From positions 4,128,878 through 4,192,877 of the forward strand of contig BCIO01000002.1 in assembly GCA_001599975.1 (NCBI GenBank): a stretch of 64,000 bases of DNA. Direction: 5' to 3'. Made by a program: the position numbers and the translations under genes. This document shows positions 1 through 64,000 of this stretch, piece after piece. This stretch comes from Cystobasidiopsis lactophilus. Lineage: Eukaryota > Basidiomycota > Agaricostilbomycetes > Agaricostilbales > Chionosphaeraceae. Numbering within the stretch: the stretch's first letter is position 1; every line of letters starts with the position of its first letter. The notes under the pieces were generated by a model that saw only the letters and a program-made list of their open reading frames with translations, was not told the origin of the DNA and did not search any database.

Positions 1-65
1 GAGCTGGCGCCTCGGGTCCCGCTTTGAAGATTCTGTCTGACAGCTGTCACAACTCACCTCTGCAG

Positions 66-257
66 AAGAAGGACGAGGTCAAGGCTGACATGAAGGGCAA
101 AAATATTACCCACAAACAAGTCATCTCTCGCTTGAGCAAGCTCTGGAAAGAGTTTGAGGGTCAGTGATGGGACGTTGCCTTGACCCTCTTTCCCGACCGC
201 TAACGGCCTTCCTTTGCCTCTGCAGAGAACCCCAAGAACTTGAAGAACAACAAGTAG
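66..257 (+). CDS. 3' end of a YABBY/HMG-box-like small protein (partial)
   Basis: Two exons can be read: 66-159, opened by an acceptor (ctctgcag), and 226-257, joined by a 66-nt GT-AG intron. The 41 visible residues are Lys-rich and end at a TAG at 255-257. They include HKQVISRLSKLWKEF followed by ENPKN. A tryptophan after a short amphipathic helix, then an 'ENPKN'-type motif, resembles the end of fungal YABBY-like or HMG-box DNA-binding proteins, which are usually short and nuclear. The start lies upstream of the window. The assignment rests on this short tail only; any small Lys-rich HMG-like protein would fit. Confidence 0.4.
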
Positions 258-630
258 CGACATGATATTCCTCTCTCCAACCGTGTCTCTTTCTCGAAGC
301 GCCCTTCTGCCAGTGGGCGGTCGCCGTCTCGTTGTACTCTCCTTTCCGGATGTATGGGTTTTGTCTCGTAGGCCTGGTACCATGATGTCTACCCTAGTAT
401 TTCATTCAAAACAACCGCCATCGGTTTACCCTCTTCCTCGAACGCGTTCTGATTGCTTGTCAACTCTGAACTTTACTCTGCGAATCTAACCCATGCCCTC
501 AGATTTATTGCCAACTTGCTGGCAGCGTGCTTTGTCCGCAAAGTGCTACACTCGTCCTAGTTCTCAAGTAGGGGTCTGAGGGGCACGGTTCAAAGGAATC
601 CCAATCAAATGTCATTGCAGAGTTCCACCA
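258..630. other. Intergenic, convergent 3' ends
   Basis: This stretch lies between the stop of the plus-strand YABBY-like gene and the stop of the minus-strand coilin-like gene. It is presumably made of the two 3' UTRs. I see no further gene or repeat. Confidence 0.5.
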
Positions 631-3344
631 TCAAGGCAAAACAGACAGCCTGCGGCAGTCTTGGATGTCTTGCCACAGCCAGTACTCCCCGTCGTCCACC
701 TCAGCGTCTTGCGGATCTTCGTCCATTGGCGTGCGCGTGGAAGGGTGCAGGCGCAAGTGCAGTGTGCACTCTTCCTTTTGAGGATCGGTTTGTAAGGTTG
801 ATGTCGGGATGAGATTGTCATCCGGCAGAGTGTTGAACTCGGGGTCGCTCAAGAGGACTCCATAGCGCGTGACGTACTCTGGGGCGTGGGTCTCGAGAGA
901 CAGCTCTAGAGTCTGATACGACGACTTGCGTCAGCATCTTGCGTTGCGCGACTTCGCGTTGGATAAACCTACTTGAAAAGTAATTCGGTCTTCTTTTTGC
1001 AGAGTAGAGGGCTCGAGCACGCGAGGAAGGCGAGGAAAGCTGCGGGCGACAGCGCTGAGCTGTGGCCAATTGGACCACTCGTCGGTCGCGATCGACTGCT
1101 CCTTCTCGTGTGTTGCCTCATTCGATCCCGAGGAGATGTAACGGGGCAGCTGTTTGGGAGGAGCTGGGTCAAATCGTGGTTTGTTGGCTGCGATTTGTGT
1201 CTCGCCTGGGATGAAGTCCGCTGCTTCTACATCGACCGATGTGATCACAATGTTTGACGGCAGATCGTCGCGAGCACTGGGTGGAACGAGAGCGAGTCGG
1301 GCCGGGCGAAAGGTCGGCGAGGTGGGCGAGTAGTCCGTGTCCTGCCCGAAGACAATTTTGTTCGCTTGTTGAGAGGCCATCGCCTGCTTGAAGCCCTTTT
1401 TCTTGTTCTTGTTCTTCTGCGACAGCATTTTCGAGTCGAGAGCTTCTTCCTTTGCCTCCACCGCCGCCATCGTTTGTTCGTACAGAGCGTCCAACTGGAC
1501 CATTGTCTCCGCTTTGGCAGCAGCAAGGGCCGTTTGGTGAGGAGCGTTGGCCTGAGCTGTGCTGCCGTTGACTTTGACTGGGAGAGATGTGGACTTGCCG
1601 AGCGCTCGATTGCGCTCTTGCCGCTTCTTGCGGCGACGGCGCTCGTTGCGGTCCTTCGTTTGGAGTTTCCCCTGCCCTGGAACAACCTGCTTTTTCATCT
1701 GTTGCGACACGCCTCCCGACTTCTTCTGATCCAGCTGAGTCAACCAAGGCTCGATCTCGCCCTGGCGTTCTTGGCTGATCCACGCTTTAACTTGAGCACT
1801 CTCCGGAACAGCGTCGAGTGGGGCTCCAGCCGGAATAGAGACTTTCGCCAGGACAGGAAAGCGAGATTCCGGGAAGCCGACGAGCTTAGACACCCAGAGA
1901 TAGTCGGGTAGCACCAGATCTGGGTGATAGAGCATGGGCATGCTGAGTTGGAAGACTGGCACACTCCCCGAGGCGGAACCATTGGGCTGACTAACTTGAG
2001 TGGTCGTGGCGTGATTGTTCGAGGAACCGCCGCTACTCGAACTGCTGGAGGACGAGGAGGAAGAAGAAGAGCTGTCAGAAGAAGAGGAGGACGACGAATC
2101 GTCATCATCTGACGAGCTGTCGGATTCCGAAGAGCTGGAACTAGACGAGGAGGATGGCGGCGCTGGTATCGCCGCCGCTGTTTGAGGGACTGGTGCTGGG
2201 GCCGGCAGAATTTTGGCGGTCGCAATGGAGGGTGGATCCCGAGTCGTGGGAGCGACGGGTAGCGTGGCGTTCTGCAGCTGGAACGAGGCCAATCCTTTTG
2301 CGAACAGCGCTTGCAATGGATCAGCCCGCGGCCGCTCTTCCTCTTCGAGCACGCTGGCCTGCGGCTGGCCAGCAAATGGGTCGACCGGACCAATCAAAAC
2401 GCTCGCAGCATCGTTCTCAAGCTCGGGCAGCGAGTCATACTGCGGCGCAAAAGCCGGCGAAGAGGGCGTGTAGACTGGTGAGCCCGTCTGGCCAACAACG
2501 ACGTGCGATGCCTGAAAGTCGGGCACCTCAGGCTGAGCATCGACTGGCGCTGCTTCCAAGGGCTGCTGTTGGCTAGGGTGAATTGGGAGGGGCGGTACGA
2601 AATCCGCTTCCAAGTCCGAGTCTTCCGACATGTCGTCGTCGCTGCTGCCGTCCCCATCTTCGTCCATCTTGAAGGAGGCATTGTCGTCCGAATCCCCCTC
2701 CGAGATGTCTCCCGCAAACTGCAGCATCCGCTCCTTCAGGGTCTGCGCCTTCTCCTCCTGCTCGTAGTGCGACAGATCGGCCGGCGCAATCGGGCCGAGC
2801 GCGGTCAGATAGCTGGGCACAATCTCCTCTATCGGCATCTGAGAGTAGCGGGTAGTGGCTTCAGAGAGCTTGCGCCGCTTTGGAACGGGTGGCGCCAAAT
2901 CGTCTTCATCGCCCGCTTCTGCCGAAAGGACCAGTTGTGTTGGAGCCGCTGGAGGTCGCAGTGACTCCTCGACCGGTTGAACACTACAACTTCATGGCTT
3001 CAGCAATCAGCGCTGCCCAGCAGGAAGCAACTTGCTCGATAATGTCATTCTGCGCTCGCAAGTTCAGCAAAATGCGACCTTTGCTGGGCGCAGGCAAGAA
3101 AAGAGCTCACCTCGCTCAACAGAGCACATGACAGACTCAAGGGCAGCTCAAAGCCTGGTCCAGCTGTGAGAAGGCGGCCTGGGGGTGGCGCTGCGGGCCT
3201 TTCGAGCTCACCTTCGACAAACAACTTGACTGGCCCTGTTTCCTGCGACTGCGCCTGAATCTGCTGGACCAGCAGCCGCAGGGATTGTTCTTTCTCGTAG
3301 AGAAGCCAGAATTTGAGATCCTTGTACCGGATCTTGACCCTCAT
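631..3344 (-). CDS. COIL: Coilin-like nuclear-body scaffold protein
   Basis: Five exons on the minus strand (3344-3212, 3163-3111, 3049-3032, 2967-973, 912-631) give a continuous frame of 826 residues. The N-terminus has the coilin N-domain pattern: MRVKIRYKDLKFWLL, then KLFVEAGPGFELP, then a short exon encoding NDIIEQ. In coilin the equivalents are an F/W-LL strand, an LYLEG-type strand and R-x-ND. The middle is acidic and Ser-rich with basic clusters (KRRK near the N-terminus; RNERRRRKKRQERNR). The C-terminus (DRITFQTLELS, then APEYVTRYGVLLSDPE) resembles coilin's atypical Tudor domain. Coilin organises Cajal bodies, where snRNPs mature. The third exon is only 18 nt, so its borders are tentative. 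The family match is inferred from these blocks and was not searched. Confidence 0.7.
2035..2155 (-). repeat. Ser/Asp low-complexity tract inside the coilin-like gene
   Basis: On the minus strand this stretch encodes about 40 residues that are almost only Ser with a few Asp/Glu, built from tcg/tct/tcc/agc codons. It is a typical casein-kinase-2-type acidic serine patch. Coilin and Nopp140 family proteins are known for such phosphorylated tracts. The mixed codons argue that it is selected at the protein level rather than being a fresh trinucleotide expansion. Confidence 0.75.
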
Positions 3345-3394
3345 CTTTGCAGCGTCGGCGGAGCGACTCCAAGAAAACTCTTTCCAAGAACACC
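3345..3394. promoter_or_regulatory. Very short divergent promoter / shared 5' region
   Basis: Only 50 bp separate the proposed ATG of the coilin-like gene (minus, 3344-3342) from the proposed ATG of the small membrane protein (plus, 3395). An in-frame ATG at 3347 on the plus strand would shrink the gap to 2 bp and is therefore less likely as a start. The transcripts must overlap or share one bidirectional promoter. No TATA box is evident. Confidence 0.4.
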
Positions 3395-3709
3395 ATGTCG
3401 GCTCCCCCGCGCCCACGCTTGCGGCAGTTCATCTACCCTACTCTCTTGTTCTATACGATTAGCAGCTTGGCCATCAACCTCAGCGACACCAAGACGCAGC
3501 GCGATCAGCAGCTTTCGCTTTTGAACGCGCAGCAAGCGACTCTTCAAGGACTCTTGGCTCGGAGCAAGCAAGGGGAGCCCCTAGATGCAGTCACAATTCA
3601 GCGGGAACTCGAGATGGTGGGGCTAGCTGAGCGCCAAGGAGTCGTGCCGGTCGAGGAGGTCACCAAAGTCAGTTGGCGAGACGTCTTCAAGCCGGGCCAG
3701 AGACGATGA
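3395..3709 (+). CDS. Small single-pass membrane protein, unknown function
   Basis: This is an uninterrupted 104-residue frame. After a short basic N-terminus (MSAPPRPRLRQF) comes one hydrophobic segment (about residues 13-30, IYPTLLFYTISSLAIN). A Gln/Leu-rich stretch of about 40 residues follows and probably forms an alpha-helical coiled coil. The length, basic start and single helix would suit a mitochondrial or ER membrane assembly factor, but I do not recognise the family. I chose the ATG at 3395 because the upstream in-frame ATG at 3347 nearly touches the divergent coilin start. Confidence 0.55.
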   Translation: MSAPPRPRLRQFIYPTLLFYTISSLAINLSDTKTQRDQQLSLLNAQQATLQGLLARSKQGEPLDAVTIQRELEMVGLAERQGVVPVEEVTKVSWRDVFKPGQRR

Positions 3710-4143
3710 AAGTCGTGAGTTTTCTGCTTCACACAATCTTCAATGATGGCTCAAAATGTAATGCAGGACGGAGCTTTTGGTTCAGAGCATGAAAGTCGTG
3801 TGTACGAGGCATGGATTCATCGTTCGTTTTGCGTCGCTTTGCTCTCGTTCTGATGCAGAAAATGCTCACTTTCATGCCAGACTCCGAGTTAATAAGGATC
3901 TATGTGATGGATTGCGTCCCTGCTAGAAGGCCTTTGCGTTTGGGGGACTGCACGCCCGGAAATCGTGTCGACGCCACCAGCTTGCCTTCAGTCTTTAGTG
4001 CTGGCGAGACTGCTTGCCGAGGTGTCCGTCTGCATTTGTATATACTGTAACATTTGGGTGAGAACAAAAACTACAACGAAACCTGCCGTTTGCTTCTTGC
4101 CAGCAGGCGGCGACGAAGTGTGTTGTTTTGGCAGCACCCGAGG
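3710..4143. other. Intergenic, 3' region plus TDP1 promoter
   Basis: There are about 430 bp with short frames only (for example 3811-4050). They are not supported by splice sites or composition. I see no gene here. Confidence 0.5.
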
Positions 4144-6469
4144 ATGACCCTTCCTCTCAAGCGGGAAGACCACCCTTCGTGCGATGAAGAAGAGCTACTC
4201 AACCTCCAACGCGCACTGGAGGCGTCTATAGAGCCCCAACCAGCGCGCAGCAACGAGGAGGATGTCGATTTGGCTCGAGCCATCAGAGAATCCCTTCAAG
4301 AGGCCCGCGTCCCTCCAGCACCGGCGCCAACTGCTGCCCAAGAAGCTCCCATGCTCGAATACCACGGCAAAGATCCGGTCAGAGAGACAGCCGAGCGTCG
4401 AAAGCGCCCCTTTGAAGCCCTCGCCCCTCCCACCGACGAGCCCGAGCATCCACCGCCTGTTGCATCGACCTCGAGTGCTTGCGTTTCTCCTCCGAAGCGA
4501 CCAAAGCTAGACAACGTTGACGAGTTGGTTCGCTTGAAAGCTTCGGGTGAGCGCGGCTTTCCCTTGTCGACAACATTCGAGTCTCATCAAGTGCTACTCC
4601 CAAAGAGCTCAAGTATCCCAATGGCGCCCTCAGGATTGTTAGAACGCCTGGACGAGGAGCAGACCCCAACGCCGTATCTTTGGCCGACTTGATGGACCGC
4701 GATCGAATGGAGCTTGTTCTCTTTGTCCGCTCTTCCTCTTCTTGGCTCTACAGAGACGTGGCTTACGAGGTTCTAATAGCACACCTACTATCTCGATGAA
4801 GGTTTCTTCTTCAAGTAGTCAGCTCCCTCGCTCCTGTCTGCTTCTCTTCCACTCCGGCACTAATTCTTTCGCAACAAGCCTGCCCTTGAAAGGCAACTAC
4901 CAGCCCGATTGTGTCCCTGCCAATCTGCCACCGGTCTATGCCGGTCGTGACATGAACATGGACCGCGCCGTCATCGAGGACCTCGCCAGACCGCACGGCT
5001 TGGTGACGTACGACAAGAACTTCAACAGGCAAAAGCTCTCCGCTGCCCAGTTCAAAGCATTGTTACCTATGGCCAAGGACTTGTAGACGAACACTGCGGG
5101 AGAAAACTATCATGCTCACTACGTGCGTCTGGCTTCGTCTCTGTATTACTCAGACCTTTGAGAACTGTGGTCTACAGCTTCACTGCGGCGCCTGCGTTCA
5201 TTCAAAGCTTATCGTCATCGTCAGCTTCCACTCTTGCATTGCTCCAATACCGTCGTACTGACGCCAATGGGCTTGCAGCAATATCCTGGGTTTCAACGCC
5301 ACATTGTGACTGGCGCCAACCTGATGCCTTCTGACTTGGAAGTGGGCGACAACGTTTGTCCTGCCCTTCCTTAGCATTTTACCCCTAATTGACGATGGTG
5401 TCAACAGCTGCTCTACATCCACGACTTTCCGCTTTTGCCACCTTCTTCGCCCAGAGGCGAAGTGTTCAGAACCAACTATTCCCGCCAGTTCTTCGACCAC
5501 CTTGCCCGACTCTCTTTTCCCTCTCAAATCTTAAGACGCCTGCACTCCGAGTACAACTTCACTTCAGCGTCCAAGGTCGACATCATTCAGTCTTTTGTCC
5601 CTGTCGGCCCCAGCTTCTTGGCGGGCAACCAAAAGCTCGAGATCTCCAATGCTCTCCCTCGTCTGGCTCACCTTGTGGACTGCCTACCAGATGGCGACTG
5701 GCCTCCAGAAGAGAAGAGGAAGCTGGAAAGCATCTCCGGTTCGGTTGGGAGGTTGGAAGTGAATTGGGTGGATTCGTTCGTGGCGCACACCTTGAAGCTG
5801 GGCAACTTTGAAGACGGGGATGGGGATCAAAGGGTGGAGATCGTGTACCCGACCATGGCAGAGGTGAAGAACTCCCTCACTCGCTCGGTCCGTTTCTCTT
5901 CTTCTGTAGCCCTATCAACCTTAAGCTGACGGAAGAAGGAGAGCACAGGCAGGGGCCAACATTGTAAACCACTCCATGTGGGGCAATCTGCTGAAGACGA
6001 CCAAAGAGGAAGACTTGCTCCGTGACTCGATGCGGCAGCGGTATCGCAACTATCGCTCCCTGGACCCTGGCTACTTCTCCCACCAGAAGACGCTCTTCGT
6101 TCAGGACAAGGAGGACATCAATTCCACTCCAGTTTGGTTCTACGTTCGTCCTCTCCTTCTGCCTTTTGGTCATATATCGGGTGATGCTCATTCGAAACAT
6201 GGACCGAACAGACCGGATCGGCCAACTTCTCCCAGTCAGCCTGGGGCTTTCACTCACACAAGCACTCCATCCACTCCAACCCGACCAACTTCGAGCTCGG
6301 CATCTTCTTCGCTGGCTCCAACCTGCGCAACTTGGTTGAAGGTGGCGACTGGCGCTCCCTGATCACCTACGAGCGGCCCGCCCGAGCGTACGATTTGGAT
6401 GATCCGGAAGACGATGACAACCGGCCATGGAACGCAGCGAGGGGCAAGAAGGACCTGCCGCTGCCTTGA
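4144..6469 (+). CDS. TDP1: Tyrosyl-DNA phosphodiesterase with N-terminal UIM-like motifs; one in-frame stop
   Basis: Nine exons can be placed (4144-4546, 4606-4724, 4780-4814, 4879-5122, 5178-5219, 5279-5353, 5408-5887, 5949-6143, 6212-6469), summing to 617 codons. The first HxK motif is CVHSKLIVI, followed by TGANLMPSDLEVGDN and YIHDFP. The second half has SHQKTLFV and GSANFSQSAWG, then FELGIFF. This is the bilobal phospholipase-D fold of Tdp1, which cleaves tyrosine-DNA links left by topoisomerase I. The N-terminus has two short acidic helices with UIM spacing (EELLNLQRALEAS, DVDLARAIRESLQEA). In exon 4 a TAG lies in frame at 5084-5086. It may be removed as an 84-nt intron (5003-5086, gtgacg...ttgtag), be a real nonsense change, or be a sequence error. 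Confidence 0.8.
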
Positions 6470-6849
6470 CTTCCTCCATGGACCGCCTCCGTTCTAGCTG
6501 CGTTGTGGTGTACTTTGGCAGCATGGGCTCCTTGATTTCTCAAGGCTTTCGGTACTTTGTAGTTTACCCACCATTTTGATTCCAAGCGACCAAGCATTGG
6601 GTGGCAACAAATTGACGGCTCTTGCCTTCTATCCTCCTCCTTTTTGCCTTCCATTGCTAGGAACAAAAGCATCCGCCGCCCGCTTCAGTGGTACTCGGGG
6701 CCCTTTGATACGTGGTGGTCAAGCTCTGGATGGAGCTCTTGGCCCGGTTGATGTCGTCTGCCACCGCTCGCGGCCCGTTGAGCCACGATTATCTGCTTTT
6801 TAGATGCTGATGAACGAACGAGTTATCATCTGGGCCTATGCTCCAGTCT
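6470..6849. other. Intergenic, convergent
   Basis: This 380-bp stretch lies downstream of TDP1. I find no frame with splice or family support. Confidence 0.45.
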
Positions 6850-7017
6850 TCAGACGCTGTAAGATGCTGCTGGCAGTCCAAATGACCTCACCCTGCTAGC
6901 GGCGACTGTTGGCGAAAGGAGGCCGTCTTGCGCTTGCTGCTCGATCTCGGCCAAATGGGCTTCAGCCCGCTTGATATCGGCTTCATGTTGCGCAATCTCT
7001 CTTGCAGTGAAGGACAT
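6850..7017 (-). CDS. Possible micro-protein, unknown
   Basis: A minus-strand frame of about 55 residues starts at MSFTAREIAQHEAD. It forms a charged helix (KRAEAHLAEIEQQ) before a short tail. A GTGAGG donor and a TACAG acceptor near its end could change the last few residues. Its length makes chance a real possibility. The helix-forming, Ala/Glu-rich composition is the only support. Confidence 0.25.
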   Translation of the reverse strand: MSFTAREIAQHEADIKRAEAHLAEIEQQAQDGLLSPTVAASRVRSFGLPAASYSV

Positions 7018-7488
7018 AATACGAACAGGTGGTCGGCCAAGACAAGAACAGGGAAGGCCGTTGAACCTTGTTCGAGCCTTTTGCTTCGATGACATCCATC
7101 CTCACTGAAGCCGCCCTATTTCTCTGTTCTTGGCTTATGCGAGCTCTAGCTGCCGCCGACAGATGCATTACCCTGCTGTTTATGCCTGTCATTATGCCAT
7201 TCACGCCAGGTTGTAGAGCTGTTGGGCCTCTCAGTGGTTTTGAAGCCCTTTGTACTTTGGGTCGTGACTGTCTCACAGACTTCTCATTCCCGCTTATCTT
7301 TCTCTTGGACGCGTTGACTGTTTCAGAGTCAGTACTGTGTCGTTTGAGAATCAGTGTTTTGCCACTGGACGTTCGGCTTGTCCTGGCCCACCACTTGTCT
7401 CGTATTTTCGCCCGCCAGCTGTTCTGTTCGCTCTCGCAAACCTTTGCATAACATAGACACCACCTTTTGCCTTCTATCCTCTGCTTAA
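7018..7488. other. Intergenic / SET-gene promoter
   Basis: About 470 bp upstream of the SET-domain gene. A 233-residue minus-strand frame (6983-7684) crosses it but runs antisense into the SET gene and shows no domain. I see nothing else. Confidence 0.45.
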
Positions 7489-8544
7489 ATGGCTTCTCCT
7501 CCCGTCGGAGCGCACGCCGGGTATGCATTGATTCTCTAGCCCGTTTTCCCATGCGAGCTGGCTCATCTCTACTTCCCGCTCTTCTCAGAGGACATCCCAG
7601 TACCCAGGGTCCTGCGTACCGATATGCCCAGGTCCCAAAGAATGGATCTACCATCGGAGGCCTCGTTGCCACCCGTCTCATCAAAGCTCAGACCACGATC
7701 ATTGAGGAATCTGCGGCCTTCATCTGTCCCGAAAGTCACCTTAGACCTCTAAATCTGGAAGGCTTGCGACAAAAGTTGGCCCAGCTGGAACCGGCCAAGA
7801 AGCAGGCCATCATGCAGCTGCATGCGAACGATCACTACGCTCACGACAAAGATGACGAAGCGAGCAGGCTTTGGGCCATCATGGCTACCAATGGCCAGGA
7901 AGGTTATGACCCATCTGAGGCTCACCTGCACGTCGAAATATCCCACGGCAACCATTCCTGCTCGCCCAACGCCATCGTCCAGTCAGATGCATCCGGGGTC
8001 AGTCGCCTGATAGCCACTACTACTATTTCAGAGGGCGAAGAGATTTGCTGGTGCTACTGGGAGTACGACCTGCTCCTTCTACCCTCCGAAGCCCGCCGCA
8101 AGCAGATCAAAGAGGACAAACACTTTGACTGCGGATGCTCTGCTTGTGCCTTGCCACCGGCGGAGCAGAAAGAAGATGCCCGGCATCGCCAACGACTCTC
8201 CTTCTGGCTGACGGATGACAAGATATTCCCGGGCAATTATGAGTACTTCGTGAGTCTAACAATGCCACATTGCTCTCGGATTGTAACACTCTGTGGTCCA
8301 GTACAAAGAAACTTTGAAGCTCCCCGACCGCTTGATCGAACCTTTTCTGGCCAAAATCCATGTACGTGAAGCTGGACGGGCCTTCGTTGGGGGCAATGTG
8401 GCCGAGACCAAAAGAGCCGCCGATGAGGCGGTGCACGTTGCAGAAACACATGCGGGACAATTCGCTCAGAAAGGGGCCGCTGATTTTTGGCTTGCAGAGC
8501 TCGAAAAGAGTGGTTCTGGCAAGGGCAAAGGAGGCAGGCGCTAG
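7489..8544 (+). CDS. SET-domain protein (SMYD/Set5-like lysine methyltransferase)
   Basis: Three exons are proposed: 7489-7520, 7589-8249 and 8302-8544. The ATG at 7489 gives MASPPVGAHAGG and joins the long frame at a clean intron. SET hallmarks are NHSCSPNA (the cofactor-binding NHS/DxxPN motif), SEGEEICWCYW (the catalytic-tyrosine region) and a post-SET cysteine cluster, FDCGCSACALP, that would bind zinc. No MYND finger is visible between the halves, unlike classical SMYD proteins. The protein is about 310 residues, with a helical C-terminal part rich in Ala and Glu. The substrate cannot be read from sequence; histone or non-histone lysine is expected from the family. The neighbours give no functional hint. 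Confidence 0.75.
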
Positions 8545-8822
8545 ATCTGGCTACTTCTTCTCGTCTTGTTCTTCTTTCGTCTCGTTCTTTTATCTCTAGA
8601 GCTGTTTAGTTCTCTTTCTTTGTCAAAGCACTTCCTTTCCCGCTCTCGCTGCCCAGCGCCCAGCGCCCGTATACGCCCGTCGCCCGGTGGCAAATCCAGC
8701 CAGCACGTGAAATGGCTTCTCGGCTCGCGCTGGCAGAATTTTTTTGGAATTACACCTCGACGCTCGCCCTGCCCTTGCGCCCTTATCTAACGGCTATCAA
8801 TACACTCTAGACAGCCTCAAAG

Positions 8823-9831
8823 ATGGGCCTGAGTGACTCAAACGCGCGCAAGCAAAAGATCTCTGCGGATCCTCGCAACACAAAGTGCTCTTCTCCGTTT
8901 GCTCTGTTCGCTGTGCCTGTTTAAACGAAGCTCGCTGGCAGATGGGCGACCGACACGAACCGGCCAGGCTACAAGTTATTGCTCAAGATGGGCTGGGACC
9001 CGAGCCACTCCAAGGCGCTCACCGCCGCAGCCCCGGCGCCCGCTAAAATCCTCTCCTCCATCCCCGTCGCCAAGGACGACAACCTGGGCATCGGCGCCTC
9101 GGCCAGCCTGAGCGCCAGCTCCGTGTTCAGCGCGTTCGGCAGCAAAGCCGGCTTGAAGTTCATGAAGGCCGGCGAGGAGGTGCGGGAGAAGCACCGCAAG
9201 ACGGAGGGCGGCGACTTTGGCTCGTTGCTGCAGCGGCTCAACACGGCCTCGCCCTCCCCCGCGTCCACACCTAGGTCCGAGTCACCAGCGGTGGTTGTCG
9301 CGGGGGAGAAGCGCAAGGCGGACGAGATGCTGGCGCCCGAAGCTGGGCCGTCCACTCCAAAGGCCGTGGCGTCGAGAAATGCGTATGTTGCTTCTCCTAC
9401 CTTAGCCATCGTGAATCAGGGGCTCAGACGAAGTGGCCGCTTACAGCTCAAGAGCCAAATATCTCAAGTCCAAGCGGTTGGCTGTGTCGGACGCTTCGGA
9501 CATGACTGGCATCCTCGGCTTTCAAATGCCCACCCTATCAGCCGTGTCCTCCGCCGTGGCCTCTCCAGCTCCATCTCCGCTACCAGAGCCGGCTTTCGAA
9601 CCTACTCCCGAACCCACACCGCCGGCCGAGGAGGAAGTTCCACCAGCGGCGGAAAAGAAGCGGAAGAAGAAGAAGCGCGCGGTGGACTCTCCAGCTGTCG
9701 AACCTGTGTCGGAACCGACTCTCGAACCAGCACCACCGGCAGTAGGCGAGGGGGACGCGGAGGTTCCGACAGTCGAGAAAAAGAAGAAGAAGAAGAAGCG
9801 GGCCCGACTTGCAGAGGGCGCCTCTGACTAG
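8823..9831 (+). CDS. PXR1: G-patch protein Pxr1/PINX1-like
   Basis: Three exons are proposed: 8823-8884, 8942-9382 and 9420-9831. The N-terminus MGLSDSNARKQKISADPRN followed by KWATDTNRPGYKLLLKMGW is the family start plus a G-patch. The downstream blocks DNLGIGA, FGSLLQRLN and RAKYLKSKRLA also match Pxr1/PINX1. The C-terminus carries two Lys runs (KKRKKKKRA and KKKKKKKRARL) typical of nucleolar retention. In yeast and human this family works in rRNA and snoRNA maturation, stimulates the DEAH helicase Prp43 and restrains telomerase. Two Pro/Glu repeats separate the Lys runs. It is tail-to-tail with PUS9, about 40 bp apart. Confidence 0.85.
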
Positions 9832-9872
9832 ACTTTTTCTTATCTTTAGACTTGTTCGTCTGGCATGTATTA

Positions 9873-11954
9873 TTACACTTCAGTGGGAGCGCAGCACTGG
9901 TTCAAATGCCAGATTTGCCCCATGGCCTCCTTCCACCTTCCCTCTCCCCCATCTGAGCCGTCCCATTCTGACGGGGTAGCCCAGAACGGCAGCCGGTCAG
10001 ACTCAAACTCCCACCCGGCCAGCTCCGAGCTGTACTTGCGCGCGTGCAGCCAGATGCATAATTGAGCCGGCGTCGGGTCAGGCAGGACGGGCACACCGCA
10101 ATAGGCGCAGTGCTTCCCTTGCGCGTCCTCGGCCACTTCCATCCCATTCGCCGCTACCGATGTCCCATTAGAGATCGAACCAGAAGTAGTGCTGGAAGTC
10201 GGCTCGGAGGAAGAAGGTTCGGAAGTGGCGGCGGAGGAGAGGAAGGACTGGTCTTTGAAGCGGGCAAAGTCGTCCGCTTGGTCTTTGGCGTGGCGGAGGT
10301 GCAGGATGGCCGTCTTGGTCTGCTCGTTCAAGTCCACGCTGGCGCCCGTGTCCAGGTTGGACGCTGAGGGTTTGCGCCGGATCAACTTGGGCTTTCGGGA
10401 GCGGGCGTCCAGCTCGGGCGTCGCTGGTGGCTCTGGCGTAGGGATTGAAGAAGTTGGGGAAGAAGGGGAGGAGAGATGCAGCGATGCTAAGAAGGCGGCT
10501 TCGATAGCTGGGTCAGGAGGAGGGTAGACGCCGCCTTTGCCTTTGGTAGATCCCCAAGCTAGGGCATTGTTGTAGAGCTGTTCAATGAAGCGTTACAGGT
10601 CAGTCTACGACGAATGAAAGGATTGGGTGAGAAAACAACGAACTGGGTCATTGGCTATCGGGAAACCGAGGAATTGGAGGTGGACCTGAGCGCGCAAGCA
10701 TGTTCAGGACAAAGCCTCACGACGAATTTGAGAGAACAAATCACATACTCTGATTTGATGGCTTCGACCGGTGATGGGCCGGCAGAGGATCAAGCTGGTG
10801 TTGCTCGCCGCGTGGTAGGACAACCTCTTGAAGTGAGTCTTGGCATGCTGTGGAGCGAGGTACTTCAGAGATTCTCGATTGATATGACACAAGGGAGTAT
10901 CTCACTCGACCCTCGTGGTGGACGACATTGAGCCCCAATTGGCGATCAATGGTTAGGAGCGGCTCTTCGCAAGTGATCTCCTCCCCTTCTGGAAACTCCC
11001 CCACAGAGCGGCACACGTATTCTTTCTTCACTTGACCCTCCATGTTAAACACCTCGCCAATCTTCTTGGCCGTCTCCTTGTTCGTGGCGCAAATCATGAT
11101 GCCAGACGTCAACTTGTCCAGCCGATTACCCGCTGTGAGTCTGGTGTTCATGGGAGCATAAGAGCATCAGAGAGATAGACACCAACTCATAACCTGCTTG
11201 TAGCCCTGTTCGTGCTGGAGGATCTCGAGCAAAGTGTTGTACTTGTACCGACCGGTGGAGTGCACGGGCATCGAGCCCGGTTTCTCCACCACGAGCACAC
11301 CCTTTTCGTCGTCGCGATGGACTACTCTGACAGGATCGCCAATCACAGGAGGCTCGTGCCGGTGGGAAGTGTTCGTCAAAAGGTCGCCGTCTTTGACGAT
11401 GGTGTCCGGGGTCACCATTTTGTGGTTGATCCGGATGATGCTGTTCCTCCGGTCCTATGAGATACAAATAGTGATACAAGAGCGAAAACCCTACCCAGTT
11501 TTGATAGCGTATTCCTATTCGATGCATGAAGATCCGAAGTGGTCAGAGTTTGAAGGACGAAAACCTACATAGTAGCCAGCCGAGCGGTCCCTGTAAAGAA
11601 TATGTCGTCCAATGAGCTTGAGACAATCTGAGGGAAGAAGGCCCTGTACCGAAAGTCCGTCTTGAAGATGTCCAAAATGGTGCGTCCGCCTGGGGAAACA
11701 CATATTTCAGCCGAGTCTTTCGCTTCAAGCAGCACAGATGCTCACGCCAGCGCTCTTTGACATGCGTTTCAAAGGCATATCTAGAATCTCAAGTGAGAAA
11801 AGAAGCCAGACAGCTAGCATTTGGTGCACAAACAGATAGGGAGCAACTTTTCGTCTGCGTTGAGGGCGCGGTCAGTCTTGGCCTCAGGCTGCTGTGTTGG
11901 ACAGCAATCTCACAGTCCATGCTCAAAGAAGTATTCAGGGCGGCTAGCGGCCAT
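9873..11954 (-). CDS. PUS9: tRNA pseudouridine synthase, RluA family (Pus9/RPUSD2 type)
   Basis: I read about nine short minus-strand exons. The order is MAASRPEYFFEHGLRKV, an S4-like part (KERWRGRTILDIF, DFRDRSAGYY, TIVKDGDLL), SHRHEPPV, VVEKPGSMPVHSTGRY, the catalytic NRLDKLTSG, KKEYVCRSVGEFP, and RPITGRSHQIRVHLQFLG. The Asp in NRLDK is the pseudouridylation nucleophile. The C-terminal extension holds CAYCGVPVLPDPTPAQL and WLHARKYSSE, the family's eukaryote-specific tail. Pus9 modifies position 32 of tRNAs in mitochondria and its paralogue acts in the cytoplasm; which applies here is unknown. The ATG at 11954 follows open frame upstream, so a further 5' exon is possible. Confidence 0.85.
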
Positions 11955-11967
11955 TCGTCGGAAGAGA

Positions 11968-12120
11968 ATGGTGGCGCTCGGAGTCCAACAAGATCCAAGC
12001 CGCTCAGGTTGGGTCGCGAGGGCAGGATTTGCCACCGCTGGTCTGGCATTGCCTGTAAGTGGGATTGTATCAAATGCATTCTACAATGTACTGGGAATCG
12101 TCCCTGGCTACAAGAACTGA
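11968..12120 (+). CDS. Possible 50-residue membrane micro-protein
   Basis: This open frame starts 13 bp from the proposed PUS9 ATG on the other strand. It contains SGWVARAGFATAGLALPV and ends FYNVLGIVPGYKN. The hydrophobic middle and basic end resemble small inner-membrane mitochondrial subunits, but I do not recognise one. A strong GTAAGT donor sits inside it, so it could equally be the first exon of a longer transcript, or chance. Confidence 0.25.
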   Translation: MVALGVQQDPSRSGWVARAGFATAGLALPVSGIVSNAFYNVLGIVPGYKN

Positions 12121-12270
12121 GAAGGTGCGGATACAATGTGCCCATCATCTCGTCCGAAGCCCACACTGGAGCTGGCCGGGCGTGGCGTGCTGAATTGGCT
12201 CATCCTTGGCGTGAAGCGGGCAGCCGACGGGAAGTGATGCCGAAGGGCCCAAAGGCGCAGCTGGTGTACC

Positions 12271-12973
12271 TCAAGGCTTGGCCTGGGAAGACAGCAGAAC
12301 CTTCAGTGTTGGCTTTCTATAGGAGAAGAGGCAGACCACTGACCTGCTCTTGCCCCTTTCGGCTGAGCCTCTCGCTCTTCCTGAGAGCCAACTCCTTCTT
12401 CTCCTGCATTTGGGGTTGGTGGATTCTGATAGCGGCCGACTTCTCGCTCGCAGGCGGCGAAGAGGGCGATCCGTAGGAGAGCGCAGGCGTAGGAGGCGTC
12501 GACGGGGGATCGACATCCATCATGGTTCGGGTGTTGGAGTCCGAAAAGGCGACAGGGTAAGGCGGAGACGAAGAGCGCACCAGCTCAATCTTGAAGTCCT
12601 GGATTCTTGCGATGTCAGTGTCGTCTGCAAGCGAAGGGAAGAGAAGCTCACGAGCTCAGTGCGCTCGGGCGTAAGCGGCGGCAGGACTAAAACGGGCACT
12701 GGAGACTTGGTCTTGGAGGGGCGCTTCCTGTAGAGCGACTTTGGCGGGCGCTTCCTTCGCTTCGCCGGGCGCTCGACGTCGGCATCGCCAGATGCAGATC
12801 TCGAGCGCTTCTTGCTCTGTGGAGGCACATCGTCATGGTCTTGTTCAAGATAGACCTGCTCGACGGGCAGAGGAAGCCGTTGGATTCAGCAAGCTGCACT
12901 GCAAAGAAGCCGAAGCCTGTAAGGCAGCACTCACCTTGACACGAGCAAAGTTGGGGGTCTTGCGGCAGGGCAT
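12271..12973 (-). CDS. Basic, low-complexity nuclear protein, unknown
   Basis: Four exons on the minus strand (12973-12935, from 12855, and two more) give about 170 residues. It starts MPCRKTPNFARVKVYLEQ. A strongly basic part with nuclear-localisation character follows (KKRSRS, RPAKRRKRPPKSLYRKRP), then a Pro/Ser-rich linker, a charged helix (MQEKKELALRKSERLSRKG) and an AKP end at a TGA at 12273-12271. No domain is visible. The join of the first two exons (VK|VYLEQDHDD) keeps frame and uses a good GTGAGT donor. It may be a chromatin or ribosome-biogenesis accessory factor, but that is a guess from composition. Confidence 0.5.
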
Positions 12974-13457
12974 GATTGAGATTTGTGTTCTATGCAGATG
13001 GAAGAAGAGGAGCAAGAGTGGAGACCCAAGAAACAGAACAGCATCTTTAACGGCTCCAGACGGCGCAACAAACTTTCTTCACGAGCGATCTGTGAGATGA
13101 GGCGATGACTTCATTGGCTCACATTTAGGAGCTTCATGACTCTCCAAACGGCCAGGAAAAGGCACACGATCAAGGAGAGCGTGAAAGCTAGCGAGAAGCG
13201 GAGCAGCGGCCACGCATGAGGCTGGGTCTGATGCCCGTTGCCAAGGAGCGCTCGCTGTTTACTGCTAGCATTTTGTTACACGATCCAAAGTCAACAAAAG
13301 CAAGCAGGCAGCAGTGCACCACGAGCACATCGGGAGCAAATCCGAAGTCGACGTCTTGCGCCAAGCCTTCTTGACCCGGCCCCATTCACCACGTTCGGCT
13401 TGCTGTTGCACTGTGTGATGAGCGTACAATAACACCGGCTTCTTGCGATATACAAAC
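12974..13457. other. Divergent promoter region before NHA1
   Basis: About 480 bp between two divergently transcribed genes. I see short frames only and no recognisable element. Confidence 0.45.
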
Positions 13458-15681
13458 ATGCTGGGCGAGTATGGCCCCAACCTGCTGGACATCTCCAGCA
13501 CGACCAAAGTGCTCGCTGTTTTGGGTTTTTACATCACCGCTGTCGGCACGCTGTCCTACGTCTGCAAGCAGCGGCTCTTCCTCAGCGATGCCATCATGGC
13601 GCTGGCAATGGGCGGTGCGCTTGTCCGTTGGCAGATTGTTGGCAGGAGATCTTATCGAAGCGCACACGAGCAGTCATCGTCGGCCCGCTCTGCCTGAACT
13701 GGATCAACGTCAACGCTTGGACGGACAACGACGGGGAGGCGTCGCGCTTGATCGTGTACGAGTACATGCGGGTCATCCTGGGCATTCAAGTGTTGTTCAC
13801 CGGCATCGCCCTGCCCAAGGCCTACCTCAAGACCAGCTGGCTCTCCCTGCTCATCCTCGTCCTCCCCATCATGACCGTCGCCTGGTTTGTCTCCAGCCTG
13901 CTGATCTGGGGCTTGATCCCTGGCCTCACTTTTGTGCGCTTGCCTCCAATTTTGACTTGTGCCGCCACCCTTGTTCTGATTGATGTCGGGTTTACAGCTC
14001 GAGTGTTTGGTCATTGGAGCTTGCGTCACGCCCACTGATCCAGTCTTGAGCGCTTCGTGAGTGCATTCCACCGACCCCAGATGAGCCCCAGACCGACGAC
14101 GAAGCACAGCGTGGTCAAGGGACGCTACGCCGAGAAATACTTGGCCAAGCATGTTCGAGACATTGTGCGTGCCCCTCTCGCTTGTCCCAGAAGCTTTTTA
14201 CAAGCCATATTGACTGTGTGAACAGATTGTAGGTCGTTCCGACGCTTGTTGGATCTGGCCGCCACTGACCCCCTAATCCAGGCGGGCGAGAGCGGCGCGA
14301 ACGATGGGCTCGGCTTTCCCTTCATCTACTTGGCTATTTTCCTCGTCATTCGACACGAAGAGGGCCACAGCCTGGCGTGGGCGATTCGCAACTGGGTTGT
14401 GGAAGCTTGGCTCTTCGACATTGCGCTGTCTTGCGCCATGGGAGCCATCGTGGGCTGGATTGGCAGGTGCGCTGTCCTTCTGCCTTCCCCATTGGCACTT
14501 GAGCCTTAATTTGCGTCGGACTCCACAGAACAACGCTCAAGATTGCCAGGCAACGACGCTGGATCGAGCACGAGACGTTCTTGGGCTACGGCATCGGCTT
14601 GGCTTTCTTCACCTTGGGCGTCGTGGGCGTCATTGGCTCGGACGACATCCTGGCCTGCTTCATTGCTGGCAACTCGTTGACCTGGGACGACTACTATAGA
14701 CTTGGTGCGTCGACCCACCAAAGTGCAGCTTCACATCCAAGCTGATCGAGTTTCGTATGCCCACAGAGACGGAAGACCACGCCTTTCAAGATGTGATCGA
14801 TGTACTGCTAGACTCTACCACCTTCATCTTTATTGGTGCGCTTCCTCCACCGGGCCCGCTTTGGCTTGACCCACACTCACGCCCACCGGCCTGCAGGAAC
14901 TCTGATGCCTTGGGGCGACTTCGGGTCGGCCGCTCTGTTATTATCACCCTGGCGCCTTGTTGTTCTCGGCCTATTGATCCTACTGCTGCGCCGCATTCCA
15001 GGCGTCTTGGCTTGCTGGAAGTTCATCCCCGATATTCACAACTTTAAAGAAGCCATCTTCGTCGGTCATTTTGGTCCTAGTAGGCTTCTCCCTCACTGTA
15101 ATCATTGCGTCTAATGCTCATGCGTGTCCTCGCAGTCGGAGTCGGCGCGATTTACTATGTGCAAGTTGCGCTCCGGGAAATGCCGGCTTCAAGGACCCAT
15201 GCTCTGTCTGTGATCACACCTGTTGTACGTGCTCCCCTTCTCTCCTTGCCCGATGCATCCTTTCATCTTTGGCATTTCAGGTCTACTTTATCGTCTTGTC
15301 GAGCATTTTGGCCCACGGCCTCACTATCCCCCTTGTCATTCTAGCGCCTCGAGTATACACAGTAGGCTCTCTTCGCTTCATTCAACTGCCGCGCATGTTA
15401 ATTTGCGATCTTTCCAGCGCACGCGGAGCTTGGGTCGCAACTCGACCACCGGCTCTATACTGGAAACCAAGTTCCACGGCGCGCCAGCCTCGCAGAGCGC
15501 ACCGGGCTCTTTGGCGGCGTCTCGGCGCAACAGTATCGATAATGCCAATGGAACGGCGTTCAACACGCCACAGATGGTCGAGAACTCGACGTCGTCCATC
15601 CCTTTGCCACCGCCCGTCGCAACCCACCACGCTTCGGACAGCGCGGACCTGGGGCATAGAGTTCAATTCTCCAACGTTTGA
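13458..15681 (+). CDS. NHA1: Plasma-membrane Na+,K+/H+ antiporter (Nha1 type)
   Basis: About eight exons encode a polytopic protein. It starts MLGEYGPNLLDISSTTKVLAVLGFY and has IVGPLCLNWINVNAW early. The ion-site motifs are VTPTDPVLSA and ESGANDGLGFPF, the fungal Nha1 equivalents of the paired-acid site of CPA antiporters. A dozen hydrophobic segments follow in order, then a short Ser/Pro-rich cytoplasmic tail ending LGHRVQFSNV. Nha1 exports sodium and potassium in exchange for protons and sets salt tolerance and pH. The tail (about 100 residues) is much shorter than that of S. cerevisiae Nha1. Introns fall inside membrane segments (for example after SDAIMALAMG), so exon ends were chosen to keep the helices intact. 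Confidence 0.85.
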
Positions 15682-15873
15682 CCCTCTCCATAATGTACCA
15701 TAGAACATCCTTGCATTGCTTCCTTGACCGCATCAGAATGCCCATCACTCCTGCTGCCCTTCGCCGCCCGCTCAGCTGCGTGGTGGCACCGCCGCCCTTT
15801 TTCAAGCAGCTGCCACAGCTTTGAGATCCTTTCGCTTCCTGACTGCTTTGAATCTGTCTTGCTGTCCCAGATC

Positions 15874-16601
15874 ATGTCCCTGCCCCTCAATCAAAGCCCG
15901 CAGGGCCCGACTCTGCGTGACCCTCGCGTCCAGCAGGGCAACAGCGGAGACATCAGTAGATCCCAGGCCAAGACTTGGCTGGCTAGGTGGAATAAGGAGG
16001 CTACCAAGCGGTCTCGTATTAGCCGTTCGATTCTCGAAAGCGAGGGTCGGTACTCCATTCAGCACATCAGGGCGGAGGCCTACCTTTATGAAGTAAGCCA
16101 CAAGCTCCGAATATCAGACATCGTATTGACCATGCTCAAGGCTGTCACTGCTATACGTGAGTCATAGACTTTCTCCTCGCCATTGGCCACGATTGAATGC
16201 GTACGCAGTCTCGCTCGAGGACGCGCTAGTGGCTGCTCCAGACTCGCATTGGTGGTGCTGGCGCACGGAGGTTCGAATTCCACTGTCAACACTAAGAGTG
16301 CGTAGAATCAGGAACCCGGTGACTGCTTCCACTAAACCTGATAGCAAGTAGGTGCCACACGACCCCCGTCGTGAAGTAGACGCCGCCCTCCAGCTCCAAT
16401 CCCTGGCTCTTTCTGAAGAAACGCACGCTGTGAGTGCCTAGGATGCTATCTATGAGCTGTGTACAGTATCTGACAGCTATCCTTGATATTAACTTATAGC
16501 GTAGTCTGGACGAAGAAAGAGCTCACCAAGTTGCTCTCGCTAACAGGCCGCAAACTCCTCCGCCGCCCTACATGCCATGCCCACATTGCGGTCGTCCTTA
16601 G
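15874..16601 (+). CDS. Orphan protein with a C-terminal Cys pair
   Basis: A chain of small exons starting MSLPLNQSPQGPTL can be joined. It continues through a basic helix (WNKEATKRSRISRSI), YSIQHIRAEAYLYE, AVTAILSLEDALVAAP and SHWWCW. A charged part follows (DPRREVDAALQLQSLALSEE, then SLDEERAHQVALANRP). The frame ends YMPCPHCGRP at 16601. The CPHC pair and the acidic helices suggest a partial zinc-binding or ubiquitin-interacting element, but no family is recognised. An alternative 3' part through 16352-16601 is needed to include the Cys pair; a shorter version would stop at 16351. Splice choices here are weak. Confidence 0.35.
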
Positions 16602-17147
16602 TCTGTGTGGGACCGGACACGGGCAGTACATCTGTTGCTCGTTACTTTGGACTGGTTTGTTCGGACTTGTGGCTTTCCCTTTGTCAGAGGCCTTCTGGGC
16701 TTTGCACTGGATCATCGGACGTTCCCAAGGGCTTTGGGACCTTTGCCGCTTGAATAGTCCACGACGTCTGCTAGGATTGGCATACCCACAGGGCCACAAT
16801 TGGTGTCGGTCTACTCCCTTTGTTGGGTGCCACCAAAGCGGCCCGTTTGCCTCTGTTCTGTCCCTCGTCGCCACTCGACTGGAAAGGCGGCTCGGTTTTG
16901 GCTCTAGAAAAGGATAGGATGAGATGAACCCCTTTGTCGAGGAGGCGCCGAGAAGGCATGAATGGTTCGAAGGCGGTTGCCCTCAGTTCCCTCCGTCGAC
17001 GGGTTGTCCGCATCCGCCACTCGTCTTGCATCTTTTGCTGCCTTCTGAAGGTCTTCCTCGTCCTATCGCGGCTGTACGTGGCTTGAAGTAGAGCTCTCAT
17101 GGTGTGATGTTCATGGCGGTCTTCAGCCTTTATTCCTACCTTTCACG
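16602..17147. other. Intergenic
   Basis: About 545 bp. Two overlapping antisense frames of 109-144 residues cover the edges but lack domains and splice support. They could hide the 3' exons of the preceding orphan. Confidence 0.4.
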
Positions 17148-17800
17148 ATGGTCGCTCTATACAACCACCAGAACCAGAACTACGCATGGAATGGCCCGAA
17201 TTATGCCCCGACAAACCCGTATACTGGGTACGTGTTGGTTCACCTGCTGCTCAGATTGAACGCTCAATTCGTCCCTTAACTTAAAGGCACTTTCACAACC
17301 CTGTTCATGACGCTACTCCTATACAGTATCAAGCTCTCCAACAGATGCCACAATTCCAGCCACCTAACTTGGCCCCCCTCCATGGCGCTCTAGAAATGGC
17401 ACAGAATCCCACGCGCCATCAGTACAATCACGTTGCTCCTTTACACGTTTGCCTCGGCCCCGGATGTGTTCACCCCCTTTGTCACTCATCGCCTGGGCTG
17501 GAACACCTCGTGTGTCCTCAGTTTGTTACTCATCCGGCACCTTCTGGCCCTATGTTTCCACTACACACCAAGCTGGCTTTGCCCTTGCTGCAGCCTGCGC
17601 CTAGTGGCCATTCCCGAGCCGGAGCAGCCCCTCAAACTGCTACAGAACTACTACTGCCCGTTATCCAACCCAAACCTGAAGACCATGACCGAAATGGAGC
17701 AGCCGGAGGCGCACTTCCGCCCGGAACCCGGGTCAAACCGTATGCTTGGAGGGCGAACTTGACAGACAAAGAAGGCAAACCTTTAGCTTGCACTGTGTAA
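17148..17800 (+). CDS. Orphan Pro/His/Gln-rich protein with a Cys-His cluster
   Basis: Exon 1 is 17148-17227 and exon 2 begins at 17287, joined by a GT-AG intron (GTACGT...TTAAAG). The protein starts MVALYNHQNQNYAWNGPNY, a Tyr/Asn/Gln-rich low-complexity head. A Cys/His cluster follows (CLGPGCVHPLCHSSPG, then HLVCPQ), which could bind a metal. The C-terminal part is a Pro/Ala-rich spacer that reaches LACTV. A GTGTAAG donor overlaps the last codons, so the gene may end near 17890 instead, adding a short basic tail. I do not recognise the family. Confidence 0.4.
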
Positions 17801-18339
17801 GATTTTATCTGTGGAAGACGCTGTTCGTCACCGAATGGTCTCAAACTCACTACGCAGATGCGCCGTTCACAAAGTCTCATGCCAACGTAAACTGGGGGAA
17901 ATGCCACCTTGCCCAGATTGTAAAGGCGGGGTTTTCGAATCCCATTGTGCACTATCCGAAGGGAATTGAACAAAGGAAGCATCCGGTATTAATGGATCAA
18001 ATTCTTCGTTCCCCTTCGCGATCTTGCGCCAATTGTCCCATCCCGCTTTCTGGAGCTCTTTGTACTTTTAGACTAGCACTTCTGTTCAGAACCATTTAAT
18101 GTAAAGGTGAATCATGCACAAAGTCAAAGTCTCGAAGTTAAAGTCAACAATCAAGACCAGAAGCGAGTTCGCCACAGGCCAAAGATCTAGAGTCGGTCCC
18201 ACGGATAGTGAATTGGACAATACAGTTGGAACCAAGAAAACAAAGCAGATAAAGCGAGCAAACTACACAGCGAAATGAGAGCCGTCATGCCGCCTTCGTC
18301 TTGGGCCGGCTTCCAAATATTTGTCCCCAATACAGCTAT
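17801..18339. other. Intergenic, convergent
   Basis: About 540 bp of AT-richer sequence between two convergent genes. A CPDC-like pair can be read near 17907 but without a supported exon. I report no gene. Confidence 0.4.
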
Positions 18340-19558
18340 TCAAGGCTCCATAGAGGCAGCCGAAGGCCCAGAGTTGATGCGAATGGTCGGAATGGATTGG
18401 GCCATGGCCGCAGCCAATTGGCGCTCGGTGGCGTCAGAGTAGGCAGCAGCGCCCTGAACCGAACGCCCATCAGAATGGCTATCGTATGAGCAGGTATCAG
18501 ATCCGACTCACAATAAGAATGGACAGGGAAGGCTGCCGCCGGACCGGGAAGCCGCGAGGAGGGTAGAGGCTGGTCCGCTGAGGGCGTCTCGGGGCTGGTG
18601 GTGGCGGCGGCGGGCAGATGCGATCCTCGATATATTCCCTAACGCCCGAAGTCGCGAATTCTTTTGGGTAGTCGGTGACGTAGACAACGGGCGAATCGCC
18701 AATTGATGCGGCTGCCGAGCTCAACGGCGTAGCAGCGAGAGGTGGCGACATCCGGGCTGGAGGAGGCGGGCTCGGCAAAGCGCGCGGCGGACCGATGTCA
18801 GCTGGGTCGTTGTCTAAAGCGGGCTCGGAGTAAGGCGGGTCATCGAAAGCATCCATGGGCTGCGGTGGCGAAGTGGAGGAGGAAGCGGAGGATGAGGGCG
18901 GGCCGATGAGCATGGCGCAGTAGTGGGCAAACACTCTGCCCACGCTGTGCCTGGGCAAGCTCTTTTGGATGGCGGTCCACTGAGGACCGGTCGAGTTAAC
19001 GAGGTGCGTGAGCAAGTGCTCCTCCTCCGGCGTCCAAGCGTCCTCTGCAGCAACCGCACCGAGACCCGTCAGCCTGAGCTTCGAAATCGAGGTTTCAGAC
19101 CCACCTCTGTCACCGAGGAGCTTGCGATACCGGTTCTGGACCTGCAACGGCGAGGCCTTGGTCATGTTGGCCGACACCTTCTGCCAGCTCATGTTGTACA
19201 GCTGGACCAGGTTCAACAGCATGTCGTCGTCCTCGGCCGTGAATCGTCTCATGTTCCACTGAGTCCAAGTCAAAAGTCAGAATCAGCTTTGGGGAGTTCC
19301 GTGGTTGAAACGGTCCAAAAAGTTGAGAAACTCACGCCGTGACCCGTTCGGGGGCTGTTGGGCGCTTCCGGCTTGAAGTTGGGCTTGGGCGAGGCGGAGC
19401 GTGCTTTCAGGTTGGACTTGACCAGCTGGCTTTTAGCTGGGCGCGCGTCCAAGGCGTCAGCACGCTCGGAAAATTTTGGTGGCAAAAAAATGCCCCCTTT
19501 GGAAACGAGACTCACTGCTCGGCAACGGTAGTCCTTGCCGCTTGCCCTTGATGGTCAT
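18340..19558 (-). CDS. Myb/SANT-domain protein, two repeats
   Basis: At least five exons on the minus strand are proposed. The start is MTIKGKRQGLPLPS, then a linker with KSQLVKSNLKARS. SANT repeat 1 is WNMRRFTAEDDDMLLNLVQ...MSWQKVSANM...QVQNRYRKL. Repeat 2 is AWTPEEEHLLTHLVN...PQWTAIQKSLPRHSVGRVFAHY. The Trp spacing of both is typical of DNA- or chromatin-binding Myb modules. The rest is a Pro/Ser-rich disordered region ending in a conserved-looking helix (SDATERQLAAAMAQSI) after the last intron. It could be a transcription factor or a chromatin-complex subunit; no closer family is evident. An intron between the two repeats (gtgggtctg...gctgcag) splits them neatly. Confidence 0.75.
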
Positions 19559-20129
19559 GGCTTTCTTCTATGCACTGCATGAAAGGAAGGAAGGCGGGTC
19601 AGCTCGCGTCCGAAAGGCAAAGGGGAAGGAGCGCCGTGGGATAAGCTTCGAAAAGAGAAGAAGCGTCGTGGTGGCGTCTACAAAAGGGCAGGGGAGGGAA
19701 AAGCCAAGGGAAGCTCACGCTCTACGCGGGTGCACACCAAGGTATTTATTGGTGTCGGCCAGAACGCTTTTCAGGGAGTTCCGGTTGGAGGGAGCAGAGC
19801 AAGGAGCGCAAAAAGGCTGAGCCTCGCTGGTGGCCAACGGGAGGTCAAATAAGCTTTCCACTCGGTTGCGGCCTTCGCCGGTCTTTTGAGCGCGCGCTCG
19901 TATTTCTCTCAGTGGTAGGCTTTAGTTTGGCTCAAGTGGCGACGGAATCGAGGGGGAAGTCTCGAGGTGGCAACTTGAAAGTCGAAAGTCAAAGCCGGCT
20001 GTGGAGGTGCGCGAGTGGCAAAGCCCGGCGAGCACTCCGAAGCGCTTGTGGCCTTCTAATCACGCTCAATATTGCATACAAACAGCCAAAAGTGGCATTC
20101 GAGGAGGCTCAGCCGGTCCACTGGGGCAA
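19559..20129. promoter_or_regulatory. Divergent promoter region, Myb gene / SPT7
   Basis: About 570 bp between divergent genes. No TATA box or distinct repeat was noticed. It holds overlapping short frames on both strands that I regard as chance. Confidence 0.4.
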
Positions 20130-22880
20130 ATGTCTCTTGACCGCGAACGAGCAACGATGGCAGCAACAACATGCGGGTTGGTGCTCTTGCCTTTGCCTTT
20201 TAAATCCTCTTGAACCTCAGACTGGCTCGATACAACAGCACCTGCTAGAGGCCATCGACCAATTCTCGCAGAACTCGTCTTCGGGCGAGTTCCTGCAGGC
20301 CATCCACCTCAAGCAGCTCATCGCAGAGATCCGCGAGGCCTCGGTGCGCCCGCGCTGCTCTTGTCAAGCTGTTGATAACTGTTGACATTCGTGCCGCACA
20401 GGACGAGCGGAATGGCGTCCAAGAGTTCTACGAGACGCTGGAGCGCATCACCAACGAATTGCGAGGCATGACGGCAAGTGATCCTTCCCTTGCCTTTTAG
20501 CACCATTTCCCTGTTGCTGAATGTGTTGGTGACCCATGCAGGAGCACTCCACCGCGTTCTTGAACCGGGTCAGAAAGGCAGAGGCGCCAAACTACTACGA
20601 TGGTGCGCCTTGCCTTATTCCCTCCAAACCTTTCCCGGCCTGTTGTCTCACACTTGATGTCCAAAGTGATCAAGAAGCCGATGGACTTGGGCACGGTGCT
20701 TAAAAAAGTTAAGGCGCAGCAGTACAAGGACAAGCAGGCCTTCTCGGACGACCTCACGCTCATCTGGGACAACTGCCTCGAGTACAACACTTGGCCGGAC
20801 CATCCCCTGCGCAAGTCGGCCAACATCCTCCGCAACAAGACCAACTCCCTCCTCCAGTTTGTCACCGAGATCCCCACCAAGCAGGCCACCCCAGCGCCTG
20901 GCAGCGTGCGCGCGGGCTCTGTGATCGCTCCCAGCGATGTCGACGCCGAGGGGGACACCGACGAAGAGGCTGACGACACCAACCAGACTCGCAAGGGGCG
21001 CACGAGCACCAAGAGGGCCATCAACCAGTCTCACAAGGGCTTGAAGATGGAGGAGGACGAGAACGCTTCGCCGGCCCGCACGCGCGAGAACAGTATGGTC
21101 GCCGGAGGGGCTGCAGGCGGCGACTCGATGGACATTGACACCCCAGGGCCAGAGTCGGAGTACCACCGCTCGCGCAGCCCGTCCTTCGACCCCAAGCGCT
21201 CCATGAACAAGCGCAAGTCGCTCACCACCCGCACCGACCTGCTGCCCTTCGAGGAGCGGCCCGCCTTGGTGCGCTCCGCCGAAGCCATGGCCTCCTTCCA
21301 AGACGCCGACCGCGGCTTCCCCACGCCCTCCACCTCGGCCATCACCATCGAGCAGCTCGACGCCGGCCGCGCCTCCACCCCTCGCTCGCCCATCAAAAAA
21401 CCGATGCCTCTACCGGTCCAGCAGCTCTCTGGCCGCGCCACCTCAGTCGTCTTGCCAGACAGCAGGGACGAGGAGGAGAACCCGCAAGGGCCAGAGTGGG
21501 ACTGGTGGGACCAGCTGAACAAGGACGCTTCGCTCCGGTCCGGCGTGCCCACCTTGTCCTTCGCTTCTTGCTACGTCCCCAAGCTCACCAAATACGTCAC
21601 CGCCTCCAAGAGCCTGCCCAAGAAGCCCAACGCTCTGCAGGCCGTCATGGCTTCCAACTTGGGGCTGTTGCAGCAGATCCGCACCGTCAACAACCGCATG
21701 CAAGCCACCGCCCAGGCTGCAGCAGAGAACACCATCTTGCCATCAGATCAAGCGGGTGGGCCTGCTGAGACCGTCAAGTCGGAGCCAGCCAGGTTTCAAA
21801 AGCTGGGCCTGATCGGCGTCCCAGCGGATTGCTACCGGACCCCGAACGCCTCCCACGCCGCCTTTAACGAGCTCCAAACTGCTTGCGCAGCTCTGACTAG
21901 CCATGCTGGGTTTTCCTGTGGGTGGCGTTCGCCTATTAACTTGGAGTGCGACACCATTCTGATTTTGTTGACCACCCTACAGCATCTTCCCGGCAAGCTC
22001 TGAACATGCTCGGTGCTGTTACAATTGACTTCATCACCAACATGGCCCGCTCCATGGACTTTGCCACCGGCCTCTACGCTCACAGAATGGAGCCTCGGGT
22101 GGGCCGGTTCCCTCCTTGCTTCAAGATTTGATTTTTGAGCGTTGTAACCTCACAGGAAATTCTCCTTCGCGCAATTCAGCACGGGGGCATCGAATCGCCC
22201 GAGGTTCTGAAAGATTACGCGGAAGGCGTCAAAGCGCTCAACCCCCGGCTGCAGGACTCGCTCAAGGCTCAGATCGAGACTCGGGCGCAGCAGTTGGAGC
22301 GGGTGCGGCGTGCTGGATACCCTGTCAAGCAGCCGGAACCAAGGCCAACAGAGAACGCAGAAGGGTGAGCTGGTTATCCCTCCGTTCGACCCTCGAATAG
22401 TCTGCTCATTCCACTCGCAGGACCACTGAGCCTGCCAAGAGTACGTTGACCTTTTCCTTTGCTCCAAGGCAATCGCTCATTAGCTCCCTAGTCATTTTAG
22501 GAAGTCCGGAACCGTACGTGATTTTGCCAGAATTTGATCACCGGAGCGCTCAGAGCTGATCACCACACCACAGAACGGCTCCTCCTCCTTTTGGCACAGC
22601 CACACCCTTTGTCCCATTGCACAGCAGCGACGAAAGCTACCGGCTCCAAGCGCTGGAAGCTCAGATCGGCTTACTCCGCCCTTTCCTCGTCGCCCGCAGC
22701 AAATCGGAATACGGTTTGCAAGAGGATGTCAACCTGCGGCAGAACCTCAAGGGGAAGCCTCGACCCAAGGTGCCTCTGACAGGCAAGATTGAGCTGCCGC
22801 CACCCAAGAGGAAGGCGACCAGCACCAATGCGGCGTCAAAGAAGCAGAAGGTGTCCGAGAGCGCGGCGGTGGTCATCTGA
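20130..22880 (+). CDS. SPT7: SAGA subunit Spt7, bromodomain plus histone fold
   Basis: Nine exons are proposed. The order is an N-terminal helical part (LLEAIDQFSQNSSSGEF, EFYETLERI), then the bromodomain EHSTAFLNRVRKAEAPNYYD / VIKKPMDLGTVLKKV / DDLTLIWDNCLEYN. A long acidic, Ser-rich linker follows, then the histone-fold region (ALNMLGAVTIDFITNMARSMDFATG ... EILLRAIQHGGI) and a basic tail. In SAGA, Spt7 is the scaffold that pairs its histone fold with Ada1. The intron after RGMT (20474-20541) begins gcaagt and is a GC-AG intron. The start could also be the second ATG at 20157. Acidic and basic tails flank the histone fold as in the family. Confidence 0.85.
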
Positions 22881-23086
22881 ACGAACGCCTTCGTTTCTCT
22901 TGCAATGCCAGCATTGCCCGCTGCTGCCTCCTATACACTCTGTGCAGGCCCTGGCCTAAACAGAGAGACCAGGTCACGCCACGCCGCCTTAATGACCTGT
23001 GAGACAAAAAATGACGCAGCCAAAGAAAAACAGTGTGCCCCAACTCCTCTCGGATTTTCTTCCTTTGCCTCCAAGTAGATCAAAAT

Positions 23087-25242
23087 ATGCGAACATACTT
23101 CCCTGCAGCTCTAACGCTGTTGGCCGCCGCCAATGCCTCGCCCATTCGCCGGCAAGCAGTCTCCTCCGAGTCTGCGTCCGATTCGAGTGTGGCCTCTGCC
23201 TCGGCTTCCGCTTCCGCCCCAGCGGCTTCTTCCACGGTCGTCTATAACTTCACCTGCGCCGACCCATATCATTTGACCTACACCGAAGAGCAAATGAACT
23301 TTGCCGCTTCCTTGCAAAGCGTCGAGGGCTTGGTCGGCAATTGGAGCGATTCAACGTGAGACATTGGCTGTTCCCATTTGGCAAGTTTGCTATTTATTAA
23401 CGAGAGAGCAATGCGGCAGGATATTTGGTGTGGTCTCTGCGACAGGCGATGGAATCACTGCGGGCTCCACCCGAACCGTCCTCTTGTTGGTGTTCTTGCT
23501 GTCCAGGCTGTCAACAGTTCCTGACTCTGTTTACTACAAAAAAGCCCTGCGACCAGCGTCTCCAGCGACGAACAGCTGACCAACTACACCGTAATCACTG
23601 CCTCTGGGGCCATCAACGAGACCTGGACCTCCAGCAGCACTTCGACGCTGGACTTTGGCACTTTCACCATCTCGAACTACACTTCGGAGCTCCAGATCTA
23701 CACCAATGACACGGACCCTTCGCAGACAACGATCAAGTGGTTCTCCAACTACTGCGCCTCGAACATGGCCAGCGCCCAGGCTTACATGGAAGGCTACGCA
23801 TCGTCAGCTTTCAACAACGTCAGCACCACCTTGTCGGGAGGAGCCAGCTCTGGAATGTCTTCCGGTGCTCCCTCCATGGCCACTTCGGCTCCAGCGTCGT
23901 CCGCGTCGGCTTCCATGTCTGGCACCGACCTCGTTCCAGTGCCGCCACCAGTCACTTCTGGCCTACTTTCGTCAGCCGCCTCGTCTTTAGCTTCATCGGT
24001 TGGATCGGTGTCTTCGGCAGTCGTCTCCTCAGCATTGGAATCTGGCAGTGGCGTGGCACCCCTCCCAGTGCCAGTGACCCCGTCTGCAGCATCTTCAGAC
24101 CTCAGCATGGCCAGCGCTTCTGCTTCCAGCGTCGTGTCATCTGCAAGCAGCCTTGCAAGCGAGGCGTCCTCAAGCGCTGTCTCCTCGTCCGGTATCGATT
24201 CAGCAGCATCGTCATCCGGCGAGGCCTCCTCGTCGGGCGCCGGCCTGGTCCCTGTGCCCATTCCGACGTCTGGCGCTCTCAGCTCGGCATCATCCGCTGT
24301 CGACTCAGCTTCAAGCGTCGCTTCTTTGGTGTCTAGCTCTGCTTCCAGCGAGGCATCCAGCGTGGCCTCCGCATCTGGCTCCGACGCCAACGCCTCCACT
24401 CTAAGCGACCTTTCTTCCGCCAGCTCTTCCGCTCTGTCCTCGGCCAGTAGCGCTTTAGCAAGCAGCTCTTCCGAGAGCAGCGCGTCTGCCGGTGTCACCC
24501 CAGCCCCCGTCCCAGTTCCGGGTCCTGGCGGATCATCGGGCTTCAGCAGCGCCAGCGAGACTTCGCCGCCGGCTTCTGCTTCCGAAAGCGTGTCCCTCAG
24601 CTCGCTGCCTGACTCGACCACTGTCATCTCGATGCAGTCCGTCAGTGGCTCGTCGTCTGGCGATGTCTCTCTGAGCACTGCCGTTGTGCCGGGCGGCGTG
24701 TCCGCCATATCTTCTTCTTCGGGCATGTCTGGCTCTTCGGCTGTCAGTGGATCAGATTCTGGATTGGCCAGCTCGGGCATTTCGGGAAGCGGGATGAGCA
24801 GCGCTAGTGGCTTGAGTGGCAGCGGCAGTGCTTCGCTCTCGCCCTCGGCATCCTTTTCGGCGAACCCTGCTTCGCCCACCGGCGGCAGTCTCATTGTCAA
24901 CACTCCTGCGTCGCTTGTTCAGTGCGAGCCTGTTGAGTAAGTTGCCTCTCAAACCGCGATGGGTTGGCAGGACTTTTCTAATCTTTCTGCCGCAGGCTCA
25001 TGTACTCTGGAGGCACAGCGCCATACTTCTTGAGCGTCATTCCAGGCGGTATGATCTCGGCACCGGCCATTGAAGAGTTCCCGGAGCAAAGCATTCCTGG
25101 CTCCTACACTTGGGACGTCAACGTGCCCAGCGGAACGGCCGTCACCTTCAAAATTACAGATGGTACTGGCGATGTCAACTACTCGGCTCAAGTGATGGTC
25201 CAGCCAGGAACGTCGACCGATTGCTTGGCTCCGGCGGCATGA
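23087..25242 (+). CDS. Secreted Ser/Ala-rich cell-surface protein
   Basis: At least four exons start MRTYFPAALTLLAAANASP, a clear signal peptide followed by an RRQ basic site. A first ordered domain (YNFTCADPYHLTYTEEQ ... GDGITAGSTRTV ... LTNYTVITASG, many NxT/S sites) precedes about 300 residues that are nearly all Ser/Ala/Gly/Pro/Val, presumably heavily O-mannosylated. The final exon codes a compact domain (LMYSGGTAPYFLSVIPGG, YTWDVNVPSG, DGTGDVNYSAQV) that ends near a Cys. Two-domain proteins of this sort occur in basidiomycete cell walls. No GPI signal is visible at the C-terminus, so it is probably released or wall-bound. The intron at about 23515-23555 is placed tentatively because the frame before it (TVLLLVFLL) looks unusual. 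Confidence 0.65.
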
Positions 25243-25361
25243 TTGGGACTAGACACGGACAATTCCTGCCATCATCTAGAGGCCAAGCCGCCATTGTAAA
25301 ATTCGACCAAATAAATAGCTTAGTCAATGCACTTCAGCCTGGCGTACAGCCATCTAATTGC

Positions 25362-26771
25362 TCAAACTCCCACAGCGGCCTTGACTTGGGCCAAGCCAGA
25401 CGCTGCGGCATTGGTGACCGCCTGGGCCGCGCTGGTCAGGACATTCTTCTCGTCCGCGAAGAAGACGTAGCCACTGTAATAAAAGACAATTTAGCGACCG
25501 TGTGCCGTCAAGATCAAGGGACCGAAACGTACAAGTTGGTCGAGGGGTCGTTGTAGCGCTTGCGGTCTGAAACAAGGCTTTGTTAGTTCGAGGACATACG
25601 GAGACCCAGAAAGAGAACACACGGTCCAGCGCATCGATCTTCTTGACATCCTCCGCGCTCAGCTCGAGAACGCCTTGGTTCTCCTTGATGCGGTCGGGGT
25701 TTTCGCTGGTGGTCAAGGCCGTTAGATTCGTGGCGGCATAACACTCAAATGAAACATACGATTTGGGGATGACAGAGTACTCGTGCGCCATGCCCCAAGA
25801 GAGAACAACCTGGCCAGCCGTGTGGCCAGTGCGAGCCGCAATCTCCTTGACGGCCTCGGTGGCCACAATCTTCACATCGCCCTTGGCGCCATCGTAGATG
25901 GGGTTCAAGTTGCCGAACGGGCTGTAGGCAGTCACTGTAATGCCCTGCTCTTGCAGCCATTTGGTGTACTCGAGCTGTGCGAGGTAAGGATGGAGCTCCA
26001 ATTGGATGTTGGCCGGCTTGATCTTGGCACTCTTGATGAGGTCCTCCCTGCGAAAAAAAGAGAGAGTTTGAGCTCGATACAAATCTGGCTAGGGCCGGCA
26101 GAAGCCCGCCAGCCCTGACAGAGTGAAGGTTCGGAGAACTTACGTCTCGCTGCGGGTGAAGTTCGAGATACCGATGTTCTTGACTTTGCCGGTGTCCAGA
26201 AGTTTCTCCATGGCGGCCCACGTCTCCTTGTAGTCAACGGTGTCGCGAGCGGCGGCGCCATTGATCTTGGGGAACTTGTCATCGCCCGGGATGAAAGAGG
26301 ATGGCCAGCTGCAAGCCAAACGGAAGAGATCATCAGAGGAGTGGAATAAATTGAGAAGACGCCGAAAGACTTGCTGGATGAGATAGAGGTCAAGGTAATC
26401 GGTGCCCAAGTCGGCCAAAGTCTTGTCGAGCGCCTTCTCGACCTCTTCGGGCCTATGGCAGTTGTTCCATAGCTTTGGTTTTCCATATCAGATTTGGAGA
26501 CAGACGCTCGAATGCAAAGCGGCCCTACCTTGGAAGTGATCCAAATGTTGTCCCGGCTGACGCCAGATCGAGCGATGCCCTCGCCGACCTCTTTCTCGTT
26601 ACCGTAGATGGAAGCGGAGTCGATCAAGAGGTAGCCCGCCTTGAGCGCTGTCTCGACAGCCTCCTCGACCTTTCCAGGCTTGCTCTGCCAGCAGCCATAG
26701 CCGAAGAGAGGAAGCTGCTTTTGCGGGTTGGTGCTGTTGGGCAAGGGAATGGTGCGGGTGTAAAATGCCAT
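25362..26771 (-). CDS. Aldo-keto reductase (AKR family)
   Basis: About seven exons encode a full (alpha/beta)8 reductase. It starts [13 protein letters not shown] and reads [17 protein letters not shown]. The catalytic tetrad is all present: Asp and Tyr in IDSASIYGN, Lys in WITSK, and His in LYLIHWPSSF. The His codon is split by a GC-AG intron (26309-26374). Cofactor and fold motifs follow: [34 protein letters not shown], and the NADPH-binding IPKS ... ENPDRIKEN. The family reduces aldehydes, ketones or sugars with NADPH; the substrate cannot be told. The C-terminus ends AAVGV at 25364-25362. Confidence 0.85.
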
Positions 26772-28261
26772 GCTGATTCACAAAATAGGCGGCCGTTCTT
26801 GTACAAGAGTCGTCGGAGCGAAGAGAAAGGGAAAGAACGAGTCGGAGTCGCATTTCAACTTTTTTGCCGCGTCGCAGCTCGTCATCGGTTACAAAATTGG
26901 ATGTTCGTTGGGGCCAAGGTGGGCAACAAAGTGAGTGCATATAATCATTAGTGCACAGTTTACAATGCTCGACGAGGAAAATTAGAGCCCCAGAGATTAC
27001 AACCTTTGAGAATTGGGCATTTTGGAACAGTGGCGGCGGCAAGTGAGGGATGGTGGCGGAACGGTAGACAATGGCCCCCAGAAGGATGAGAGATGTCGAA
27101 AGATGAAGGTGGGAAAGCGCGAGGGATCTGCAAGGATGTGCTGGGCGAAGCTATCAGCAGAGAGGGGAGCTCAGTCGAGACGAGACTCACAGCAGTGCCT
27201 CGGGCCCCATCGCACATGCACATGCTTTTCGCTACGAAGAGGCTGAGTGTCTTCGGCCAGAGGTGCGAGGAGTGGGTGGAAGCTTGATGTGTAGAACTGG
27301 CAACGCAGACTCGGCTGTCATGCCTGCTCTCACAAGGGAAAGGTTAGGCCGATCCTCGATGACGACTCCAGAAGGCGAAGCTCACCAAGATAACAGTGAA
27401 GACAACCGTCGACTCTGCGAGCATGGCCGCAGATCTTCTTTGGGCTGGGGCTGATCGACGCTGCCGACGCTGCTTTCCTGCTCGAGCTCCTTGACCAGAG
27501 GCGCATCTTGAACGGTGATGGCTCGTGAAGCGCAAGAGAGTCATCGGGGCAGCATCGACTTGTAGCGCAAAGTCTAGTAGGCAGAGGCCACGAAGGAAGC
27601 CACGAAGGAAAGAGCTGGCCTCTGTCTTGCAGCTAGCTCTGCCCGCTTCGCAGGAACCCTGAAAATCTACGGCATGGTAGTAGCAGCCAGACTAGGTTGA
27701 ACTAATAAGCAGCAAACTGGAAAGAATGACAGAAAAGGCGGGCGAGAAACGCCGCAGCCAGCCCGCGAGCAATTGCAACGGGCAAAGACATCTGCTAGTA
27801 CGGCAAGGCAAGATCTGAGTGCGGGGTGCCGTAGAAGCCACGCGATTCGAGGTTGCTTGTACTGCGTCATTGGCAGGTTGCTAAATTTGCAGGTGAAAAG
27901 GGAGGCAGGCGACGCAAAGGAATTTGGCCAGAGAGGACGCGTCTCTGCGCTGGGAATTGCCCATTCGCCACCAATTGGGACATGCGAGGAGTACAGAAAC
28001 GCATCAGAAGGCTTCAAATGGCGACATTGGGTGGTGGGTTCTCGATCAGAAGCAGGCTGGCCGCGCGAGGCCCACGGCGGACTAATTCGCTCCCGACCGG
28101 GTGCGCGCTCGGTTTGCTCCAGACATCCATGTTTAACTGCCAGACATCTGCTAGAGCTTTAAATCTGAGGGTTGAGGACTACATGAGTGTGGAGAGTGGT
28201 CTGCTTGCTTTAGTCCTGCCGTTTTTGCCATGATTCTGTGTCTCATTCGGCCTTGGAGCTC
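26772..28261. other. Gene-poor stretch of about 1.5 kb
   Basis: Several frames of 60-130 residues exist on both strands, for example a minus-strand MLAESTVVFTVIL hydrophobic segment near 27400. None has consistent splice sites, domain or composition. Most of it is likely the upstream region of the strongly promoted secreted repeat gene, together with the AKR promoter. Confidence 0.4.
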
Positions 28262-28268
28262 TATAAAA
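28262..28268 (+). promoter_or_regulatory. TATA box of the secreted repeat gene
   Basis: The sequence TATAAAA lies 80 nt before the ATG at 28342 and is followed by a pyrimidine-rich leader (ttccttcttcagtcc). It is the clearest TATA element I noticed in the window. Fungal genes with TATA boxes are usually inducible or highly expressed. Confidence 0.6.
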
Positions 28269-28341
28269 TGCCCTTTCGCGTCTCTTGTTCCCAAACCACT
28301 TTCCTTCTTCAGTCCATCCTTCCAAACTCCATCTTGCTGCT

Positions 28342-29335
28342 ATGCGCTCTTTCATCATCTCCTGCCTTGTCCTCAGTGGCGCCCTGGCTGCTCCCATTGG
28401 CGAGTTTGCTGCCCGTCAAGGTTCGTCTCTTTGCCTTTCCTCTCAACCTCCTCTTTGACGCATAAACTTACAGCTGCTCTCGAAGGTTCCATCGCCAAGC
28501 GAGCTGCACCTGCCTTGCCCGATGGTGAGCATCTCCCTCTTGATCCTTTGTCCACGTCGAACCTAAAACGCATTGGGCCACGCAGTTTCAGCGGTCTACG
28601 TGGATGCGAACTCGGCGGTCGAAGGCCTCGTCGAAGCTGTCGCCGTCAACCTGCCGGGGCTAGCGCAGGTGTACGCGCGCAGCCAGCCCGCCTTGCCTGA
28701 CGGTCGGTCCTCCGGTCCTTTCCTTGTTGCGAACACAAAGTTGAAACCTTACACTCAAGCTTCTGCTGCCTATGTCGACCTCAATCCCACTGTCCAAGGC
28801 TTGGTCGACGCCATTGCTGTCAACTTGCCAGGTCTCGCGCAAGTTTATGCGAAGCGCTCGGCCCCAGCTCTGCCCGACACCTCCGCCGTGTTCGCCGATC
28901 TCAATCCAGTTGTCGAGGGCCTTGTGGACGCCATTGCTGTCAACCTTCCTCCAGTGGCCCAGGTCTACGCTCGGTCCATGGAGAAGCGCTCTGCTCCTGC
29001 CCTTCCTGATGGTTCGTCCCTCCCTTCCTTTACATTCTCAATCACCTCTAAGTTGTTATGGTCCTATAGCAAGCGCTGTTTATGCCGATTTGAACACGGC
29101 GGTCGAAGGGCTCGTCAATGCTGTCGCAGTCACTCTTCCGGGCGTCGCCCAAGTTTATGCGCGCTCAGCTCCAGCTCTTCCCGATTCTTCCGCCGTGTAC
29201 GCAGATCTCAATGCAGCTGTTCAAGGGCTCGTGGACGCCATCGCGGTCAATGTTCCCGGGTTGGCTCAGGGTGAGCTCTTTGCCCTTTCCATCTTGACTT
29301 TTGGCTCATCTTTGGTTCGCGCAGTCTATGCTTGA
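28342..29335 (+). CDS. Secreted, Kex2-type repeat protein (236 aa)
   Basis: Six exons are placed: 28342-28420, 28474-28524, 28586-28702, 28760-29011, 29070-29270 and 29325-29335. A signal peptide (MRSFIISCLVLSGALAAP) is followed by a short propeptide ending IAKR. Five tandem units of about 31-44 residues follow. Each has the pattern SAVY.DLN..V.GLV.AIAVNLPG.AQVYA, then (K)RS or RS, then APALPD. KR sites occur after IA, YA and ME; the other units have ARS. All introns before the repeats are phase 1 in the codon after ALPD, so exons are symmetric and the array can grow by exon duplication. Dibasic sites between hydrophobic repeats are the layout of Kex2-processed repeat proteins; some of these yield pheromones, repellents or cyclic peptides. 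No modifying enzyme was seen nearby, so the peptide's fate is inferred. Confidence 0.8.
28586..29335 (+). repeat. Five tandem protein repeats across four exons
   Basis: The units start near 28586, 28760, about 28880, 29070 and about 29188. Exons 4 and 5 each hold two units, exon 3 one. Units 2 and 3 are most alike (GLVDAIAVNLP). Unit 4 differs most (NAVAVTLPGV). Introns also share their position, which points to duplication of intron-exon blocks rather than slippage. Confidence 0.75.
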
Positions 29336-29446
29336 TCATCATCATCTGCCACATGTCCAAAATAGTCCTGTCTTCACTTAATCTCACCACACGATTGTTC
29401 ATATAAAGAATCTTTGAAATGTCCATAGCGAAAGGAAGCACTTTTC

Positions 29447-30564
29447 TCACTCCTCCTGTTCCAAGTCGTCATCGTGTGCCAGCAGTTTGTTGAACACCAT
29501 CGAATCCAAGGTGTCTTTTGAGGAAGGAAAGGTGAAAGGGAGAGCGGAAGGGTATGCCATGAAACGAAGAGCGTGAAAGAAATTACAGTGCGTGCAACGG
29601 TGTAAAACAGATCATCTAAAAAGCGAACAAGTGCATGGCATGTCCCAGGATCTGTAAAGTCACCCGTAAGGAAGAACCACTGAGCTCTTTCGCCCAAAGT
29701 GATCAAACCACAGAGAAGAAGGACCTACCACCGCACCCAGCCCATCTCGTCCGCGAACTGGTCCTCGTCCTCGGCGGCCATGTGGTGGCTCTTGTACGGC
29801 TTCTTAGACAGCATCAAAGGGTAAGCGTTGGATAGTGCCAAGACGAGGAACAATCCCTGTTTGTTCGCCACACCCACTCAGTGGGCTCAGGGCAAAGAGG
29901 GAGAGGAGGACGAACGAGCATGACCGCTAGATCTATCAACTTGTCCGACGCAGGGTATTTCGGCTGCTTGATCGCGTCCGAAGCCATCGTCTTGATACGC
30001 GCCACGCCCAATCAGAAACAGGGGGTTTTTGAGAAAAGGAAGGAGATGACGACGCACGATGGTAGCGTAGAAAGCGACTTGGACGGCTTCGGTGAGCGTC
30101 ATGAGGGACCAAAAGACGACCAAGGGCAGGGAGAACTTGGCCGCTGCTTCCGGGCTGAACGGGACCAGGGTGAGGGCCATCAACAGCCCGAAGAGCGCCA
30201 CTTTTCGGAAACCCACTTCCCTCAGTCCTCAAACTCCTCCTTGTGGGAGAAAAGAGAGCTCACCTGGGAGTAGACCAACGCCTTCTTTGGAGATGGCCAA
30301 CCTGGCAATCTCCAGCGTCTGCATCGCCACCGCCGCGATGGTCAACAGCACATCTACGACCAACCACCACTTGGGCTTGAAGGACGCCGGCACAGTGGAC
30401 AGTTGGCGGGTCTTGATGGACTTGAAAATGACCAGGGCTATCAATAGCAAGGCGGGCAAAGGGAAGAAGACGACGTCGACCAGGCAGGTCGGGTTGCCCA
30501 GGTTGCCATTCACCTCCGTCGTCTGCAATTGTCTCATCATCTTCAGTAAGATGTGAAGGGACAT
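29447..30564 (-). CDS. Five-helix membrane protein resembling an ABCC TMD0 domain
   Basis: At least four exons encode five hydrophobic segments in order: VDVVFFPLPALLLIALVIF, WWLVVDVLLTIAAVAMQTL, VALFGLLMALTLVPF, SLPLVVFWSLMTLTEAVQVAF and LIDLAVMLGLFLVLALSNA. It begins near a Cys in NPTCLVDVV and has EIARLAISKEG. It ends with PLMLSKKPYKSH and an acidic tail (AAEDEDQFADEMG). This matches the TMD0 plus linker that opens MRP/YCF1-type ABC transporters, but no ATPase core follows: the secreted repeat gene starts right beyond. A minus-strand frame ending LLAHDDDLEQEE at 29449-29447 may be the last exon; otherwise it stops at 29725. The stand-alone state could be ancestral or a truncation. Confidence 0.55.
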
Positions 30565-30935
30565 CTATAAGAGGGAGAGACTTGCATGGAGAGCGTCGAT
30601 TCGATTGCTGCACAACATCGTTCGAAAGTGGGCTGATTTGTCGTCAAAACTGTCTTGTACTTCCAAACCCGAGAACGAAAGTCCTGGGAAAACGAGGATG
30701 TCGACTGGTCGAGAGAGAGAGAGCAAACAGATGTGGCCTGACTCCCACGAAAACAGAACTGGCCAAACAGGGACAAACTTCGAACCTTAAAATGGCGACC
30801 TGGTCGGCCCGGACGTCATCGCTTGATCGTCCATTCATCTGTCACTTGACATGTGCCATTCTTTCAATCTGTCACTTGTTCCCTCGGTTTTGCACGCGAG
30901 AAGTGTTGCGCTTCATCCACCACCGCCCTCGACAA

Positions 30936-33152
30936 ATGGACTTATTCAACGACGACGACGAGGGAGGAGGGCAACAGGCGCAAGAGTTGCGAGTGAATTC
31001 GGCGTTCGCAGCGTCGTTCGAAGCGCGGAAAAAAGCTGAGGAATTGGCCAAGCGTGTGTTCCCTTTACCTTTATACATTATGCAGCCATTGGGTATTCAT
31101 AGTGTGAGAGGGACAAACAGTCAAGGAGAAGTATGGGTCGGACTATGAATCAGGGGACGAAGAGTCGGAGGAGAGCGATTATAGCGATGAAGATGTGCGT
31201 TCTTGCCTTAAGGACATTGTTTAACATGCTCTAATGATGTCCCCAGGAAGACGCCATGTTGGACACGCCCGAAGTGGACGTGGCCATCTTCAAGACTCTG
31301 GCCAAGATCCGAGCCAAAGACCCGACCATCTACGATCCCACTTTGGACGTCTTCCAATCCGTCTCTTCCACTTCCAACCCAGTTTCGAAGGCGACGAAGA
31401 AGGTCACTTTGAAAGATGTCGACCGCTTAGCTCTCCTCGGCCAATTACCATCCAACTCGCTCAAGCCTACGCCGAGGGAAGAAGAGGCTTTGCTCAAAGC
31501 TGAGACTCTGGCCGCTTTCCACGCTTCTTCCACTTCTGATTCTGAAGAGGATGATTTCCTCATTCTCCGTCCGACAGCGCCAGAAGAGGGGGAGGAGGAC
31601 TACCGCCAGTTCTTACTGGATCAAGTTGGCCCTTCCGCCTTGTCCAAAGCCCTGCGTTCGACCTCCGCCAAGGGGAAAGAAGAAGAAGAAGACTTCTTGC
31701 GCTCCTACCTCCTCAACCGCGGCTGGCTCGACCGCAAGCCTTCAGGCTACATCCCCACCCAAGCTGAGGTGCTGCTTTCGGACCAAGAGGAGGAGGTGAC
31801 CGGAGCCAACAAGGTCCAAGTGGCCCATGTTGGAAGGTCTTACAAGCCGTTGGAGGAGGTGGACGACGAGGAAGACTTGGAGTTTGAGGAGAAGGCCGAG
31901 CAGTGGGAGGTCAAGTACAACTTTCGGTTCGAAGAGGCGTACGTTTGCCCCCTCCTCTTTATCCCGCTTAAAAGCATTTGCTGAGATGGGTTTTGGGTGT
32001 GGTGGAACAGAGGAGGAACCGACCTGGTCACTCATGCCAGGACCAACGACACCTCCGTTCGGCGGGTCGAGGACTCCAGGAAAGATTCTCGGCTAGCGAT
32101 CAAGCAGCGCAAAGCGCAACTCAAGCTTGAAAAAGCAGCAGAAGTGGCCCGCCTCAAGTCGCTGAAGAAGGAGGCCATCATGGACAAGCTCCAGCGCATC
32201 CGAGCCGAGGCGGGCCTAGCCGAGAAGGTGGTGGAGCGCTTGGACCTGGAGGGGGACTTCGATGAGGAGGACTACGCCAGGCAAATGCAGGGCGTGTTCG
32301 GGGAAGAGTGGTATGCTCAGGTATTCGTTCTCTCTCTCTTTCCACCTCTATCAGAAAGGGTTCTGATGACGAAGTTGGTGGGATGAAAACAGGAAGACGA
32401 CGACGCCAAGCCGACGTGGGAGGACGACATTGACATTGGCGACGTCGAGCTCATCCCCTCCGAAGACGAGGAAGCGTACGACCCGTCTCTGCCGGTGCCC
32501 AAGAAGAAAAAGTCGAAGAAGGACAAGAAGAAGAAGTCCAAGTCCTCTTCCAAGCTCCCCGCTGATGTTGAGGAAGAAGAGGAAGAGGTTGGAGGGGAGG
32601 AGTTGGATTTGGAAGAAGGGATGAATGAGCAAGAGCGGGAGGCGGTCGCCAAGGACTTGGACGAGTACTATAACTTGGACTACGAGGATATGGTTCGTCC
32701 CTCCTCTCCCTTTTCCCTCACTTCCACCACAAGGGACTCATAGGAATTGGGTGAACGATGGGCAGATCGGCGACCTGCCCACCCGGTTCAAGTACACGTC
32801 TGTGCCCAAATCCGACCTCGGCCTCAGCGCGGAAGAGATCCTGCTCTTGACCGACAAAGAGCTCAACTCGTACGTGTCCATCAAAAAACTGGCCCCATTC
32901 CGGACCGACCTCAACTCGGAGCTGTCGAAGAAATCAAAGAAGAAGAAGCTCAAGGAGCTCAAGGCGGCATTGGCCAAGCGCTCTTGGGGGAAAGCCATGC
33001 CCACCGGGAAAATCACGGGCGAAGTGGATTTGGAGAGGTATGCCAAGGCGGCTAAGAGGAAGGCCGAGTCGGGAGGGGAGCCGGTGGCGAAGAAGAAGAA
33101 GAGGTTGGGGAAGAAGGAGAGGATGAAGATGAAGGTCGACGTGGAGGAGTAG
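30936..33152 (+). CDS. KRI1: Ribosome biogenesis factor Kri1
   Basis: Six exons are proposed (30936-31053, 31121-31194, 31247-31938, 32011-32320, 32393 onward, and one after about 32740). The start MDLFNDDDEGGGQQ leads to LRVNSAFAASFEARKK, then LKEKYGSDYESGDEE, TPEVDVAIFKTLAKIRAKDP, and the KRI1 core GGTDLVTHARTND. The C-terminal block is IGDLPTRFKYTSVPKSDLGLS.EEILLLTDKELNSYVSIKKLAPFR, a family signature, ended by Lys-rich tails. Kri1 is a nucleolar protein for 40S assembly that binds Krr1. Acidic and Lys-rich tracts alternate throughout. The intron near 32697 uses a donor GTCCCT and is the least certain junction. Confidence 0.85.
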
Positions 33153-34905
33153 ATGAAACCATTTGTTTGCATTTCGAGCTGGCCGAAGCTTTGGGACCGA
33201 GGGTCTGAGGGTGAAAGTGCGGGTTGGACTGAACCATGACTGTCTTCTGAGTTCGACTTGCGTCGGTCGCAGCTTTATTCAGCTTCTCTGCTTGGCTGTC
33301 TAGTGCTGCTTGATGTCTCGCTTGTCCGAGAGAGGCGAGACTGCCATCGCTCTTCCCGGGCGCCGTGCCTTGCTCAGAGCTCGAAAGGCTTTCCCTCGCT
33401 CCTTCGCTTTTCTGCTGCTGTCTCATTCTGTTTCAAACTGCTTTTTTGGAGTCTCAGAGCTGCCTCGGTGGAAGTAGCAGACTTGAGGACGTGTCGCATC
33501 GAGGAGGACTTTTGATCAGCTGGCCTTGTTCTGCTAGCTAGCAGACATGAAACGGTACCGGGCCAGCAAGGGTTGCTCCCCGTCCGCCACGTCCTGCTAG
33601 ATTCCCTCTTTGAGAAGCATTCGTTGCAGGTTCTCGCTTAGGCAATCAGGATTGTCTCCATTCTCAGGCGCTTCAAAGTATTGATATGTAGGTCGGCTTC
33701 GAGTGCAGCTAAACGAGCCCATGATTCGAAGCCTGCCTTACAGCCAGTTTCCGTCTTGATTCGGCATGATCAAAATCAAAGGTGCCATTTACAATGACTG
33801 CGACAGCCCTCCCAGTAGCAAAGGTCGCAAACGCATCGCAAACAAGGTCAAGAGAACTGCAACCAAAGCTGAAGGGTTTGTGATCTGGCTTACTAGTGAT
33901 TGAATAGTGTTTGAATTGACTATATCCTGGCACTATACAGGCGACACTACCTGCCGCCAGAAACGGATGGCCGCCCCACTTCCGACGCCGCCCAGCTGGC
34001 CCGAGCTGGTGGCCCCGATCACCATTATCAGGCCCACAGCCACGTCGAACAACCGCAACAGCAAGAGCAGCATCGCCCTGGACCGAAGAATCAGTTGGTC
34101 GTGTTGGATCCGAGGCGTGCTTGATGCCAGCGGAGCGTGGCGTGCATGACCTTCCCATCCCCTTGGCGTTTTCTCGGGATCTGAATGTTCCCCTCTGTGT
34201 ATTCCGTTGCACCTTTTCTCGTATTTCTTGCTTTTCATGCCCAACCTCATTGTCCGGTCCATCGACCCTGAGGCAGGCCTCTAGACGGGCGTTGTTTCTC
34301 TTCTTTGCTCAGGCTTGCACGAGTTTCTCTTTGACGATGCATCCTAAAACAATGCCTTTTCCCCCAGAGGCGGTAATATCATCGAGAGGGAGATGTCGGT
34401 TCACCTTCTGTCCGACTCGGAAAGAGTCTGCCATTGACGTTCGCCACGTACACTCTCGACATCTCCTCTTTCTACAACAGCCCTCTGTCAGAGTCTGTCA
34501 GACTCTGAGTGCCACAGACCCCCTTGTTCTCTTTGTCTGTCATACCCAATCTAAGGCATTCTGTTACGAGATCTCCCTTGTTGGACTGCCTATTCTGTAC
34601 GGGTCTGAGAAAGTCCGTAATACGCGTCTTACTGTCTCAAGAATGGGCCTTGCCCAGCCACACATCCTCTATGCCCAGGGCCTGACAAGTCTTGTCCGCA
34701 ATCGCCAACCTCGTCGCTTATCGGGTGCTCGGCTGCCCAGGCCAACCCTTTTGCTCGGACCCCGTCCCTTTGATAGCGCTCTGTCAGTGACGTCGTGTAA
34801 GTAAGGTCCATTGATGAGACATTTTGGTGGCGAACGCCTCATCGACTCTCATCCCTGCAGAGTATCTGCAAGCCTCCCTATCTGATCAACCGTTTTGCGA
34901 ACACT
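33153..34905. other. Gene-poor stretch of about 1.75 kb
   Basis: No gene is well supported. A 227-residue plus-strand frame (34121-34804) has no domain or codon bias. A minus-strand fragment at 33933-34073 is listed separately. The rest contains KRI1's 3' UTR and unexplained sequence. Confidence 0.4.
33933..34073 (-). CDS. Possible fragment of a small membrane protein
   Basis: A GC-rich minus-strand frame begins MLLLLLRLFDVAVGLIMVIGA and continues to IRFWRQ, ending at a GTAGTG donor. One strong helix is visible, somewhat like the first helix of Tvp15-type Golgi proteins. No matching second exon was found, so this may be a gene relic or a chance hydrophobic frame. Confidence 0.2.
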   Translation of the reverse strand: MLLLLLRLFDVAVGLIMVIGATSSGQLGGVGSGAAIRFWRQVVSPV

Positions 34906-35254
34906 ATGGCAAGCGGCGAGATTGTCCCTGCGAAGCCGAAACGTGTCCAAGTGTATGATGAGCCCGCCGCCCGTTTGCAAAGCTGTCGGATCCGCTGATC
35001 GGTGGTGCCTCTGAATTACCAGAACTGGAGCAAACAACTCCCCATGCACCCGCGACGACCGCCACTTCCACGCAGCCGTCAACCTCAAAGATGGTTTTGT
35101 ACAGGGACTGAACAAGGACCTGTGCAAGATCCGTCTCGACAAGCCAAATCAGCAAGGCCAATGGGCATCTAACCTCTACTTGAGAGAGGCGGGACCTGAA
35201 GGACATCGATACAACAAGAGGGGGTTCCGGACGCATGAACAGGGAGACAAATGA
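34906..35254 (+). CDS. Possible small basic protein, two exons
   Basis: Exon 34906-34952 (MASGEIVPAKPKRVQV) joins 35023-35254 through a GTATGA...TTACCAG intron with exact frame (93 codons, 92 residues). The second exon reads NSPCTRDDRHFHAAVNLKDG, then LNKDLCKIRLDKPNQQGQW and LREAGPEGHRYNKRG. The composition looks coding (Lys, Asp, Asn and Gly rich, few Cys). I do not recognise the family. It is the best gene candidate in the 33-35.7 kb gap. Confidence 0.35.
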
Positions 35255-35724
35255 TTGCGACTTCTTTGTCAGTGCTCTCTGCCTACTGACTTTATCCCTC
35301 CGATGCTCAAATAACCAAGCTTTTCTGCCCCTCGTTTGGTCCGTAGCTTGCCCTCTGCTTTCCGACTCCTGCCGGTTCATTGGCTGGCACCTGCAGCAGC
35401 CTTCCTTTCTCTCTTTCTGCCCCTCCACCCTCAGGCCGGCCTCTGGGCGGGAAACCCTTCTCCTTTGTTGTACCCGTCCATATCTTCATCGTATCTTCCC
35501 TTTGCAACCTGTAGCAATGCTTTCAGCCTTCAGCGCGAGTTTGCCACCGCCTGCGAGAGGGAGCGAGAACGACATTTCTCGTGGCCCATAGCCTCTACAG
35601 CGCTGAAACTAAGCCTAGAAGCCCATTAGAGACCATATGAGACCAAACCAAGAGTCAGCCCAAGCGAAAGCGCGACCACGTCGGCGGCGAGCAAAAGTCA
35701 ACAGCGCTCGACCAACGCGGGATC
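35255..35724. other. Intergenic / USO1 promoter
   Basis: About 470 bp that are pyrimidine-rich near 35400-35460. No gene was found. Confidence 0.45.
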
Positions 35725-38700
35725 ATGGCGTTCTCGTACTTGACTGGCCAAGCCAAGAACCTGGCTGTGACCTACAAGGCGCTCCAAGGCGACGTGGGCC
35801 AGCCTCAGTCGGCGGCGGTGGCCATCGACAAGCTGTGCGACCGCCTGGCCAACTCGGAGTCGCCCGAGGACCGGCGCGCCGCTCTGTTGGGCATCAAAGG
35901 CCTGTCCAGGGACTACAAGGCGGTGCGTGGTGCTCTTGTTGGTTGTGTGCATTGCTCAAAGACGACGCAGGAAGCGGGCAACGCCGTCCTGCCCATCCTA
36001 TTGACCATCCTCGAGCGCGACGCCCCTCATGACCCAGACCTGGCCAAGATCGCGCTCGAGACGCTCAACGTGCTCTGCGAGACGGAGGAGATGCTGCCTG
36101 TGCGCTCGGTGAGTCGCTTGTTAGCCGTACTAGGTCCTAGTCCACTCCGCTGAAGCTGGGCTCAACAGCGCGAGGTCACCCCCGGCATGCGCAACACGGA
36201 CCGGTTCTTGGCCTCTGAGAAGCCCCTGCACGCCCTGCTCAACCTGCTCAACTCGTCCCACTTCTACGTCCGCTACTTCTCGCTCCAATTGCTCGGCACC
36301 CTGCTCTCCACCCGCCCAGAGCCGGTCCAGAAGCAGGTGCTCACCGCGCCCGGCGGGCTGGGCTCCCTGGTCGAGGTGCTCGAGGACAAGCGGGAGATCG
36401 TCAGGAACGGTTCGTAGTCGCCTCTCTAACCCATGAGATTGGCAGAATTCTCATAGCGGGCAATGCTGCGCGAACAGAGGGCCTGCTTTTGCTCATCTCG
36501 CTCACTTCGACCAACGCCGACATCCAAAAGATCGTCGCCTTTGTCGGCGTGTTCGACCGCCTGTTCCAGATCATCCACACCGAGGGCGGCATCGCAGCGG
36601 GTGGGATCGTCGTCCAGGACTGCCTGGCCGCCATCATCGGCCTGCTCAAATACAACGCCTCCAACCAGGTTCGTCTACGTCCCTGCCTCATTAGAATCTA
36701 GACCAGACGCTAATCTCAACTCGTCTGCTGGACGAACAGAACTACTTCCGCGAAACCAACTGCGTGCCGCACCTGGCGCCGCTGCTGCAATTCCCGCCCG
36801 TCTCCCTGCTCGCCACCAACTCGCTCGAAGCGACGCATGCCCTCGAGCTCTTCTCCAACCAGTACTGGCCTGAGCAAAAGCTCATCAACGCCCTCTCCGT
36901 CGTCACCCTCATCCAGATGCTCGTCCAGGGCGCCGGCGAGGGCAAGCTGAACAACCAAAAGGCCCTCTTGAAAGAAGGCGTCTCCCGCTGCCTGGCCGAA
37001 TTAGCACTGGCCTCCAATGCGCCGCCCACCTTGAAAGCGGCGGCGTTGAACGCGCTGAGCGAGATTGTCAAGGGCTCGGCGCACAACCAGGACATGCTGA
37101 CCGCCTTGCACGTCCAGCCTTTGATCCCTGTCTACAGGGAGGACCTGCCGCTGCCGACCAACGGGCACGGGCACGGGGAGGAGCAGATGGAGGTCGAGTG
37201 GCAGAGGGCCCAACCGGTGCCAGCTGTCTTGGCGCTCATTGCGCTGGCAGTTCAAGGGGACCCGGGTCTGGGAGCGGAGGCGAACGGTGCAGATGGGATT
37301 GGGCCGGCGTCGGTGGAAGGGATCAGGGTCAGAGCGGCTGCCGTGGGCCTGTTTGAGGTTGGTGGTGCTCCCCTTCTCGAGAACGAACTTCTTCTCAGTC
37401 AAACTCCCATCTAACAGAACTACGTGGCGAATAACCCAGACGTGCAAGTGTCGCTGGTCACAGAAATGAAGCCACCGGAGCGGACAATGCCAGGTGGGTT
37501 GACTCGTTCCACCAAATCTCGTCTGGAGATTGTAGAAAGGCGTCTGTCTCTCCACAGCCACGCCGCCGCACATAGCAGGCGGCGTCCTCCTTGCCGGCCT
37601 CCGGGCCGTCCCGTCCACCTTGACGACCCAGCTCTTCGACTCTCACGCCCCCTTCTTCTCCTCGCTCATGTTCGCCCAGCTCTTGCGCAACACCGAATCC
37701 TGCAAGCGCCTCGCCCGCGAGAACGTCATCCCGCTCGACAACACCCCTTTGACACCTCTCCCGCAGCCATCAGCAGAAGACGAAGAGGAAGCGGCGAACC
37801 GGACGACGGACGACGACTCCATCTCGCTCATGCAGGTCTTGGTCGGCAACTTGGTCCTGGCCCAGCGAGAGCAGACCACCTGCGCGAATAATGTGCAGGG
37901 CAATCCCATCATGGATGGCCTAGCGCTCGAGTGGTCGAGGGTCATGGTCGGCTACATGATCGTGCTCTGCGTTTGGTGTTGGGAGAGCCCAAAGTCGGTC
38001 AAGGAGTTCTTGTCGGAAAGCGCCAACCTCCAAGTCGTTCGTACCTGTCCTCCACCTTTGCCCATCGCATTTGACTCAAGCGAGAATGCGCAAACAGCTC
38101 ATCCAGCCGGTCAGCCAAGCCTCTGGCGTGGACGCCACTGTCCAAGGCCTCTGTGCCTTCCTACTAGGCATCCTCTACGAATACAACCGGGAAGCTAGTG
38201 CCATTGATAGGTGCGTGCTGCTGCTGTCTTCATGTCCAGTCCAGCCATTGACATTTTGGTGGCCCCAGGCAAACAATGCACCCAATCCTGCACTCGCGTG
38301 TCGGGCCGGACCAGTTCGTTAACAAGATTGCGCGGTTAAGGGAAGACGTGCGCTTCAAGAACGTGGGGCCGGATGTGCTCGAGGTCAGCGACGCCGAGGA
38401 GGTCGACCAAGGCTGGCGCGAGGACGGCTTCTGGTTCGATTGGCCGTTCATAGAGTTTGTCAGGAACAACTATCGTCAGCTTCCTGCTCTCTTTTCGCGC
38501 TCGTGCTAGAGCTCATCTCTTGTGCAGTTTCGGTACAGCGCGCTATCCTTCTCGACCCCGGCTCAACAGAGGCTACTCGTACGTGCTTATGGCTTTTCTA
38601 TCGGATCACCCGACTCACGTAAGGTGAACAGGCAATGCGGACGCAGCGGAAACAGCGGAGCTCATAGCCAATCTTCGCATGACGATCGCGTCCAAGACGA

Positions 38701-39267
38701 AAGACTTGTCCGAGCTGCAGCAGCGTGTGGTGGATCTAGATGCCGAGCGCGTCTCCGAGGTTCGTTGTTTTCTGTTCCCATTTACGAAAATGACTCAAGG
38801 GGGCCATGGCACAGCGCAAGAAGTGGGCCGAGGAAAAGGACGCCCTTTCAAAGCAGGCCGGCGACAGCGCTTCACTAGCAAAAGAAGTCGAGCAAAGCCG
38901 ACTGGTCCACTCTACCTCACGCGAGCAGCTGGCACAGAACGAAGAGCAGCTCCGGACCCTCAACTCTCAACTCATCTTGGTCAAATCGGAGCTCGACCAG
39001 GTCAAGACCAGCTTGGCGGCCAAAGACAAGGAGCTGGCTACTCTCCGTGCTCGACTAGATGAAGCCGCGTCGCAGCCCGCTAGCGCTTCACCGGCGGTGG
39101 ACAAGGAGGACGAGGAGTCGCTGGCCACCCTCAAGCAAGAGCAGGAGGACTTGCTCATCTTGTTGGAAGAGGTCACGGCCAAACGAAAGGTGGACAAGGG
39201 CAAGATGCGGGCGGCAGGGATGACCGTTTCAGACAGCGAATCGGACGACGACGACGATGATCTGTGA
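35725..39267 (+). CDS. USO1: Vesicle tethering protein Uso1/p115
   Basis: About 12 exons are placed (35725-35922, 35971-36108, 36169-36409, 36478-36668, 36740-37357, 37418-37493, 37558-38033, 38098-38210, 38269 on, and three more). The N-terminus MAFSYLTGQAKNL and repeats such as DRRAALLGIKGLSRDYKA form the armadillo-like head. The head includes ALLNLLNSSHFYVRYFSLQLLGTL and NYFRETNCVPHLAPLL, a USO1/p115 block. A coiled-coil of about 150 residues (LSELQQRVVDLDAER, RKKWAEEKDALSKQ) and an acidic end (SDSESDDDDDDL) follow. The protein tethers COPII vesicles to the Golgi with Rab1/Ypt1. The coiled tail is short compared with the very long tail of S. cerevisiae Uso1 and is nearer to metazoan p115. 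Confidence 0.85.
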
Positions 39268-39378
39268 CAGTGGCAATTGCATTTCTCAAGCGAGACCAAA
39301 TCCCCTTTGTCTGGCCCTGTTCTCGACACCCTAGACGACGTGAGGACGAAGCCTTCTTTTTGAGGCCCACGCCTGCCA

Positions 39379-40253
39379 TCAACTGCTGTTGGAGGACTGA
39401 GACTGAGAGTGCAAGAACTCTTCCACGGCAGCCGTGTTGTCGGCAAGAGGGTCACCTTCGCCCAGCATCTTGACAATCAACCCTTCAAAGTACTGGACAT
39501 CTGGGCGGCACTGGAGTGAGAAGGGACTCTACAAGTCAGGACCGCCGCCCACCTTCGTCCATGGCGTCCTCCGCCTTCAGCTTGTTGGCGCGAGCGATTT
39601 GCTCTCGGTTGAGCGCACCGCGCACACGGACGCAGGCAGCTCGGACCTCCTCGACTTGCTTTTTGGTCGGGATGGAGGGGAGCTCGTATTCCTGTGGGGC
39701 CATCAGCGAACCACGACGAAAGAGCGAGGCCGAAAGACCTACAAAGTCTGCCGGCGTGGGCTCGCGGCCGTCTTCTTTGGGGCAGAACATGAGGCCAATG
39801 CGCGCCCTCTTCTTGAGGTCGACGCCGTCCGACAGCGGGTACGCCCAATCACCTTGAGTCGCCCTTGTCACCGCACTGTGAGTTCGCTGAAGCCGACTCC
39901 ACTCCCAGGGAAAAGCCTCACAAGTCCTCGATCTGCCGGAACAGCTCGCGCCCGTGGTCCAACAAGCCAAAGTGGAAGCGGCCGTTTGCAATGGCCAGAA
40001 GAATCCACGCCTTTTGGAAAGGGGAGGTGCGCTCGAAGCTTGGGTCCTTCATGGCCCGGGAGGCCAGGACGAAGGCGTCGTGGTGTTGGTGCTGATGGAT
40101 TAAGTCTTTCAAATCTTGTATCACCCGTTGGAAGGACACCTCTTTGGCCGGCCGGAAGAAGTGGTCCAAGATGGCGAAGAACGCTTGCAGCTGGGCCCTC
40201 GACTCTCTGATGACGGCCAAGTCGGCCTGCATTTGCGCTGTCTGATCGACCAT
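39379..40253 (-). CDS. Orphan helical protein, unknown
   Basis: At least four exons are read on the minus strand. The start MVDQTAQMQADLAVIRESRAQ leads into a long helical part (AFFAILDHFFRPAKEV, SPFQKAWILLAIANG, LLDHGRELFRQIED). A domain with WSRLQRTHSAVTRATQGDW and RARIGLMFCPKED follows. The C-terminal exon reads YFEGLIVKMLGEGDPLADN and ends at a TGA at 39381-39379. No known family was recognised. An in-frame ATG at 40337 is an alternative start. The gene is convergent with USO1 and lies just downstream of it. Confidence 0.55.
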
Positions 40254-40447
40254 GGTGTCGTTGTCGTGGAAGAAGAAGAGAGGATGTGCTTGTCTTGACA
40301 GGCGGTTACGCAACGGGGGAAGAAGGCTTCTGTTCATGGCGTTCCATCGCCAAGCTGTCAGTCTGTGGCGTCGTCAGCTATTTGATGACTGACCTGGCAC
40401 ACATGATACAGTTTGAACATTCGATGTCAATCTTCGCGTGGAGGGCG

Positions 40448-41340
40448 CTAACGCTTGCGGCGCTTTCTGGTGGGCGCAGGCTCCTCCGCGTCCAAGTCCT
40501 CGGCGGCGGCTCGCTTGTGCGCGATCTCCTGGGTGGGAGTTAGAACCTGCCAGCCAGACCATTCTAGTGCGTCTTCTTCAAACTTGAGGGCGCCTTCCGA
40601 GAGCGTCTCGTCCAAGGTTGGGGACGCCAACCATTCGCCGACCAGCGAGCCCGCTTTGATGCCCATCCCTTCCGTCCTGTCCTTGCTCTTGGCGCCCCGT
40701 ACATTGAGGCCGTGATCTGCTCCCTCGAGGACGATCAACCACGAGGTGGCTGGCATCTCCTTCCGGACCGTGTTGAGAGCGTCTAAAGGGCACATGTTGT
40801 CTCGGTCCCCAATCACAAAGAGGACCTTTGCGTCCTTGGTGAAGCTGAGCAGTAGCTCTTTCCGAGAGGTGTCCGTCGCCTTGGTGCCGACGAGGGGATA
40901 AGACTGCAGCACGATCCGGTCCGACAGCGGCAGAGGTGGGTTCTGAAAGACCATGGCGGCAGCTCTGGCTCCCATCGACCGGCCAGCCACGGCCACCTTG
41001 GTGGGAACCTGCTGAATAACCTCGGAGAAGGCGGCCACTCTGCCCTTCAAGTTGAGGCTGCCAGAAAAGCGGAGCACTGCAACAGACCTTGAGCCAGGAC
41101 CTTTCTTTAGGGAGCTCGGCAAATAGACGGACGAGGCAGATGGTCACAAAAGCCGCTTTGGAGGTTCTCAAGAACGGGAGCGTCGAGGCCGCCCCCAGCG
41201 CCGTGCGTGGCCACCAAGACGAGGTCGGCTCCGGGCTTTCTTTGGCAGTAATGCGCCTTGACCGGCTTGTCCTTGACCTGGAGCTCGATCGGCGTCCCTT
41301 CTGGAGGCGTGCCAGAGGCAATGAGGTCGGAGAGGGGCAT
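40448..41340 (-). CDS. Alpha/beta-hydrolase of the TEX30/KANL3 type
   Basis: Two exons with a short intron near 41110-41160 are proposed. The start MPLSDLIASGTPPEG leads to LVLVATHGAGGGLDAPVLENLQSGF, the glycine-rich loop. The core includes RFSGSLNLKGRVAAF. The nucleophile elbow is AGRSMGARAA (G-x-S-x-G), the acid is likely in IGDRDNMCP and the base His in GADHGLNV, so the catalytic triad looks complete. The C-terminus is basic (APTRKRRKR), perhaps nuclear. KANL3 is a subunit of the NSL chromatin complex, while TEX30 is a plain hydrolase; I cannot tell which role applies. Intron length is uncertain. Confidence 0.7.
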
Positions 41341-41599
41341 TTGAGGACGGTCGACTGGGCGCAAAACTTGAAGTAGCGGACGGTCCGCTGGCAGCTCTCC
41401 AGAGTGGCGTTGTGGGATTTGTGGGCTGGCTATGGTCCTTGCATGGTCATGGATGAACCACAGTCCTTATACAAGAGCCAAGCGGAGAGCCCAATCTGCG
41501 AAACCGCCACCTGTCGCTTACAAGTCAAGGTTGAACCTGGATGCGGCATCCTCAACCCAACGTCACATTGTTTTCTGCTTAACAGTTCGATCAGTACGT

Positions 41600-42910
41600 T
41601 CAGATACTCAAGAGGCCTAACAACCCACCGGGGTCTGAAAAGGCAACTTTGATGCCTCGAATCTGGGCCTTGGACACAATGGCTGCCAGCTCTTGCGTCA
41701 AGCTGGTCCGGAGGGCTGGTACTTCAAATGGTAACTCGAGGATCATCAGTGATGGTAACCAGGAGGCGCGCTCGAGACATGAGTTGACAGAGCTGGCGAG
41801 CCGGGTGGCATGTTGCAAGGGCATCGGCTCTCGAAGGTGGCTGAAGGATAGTCGTTCGAGGTATAGGAGGTCGATAGTATCCAAGCAAAAGATGCCGGCG
41901 TTCCGAGAAGTCGCAGAGGAGACTGGCACCTGATCGCTGGACATCCAGGAACCGAGCGACACGTGAAGCTCCTTCAGGTTCGTGCAATGTGACAAAGGCG
42001 TCCAGTCGGCGACACCGTCGAAATTGATAGTGTCCAAGTCACTTCCAATATAGTTGGGCCCTAGAAAGAGCTCTTCCAGGGTGGAAGGTAGAACCGTAAG
42101 CTGTTGCCAAGGGAGGCGGGCTTCATGTGAGCGGAAACCGATGGACATGGCGCGAGTGTCGCCAAGACCTGTCGCAAGAATGGCATCCGTCCACTCTTGC
42201 CCCGGACATTGCAACCAAGGATGACTCTCGTCCAGCTCGAAACCACCATACTTGAGGCTCAACGCGGTGTCGCGGACGAGCCATTCCACTTCGTCGAAAC
42301 GGCCGATGCCGTCAGTTCGGCCACGATGCACCAAAACGCAGCCGCTGCGGAAGAGGGACAAAGTTCGCAACCGGGGGAAAGGATCCAAAGCGAAGGTGGT
42401 GGGCAAGGAGGAGCGCTGGACGTAGAGGTCGGTCAGCCACTCCTTTCGCCACGCTCCATGCGTGTGTAAGAGCGAGTGTATGCTCGATTGGTCCAAGTGC
42501 GATAGTGTGAGCGACAGATCGATGTTTCTGTTGCTGAACGACGGCGATGATAAGAGGGCCTCCCAAAGACGCGGGTTGCTTGCGGTGGTGATGATGAGGC
42601 TGAGGCGTTGCACGTGAGAGAGCTGGTACTGCAAGACGCCCAGGAGAGACTGGAAGCTGCCCTGCTCCAAGGGCGTAATACACCTTGTTGGCATCTCGAA
42701 GGTCGCCGCACTCCAAAGGATCGGGGTCAGAACCGTAGCCAGCCTCCGGTTAGCTGCAAGCAAGTGCAAGCCACCAGTTCGCCACAGCTTCCATCGTTTT
42801 TGCGGCGAAGGCGCGGAATGCAGACAGATTCGTGGCCGTTCAGCCGGATGCTCGCGCAAGTGCAGAGCGACTTCGACAAGCAGTTCGTCGGGCAGGCTAT
42901 CAATCGACAT
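41600..42910 (-). CDS. F-box-like/leucine-rich-repeat protein (436 aa)
   Basis: A single frame of 436 residues starts MSIDSLPDELLVEVALHLRE, a typical F-box opening. HLLAANRRLATVLTPILWSAATFE and a run of leucine-rich stretches follow (RLSLIITTASNPRLWEALL, RLRTLSLFRSGCV, STLEELFLGPNY, NLKELHVSLGSW). In basidiomycetes such proteins act as SCF ubiquitin-ligase substrate receptors and are often numerous. The end (GGLLGLLSI) may be altered by a 3' intron. The target is unknown. Confidence 0.65.
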   Translation of the reverse strand: MSIDSLPDELLVEVALHLREHPAERPRICLHSAPSPQKRWKLWRTGGLHLLAANRRLATVLTPILWSAATFEMPTRCITPLEQGSFQSLLGVLQYQLSHVQRLSLIITTASNPRLWEALLSSPSFSNRNIDLSLTLSHLDQSSIHSLLHTHGAWRKEWLTDLYVQRSSLPTTFALDPFPRLRTLSLFRSGCVLVHRGRTDGIGRFDEVEWLVRDTALSLKYGGFELDESHPWLQCPGQEWTDAILATGLGDTRAMSIGFRSHEARLPWQQLTVLPSTLEELFLGPNYIGSDLDTINFDGVADWTPLSHCTNLKELHVSLGSWMSSDQVPVSSATSRNAGIFCLDTIDLLYLERLSFSHLREPMPLQHATRLASSVNSCLERASWLPSLMILELPFEVPALRTSLTQELAAIVSKAQIRGIKVAFSDPGGLLGLLSI

Positions 42911-43883
42911 TCCTGTTAAAACTGGATCTTGAATCTCCTTCAGCTACCGGAGAGGCCAGGACGGACTGTCAGACTGCGAGACGAAACTCACGTCGGCGTA
43001 TGGCAGTAGTCAACCTCAGTGCAGCACTGGGGTCTGGCGCGGCGATCTGCCGACTTTAGCGGTACAGAAGACGACCGGCGCTCTCTTTTCGAGCTCTTCC
43101 AGAGCAGCAGATGAGGCCAGGTTGCCTGGCAGCTGATTTTTGGTCGACGCGGAAAGAGACCGATTTTGAAGCTCTTCGTCCGAGACGGCGATTGTTTCGA
43201 CCTCAGCTGTGGTTTGCAGATAGTCACGGTGTTGCTGAAAGTGGTTGCGAGGTCATCTGGCGCACTCGAGGCCGTTGCAGCCTGTCCCTCTTGCCCAAGT
43301 GCTCTGAGCGAAGGGTTGAAGCCGACGTCTGTTCGAGTCGACGCTCGTCTTTGCAGATACCCTGTGCCGTGTTTGGGGTACCCACTTTGATACCCGGTGT
43401 GCTTCTTCATCTCCCAAGCTCTCCGCCGAATGAGTTCTTGTCTTGTCGACGTCCGACTTTGGTGGGCGATAATTTGGCAACTCCAGTGCTGCTACCCGGC
43501 GCGTTCCAAGGTTGAAGGCTCTATCTATGTGCAAAGCTCGAGACCGACGCCAACCAGTGGCGCCGGGACTTTCGCCACCTGAGCGCTGATTTCTTCCGAA
43601 GTTTGCACAAACTGTCCTCCTTTCGACCAACTCTGACTGCTTAGCGTGCTTCCTCACCGTGCTCAACCCTTTTAAAATCCCTGGCGACCAAATGCGTCGA
43701 GTCCAATTGGCCACCCTTTCAAGCCCGACGCCTCAAACTTGAAGAATCGAAACCAACCATGCTCGAGTGCTCGTACAACTCGGGACACCGAGCAGACTTA
43801 CGAAGTGGCCACACAAGCAGACCTTCCACATGCCGCTCGAGACCCTCCGCGTGTCTGCTGACTGAGGACCTGAGCATCGAGCG
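42911..43883. other. Intergenic, about 970 bp
   Basis: Several frames of 75-150 residues cover it, but none has a domain. It contains the promoters of two divergent genes. Confidence 0.4.
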
Positions 43884-44801
43884 ATGGCCAACTCGCTCAG
43901 AGATACCTTTTCCAAGTTGGCCTGCTTGCGAGGCTAGTCGCCCTTATGCTCCTTCTTTTTCTGAATGCTCTCGTTTCTATCAACAACGACTAGCCCTGTT
44001 TCGTGCGGAATCGGTCATTCCAAGAGCTCAAGACCGCATTGGCTCCGCGCATCAAGACCTACCTGCCCTTGTCCACCAACACAGCGAGGAGCATAGAACA
44101 AGAAGCCGAGTGCCGCAGCGATGTGATTGGCCACTCTGTGCTGTGTTTGGCATTCTGCAGATCGTGCGTTGACGCCCTTCTCACCTGCGTAGGCAGCTCG
44201 GGGTGCTGTTGGCGGGTCATGCCCAGATAGCCAGATACTGACGATTCGGCCAGGCTTCACCATCGGACGCATTGACCGCGCAAACCTCGTCTTACCGCGT
44301 TGAAGGCTGACAGATACCAGCTCTGGCAAGGCGACAACTCGCCCTACTTTTACAACATGTGCGTTCTTTCGTTATGGTGACCCTTGGCCACGCTGATCCA
44401 AGCCTGCAGCATAACTGCCCCTCCGAAAACGCAAGGTCAAAGCGTCGGCAAGAGGATCTTCAAGGCCGTGTTCGAACAAGCCGACCAGGAAGGCCGGCAG
44501 TGGTGAGCGCCACCTCTAATGGGTCATTTTTGCGAGCCAACGCTCACCGGCCCTCCACAGCTACCTGGAATCAAGTTCGGCCGCAAATAATGTCCAAATC
44601 TATCAGAGGCTGGGGTTCGAGGTGGCCAAGGAGATGAAGCCGGTTGACGATGGTGTGCCGTGCAAGGGGTGTCGAAGTCTGCCTTTGAGCGTGAATTCGC
44701 CTCTGACACGAAATGAATCGACTCACCGTTTACGTGTATTCTCAGAGCGCCTGCCAGATCAACTTGAAGCGGTGTGTCTAATAGAAGCACAGGAGTTGTA
44801 G
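43884..44801 (+). CDS. GNAT acetyltransferase, N-terminal exons uncertain
   Basis: The C-terminal half is clear: YQLWQGDNSPYFYN, then PPKTQGQSVGKRIFKAVFEQAD, then CYLESSAANNVQIYQRLGFEVAKEM. These are the beta4-alpha3-beta5 pattern of GNAT enzymes, with the acetyl-CoA loop QGQSVGK and a C-terminal YxRLGF. The usual loop is Q/R-x-x-G-x-G/A; here the first Gly is Ser, so activity may be altered. Upstream exons (MANSLRDTF..., EQEAECRSDVIGHSVL, FTIGRIDRANLV) fit the order of a GNAT but need several unproven introns. A tail of about 60 residues extends past the domain to a TAG at 44799-44801. The substrate is unknown. Confidence 0.5.
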
Positions 44802-45465
44802 GAGAGGCTCATGTTCGACAGATTGACATGCAATCTAGGTTCACGCTTGGATTTCCACCACTCATTACTTGCTATCAGCCATCACAACTGTGACCCTCTG
44901 TGACCCTCGGCGCGTGCAAATCAGGATTGTGACTCTCGAAGCTCCGGGCCGAGCACCACTTAGCCCAGGACTTGTAAATGGCTTCTCCCTTTGCTTCCTC
45001 TTCCTCCTAGACGACATTTGATAGCAAAAGAAGCTTTTGGGCAGTCGACCGCCCCGTCGATCACGCAGCATCTGGAACGGAACGCTTCAAGAGCTTTGCA
45101 TGACAAAATCGTTCGGATTGATTCTGCGTGCGTCCAGTCCATCCAGCTGCCGTTCAGAAGGCCCATCCTTCTACTAGAGTACCCTAGAGCTCTGAGTATC
45201 AATAGCAAGCTGAATTGGGATCAACTCGCCGCGAGCAAGCTCACGGGCGATTTTCAATCACTTTGCTCGTATTCCATCAATCCTTGACCGATTGAGCTCA
45301 GATTTTGTGTGAAGTTGCTTTTCATGTGTCAATGCAATACAAAGGAGCTAGAACGTCAAAAAGTGGAAGATTCATCGAGAAAAACGCAAATTTCGGCGCT
45401 GGGTCGGTTTTTTTCGCTTTTGCGTCGCTGTCTTCAGTTTTACGACGTCCTTGACGGACTTAAGC
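44802..45465. other. Intergenic before the tRNA
   Basis: About 660 bp that become AT-rich towards 45400. No gene was found. Confidence 0.45.
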
Positions 45466-45634
45466 GTCAGCCTAGTATAGTGGTTAGTAGTTAAGCGGCT
45501 TCCTGTACTCTTTTGCTCCAGAACACGATGCTGACGTTGATCTCCTGCAGCTCCACGTTGTGGTTTGGCTCCTGGAACACAATTCTGGACCAAAATGTGC
45601 CGTGGCGACCTGTGTTCGATTCACAGGGCTGACA
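45466..45634 (+). tRNA. tRNA with a long intron; anticodon uncertain (possibly Arg-CCT)
   Basis: The 7-bp acceptor stem GTCAGCC (45466-45472) pairs with GGCTGAC (45627-45633). An A-box-like TAGTATAGTGGTTAGTA follows directly. The T-arm CTGTG-TTCGATT-CACAG (45610-45626) matches a B-box, and position 45634 is the discriminator A. A Pol III T-run starts at 45641. The total is 169 nt, so about 90 nt must be intron in the anticodon loop. If the anticodon stem is GCGGC with GCCGT, the loop reads TTCCTG with anticodon CCT (Arg). That pairing leaves a slightly enlarged D-arm, so the identity is tentative and a tRNA-derived relic cannot be excluded. Confidence 0.65.
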
Positions 45635-45640
45635 ATTACC

Positions 45641-45645
45641 TTTTT
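45641..45645 (+). terminator. RNA polymerase III terminator
   Basis: A run of five T lies 6 nt beyond the tRNA end, the normal place for Pol III termination. It supports the tRNA call. Confidence 0.65.
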
Positions 45646-45833
45646 GCAACTCGTCCGAACGAATTCCATCGCAAACGAGCGAGATTTGCCAACTTTCTGC
45701 CCCGCTCAACGACCATTCTGAGTCTAGGGCCGCTCTTTGTCTGTAACTTTTTGCGCCCATCTGGTCCAGCTACTCAAAGCAGTAGTACATTGATAGACTC
45801 GCCACCGAGGAGACGGCCAAGCCGCGTAGGAAG

Positions 45834-47635
45834 ATGCAATCAGCTCTCGAAGCCGCGCAGGCGAATTACGCCTCTGCCAATCCCCACTCGCTCCAAGCGT
45901 TCAATGAGGCGGCTCTGTAAGCTTTCAAAACCGTTTAGAATACTCGTTGACAAGGAACAGATCGCTGCCGGGCGGCAATACACGTACGACACTGCACACT
46001 CACCCATTCCCTCTGTACATTGCCAAAGGGTTTTCAAACCGCCTTGTTGACGAGGATGGACACGAATACAGTAAGTCGCATTGCCATTTGCGTGAGACGG
46101 CGTTTGACAAGCTGGCAAGTCGATTTCATGAGCGACTACACAAGCGCCCTGTTCGGCAAAGGCCACCCCGGTCTAAAAGAAGGTGTGTCTTGTTGTCAGC
46201 GGCTTGAAAGACTCTTAAGAGGTACGGTGAGCCAGCCATCAAGACGGCTTTGGACGAAGGAATTCAACTGGGCGCCATGACGAAGAAGGAAGCCAAAATG
46301 GCCTCGCTGATTAAAGCGCGCTTCCCCTCCATGCACCTCCTTCGCTTCACCAATAGTGTAAGAAGCTATTTCATGAACAAGGTTCACATCTGAAAGAGGC
46401 ACAGGGCACCGAGGCCAACCTCATGAACATTAGCACGGCCATTCGCTTCACGGGCCGCAAGAAGATCGTGGTCTTCGAAGGTGGGTTGCCTTTCCTTAAA
46501 CAGTGGCATTGATCTAAATGGTCTTCTCAAGGCGCTTATCACGGCGGCGTCATGTCCGCTTTCAGGCAAAGCGACGCGGCTGGGTCGTCCGCTCCAGAAA
46601 TGAACGTCTTGCGAGTTCCATTCGTAAGCGCTTGTACTATCTAGAAAAGGTGTTCATGCTCACGAAGAAGTAACAGGACTTTGTCATCTTGCCGTATAAC
46701 GATTTGGAAGCCGCCAAGGTAGCGATCTCAGCGCAGGCTGCCGAGATCGCAGCTGTCCTGGTCGAACCAATGCTGGGCTCGGGAGGATGCACTCCAGGAG
46801 ATCCAAGTTTCCTTCATGGTCTTCGAGAGATCACAAAGGCACACGATATTCTCCTCATCTTTGATGAAGTGCAAACCGCTCGTCTTGCATATGGCGGGCG
46901 CCAGTCTCTGTTGGGCGTGCGTCTTCGTTGCCTTCGTAGTTGCACAAACCCAAAAGATGATACAGATCGTTCCGGACTTGACGACGCTGGGCAAGTTCTT
47001 CGGCGGCGGCTTTGCATTTGGCTGCTTCGGTGGACGCAAAGACATCATGGACCTTTTCGACAGTCGCCAACCCGGCGCAGTTGGACATGGAGGTAAGTGC
47101 TCGATTGTTTATCATGAAATGTTACTCACGCAATGGGCAAAAGGCACCTTCAACAACTCGCCTCTCACGCTCGCGGCGGGGGCGTATGGCCTCCAACATT
47201 TGGCGACTGCCGACAACCTGCGCAAGCTGAATGCCTTGGGTGACTATTTGAGGACCACTTTGAACCAAGTCATCAAGGTGAATGCTCTGCTTTGTTTTGC
47301 CATGCCCCAACTGACCACCAAGCGCGCAGTCCCACTCAGCACCCTATAAGGCAAGCATGCCGACCACACTGCTTTAAACGATGGTTAATGGAGTTATCGA
47401 ATAGGTCACCGGCCTCGGCTCAATCAATCAGATTCACTGCACCTTAGCGCCACCGCTGAACCGAGTTGGTGGCGACCTGCTCTACTTCGAACTCCTCGAA
47501 GCCGGTGTCTGGATCGCCCAACGAGGGCTGCTCTGCATCTCTCTGGAGACCACTCAGGCTCAGATCGACAGCTTGGCAAAGTCGTTGGGGAGCATCTTCG
47601 ACAAGCACAGTGCCAACTTTGCAAGTGGATCATAG
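45834..47635 (+). CDS. Class-III PLP aminotransferase (glutamate-1-semialdehyde aminomutase-like)
   Basis: About ten exons are proposed. The start [21 protein letters not shown] leads to [13 protein letters not shown], then [17 protein letters not shown], and the PLP core [41 protein letters not shown]. The Schiff-base lysine is in [10 protein letters not shown], followed by FGGRKDIMD and [15 protein letters not shown]. The spacing is that of glutamate-1-semialdehyde 2,1-aminomutase and related class-III enzymes. In fungi, which make heme by the Shemin route, such proteins act on other amino-acid substrates, so the reaction is not known. Several introns are short, and one leaves an alternative frame near 46900-47000. 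Confidence 0.75.
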
Positions 47636-47801
47636 AGTACAACCTATTGCGACAATGGGAGTGGGGCTTTCTGGAAAGCATGGTTATATGAACTTTTCTT
47701 TCTGTGCAATCGCTTGATATTGTAGTGCCTTCCGAACGAACTCAATGCCAAGGTGGCATCGGCGAGTCGATCCGCGAAATCCCAATACCTGCGCCACAAC
47801 G

Positions 47802-48763
47802 CTAATGAGCTCGTTCAAAAGGGCAAATGGAAACAGAGTCAAACGCACTGCTCTGAGCGACACGCTTGATGGAAGGGTTCACGGGGGAGCGGAACGACTC
47901 GAAAGTCTGCGACTGCGACCTTTTGCGCTGACGTGGGACGTCTTCTACAAAAGGTGGTGAAGCTGGTGTGGTGGTGGGCGAGAACTGCATTTGGAGAGGT
48001 GGGTGCGCAAAGGACAAGCCCGAGTCGATCGAGAGAGGTCGCTGAGTTGGCACGGAGACGGGCAGCGACATGGACCGGTTGGCGCGCTCGACCGCCTGGG
48101 GTGGCTCGTCAAAGCGCACTGATCGGCGGCGCGAGGACGGTACTGGGGGAGAAGGTGTCGTATAGGTGGGAGTGAGAGGTGGCGACGGGAAAGCGTTGTT
48201 GGGCTGAGTGTCAAAGTAAGGGTTGTTGGCGCTCAACAAAGAGGAACGGGAGGGGCGCCGAGGGATGGGGGAGGCCAGCGACGCTTCGGACGAGAGGCTG
48301 GCAAAAGAGGTGCGACGGTCCAGGGACGGATAGCCTTTGAGACGCAATCAGCTGCTAAGTCGTGCTCCATGCTAATTAAGGTGGGAAGGTCCACGCACCG
48401 TCGCGCTCCGTCGCCGCCGCCACAGAGACCCACAGTTCCTCCCGATTCTGTACCCCTGTGAGTTGTCGTGAAGTCAGTGGAAGGTCACAAAGAGGGCGAA
48501 CCAAGCCGCCACGCACCTCGCCAACCTTTCGCACCGACATTCACGTACTTGCTGTTGTGGCACAGAGAGAGGCGGATCTGGCTTGACGGGCACTCGAGCT
48601 GGAACAAATCCACGGCACAAGCAACAGCGTCCTGGTTCGCCAAGCGGATCAGCCAAATTCTCCACTTTCTATGGAGCAAAGCCCATCATTTTACCTCATA
48701 AGTCGCTGGCCTCTCTACCAGCTCTTGGGCATCGCCGAAGACGAAGATGAGCGATTCGGACAT
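47802..48763 (-). CDS. Protein with an N-terminal PB1/beta-grasp-like domain
   Basis: Four exons are proposed. The first (48763-48695) reads MSESLIFVFGDAQELVERPATYE. After an intron with GTAAAA and a GCTGATC branch site comes DAVACAVDLFQLE, then QIRLSLCHNSKYVNVGAKGWRG, then NREELWVSVAAATERDG. The strand-helix-strand order and the 'TYEDAVACAV' helix recall PB1, RA or ubiquitin-like folds. The rest is a disordered Ser/Pro-rich tail with RRTSFASLSS, RRPSRSS and RRRSVRFDE, likely kinase sites. It could be a signalling adaptor. No catalytic motif is seen. Confidence 0.5.
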
Positions 48764-49131
48764 GGCTGCCGAGCCCGAATCTTGACAGGTTTGGCGGAGC
48801 GTGGGATCGCTGTCAAGGAACAAAAGAGAGGAGCCAAGGAGCCGGGAGGGCTGAGAGCGGTGCTGCTGACCCAAAATTCGGCGTGAGGGTCTGAGCTTTC
48901 GGAATCGCCCAAAATCGACAATGGCCAGAATGCCCTCCGGGTGGTTCGATTTTCGCTGTGATGACCCGAGATACGAGATTGAGACGGTGTGTCACCCGAA
49001 GCAGGGCGAAAGGGTTGTCGCAGAACCAGCTGCACACGGCGCTAAGAGCGAGTAACGTAGCGAGCGCCATGGGCAAGCAGTGGCGAGCGGGTCAGGTGCA
49101 TCACGATCCATCTGAAGAAGCGCGGACGCGC
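48764..49131. other. Intergenic
   Basis: About 370 bp between two minus-strand genes. No gene was recognised. Confidence 0.45.
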
Positions 49132-51456
49132 TCAGCAACAGATGCCGGACGTTTTGTTTTGGCTCTCACCGCATCGCTCGCCCCCATCGATTAATGAAAT
49201 TGGCGCCACAAACAATTTTAAGCTTTTAATCAATTCGAAAGCGCCAACTCTCCATACTAAAAGCAGCATCATATAACGTAAGGAAGCTTCAGCAACAAGA
49301 CGAAAGGAGGAGCGAGCAAGCACCGAGAGGAAACGCACCAAGTTTGGGGTCTCCCCGCGAAGGAAAGCTTCCCATTCTCGCTTGAGCGCTGTCGCCCACG
49401 AAACATGCTTCTCCGACGACCCTGAAGCGGCAGCTGGCTTGCCATGCTCGATATCGGGGAAGTCACGCTGAGGGTCAAAAGGTGTCCACCTGACAAGCCA
49501 GGATGGTTTGCGTTTCAGCCGCCGCGATCCGAGATCCGAGGGGTGGCGCAAAAACTCACCAGTTGTTGTGGTAGTGATACGAGTAAGCGCCGAGGAAGAA
49601 GCGCATGTGAGCAGGTTGGTCAGCGTTGGGGATCACGTCTAGTCGTTTGAAGAAGTCTGCTCGCCTCCAGGTCAGCACCTGGTCCGCGGAAGCGCACGCA
49701 AGATGGCCGTCCTCACCGTCAAACGAAACGAAGTACGGCGAGGCTGGCTTGTGCCTTTGAAAGTATTCGATGCTGCTCTTTCGAATTCAGCGGGCGCTAT
49801 CGAGAAAATGAGGTGACGAGAACCAACTTGAGCCAGGCGGAATCGAACAGGGCATCGGGCGCTCGAAGGAGCAAGCCCTCCAGCCTCGCCCTGCTCAGAT
49901 ACTGCCAGACCGAATGCGGGTGGAAGTCCATGCCATTGATCAAGGCAGTCTTGAGGATGAAGCTTCCAAGGGCGCTGCCTCGCCTGATCGATGGCCGAAC
50001 GACTTTAGCTCTCGAACAATACGACAAGCAGAGAGGAGACGAACTGCATCTTGAGCACGGCAGAGTTGTACTCTCGCATCCTGGACCACCGATACGCGAA
50101 GGCGCCCTGCCAATTGAACAGCTCTTCCCAATCCCGCAGCAGCACCGTGTCCGCGTCCAAGTAGATGCCGCCCAATCTTTGGCAGAGCACAAAGCGGGCC
50201 ATGTCTGAGATGACGACCGACAGCTTATCGTACTTGTCCACGACCACCGCTTGGCGCCCTATGCGGACCTTTTTAGGTGAAGGTTGAAAGGCTGGGTCAG
50301 CCCTCCAGTTCTGCCGAAGCTCCGGCAAGGCGTCCAAGTGCTCAGTGACGTTGAACGGCTGGAAGTGGACTAAATCCCGAAAGCGGTCTTGAAGCAACGG
50401 GGCTGCCCAGCGGTTCTTCGCCAGCATGAGGTGCAATTCCTCCGCCGTTTCGCCTTCCAACATCCCTTCCGAGCTGGGTACCATCCAGAACACAAGCCGT
50501 GGATGACACGCTGCTCTTGACTTCGGGTCATGCAGGTGCAGGCGCTGAGTAGCCAAGAAAGAAATGGCGGCGGAGTAAGGCTTGTCGGTGAAAGGCCCAG
50601 ACCAAAAGATGTGGAAGAGTTTGGTTTCTCTTTCCAAGCATTCGGCGGGCCATAGATGCTCGTACGTGGTTGGGTAGGCGGATTGGATGAGACGGCCCGG
50701 TCGATAGTTTTCTTGAGAGAAGAGGTGGATGAGGTCAGGATAGGGATCGATGGTGGGAGCCTGGGAAGGACCGAGTGCTTGTTGGTGAGTTTCAAAAAGC
50801 AAGCCCTCGGCTTTGACTGGCGCAGGTTCGAGGGAGAGCCCGCTCGACGTAGCCAAGAGGTGCAGGCAGTCGTGGACCAGGCGGCCATTCTCGAAGGCAC
50901 ACCACTTTTGAACCTCCTCCATGTTCAGCACGGTTCCACCTGGCAACCTCTTGAAGCGACCTGCTGGCTTGATGGGAGACCGATGCCCGCCAACGTTAGG
51001 GATGGGGAAGACGTCGTTGGCTCTTCTCGATGCTGGCAAGGCTGGGTTGGTCAAGCTTTGCCCTTGCGCCAGGGCCTTGACTACCTTTGGAGGCGGAGTC
51101 GGCGAGAAGAAGGGGTAGTGGCCCGAGGAGATTTCAAAGGCCCAGATGGAGTTGAGCACACTTTGAGGCAGGTTCAAGGAAGCCCTCTTGTGGTCGCTTC
51201 GGACGTTGTAGCGGATGAAGTCCTCGACACTTTGCTTTGAGGGAGGGTGCAGCCGGAGGAAGAGCAGGAAGGCGCCAATTGCCAGTCCGAGCGAGAGCAG
51301 CAGGCGCAGGAGCAGTCTGAGCTTTCGCCCGGTGGGCAGCAAGGCGCCAGAGCTTGCATTGCGCTTGCTACCGCGCCTGAAGCTGAAGGAAGTGGGTTTG
51401 TCAGGGCTGGAAGCTGGTTGGGGCAGAAAACCAGGAGAAGCTCCCCGGCGGAGCAT
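49132..51456 (-). CDS. Type-II Golgi glycosyltransferase, GT32-like
   Basis: The first exon (51456 down to about 50054) encodes MLRRGASPGFLPQP, then a basic stretch and one membrane anchor (LRLLLRLLLSLGLAIGAFLLFL). A lumenal part follows. The sugar-nucleotide motif is GGIYLDADTVLLRDW, a DxD as in Och1 and other GT32 enzymes, followed by WQGAFAYRWSRMREYNSAV. Later exons carry GSALGSFILKTALIN and ARLEGLLLRAPDALFDSAWL. The end has RFFLGAYSYHYHNNW and WWTPFDPQRDFPDIEHG. GT32 enzymes add mannose or galactose to N-glycans or glycolipids in the Golgi. The last exon may stop before 49132. Confidence 0.75.
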
Positions 51457-52079
51457 CGGCTGTCAGGAGCGGCCTGCCTTGGGAGGGCTTTTCCTTTCCA
51501 GCTGGTCGTCTGGCTAGAACGACTTCAACTCTTTTCTTCGATAAAGCAGCGAATTTGCCGTGGCGAATGAGGACGGGAAGGACAGAGCGACGAAGAGCGG
51601 TTCGCCTCCGAAGTGGCGAGCTCATGTGCCCCCCGTGGTGCTTAATTCGGGTTGTGTTTTGAGTAAAGTTCAGGACTACAATACTAAAGCGAGAGAAGCT
51701 AAGAGGTCTAGACAACAGGTTGCGAGTCAGATGACCACCCAGCCTAGTGCTGTCCCTCTATTTCCTACGGAGCCCAACTTGCGCCTGCTCTGACTGTCTG
51801 AAGAGAATCAAATGAAGGTAAAGATGATATAGTTAAGACGGGCCCTGCAAATGCGACCAGACATGACCCGGCGCCGGTCATCCACAAAGATGCGAAAGCC
51901 GCTCCCTTCCTCTGTTTCGACTCGCCTAGATGGACAGGCCGCTTCATTGGCCAAATCATATAAGAGCGAGAATCAAGCAAAGCAGAGGCATCAACGAAGG
52001 CAATGGGTCAATGCAGGGCAGGACTTCTGGAAACCAAGTTTGCCACCACCGAGGTTCGATGACGAGAAGAAGCCGCCGG
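51457..52079. other. Intergenic, about 620 bp
   Basis: Short frames only. No gene or repeat was recognised. Confidence 0.45.
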
Positions 52080-52412
52080 TCAATACGTAGACTCCGAGAC
52101 TCTTTTGCCAGCCCATTTCTCGGCCTCTTGGACATGAGCCAAGTTGCTCGGTTTCACGAGCAGGCCATGGTGGCCGCACCCGCGCCTCCTCGCGATCCAA
52201 ACGTGTCCCAGGGTGGCGTTCTCTCCGCCATCGTGAGCTTCGTGCTCCTCTCCGTGTACCTCGACGGCCCAGTAATGCACGTTCCAGGTGAATTCAACCG
52301 GCTCATGGTGCTTGCCCAGAACGTCCTGGAGTTGGACGCCTTGCTCCACGTAGACCACACTTTTCTTCTCGTGCGTGGAGGCACCGGGAAGGCTGATATG
52401 GAAAGCAGACAT
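52080..52412 (-). CDS. Tandem paralogue 1 of an unrecognised small family
   Basis: The minus-strand frame starts at MSAFHISLPGAST (52412) and runs 110 residues to SESTY. The core is VEFTWNVHYWAVEVHGEE, then TLGHVWIARRRGCGHHG, then LLVKPSNLAHVQEAEKW. The pattern is shared with two neighbours (52767-53261 and 54121-54477): an FTW or IEW strand, LGHVW/LGHIW, LVKPSN and a final ES-x-Y. The frame stays open upstream to 52613 and includes the 79-bp repeat (52447-52525), so an earlier start is possible. I do not recognise the family. The short basic/aromatic domain with an invariant C-terminal Tyr may bind ligand or partner. Confidence 0.55.
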   Translation of the reverse strand: MSAFHISLPGASTHEKKSVVYVEQGVQLQDVLGKHHEPVEFTWNVHYWAVEVHGEEHEAHDGGENATLGHVWIARRRGCGHHGLLVKPSNLAHVQEAEKWAGKRVSESTY

Positions 52413-52446
52413 ATAATGCGGGGCGAGAGGGTTAGGTTGAGGGCGT

Positions 52447-52525
52447 GTCGCAGTTGGGAGACAACAGAGGGCGACCGGCGGCGCAACAACAGAAGGCGTT
52501 CGCCAGACGTCAAGACCTGTCTCCG
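52447..52525. repeat. 79-bp direct repeat, copy A
   Basis: This segment lies just upstream of the chosen start of paralogue 1. It matches 53624-53702 over 79 bp without gaps and about eight mismatches by eye. It shows that this locus was duplicated, probably with its flanking region. Confidence 0.7.
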
Positions 52526-52766
52526 TCGCCCTAAGGAATGGTTTCCTTGGGGTGTCTGGGTCGGTGTCGGATAAGAACAGCCAAGAGAGCGATAACTTAG
52601 GAACGGAAGGCAAGCGGCGATTCAGAAAGTCTGATCAGGGCCGTGATATTGGAAAAAACAATAAGTCCGGACATTTGGCAAGCAAGGCCAACATGAGAAT
52701 GCAGGAGCTAGGCAGCAAGATGTCCCAGAAAGGATTGGGCAACAAGCGAGAAGAGAAACGCGAAGC

Positions 52767-53261
52767 TCAGTAGTTGGATTCGAATATGTGATAGGGCTCG
52801 CGTCCTTCTTCTTGGGCCTGCATGTCCTCTTGAACCTGTATTTCCGTCCAATTTGAAGGCTTGACGAGGATGGCGGGATAACCGTCGTGGCCTAAAGCGG
52901 CCCAGACATGACCCAGCCCATTCTTGCAGCCGATCTCGAGTACAGCGTGGGTTTTGCCAGCAATTTCGACCTCCCAATGCTTATTGTTCGAGTTCCAGGT
53001 AAATGGGACTGCTGTAGGGTGCGTATGAGAGACGCCATGGAACTGAACGTTCCCTTTCACGTGCTGGTTGTTCACATCTTGTCTAGCCATGGGCTGAGGA
53101 ACGATCACGGTATCGGGGGCAAACTGAACATTTCTCTGATGACCAGGCTCAGGTTTCTGTGCAGTAGGAAACTGAGGCATGGGCCAGACGGCGAGTTGGG
53201 GGGCGGCGACGAGGTTTGCGCCAATTCCTCCGTTGACCTTGCGCTTGCGTGGATTGAACAT
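52767..53261 (-). CDS. Tandem paralogue 2 of the same small family
   Basis: The start MFNPRKRKVNGGIGANL (53261) gives 164 residues. The N-terminal part is Pro/Gln-rich (MPQFPTAQKPEPGHQ, VPQPMARQDVNNQ). The domain is VPFTWNSNNKHWEVEIAG, then GLGHVWAALGHDGYPA, then ILVKPSNWTEIQVQEDM. It ends FESNY. It keeps the LGHVW and LVKPSN blocks of paralogues 1 and 3 with a longer final helix. The upstream frame to 53393 contains a hydrophobic stretch (GQLCFIWLVRFLF) that could be a signal anchor if translation starts earlier. Confidence 0.55.
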   Translation of the reverse strand: MFNPRKRKVNGGIGANLVAAPQLAVWPMPQFPTAQKPEPGHQRNVQFAPDTVIVPQPMARQDVNNQHVKGNVQFHGVSHTHPTAVPFTWNSNNKHWEVEIAGKTHAVLEIGCKNGLGHVWAALGHDGYPAILVKPSNWTEIQVQEDMQAQEEGREPYHIFESNY

Positions 53262-54120
53262 TGCTTGATGTCGAGAAAAGAGAAAGCCGACCAGACAAGA
53301 ACAGGGTAGAAGTTTGCTAGCAGATGCAGCGTCCGGGAACAAGAAGCGAACCAGCCAGATGAAACAGAGCTGCCCGAGGGAGCTGTTGGTCAACTGACTT
53401 GGCTTTGCTTACTTCATCCACTGGAAAGCATTCTAGAGGCAGCGCTGAACGAGTCTCGCAAAAGCTTGGGAGACGTCAAGCAGAAGCCAGAGCAGGGAGC
53501 CTGAGGGAGCGACAAGGACCGTCTGCGAGCAGTGGGCATGGTTCTGACATGCTGGGCGCGAAGGAATCACAAGGTAAGCGGCATCAAACCAAGTCAAGAC
53601 GAGTGCCAGAGCCAGTAGCCGCGGTCGCAGTTGGGAGAAGAAAGAGGGCGGCCGGCGGCGCAAGGACAGAAGGCGTTCGCCTGACGCCAAGACCTGTCTC
53701 CGCCTAACAATGAGCGGCCATACTTGCGACCAGATAACTGGGTACGGTTCATCATATGCTGCGGAGATGGGGCTCATTGCCGTGTTGTGACTTGGCATAT
53801 TCTTGTAGAACAAGTATGCCACCGTCGTCTACCTGGCGTAACGATTCCAGCACCGCTTAGTTTGTGACCATAGGTCTTCTACATATATAGACACAAACGA
53901 GGTTGAGATTAAGGTGCTGAACACAAGGCTGGAAGGTGGCTCTGCTCGCTCCTCCCAAGCTCAAGAACGTTGAGGTTCGAGGACTCTAATACGGCCTGGA
54001 AATACGAGAGGAGGGGCAGCAGCAAAGCGAATGCAAAAGTGCAAAAGGGTTTGGCATTCTTTGGCCGGCGGCAACGCATTCAGCAAGTGAACCCCGAAGG
54101 CATCACGGACAGCACAAAGG
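53262..54120. other. Intergenic with the second repeat copy
   Basis: About 860 bp between paralogues 2 and 3. It contains the 79-bp repeat and an open minus frame (53433-53822) with GERLLSLRRRPPSFFSQLRP, similar to the frame upstream of paralogue 1. It may be a remnant of another copy or a shared leader. Confidence 0.45.
53624..53702. repeat. 79-bp direct repeat, copy B
   Basis: This copy matches 52447-52525 without gaps. It sits about 360 bp upstream of the start of paralogue 2, whereas copy A sits 35 bp upstream of the start of paralogue 1. The differing distance suggests that the two copies have since diverged in structure. Confidence 0.7.
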
Positions 54121-54477
54121 TCAATAGCGCGATTCGGAGATCTCCACGTCGTAGCACTCCTTCCACCATTTCTTGAGCTGGGCAAAGTTGCTCGGTTTAA
54201 CGAGGAGGCCAGGAGATCCATGCTTTCCCCGTATAGTGCTGGGGATATCGGCGACCCAGATGTGGCCCAAATCGGAATTCTCGCCCAAAGAGCGAACTCG
54301 ACAAAGGTCGGGGCCCACGAAGGCCACCCAGCAGTCCAGGGCGGAACTCCATTCGATCTTGACCCCTTCGACGCGCTTTCCAACGACGACGGTGAATCGG
54401 TGGCCCTTCTCTTCGTAGACCAAAGGCTTGCGCAGGACCATGTTGGGATTCTCTGGGGAATTGGGCACGGCTGGCAT
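54121..54477 (-). CDS. Tandem paralogue 3 of the same small family
   Basis: The start MPAVPNSPENPNMVL (54477) gives 118 residues. The domain is VKIEWSSALDCWVAFVGP, then DLGHIWVADIPS, then GLLVKPSNFAQLKKWW. It ends ISESRY. It is the most diverged copy but keeps LGH, LVKPSN and the ES-x-Y end. The frame is open further upstream to 54621, where a hydrophobic stretch (ACALISLFLQAIPLCL) might be a signal peptide of an alternative start. Confidence 0.55.
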   Translation of the reverse strand: MPAVPNSPENPNMVLRKPLVYEEKGHRFTVVVGKRVEGVKIEWSSALDCWVAFVGPDLCRVRSLGENSDLGHIWVADIPSTIRGKHGSPGLLVKPSNFAQLKKWWKECYDVEISESRY

Positions 54478-54843
54478 GACGTGGCAGACTTGTCGGTGGC
54501 AAACCGCCAAGCAAGAAGGCGCGACGCTCGATGCCCTGAGCACCGCCTCTCGAGGGCGAAACCGACCCAAACATAGTGGAATTGCCTGAAGAAATAAAGA
54601 AATAAGGGCACAAGCTAGCATCAGCTAAGCGAAGTCGACGTTGGTAGCTGAGGGGGCATTCAAAGATTCAAAGCCGGGTTGCTCAGACTGGCTTGAGCAC
54701 TTGCACCGCCACACACGAACGCAAGCCAATTCCATTGAATCGTAAGCAGCAGGAAGCATCAACGAGAGCCAAAGCCAGCAGCCGCTTGAAGGAACGAGTC
54801 GCCGTCCCTCTCCAAACCTCGTCTTGTTGCGCCCGACCAGCCA
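54478..54843. other. Divergent promoter region, paralogue 3 / amino-acid transporter
   Basis: About 365 bp. Part could be coding if paralogue 3 starts at 54621. Otherwise I see nothing of note. Confidence 0.4.
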
Positions 54844-56800
54844 ATGTCCAGCGATGATGGCGACTCCGACTCGTCCTCCGCGTACCCTCCTAGACACGCC
54901 AGCCCAGAATACCGGCACCCAGCGGCCCAGCTCAAGTCGACGACGCTGAGCAAGGAGCACGCATTCGACGCGGACGGCGACGAGCTGACCGTCTTTGACG
55001 CGAGCGACATCCTGCCTTCTGCTTTGGAGATCCCAGACCTGGACGGGGATGCGCTCAGGGATGATAAGGACGTGGAGCGGGGGCCGGGCCAAGCTGAGGA
55101 GGAGGAGGAGGGGCCGCTGCTGGGCGGGTTGATGCAGGAGAGCCGGAGGAGAGGGTCGCTGTCAGGCTCAGCGGGGGACGGGGACACGCCGCTGTGGAAG
55201 GAGAAGGGCGGGACTCTGGCTGCTGGCATTGCTAGTGAGTACTTGCCTTGGTTAGATCCAATTGGGAACTGATGAACTGGCATCCAAACGCGCAGACATG
55301 GCGAATAGGTTCGTCCATTTCACTCCTGAAATCTGTCCATACACCGGCTCAGATCCGTCTGTTGTCGTGGTCGAACAGCATTCTAGGAGCAGGCATCGTC
55401 GGGTTGCCCTTTGCGATGGCCCAATCCGGCTTCCTCTCTGGCCTCCTGCTGCTCGTCGCTCTAGGCTACGTGACCGACTTCACGGTCCGGCTAATAGTCA
55501 TCAACGCCAAGCTCTCCTCCGCCACGACTTACATCGACATCATGTCCGCCGCCTTTGGGCCAACCGGCCGCTTCCTCTGCTCCCTCTTCCAATTCACCTT
55601 TGCATTCGGCGGCATGTGCGCCTTCTCCATCATCCTAGGCGACACGCTACCCCACGTCCTTCTCGCCCTCACGCCCTCTTGGCTCTCCAGCACCACCGTC
55701 TTCCAGTTCCTGACCAGCCGCAACTTTGTGATCTGCTTCTTCACGTTATCCATCAGCTTTCCCTTGGCGTTGTACAGGGACATCGAAAAGCTGTCCAAGG
55801 CGTCAGGGCTGGCGCTGGTCAGCATGGTCGTCATCCTGCTCGTCGTCGCTGTCCATGGGCCCGTGTTGGAGCCAGAGTGGAAAGGCCCAGCGGACGAGCG
55901 GTGGTCAGTCGTCAAGAGCGGGATCCCGTCTGCCAGTGGGTGTCGCTTTTGCACCTTAGACTTTGTTATTCGGCGAATCTAAGCCCGGCAACTCGCTCAC
56001 AGTCGGCGTCATCTCGTTCGCCTATGTTTGCCACCACAACAGTTCGTTTCTTTCCCTTGCTTTCTGCCCTTGTCCTACTCTGATCTTGTCGGTGCAGCTC
56101 GTTAGTGGCCTTTTTAATCTTTTAATCAATTCCACTTTGATTCGTCTAAGACGTTTGCCAATAGTCCTAATCTACGGCTCCCTCATCCAACCCACCCTCG
56201 ACCGCTTTAACCGGCTGGTGCACGTCTCCACCTCCTTCAGCGTCATAGCCAGCGTGACCATGGCCATCTGCGGCTTCCTCGTCTTCACCACCAAAACGCA
56301 GGGCAACATCCTCAACAACTTCCCGCCCGAGGACACGTGGGCCAACATCGCCCGCTTCTGCTTTGGCGCCAACATGTTTGCGACGCTGCCCCTGGAGTGC
56401 TTTGTTTGCAGAGAGGTGCGTTGTGGCCCTACTAGAGCAGACTCGCAGGAGTTTGCTCAAAACTTGCTGGACATCCGCACAGGTCTTGGAGACTTACTTC
56501 TTCCCGCAAGCCTCGTTCGACCTCCGGAGACACTTCATCACCACCACCTTGCTCGTCGTCATCAGCATGATCGTCTCCCTCTTCACCTCCGACCTCGGCG
56601 CCGTGCTCGAGATCGCAGGGGGGTGCGGCGCCGCGCTGTTGGCCTACGTCTTCCCAGCGGCGTGCTATTTGAAGCTCGCGAGCGACTTGAGCAGGGGGAA
56701 GAAGGTGGGCGCTTGGGCGTGCTGTGTGTTTGGGGTGTCGGTCGCCGTCCTGGTGGCGGTCAAGGTGCTCGTGAAAAGCTACTCGCACGATGCATTATGA
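54844..56800 (+). CDS. Vacuolar amino-acid transporter (AVT/SLC38 family)
   Basis: Several exons encode about 11 hydrophobic segments. An acidic N-terminal tail of about 130 residues (MSSDDGDSDSSSAYPP, ELTVFDASD) precedes the signature NMANSILGAGIVGLPFA. The Asn-Met-Ala-Asn-Ser part of this signature comes from a 13-nt micro-exon (55296-55308) between two introns. TTYIDIMSAAFG, the block SFAYVCHHN, and PTLDRFNRLVHVSTSFS follow. The last helices are VVISMIVSLFTSDLG and VLEIAGGCGAALLAYVFPA. The family exports neutral amino acids from vacuoles or moves them at the plasma membrane. It most resembles Avt-type carriers; the exact paralogue is not clear. Confidence 0.8.
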
Positions 56801-57023
56801 ACGAACACGAAAACCCATCGACGATACAGCTGTGTCTTCGCGCGGATCAGAAGGCAAAGTAGAAGGTTCGTCTCGATGCATGACAAGCAGAAAGTATGTA
56901 GACCCAAGCAAAATTACAAGGAGGCATGATCATATGCAAACAGGCCGCTGCGCGGAACTCTAGTGTGGATATGGAAGATGCTAGGGAGGCAGGTGAGGGG
57001 TAAAAAAAGACGAAAGAAACACT

Positions 57024-60000
57024 TCATGCAGCCGGTGAGGTGGTGGCGGGGGAAGATGAGCCGCCCGCCTTCGGCTTGCTGTCGCCGCTGAATCGAGGGA
57101 CGACGTTGATAAAGCTCTTGATCTGCTCCCAATCCCTGGCCAGGCCTTCGACAAAGGCAATGTGGAATGGTAGCCTGGATGTGGTGGGCCCGACCAAAGC
57201 CGGGTAGCGCGCTTGGCCAAAGTAGAACAGGTCGCTAAGGTTTTGGACGATGTCTTGGACGTGCGAGACTAGGCCGATGTTCAAGAGCGAAGGAGGGGAG
57301 GAGTCGACATGCAGGAGGTGGAATGTGAAGGACGGGGAATAGGTCACCGAGCTGGGCTGACGCAGCTCGGCGAGCGTGTTGATATAGACCGAGGCGTTGG
57401 CGATAGATGACAGAGACGAGGTGCCGGCGGCAGAGGGGTGAAAGAGGAACGACGCGTGCGAACAGAGGTCGTGGGACACATCAAAGAACAAAGGGTCGCT
57501 TGGCAAAACGTCCGCTTGGCCTTCTTCATAAGCGTCCTCGATGGGAGGCGGGGTAGAGAAGGGCGGTAGCGAAAGCGGCAAATAGTCGGACCGCGTCTCG
57601 ATGCAGGCAAGCGTCACATGCAAAGGCCTTGCAGGGTTGAGGCGCTTTGAAGCCAGCAGCGTTTGCCAGGCTGAACGCAACGACTCAGTACAGGATCAGC
57701 GATGGACAAAAAGGCTTGACGCACCATGGACTTCAGCAGAATTGGGCTTGCCCAAGATTTCGATGACTATGCGCCACTCGATGCTGGCCAAATCGGCTTG
57801 AGCGATGATCATGGTCCATACAGCACCGACTTTGGCCGTGGCAGAATCATCAGTGACTGGAACGACCCTGGAGAAGGCGCCTTCTGCGTGGTCGTCGAGG
57901 ATGAAGACTGCGATCCAGTTGCTGCCATAGGTCGAGGCTGTATAGGCGACGTGTAAGATTCGGTGGCGATCCAAAACGTCCATCACCGGAGGTGGCCACT
58001 CGGAGGAAAGCTGGACCGGTCGCCTGAGTTCAGCTGGTGCGTCCAGAGTGAACGCCCGCCGATTCCACATTGGAGTGAAAGGCAAATTGGAAGGAGGCGG
58101 AGCCGGCGTCGGCGAAGCTGGTGGAGTTGGCGTTTGGGTCGGGGTGGCAGCCATCGATGGGACAGATTCGTAAATCGACAAAGCCAGCGACGCCAGCGTG
58201 GCCGGTGTAAGGTGATAAGTCAGAGGGAGAAGCTGAGTCGCTCCCTTGTTCGGCGGGAGCTGAAGTGCCAAGGAAGCCGGCTTGACTTCGCCTTCCTCCA
58301 AGGACCAGAGCAGCACCAACGGCTCGCCGACTTGGATGCTTTGCCGAAGTGCGCTTTGGAGGTCTTGCTTGACTGTAGGCCAACAGACATAATGTTTAGG
58401 CTCGGGGCACATAGAGGTGTCTTTGGCACTTACAGGCATCAGTGGCTGAATTGAAATGCCCGGATGCAAAGACGCCCTTCTCGGCCGATCCATGGCGCAG
58501 GATGCTCATCTTGCCAAAGCCGCTTGTCTAAAGCAAATCGATTAGCAAGCAACAAGACCTTACGAAGGACCAAGCCCACTTGGTACACAAAGCTCAGGTT
58601 CTCCAGCACGACTTGAGCCGCCTCGTCGTCGGCCTCTGGCTGAGGAATGTAGGCGGCCACGACGACGTCCTTGTGCCCATACAGAGGACTTAGCGAAAGC
58701 TTGCTCCAAGACCGCAAAGCCGTGATGTCGAGAGAAACGACAGAGTTGAACCTGCCCACACGGACAGAAGGTCGAGGCAGAAAAACCAGATCCGAAGTGG
58801 ACGTGCCCAGCGTCTGAGAGAGTGCAGCCGAGACAGTGTTGGTCAGGTGGGTAGTTGGCAGAGGCGTCGAAAACACTTTTTGGGTTAAGAAGAACTGGGC
58901 CACGTTATCAAAAGCGAATGGGGAAAATGACGCTTCGCTTTTCCCAGAGACCGAAGCCGCCAGAGAGTTGACAGCGATCGGGGCCTTCAAGTCAAACCGG
59001 GTGAGCAGGAATTCGGGCGCGAGGATGGGCACAACAGATAACTTTGTTGGCGTGGAAGCTGCTGCCAAGTTGTCCTCCTCTCGCTCATCCTCCGTTTCCG
59101 ACTCGGCGCCCAAGTCGATGCACTGGAAGCGCTTCACCAGAGTTTTGGCGGCTGCCAATTTCGTAGGGAGCATGCCCAGCCCCGTCGACTTCGCCGGCCA
59201 CCAGAGGCTCTTGGTCACACGACCCTCGGTTGCTGGAGGCTTGGCGGCGACCGCGGACAGCTTGCGCTTCTTGTCCCCCTTTTGCTTTTCCGGCTCGACA
59301 TTCTCGATCGCATCTTCCAAAGCATACTTGCCTTTGCCTTGATACGCATTGGAGGACAAAGACACGTCCAGTTTGAGAGGGGCGAATGAGCCATTGCCCC
59401 GTGAGCGAGGGCTGTTCCCTTCTCGGGCCGGCGACGCGCGGTCGATGTTGTCGTCCAGAGGAGCCAGTGGCTCTTGCGGGGTGAATGGTGTTTGCGCGCT
59501 CTTATAGGGAGAAAGAGAGTTGAAGGGAAAAGGCGAAGCGCCGAAGAGAGCAGAATAGGACGGGGATGGTTCGGCTGCGCTAGAAGCCGGCGGGTCTGGT
59601 GGCTTCATGGGAGACGGCACGTCTGTCAAGAAGCCGGGAGACGTCAACGAGCCAGGCGACGGCTGACCAAAGCTGGGGGAGCCGAAAAAGTCGAGCGCGC
59701 CAAATGGGTTGCTCGAACTGTTGGACGTCGCGATGGGCTGGGTCGAGGGCTTGACCGAGGGTGCGTCGAAAAAACTGAAGTCGTCTTCTGTCACGCCGGT
59801 CGTGAACATGTCAAAGTCATTCATGCCAGAGTCTTGATTCGAGACGTAGTGGTTCCACTGGTTCTCGGGTTCGGGCTCTTGGAAGATGTCCATGTCGCTC
59901 CAGGTGGACTTTGGCAGCGGCTTTTCCGACATAATCGGTGCTGGCAGTGGCGGGGGGCCTTCTCCTGGCTGGTCTGGCGGCGTTGGGTAGACCGGCATGG

Positions 60001-61795
60001 GCTGGGCGGCCAAACTCTTGCTGTCGATCCCCATCAAGCTCAAAGGAGCAGCCGGGCTAGCACCTTGCAAAGATTGCGGCGTAAAAGCTTCTAAAAAGTT
60101 AATGGGCGGCGGCAGGGCGACAGGCAGTGTTGGTGGGGCAGGAGGAGGAGCTGGCGTCGTCGGCGCTGGGGTCGGAGCTTGAGATTGGGCCTGGTCTACC
60201 AGCCGCTGCCGCTCGCGTTCCTTCACCAACTCTTCAATGTACTGCCCCGTCGAGGTGGACACGTCTTGCATGCCTTTGGGCCGCCCCGTCTCCGCTTTAG
60301 ATGTGGCCGCAGCTTCATTGGGCCTGTCAGTTCTCCAAAAGGATATAACAGTCAGGTCCAAAGTCCGACAAGGACGGAGATGAACTGACGGTGCTCGGAT
60401 GCAGAACGAAGCCGGCCAAGCGACCTCCTTGCCTTCCCACAAGCAAAGCAGCCAATTCTCGTCCGCGCCCAGCTCGCGCGGTAAAATCTTGCCGAACACC
60501 TCGCGCCACTGGGCAATGTTTCGTCTTTCCGCTTCGAGGTCGATATAAACGTTGCGGCTCTTCGAATACTTAGTGGCCTCGACCCAGGCCGACTCTTGGC
60601 CGTAGGGCCGAATGTAGGACACCTCGAGCTTTAGCGGGCAAATAAGGAGCAGATCATCTTCTTTGAGGTCGCGCCAGGAGCGAGTGCAGGGGCTTTGGTT
60701 GGAAAGCTGGAGCGAGGGGGAGATGACGAGGCCCTCCCAGCTGAGAGAGATGGCAATTCGGACGGAGATGCACGACTCGAGGTCGGGCAGGTACAAGGCC
60801 GTGTCGTGCGCAATGGGCAGCCAAGAGGGCGACTTGGCGAGGGCGTGGAGGATCTGATGCTGGACAGCGCGTAGGAATGTCCGAGCCGCCGGGTGGGCGG
60901 CGGCGGTGTCGAGCTTGAGGGAAGAGGGCGCCGTTTTGGCTGTGAACTTGAGCGGGTACTCGGTCTTTGAGTCTATCAAGGCCGGGTAGAGCGTGCCAAA
61001 AGTGAAGCTCTCGCTCTCGACGTCTGCGGGAGACCTTTTGAAAAAGGAAGGCTATGAGGTAAGAGAAACAAGCGACTCACGAGTCAGCTCGTGAATGTGC
61101 TGGCCCAATGGCTGCGTGTTCCAGATGCGGTGGTCCATGTCGAACACCCAAAGCGAGCGCTTTAGCTTGCCCTTGACCATTTGGGAGTCGATGAAGCAAA
61201 CGCGGGGCGGGACTCCCGGCAACAGGGTCGGAGCGGACGGCGATGGCGGCGCGCTGGCTAGCTGGCTCTCGATGGCCATTTTAGCTCGTTCAAACGGGTC
61301 CGAATCCACCGGGGGGTGCGAGTCGAGCCAATCTTTGACGGAAGTGAATTCTTGGAAAGCTGCCGAGTCCAGCCGCTGCCGCTTTCGGTGGTGGGCGTCC
61401 GGGTCGACGTAGGGCTTGGGCAGAGTGAGTGCAGGCGCGACAGGCGTGCTGGCAGAGGACGCCGCCAACTGGACTTGATCGGCAGGCACGACGAGCTGGT
61501 ACTTGCGCCAGTGGACGGACCAGCCTGGCGAGTTGGACGCTGCTTCCGGCAAAGGGATGTAGGTGATTAAAGATCGAGCGCCACTGGGCAAAACAGGCGT
61601 CGGGTCAAGCGAGGGCGCAGCATCGTGATCCAAGGCCGAAAGCCTGCTGGGGCCGGCGGAGGCGTTCAGGGCGCTGCTGGCGTAAGAAGCGGTGGAGGAG
61701 GCCAGGTTGGAGGTAGCCAAAGGTGAAGCGGCTGGTGATCTGAAGGGACTCGCGCCGTAGCCTTTGACCGAATTTGACAAAAAGGGCGAGTTCAT
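57024..61795 (-). CDS. MED13: Mediator kinase-module subunit Med13 (Ssn2/Srb9)
   Basis: About seven exons span some 4.7 kb, giving roughly 1,480 residues. The start MNSPFLSNSVKGYGASPF is followed by LITYIPLPEAASNSPGWSVHWRKYQLVV, the Med13 N-domain opening. The large middle part includes PAARTFLRAVQHQILHALAKS, LCLWEGKEVAWPASFCIRAP and a low-complexity linker (DIFQEPEPENQWNHYV). The C-terminal PIWI-like half reads YVCWPTVKQDLQSALRQSI, LVLLWSLEEGEVKPASLAL, then HRILHVAYTASTYGSNWIAVFI and LPFHIAFVEGLARDWEQI. Med13 links the Cdk8 kinase module to core Mediator. An ATG at 61795 is chosen because the longer frame begins with TTG. Confidence 0.8.
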
Positions 61796-62298
61796 GCTGG
61801 GCTGGGCGGAGAGAGGCGCACGAACATTTTCAGAGGAGGTGGCCTCATCCAAGCCGAAAGAGGACAGCTCACCTGGCTGTGGCTATCTGTATACTCTGTT
61901 TAAAGCTGAAAAGGGGCTATAGGAGGCCCATGGTGAGGGCAGAGGCGGCGAGAATGGAATTAGAATGCTGGCAAAGGTGAGAAAGCGCGCCAGCTCAGAA
62001 TCGGCGGTGGCGCGACCGTGCGATTTGCTGAGGCAGTAGTGGCGATGAGCTCTTAGGGTAAATAGAGTCAAATGAGAGAGATCCGCGAACAGAAGCAGAC
62101 CAAGAGCATCAGACGAGCTCTCCCGCAAGGCGAGATCCCGGCGCACCCTCCCAGCGACATCCCTCGAGTTCGCTCGACCACAAGGCCTTGTGCACTCATT
62201 CAGCCAATCGTGCTGCCTAGATCTCACTTCTAAGTGCGTCCCAGCGTCGCAAAGTCTGCTTGGGTGGCGATTGGGCTGACCGAGGGCGGCGCACGCAG
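61796..62298. promoter_or_regulatory. Divergent promoter region, MED13 / DUF2433 gene
   Basis: About 500 bp between two divergent genes. A Pol II promoter for both is expected; no distinct box was noticed. A 5' exon of MED13 may lie at its edge near 61890. Confidence 0.4.
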
Positions 62299-64000
62299 AT
62301 GAACGGACAGATCCTCTCGGCTTCGAACAAGGTCGATGTGATTGACACGGCAGGGGTGGGCCGCTCTGCCTCGCATTTCACATCGACTGGCCTCTCTGAT
62401 CGTACTGCTGCAGGGCCGGATCCTCTGTGTGGCGGATGTTAGAGGTGGGCAACTTTTTTCACGCATTGGCGGTGGAAACCCCTTCTGTGTGCTCGCTGCT
62501 GGCCGCCACACCTCTTGGCCAGCGATGTGACTGGCTTCTGGGGGCTGCCAGCACCATTTTGAACCTGGGGCAAGAGCTGACCAAAATTTTGCGGTGCGAT
62601 TTTGACAGGCAAACTCTCGACCCTCAACGAGCTTGCCGCTGAGCACAATGCCAAAGCCATCATCCACACTGGCGACTTTGGCTTTTACGGTGCGTTGCGG
62701 CTTGTCCACTCTAGCCAGAGAATTGTTGAGTTGATCTCTCGCGCACGAGAACAGACAGCACGTCGCTGCCCCGGATCACCGACCGCACGCTCAAGCACTT
62801 GATTCAATACTCGAATGCCATCTCGCCCGAGCTCAAAGCGTCCCTCATGGCCCCCAACATGCAACCCTCTCAAATCAGGCAGATCCTCGGCAACCCTCAC
62901 CACCCAACGCTGGAAGCTGGCAGCAGCTCCGCCCCCTCGGCTTCTGCCTCCAGCTTTGCGCTGTCCGAGTTCCCAAAGCTGCTCACCGGCGAGCTGACCT
63001 TCAACGTACCCGTGTATACCGTTTGGGGCGCCTGCGAGGATGTGGGCGTGCTGGAGAAGCTCAAGACGGCGCCACCCGGCCCAGTGACCGTCCCGCCTGC
63101 CCACGCTCCTCATCGCCCGTCCGGCCAATCCGACTACTCCATTCCCAACCTTGCCGTCCTCCACGAGGCCTCGACCCGCACTTTGGTCATTGGCGGCATC
63201 CGCTTGCGGCTGTTTGGTCTCGGTGGCGCCTGCGTGGCCCACAAGATGTTCGACAATGGCGAGGGCCAAGCGACCATCGCAGGTGGCGGAGGCACCATGT
63301 GGACCACCATGCTCCAGATCGGCGAGCTCGTCGACACGGCCGCCAGGGCGTTCGACCCTACCGAGACCCGCGTGCTCGTCACCCACGCCTCTCCCGGCCG
63401 CGACGGCCTGCTCGCCCAGCTGGCTTTGGCCCTAAAAGCCGACCTCACCATCTCGGCTTCCCTCCACTTCCGCTACGGCGTCTCCTACAACGAGTTTTCT
63501 GTCCAGCACGATGCCATCGCGTACAAGAACAAGTTTGAGCATGCGAGGGCCGGCTTCAACGAGGTCTGGGAAACGGTCAAGAACCAGGTCGAGTCGGTGA
63601 TAGAGTGGGTGTCTCCTTGGCCACTTCAGCACATTGTGCTCAGATTGTGTTCTACACTACAGCGAGGGCCAGCGCAAGTTCCTTAACAACGCGCTCGCCG
63701 TCACCAACCGCATACCCGGCGAGATGTCAGCCAATGGCCAGTCGATCGAGGAGGCCGCCTGGAAGAATTCGTGGAACTGGAACCTGCCCGACGCCGCGTT
63801 CGGAAGCCTGATCTTGGACATCCGGGACGGCCGCGTCAGCTCCGAGCTGCGTTCGCAAGGTGAGTTGTGTGTCTTTCAAAAACTCCGATCAGCATCTAAT
63901 ATCAGAATATCAACGCCTTACAGGCTTCAACTTTTCATACCGCACTGCTCCTGCACCTCCCACTGGCCCCTCTCGCGGCGCCACCCCGGCTGGCCCTTCC
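62299..64000 (+). CDS. DUF2433 phosphoesterase-like protein (partial, 3' end beyond window)
   Basis: Exons 62299-62331, 62414-62444, 62609-62689 and 62755 onward are placed; the frame continues past 64000. It starts MNGQILSASNKGRILCVADVRG, then IIHTGDFGFYD, then LTGELTFNVPVYTVWGACED. Later blocks are GGIRLRLFGLGGAC, RVLVTHASPGRDGLLAQL, ISASLHFRYGVSYNEF and AWKNSWNWNLPDAAFGSL, all typical of DUF2433. The GDFGF and THASPG motifs look like those of metallophosphoesterases (Asp and His metal ligands). The biochemical role is not established. Gly/Pro/Thr-rich sequence begins at the window end. Confidence 0.75.

Follow-up and report, generated by a model that had tools for sequence, protein, structure and literature searches.

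Kex2-processed repeat proteins (KEPs) were defined by Le Marquer et al. 2019, whose survey of 250 fungal species retained 1193 KEPs, spread over 226 of the species (PMC6339444). In another survey, of 1461 strains, 1345 carried KEPs, with a total of 7878 (PMC7329392). Their putative peptides are reported to be longer in yeast-like Basidiomycota than the usual 9 to 24 residues, and basidiomycete KEPs with clear STE13 signatures have been proposed as hormones (PMC6339444). Removal of the Ste13 motif has been shown for basidiomycete KEPs expressed in Pichia, some of whose products appear to result from cutting after a single Arg, and the functions of KEPs are described there as largely unknown (PMC9769878). 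The repeats of Rep1 from Ustilago maydis, 34 to 55 residues long, give rise to amyloid-like surface-active fibrils (PMC4617103), and Rep1 appears in the account of Le Marquer et al. without a Ste13 signature (PMC6339444). At P1' and P2', cleaved Kex2 sites are enriched in acidic residues and in small ones (Ala, Val, and Leu) (PMC2515848).

The gene described here lies on the plus strand at 28342-29335 of the window, the whole stretch of 64,000 nucleotides that was analyzed, and is most likely an uncharacterized KEP with Ste13-type spacers. The initial annotation had presented it as an undescribed system, a claim that does not survive the KEPs of the two surveys, which include basidiomycete examples with a Ste13 signature according to PMC6339444; the gene may already be listed in the supplementary tables of the KEP surveys. 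Its anatomy is directly visible in the DNA. Read as a spliced frame, it begins with an ATG at 28342, ends with a TGA whose last base is 29335, and consists of six exons encoding a 236-residue protein with a signal-like segment (MRSFIISCLVLSGALA), a pro-region (APIGEFAARQAALEGSIAKR), and five tandem units, in that order:

28262..28267, plus strand: TATAAA box, 80 nt 5' of the ATG and the sole TATAAA in the 300 nt upstream
28342..28420, plus strand: exon 1, signal-like N-terminus as judged by hydropathy (MRSFIISCLVLSGALA, A-x-A end) and start of the pro-region
28474..28524, plus strand: exon 2, pro-region, first KR, and spacer AAPALPD
28524..28677, plus strand: core of unit 1 (VSAVYVDANSAVEGLVEAVAVNLPGLAQVYA), first codon split by intron 2
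28586..28702, plus strand: exon 3, unit 1 followed by R-SQPALPD
28702..28851, plus strand: core of unit 2, first codon split by intron 3
28760..29011, plus strand: exon 4, units 2 and 3, with KR after each
28879..28971, plus strand: core of unit 3, no intron in front
29011..29161, plus strand: core of unit 4, first codon split by intron 4
29070..29270, plus strand: exon 5, unit 4, R-SAPALPD, and most of unit 5
29186..29332, plus strand: core of unit 5, with intron 5 inside
29325..29335, plus strand: exon 6, VYA and stop, completing unit 5

The five introns are each 53 to 61 nt long, have GT-AG borders, and are all in phase 1. With introns 2, 3, and 4 taken out, ALPD and the following SAV or SAA are separated by a single residue, just as at the two intron-less junctions, and in the spliced frame the signal, the pro-region, and all five units fall in exact register; because the register of the repeats is kept exactly once the introns are removed, we infer that they are spliced out. 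Introns in phase 1, in the codon following ALPD, had initially been placed before the units in general; phase and codon were right, but only units 1, 2, and 4 (three of the five) have such an intron, whereas units 3 and 5 lack one in front and intron 5 lies inside the last unit, separating AQ from VYA. Intron 3 (28703-28759) is the weakest of the five intron calls, being 57 nt long, in frame, and free of stops, with a GTCGGT donor and an AAG acceptor. It may also be retained or alternatively spliced; neither its retention nor that of intron 5 (54 nt) would shift the frame or bring in a stop.

Upstream of the frame, the TATA box reported earlier was found again (TATAAA at 28262), one of three TATAAA sequences on the plus strand of the whole window, and pyrimidines make up 74% of the 50 nt 5' of the ATG compared with 50% window-wide. 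The N-terminus of the protein (FIISCLVLSGALA, A-x-A end) holds its most hydrophobic windows of both 12 and 19 residues. A KEP is expected to have an ER signal peptide and no membrane anchor; judged by hydropathy, this end is a putative signal peptide and the precursor looks secreted.

The units are 39, 40, 44, 39, and 31 residues long, in agreement with the five tandem units of about 31 to 44 residues described initially, and a repeat finder returned the same five copies (90 nt, 60 to 76% identity to the reference copy). Their cores are 70 to 83% identical over 30 compared residues, with 17 invariant columns, and the five 31-residue cores within 236 residues exceed the 15% or more of repeat sequence asked of a KEP. 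Among the 10 unit pairs, differences fall at 63 of 300 first codon positions, 34 of 300 second positions, and 193 of 300 third positions. Synonymous sites are saturated in eight of the pairs (dN 0.12 to 0.25 across pairs), and dN/dS is 0.15 for units 1 and 4 and 0.16 for units 3 and 5, the two unsaturated pairs. Fisher tests of synonymous against nonsynonymous differences, on rounded counts, gave P values of 5.7e-5 (units 1 and 4) and 3.5e-4 (units 3 and 5) for these least diverged pairs and of <1e-10 for two further pairs, four of the 10 pairs being tested overall. Synonymous saturation, low dN/dS, and the third-position bias indicate that the five units duplicated long ago and have since been maintained by purifying selection. 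The same data bear on whether the repeats are chance repeats in noncoding DNA, or a gene in decay. Such a reading might draw on the lack of any relative in the own-genome, viral, and prokaryotic sequences searched, but the concentration of divergence in third positions across 10 unit pairs, the two low dN/dS values, the open spliced frame, and the TATA box make it scarcely credible.

The idea that the gene grew by duplication of exon blocks holds in part. It is anatomically sound, since exons 2 to 5 are all multiples of three in length and, together with the phase-1 blocks, fit that pattern of growth. At the DNA level the closest pairs are units 1 and 4 and units 3 and 5, and units 3 and 5 with their spacers are 77% identical over 110 nt, a pattern which suggests that exon 5 arose from an old block duplication. 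The further proposal that copy number changes in the present day is not supported, synonymous sites being saturated in eight of the 10 unit pairs, and the divergence of the units gives no sign of recent or ongoing change. Young exon duplication would predict similar introns; in comparisons of the pyrimidine-rich introns against 200 shuffles, z scores for the predicted pairs were 1.33 for introns 2 and 3, 0.98 for introns 2 and 4, and 2.31 for introns 3 and 4; the highest similarity was between introns 1 and 5 (z 3.34), a pair that young exon duplication does not predict.

KR occurs at residues 36, 115, and 159, the three sites reported before, and single Arg at residues 25, 75, 154, and 198. 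The KR sites divide the units into two, one, and two, with unit 3 flanked by KR on both sides; KR thus stands at just two of the four junctions between units, and the other two carry a single Arg (VYAR|S). In silico cutting at KR only, with the signal peptide set at 17 residues and terminal K and R removed, yielded the pro-region, a doublet, a singlet, and a doublet of 17, 77, 42, and 77 residues. These are four fragments, the number required at minimum of a KEP after cutting at KR and RR. The rule of Le Marquer et al. asks for at least three similar fragments between Kex2 sites; three carry repeats if the C-terminal one is counted and two otherwise, and their pipeline sets the C-terminal fragment aside first. 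The three KR sites are followed by AA-PA-LP, SA-PA-LP, and SA-PA-LP, respectively, and then by D. This (A/S)A-PA-LP-D sequence is an X-Ala/X-Pro signature of the Ste13 type, as judged from the chain, which corresponds to the STE13 signature of KEPs and was absent from the initial annotation. The spacer ahead of unit 2, SQPALPD, departs from the pattern. The spacer KR-AAPALPD already stands before unit 1 and the protein terminates directly after VYA, so the repeat can be read as spacer plus core, with the core ending in VYA; the natural end of unit 5 is the end expected for the other units from cutting at basic sites. The own genome contains KR-xAPALP four times, three of these being in this gene, and contains the reversed control pattern nowhere. 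The fourth was rejected as a second precursor, as it sits in a frame of 26 codons that does not look coding. The Ala that occupies P2' in each of the three KR sites fits the trend for cut Kex2 sites, and Ser at P1' of two of them is not among the residues named for that trend in the account we draw on (PMC2515848).

Given these features, the precursor would be processed as follows, a scheme that we consider fairly probable on the signals in the chain. The signal peptide would direct entry into the secretory pathway, where Kex2 would cut behind each KR and, with less certainty, behind the lone Arg of VYAR|S. A carboxypeptidase would then strip the terminal basic residues and a Ste13-type dipeptidyl aminopeptidase would take (A/S)A-PA-LP off the new N-termini, releasing cores of 28 to 38 residues that end in AQVYA, are acidic and strongly hydrophobic, and contain no Cys, Lys, or Arg. 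Were the single Arg left uncut, unit 3 would be released alone and the other units in pairs. With cutting at the single Arg, the calculated monoisotopic masses are 3202.64 (unit 1), 3266.71 (unit 3), 2816.50 (unit 4), and 3173.62 (unit 5) for trimmed products and 3722.94, 3803.00, 3696.93, and 3709.92 for untrimmed ones, unit 2 having 3820.99 either way; with cutting at KR alone, they are 7682.02, 4306.22, and 7544.94 before trimming and 7161.72, 3769.92, and 6664.51 after it. Against such processing stand the two junctions without KR and the deviating spacer ahead of unit 2; runs of X-A and X-P are also not very improbable in a chain rich in Ala and Pro, and the three spacers are copies of each other. 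A secreted repeat protein left intact or almost intact, for example, a protein of the wall or surface with KR and Arg in its linkers or with only the pro-region removed, would account for the junctions without KR between units 1 and 2 and units 4 and 5, and a low-confidence AlphaFold model places one long helix in each unit. KR on either side of unit 3, the X-A/X-P dipeptides behind every KR, and the end of unit 5 at exactly VYA make this improbable. The spliced frame, the N-terminus as judged by hydropathy, and the KR sites instead support the secreted-looking Kex2-type repeat precursor proposed initially. It resembles KEPs (PMC6339444, PMC7329392, PMC9769878) in its signal-like N-terminus, its imperfect repeats, its KR sites, and the X-A/X-P dipeptides after KR, and differs in having KR at only half of its unit junctions and, by eye, in its motif, compared with those named in the portions of these papers that we cite.

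Candidate genes for the proteases are seen directly in the genome. Matches to S8 (contig C4, 870326-871161) lie beside matches to the P domain (contig C4, 869800-870115) on the same, minus strand, making this a candidate kexin-type gene and the putative source of the Kex2 that the KEP definition expects in the organism. Matches to DPPIV_N occur at one place (contig C3, 1291865-1293338), a candidate DPP-IV-type gene, and matches to S10 carboxypeptidases occur at several; both counts are lower bounds, and these family matches are candidates for Ste13 and Kex1, respectively.

The units had been called hydrophobic and almost uncharged. They are hydrophobic (GRAVY 0.78 to 0.98), but each 31-residue core is acidic, with two or three D or E, no K or R, and no Cys. 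The predicted peptides are probably acidic and hydrophobic and possibly surface-active, and surface or membrane activity of the units is plausible from their composition. A helix-type hydrophobic moment exceeded 95% of shuffles in six of 20 segment tests (uncorrected), including residues 10 to 21 in four of the five units, and a strand-type moment did so in two of 20 (uncorrected); with so few passes over all the segments tried, the amphipathicity signal is weak. Given exon 4 and an alignment made of exons 5 and 3, AlphaFold returned one long helix per unit at a mean pLDDT of 64.6, and the other four models had pLDDT values of 44 to 58; the prediction is too weak to interpret. The reading we lean toward, as somewhat better than an even prospect, is that of a Kex2-processed repeat precursor releasing hydrophobic, acidic peptides with a role at the surface. 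That the peptides would be surface-active or wall-associated outside the cell, by analogy with those of Rep1 in Ustilago maydis, is itself tentative. Rep1 is a secreted precursor with amphipathic imperfect repeats and Kex2 sites, a description that the present protein appears to share, but its 652 residues hold twelve repeats (PMC4617103), ten of them strongly conserved (PMC2515848), compared with five units here. The likeness is one of description, and the absence from Rep1 of the Ste13 signature present here (as given in PMC6339444) disfavors a close parallel.

The main rival, which we regard as unlikely, has the same processing release a peptide hormone or other signal that is trimmed by Ste13 and read by a receptor, in place of a surface coat. 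The Ste13 signature speaks for it, as this is the mark of hormone-like KEPs of Basidiomycota according to Le Marquer et al. (PMC6339444), and so does purifying selection on the units. The cores, however, are long and hydrophobic, with 17 to 30% divergence between them. Pheromone repeats are usually near-identical. Ascomycete alpha-pheromone precursors share the KR followed by X-A/X-P dipeptides and the repeated cores, but their cores are 9 to 24 residues long compared with the 28 to 38 predicted here, and this genome has STE3-type and no STE2-type matches. No STE2-type receptor was matched in the own genome, and its absence is not established because the control genomes were silent as well. 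The STE3 pheromone-receptor family was matched at two places (contig C4, 1994434-1995499, and contig C1, 2329659-2330512), with the control genomes silent; these matches point to a fungus and, weakly, to a basidiomycete. An aromatic lyase was looked for as well, and none was matched. A more specific version is a hormone-like system of a probable basidiomycete, in which hydrophobic peptides of about 32 residues, trimmed by Ste13, would act through a non-STE2 receptor; the content of the precursor would be tunable because the internal exons 2 to 5 are frame-neutral. Skipping an exon, or keeping intron 3 or 5 in frame, would alter the units made while leaving the frame intact. We consider this version a long shot.

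The suggestion that the products are RiPP-like finds little in the genome to sustain it. Like the precursors of ustiloxin-type RiPPs (dikaritins), the protein has a predicted signal peptide and repeats spaced by Kex2 sites (PMC9769878). UstYa (DUF3328), whose gene would be expected nearby in such a system, had no match in the own genome, where the control genomes were equally silent, and no recognizable RiPP cluster was found among the 20 of 71 coding-like window ORFs that were scanned, an aldo/keto reductase nonetheless being a near neighbor. Six of these 20 matched a Pfam family: Myb, bromodomain, aldo/keto reductase, a sugar-transferase motif, an amino-acid transporter, and DUF2433. The aldo/keto reductase-like gene lies upstream on the opposite strand (25357-26777, minus), its ORF at 25357-26088 matching Aldo_ket_red. 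Also nearby, at 23015-25239 on the plus strand, at least three ORFs encode a Ser/Ala-rich, secreted-looking protein that has a signal-like N-terminus closely followed by RR (ASPIRRQAV); its first two ORFs had no Pfam match at E 0.01 and the third none at 0.001, and it is possibly a wall protein.

When the whole protein was compared with the own genome at E ≤10, the five matches among the best candidates were all exons of the same gene, and no paralogue was found. Units 2 to 5 (154 residues) had no relative confirmed by tblastn among 25 pattern stretches of a viral collection (viral_contigs) or 298 of a prokaryotic one (genome_contigs), which says little because these collections hold no fungal genomes. 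Six Pfam families matched the precursor up to E 10, none above its own cutoff; the best two, GH3_N_vert (E 1.6e-5, 25.2 bits against a cutoff of 34.1) and DUF5811 (E 0.0015, 19.2 bits against 25), were read as noise from repeat composition. The best of three PDB matches up to E 10 had an E value of 0.22, and a text search of the literature for APALPD returned no paper.

As a precursor in which five old and selectively kept units are combined with a Ste13 signature and a mixture of dibasic and single-Arg junctions, the gene offers a clean test case for KEPs. Its natural C-terminus predicts the ends and masses of the products, and candidate kexin-type and DPP-IV-type genes are present in the same genome.
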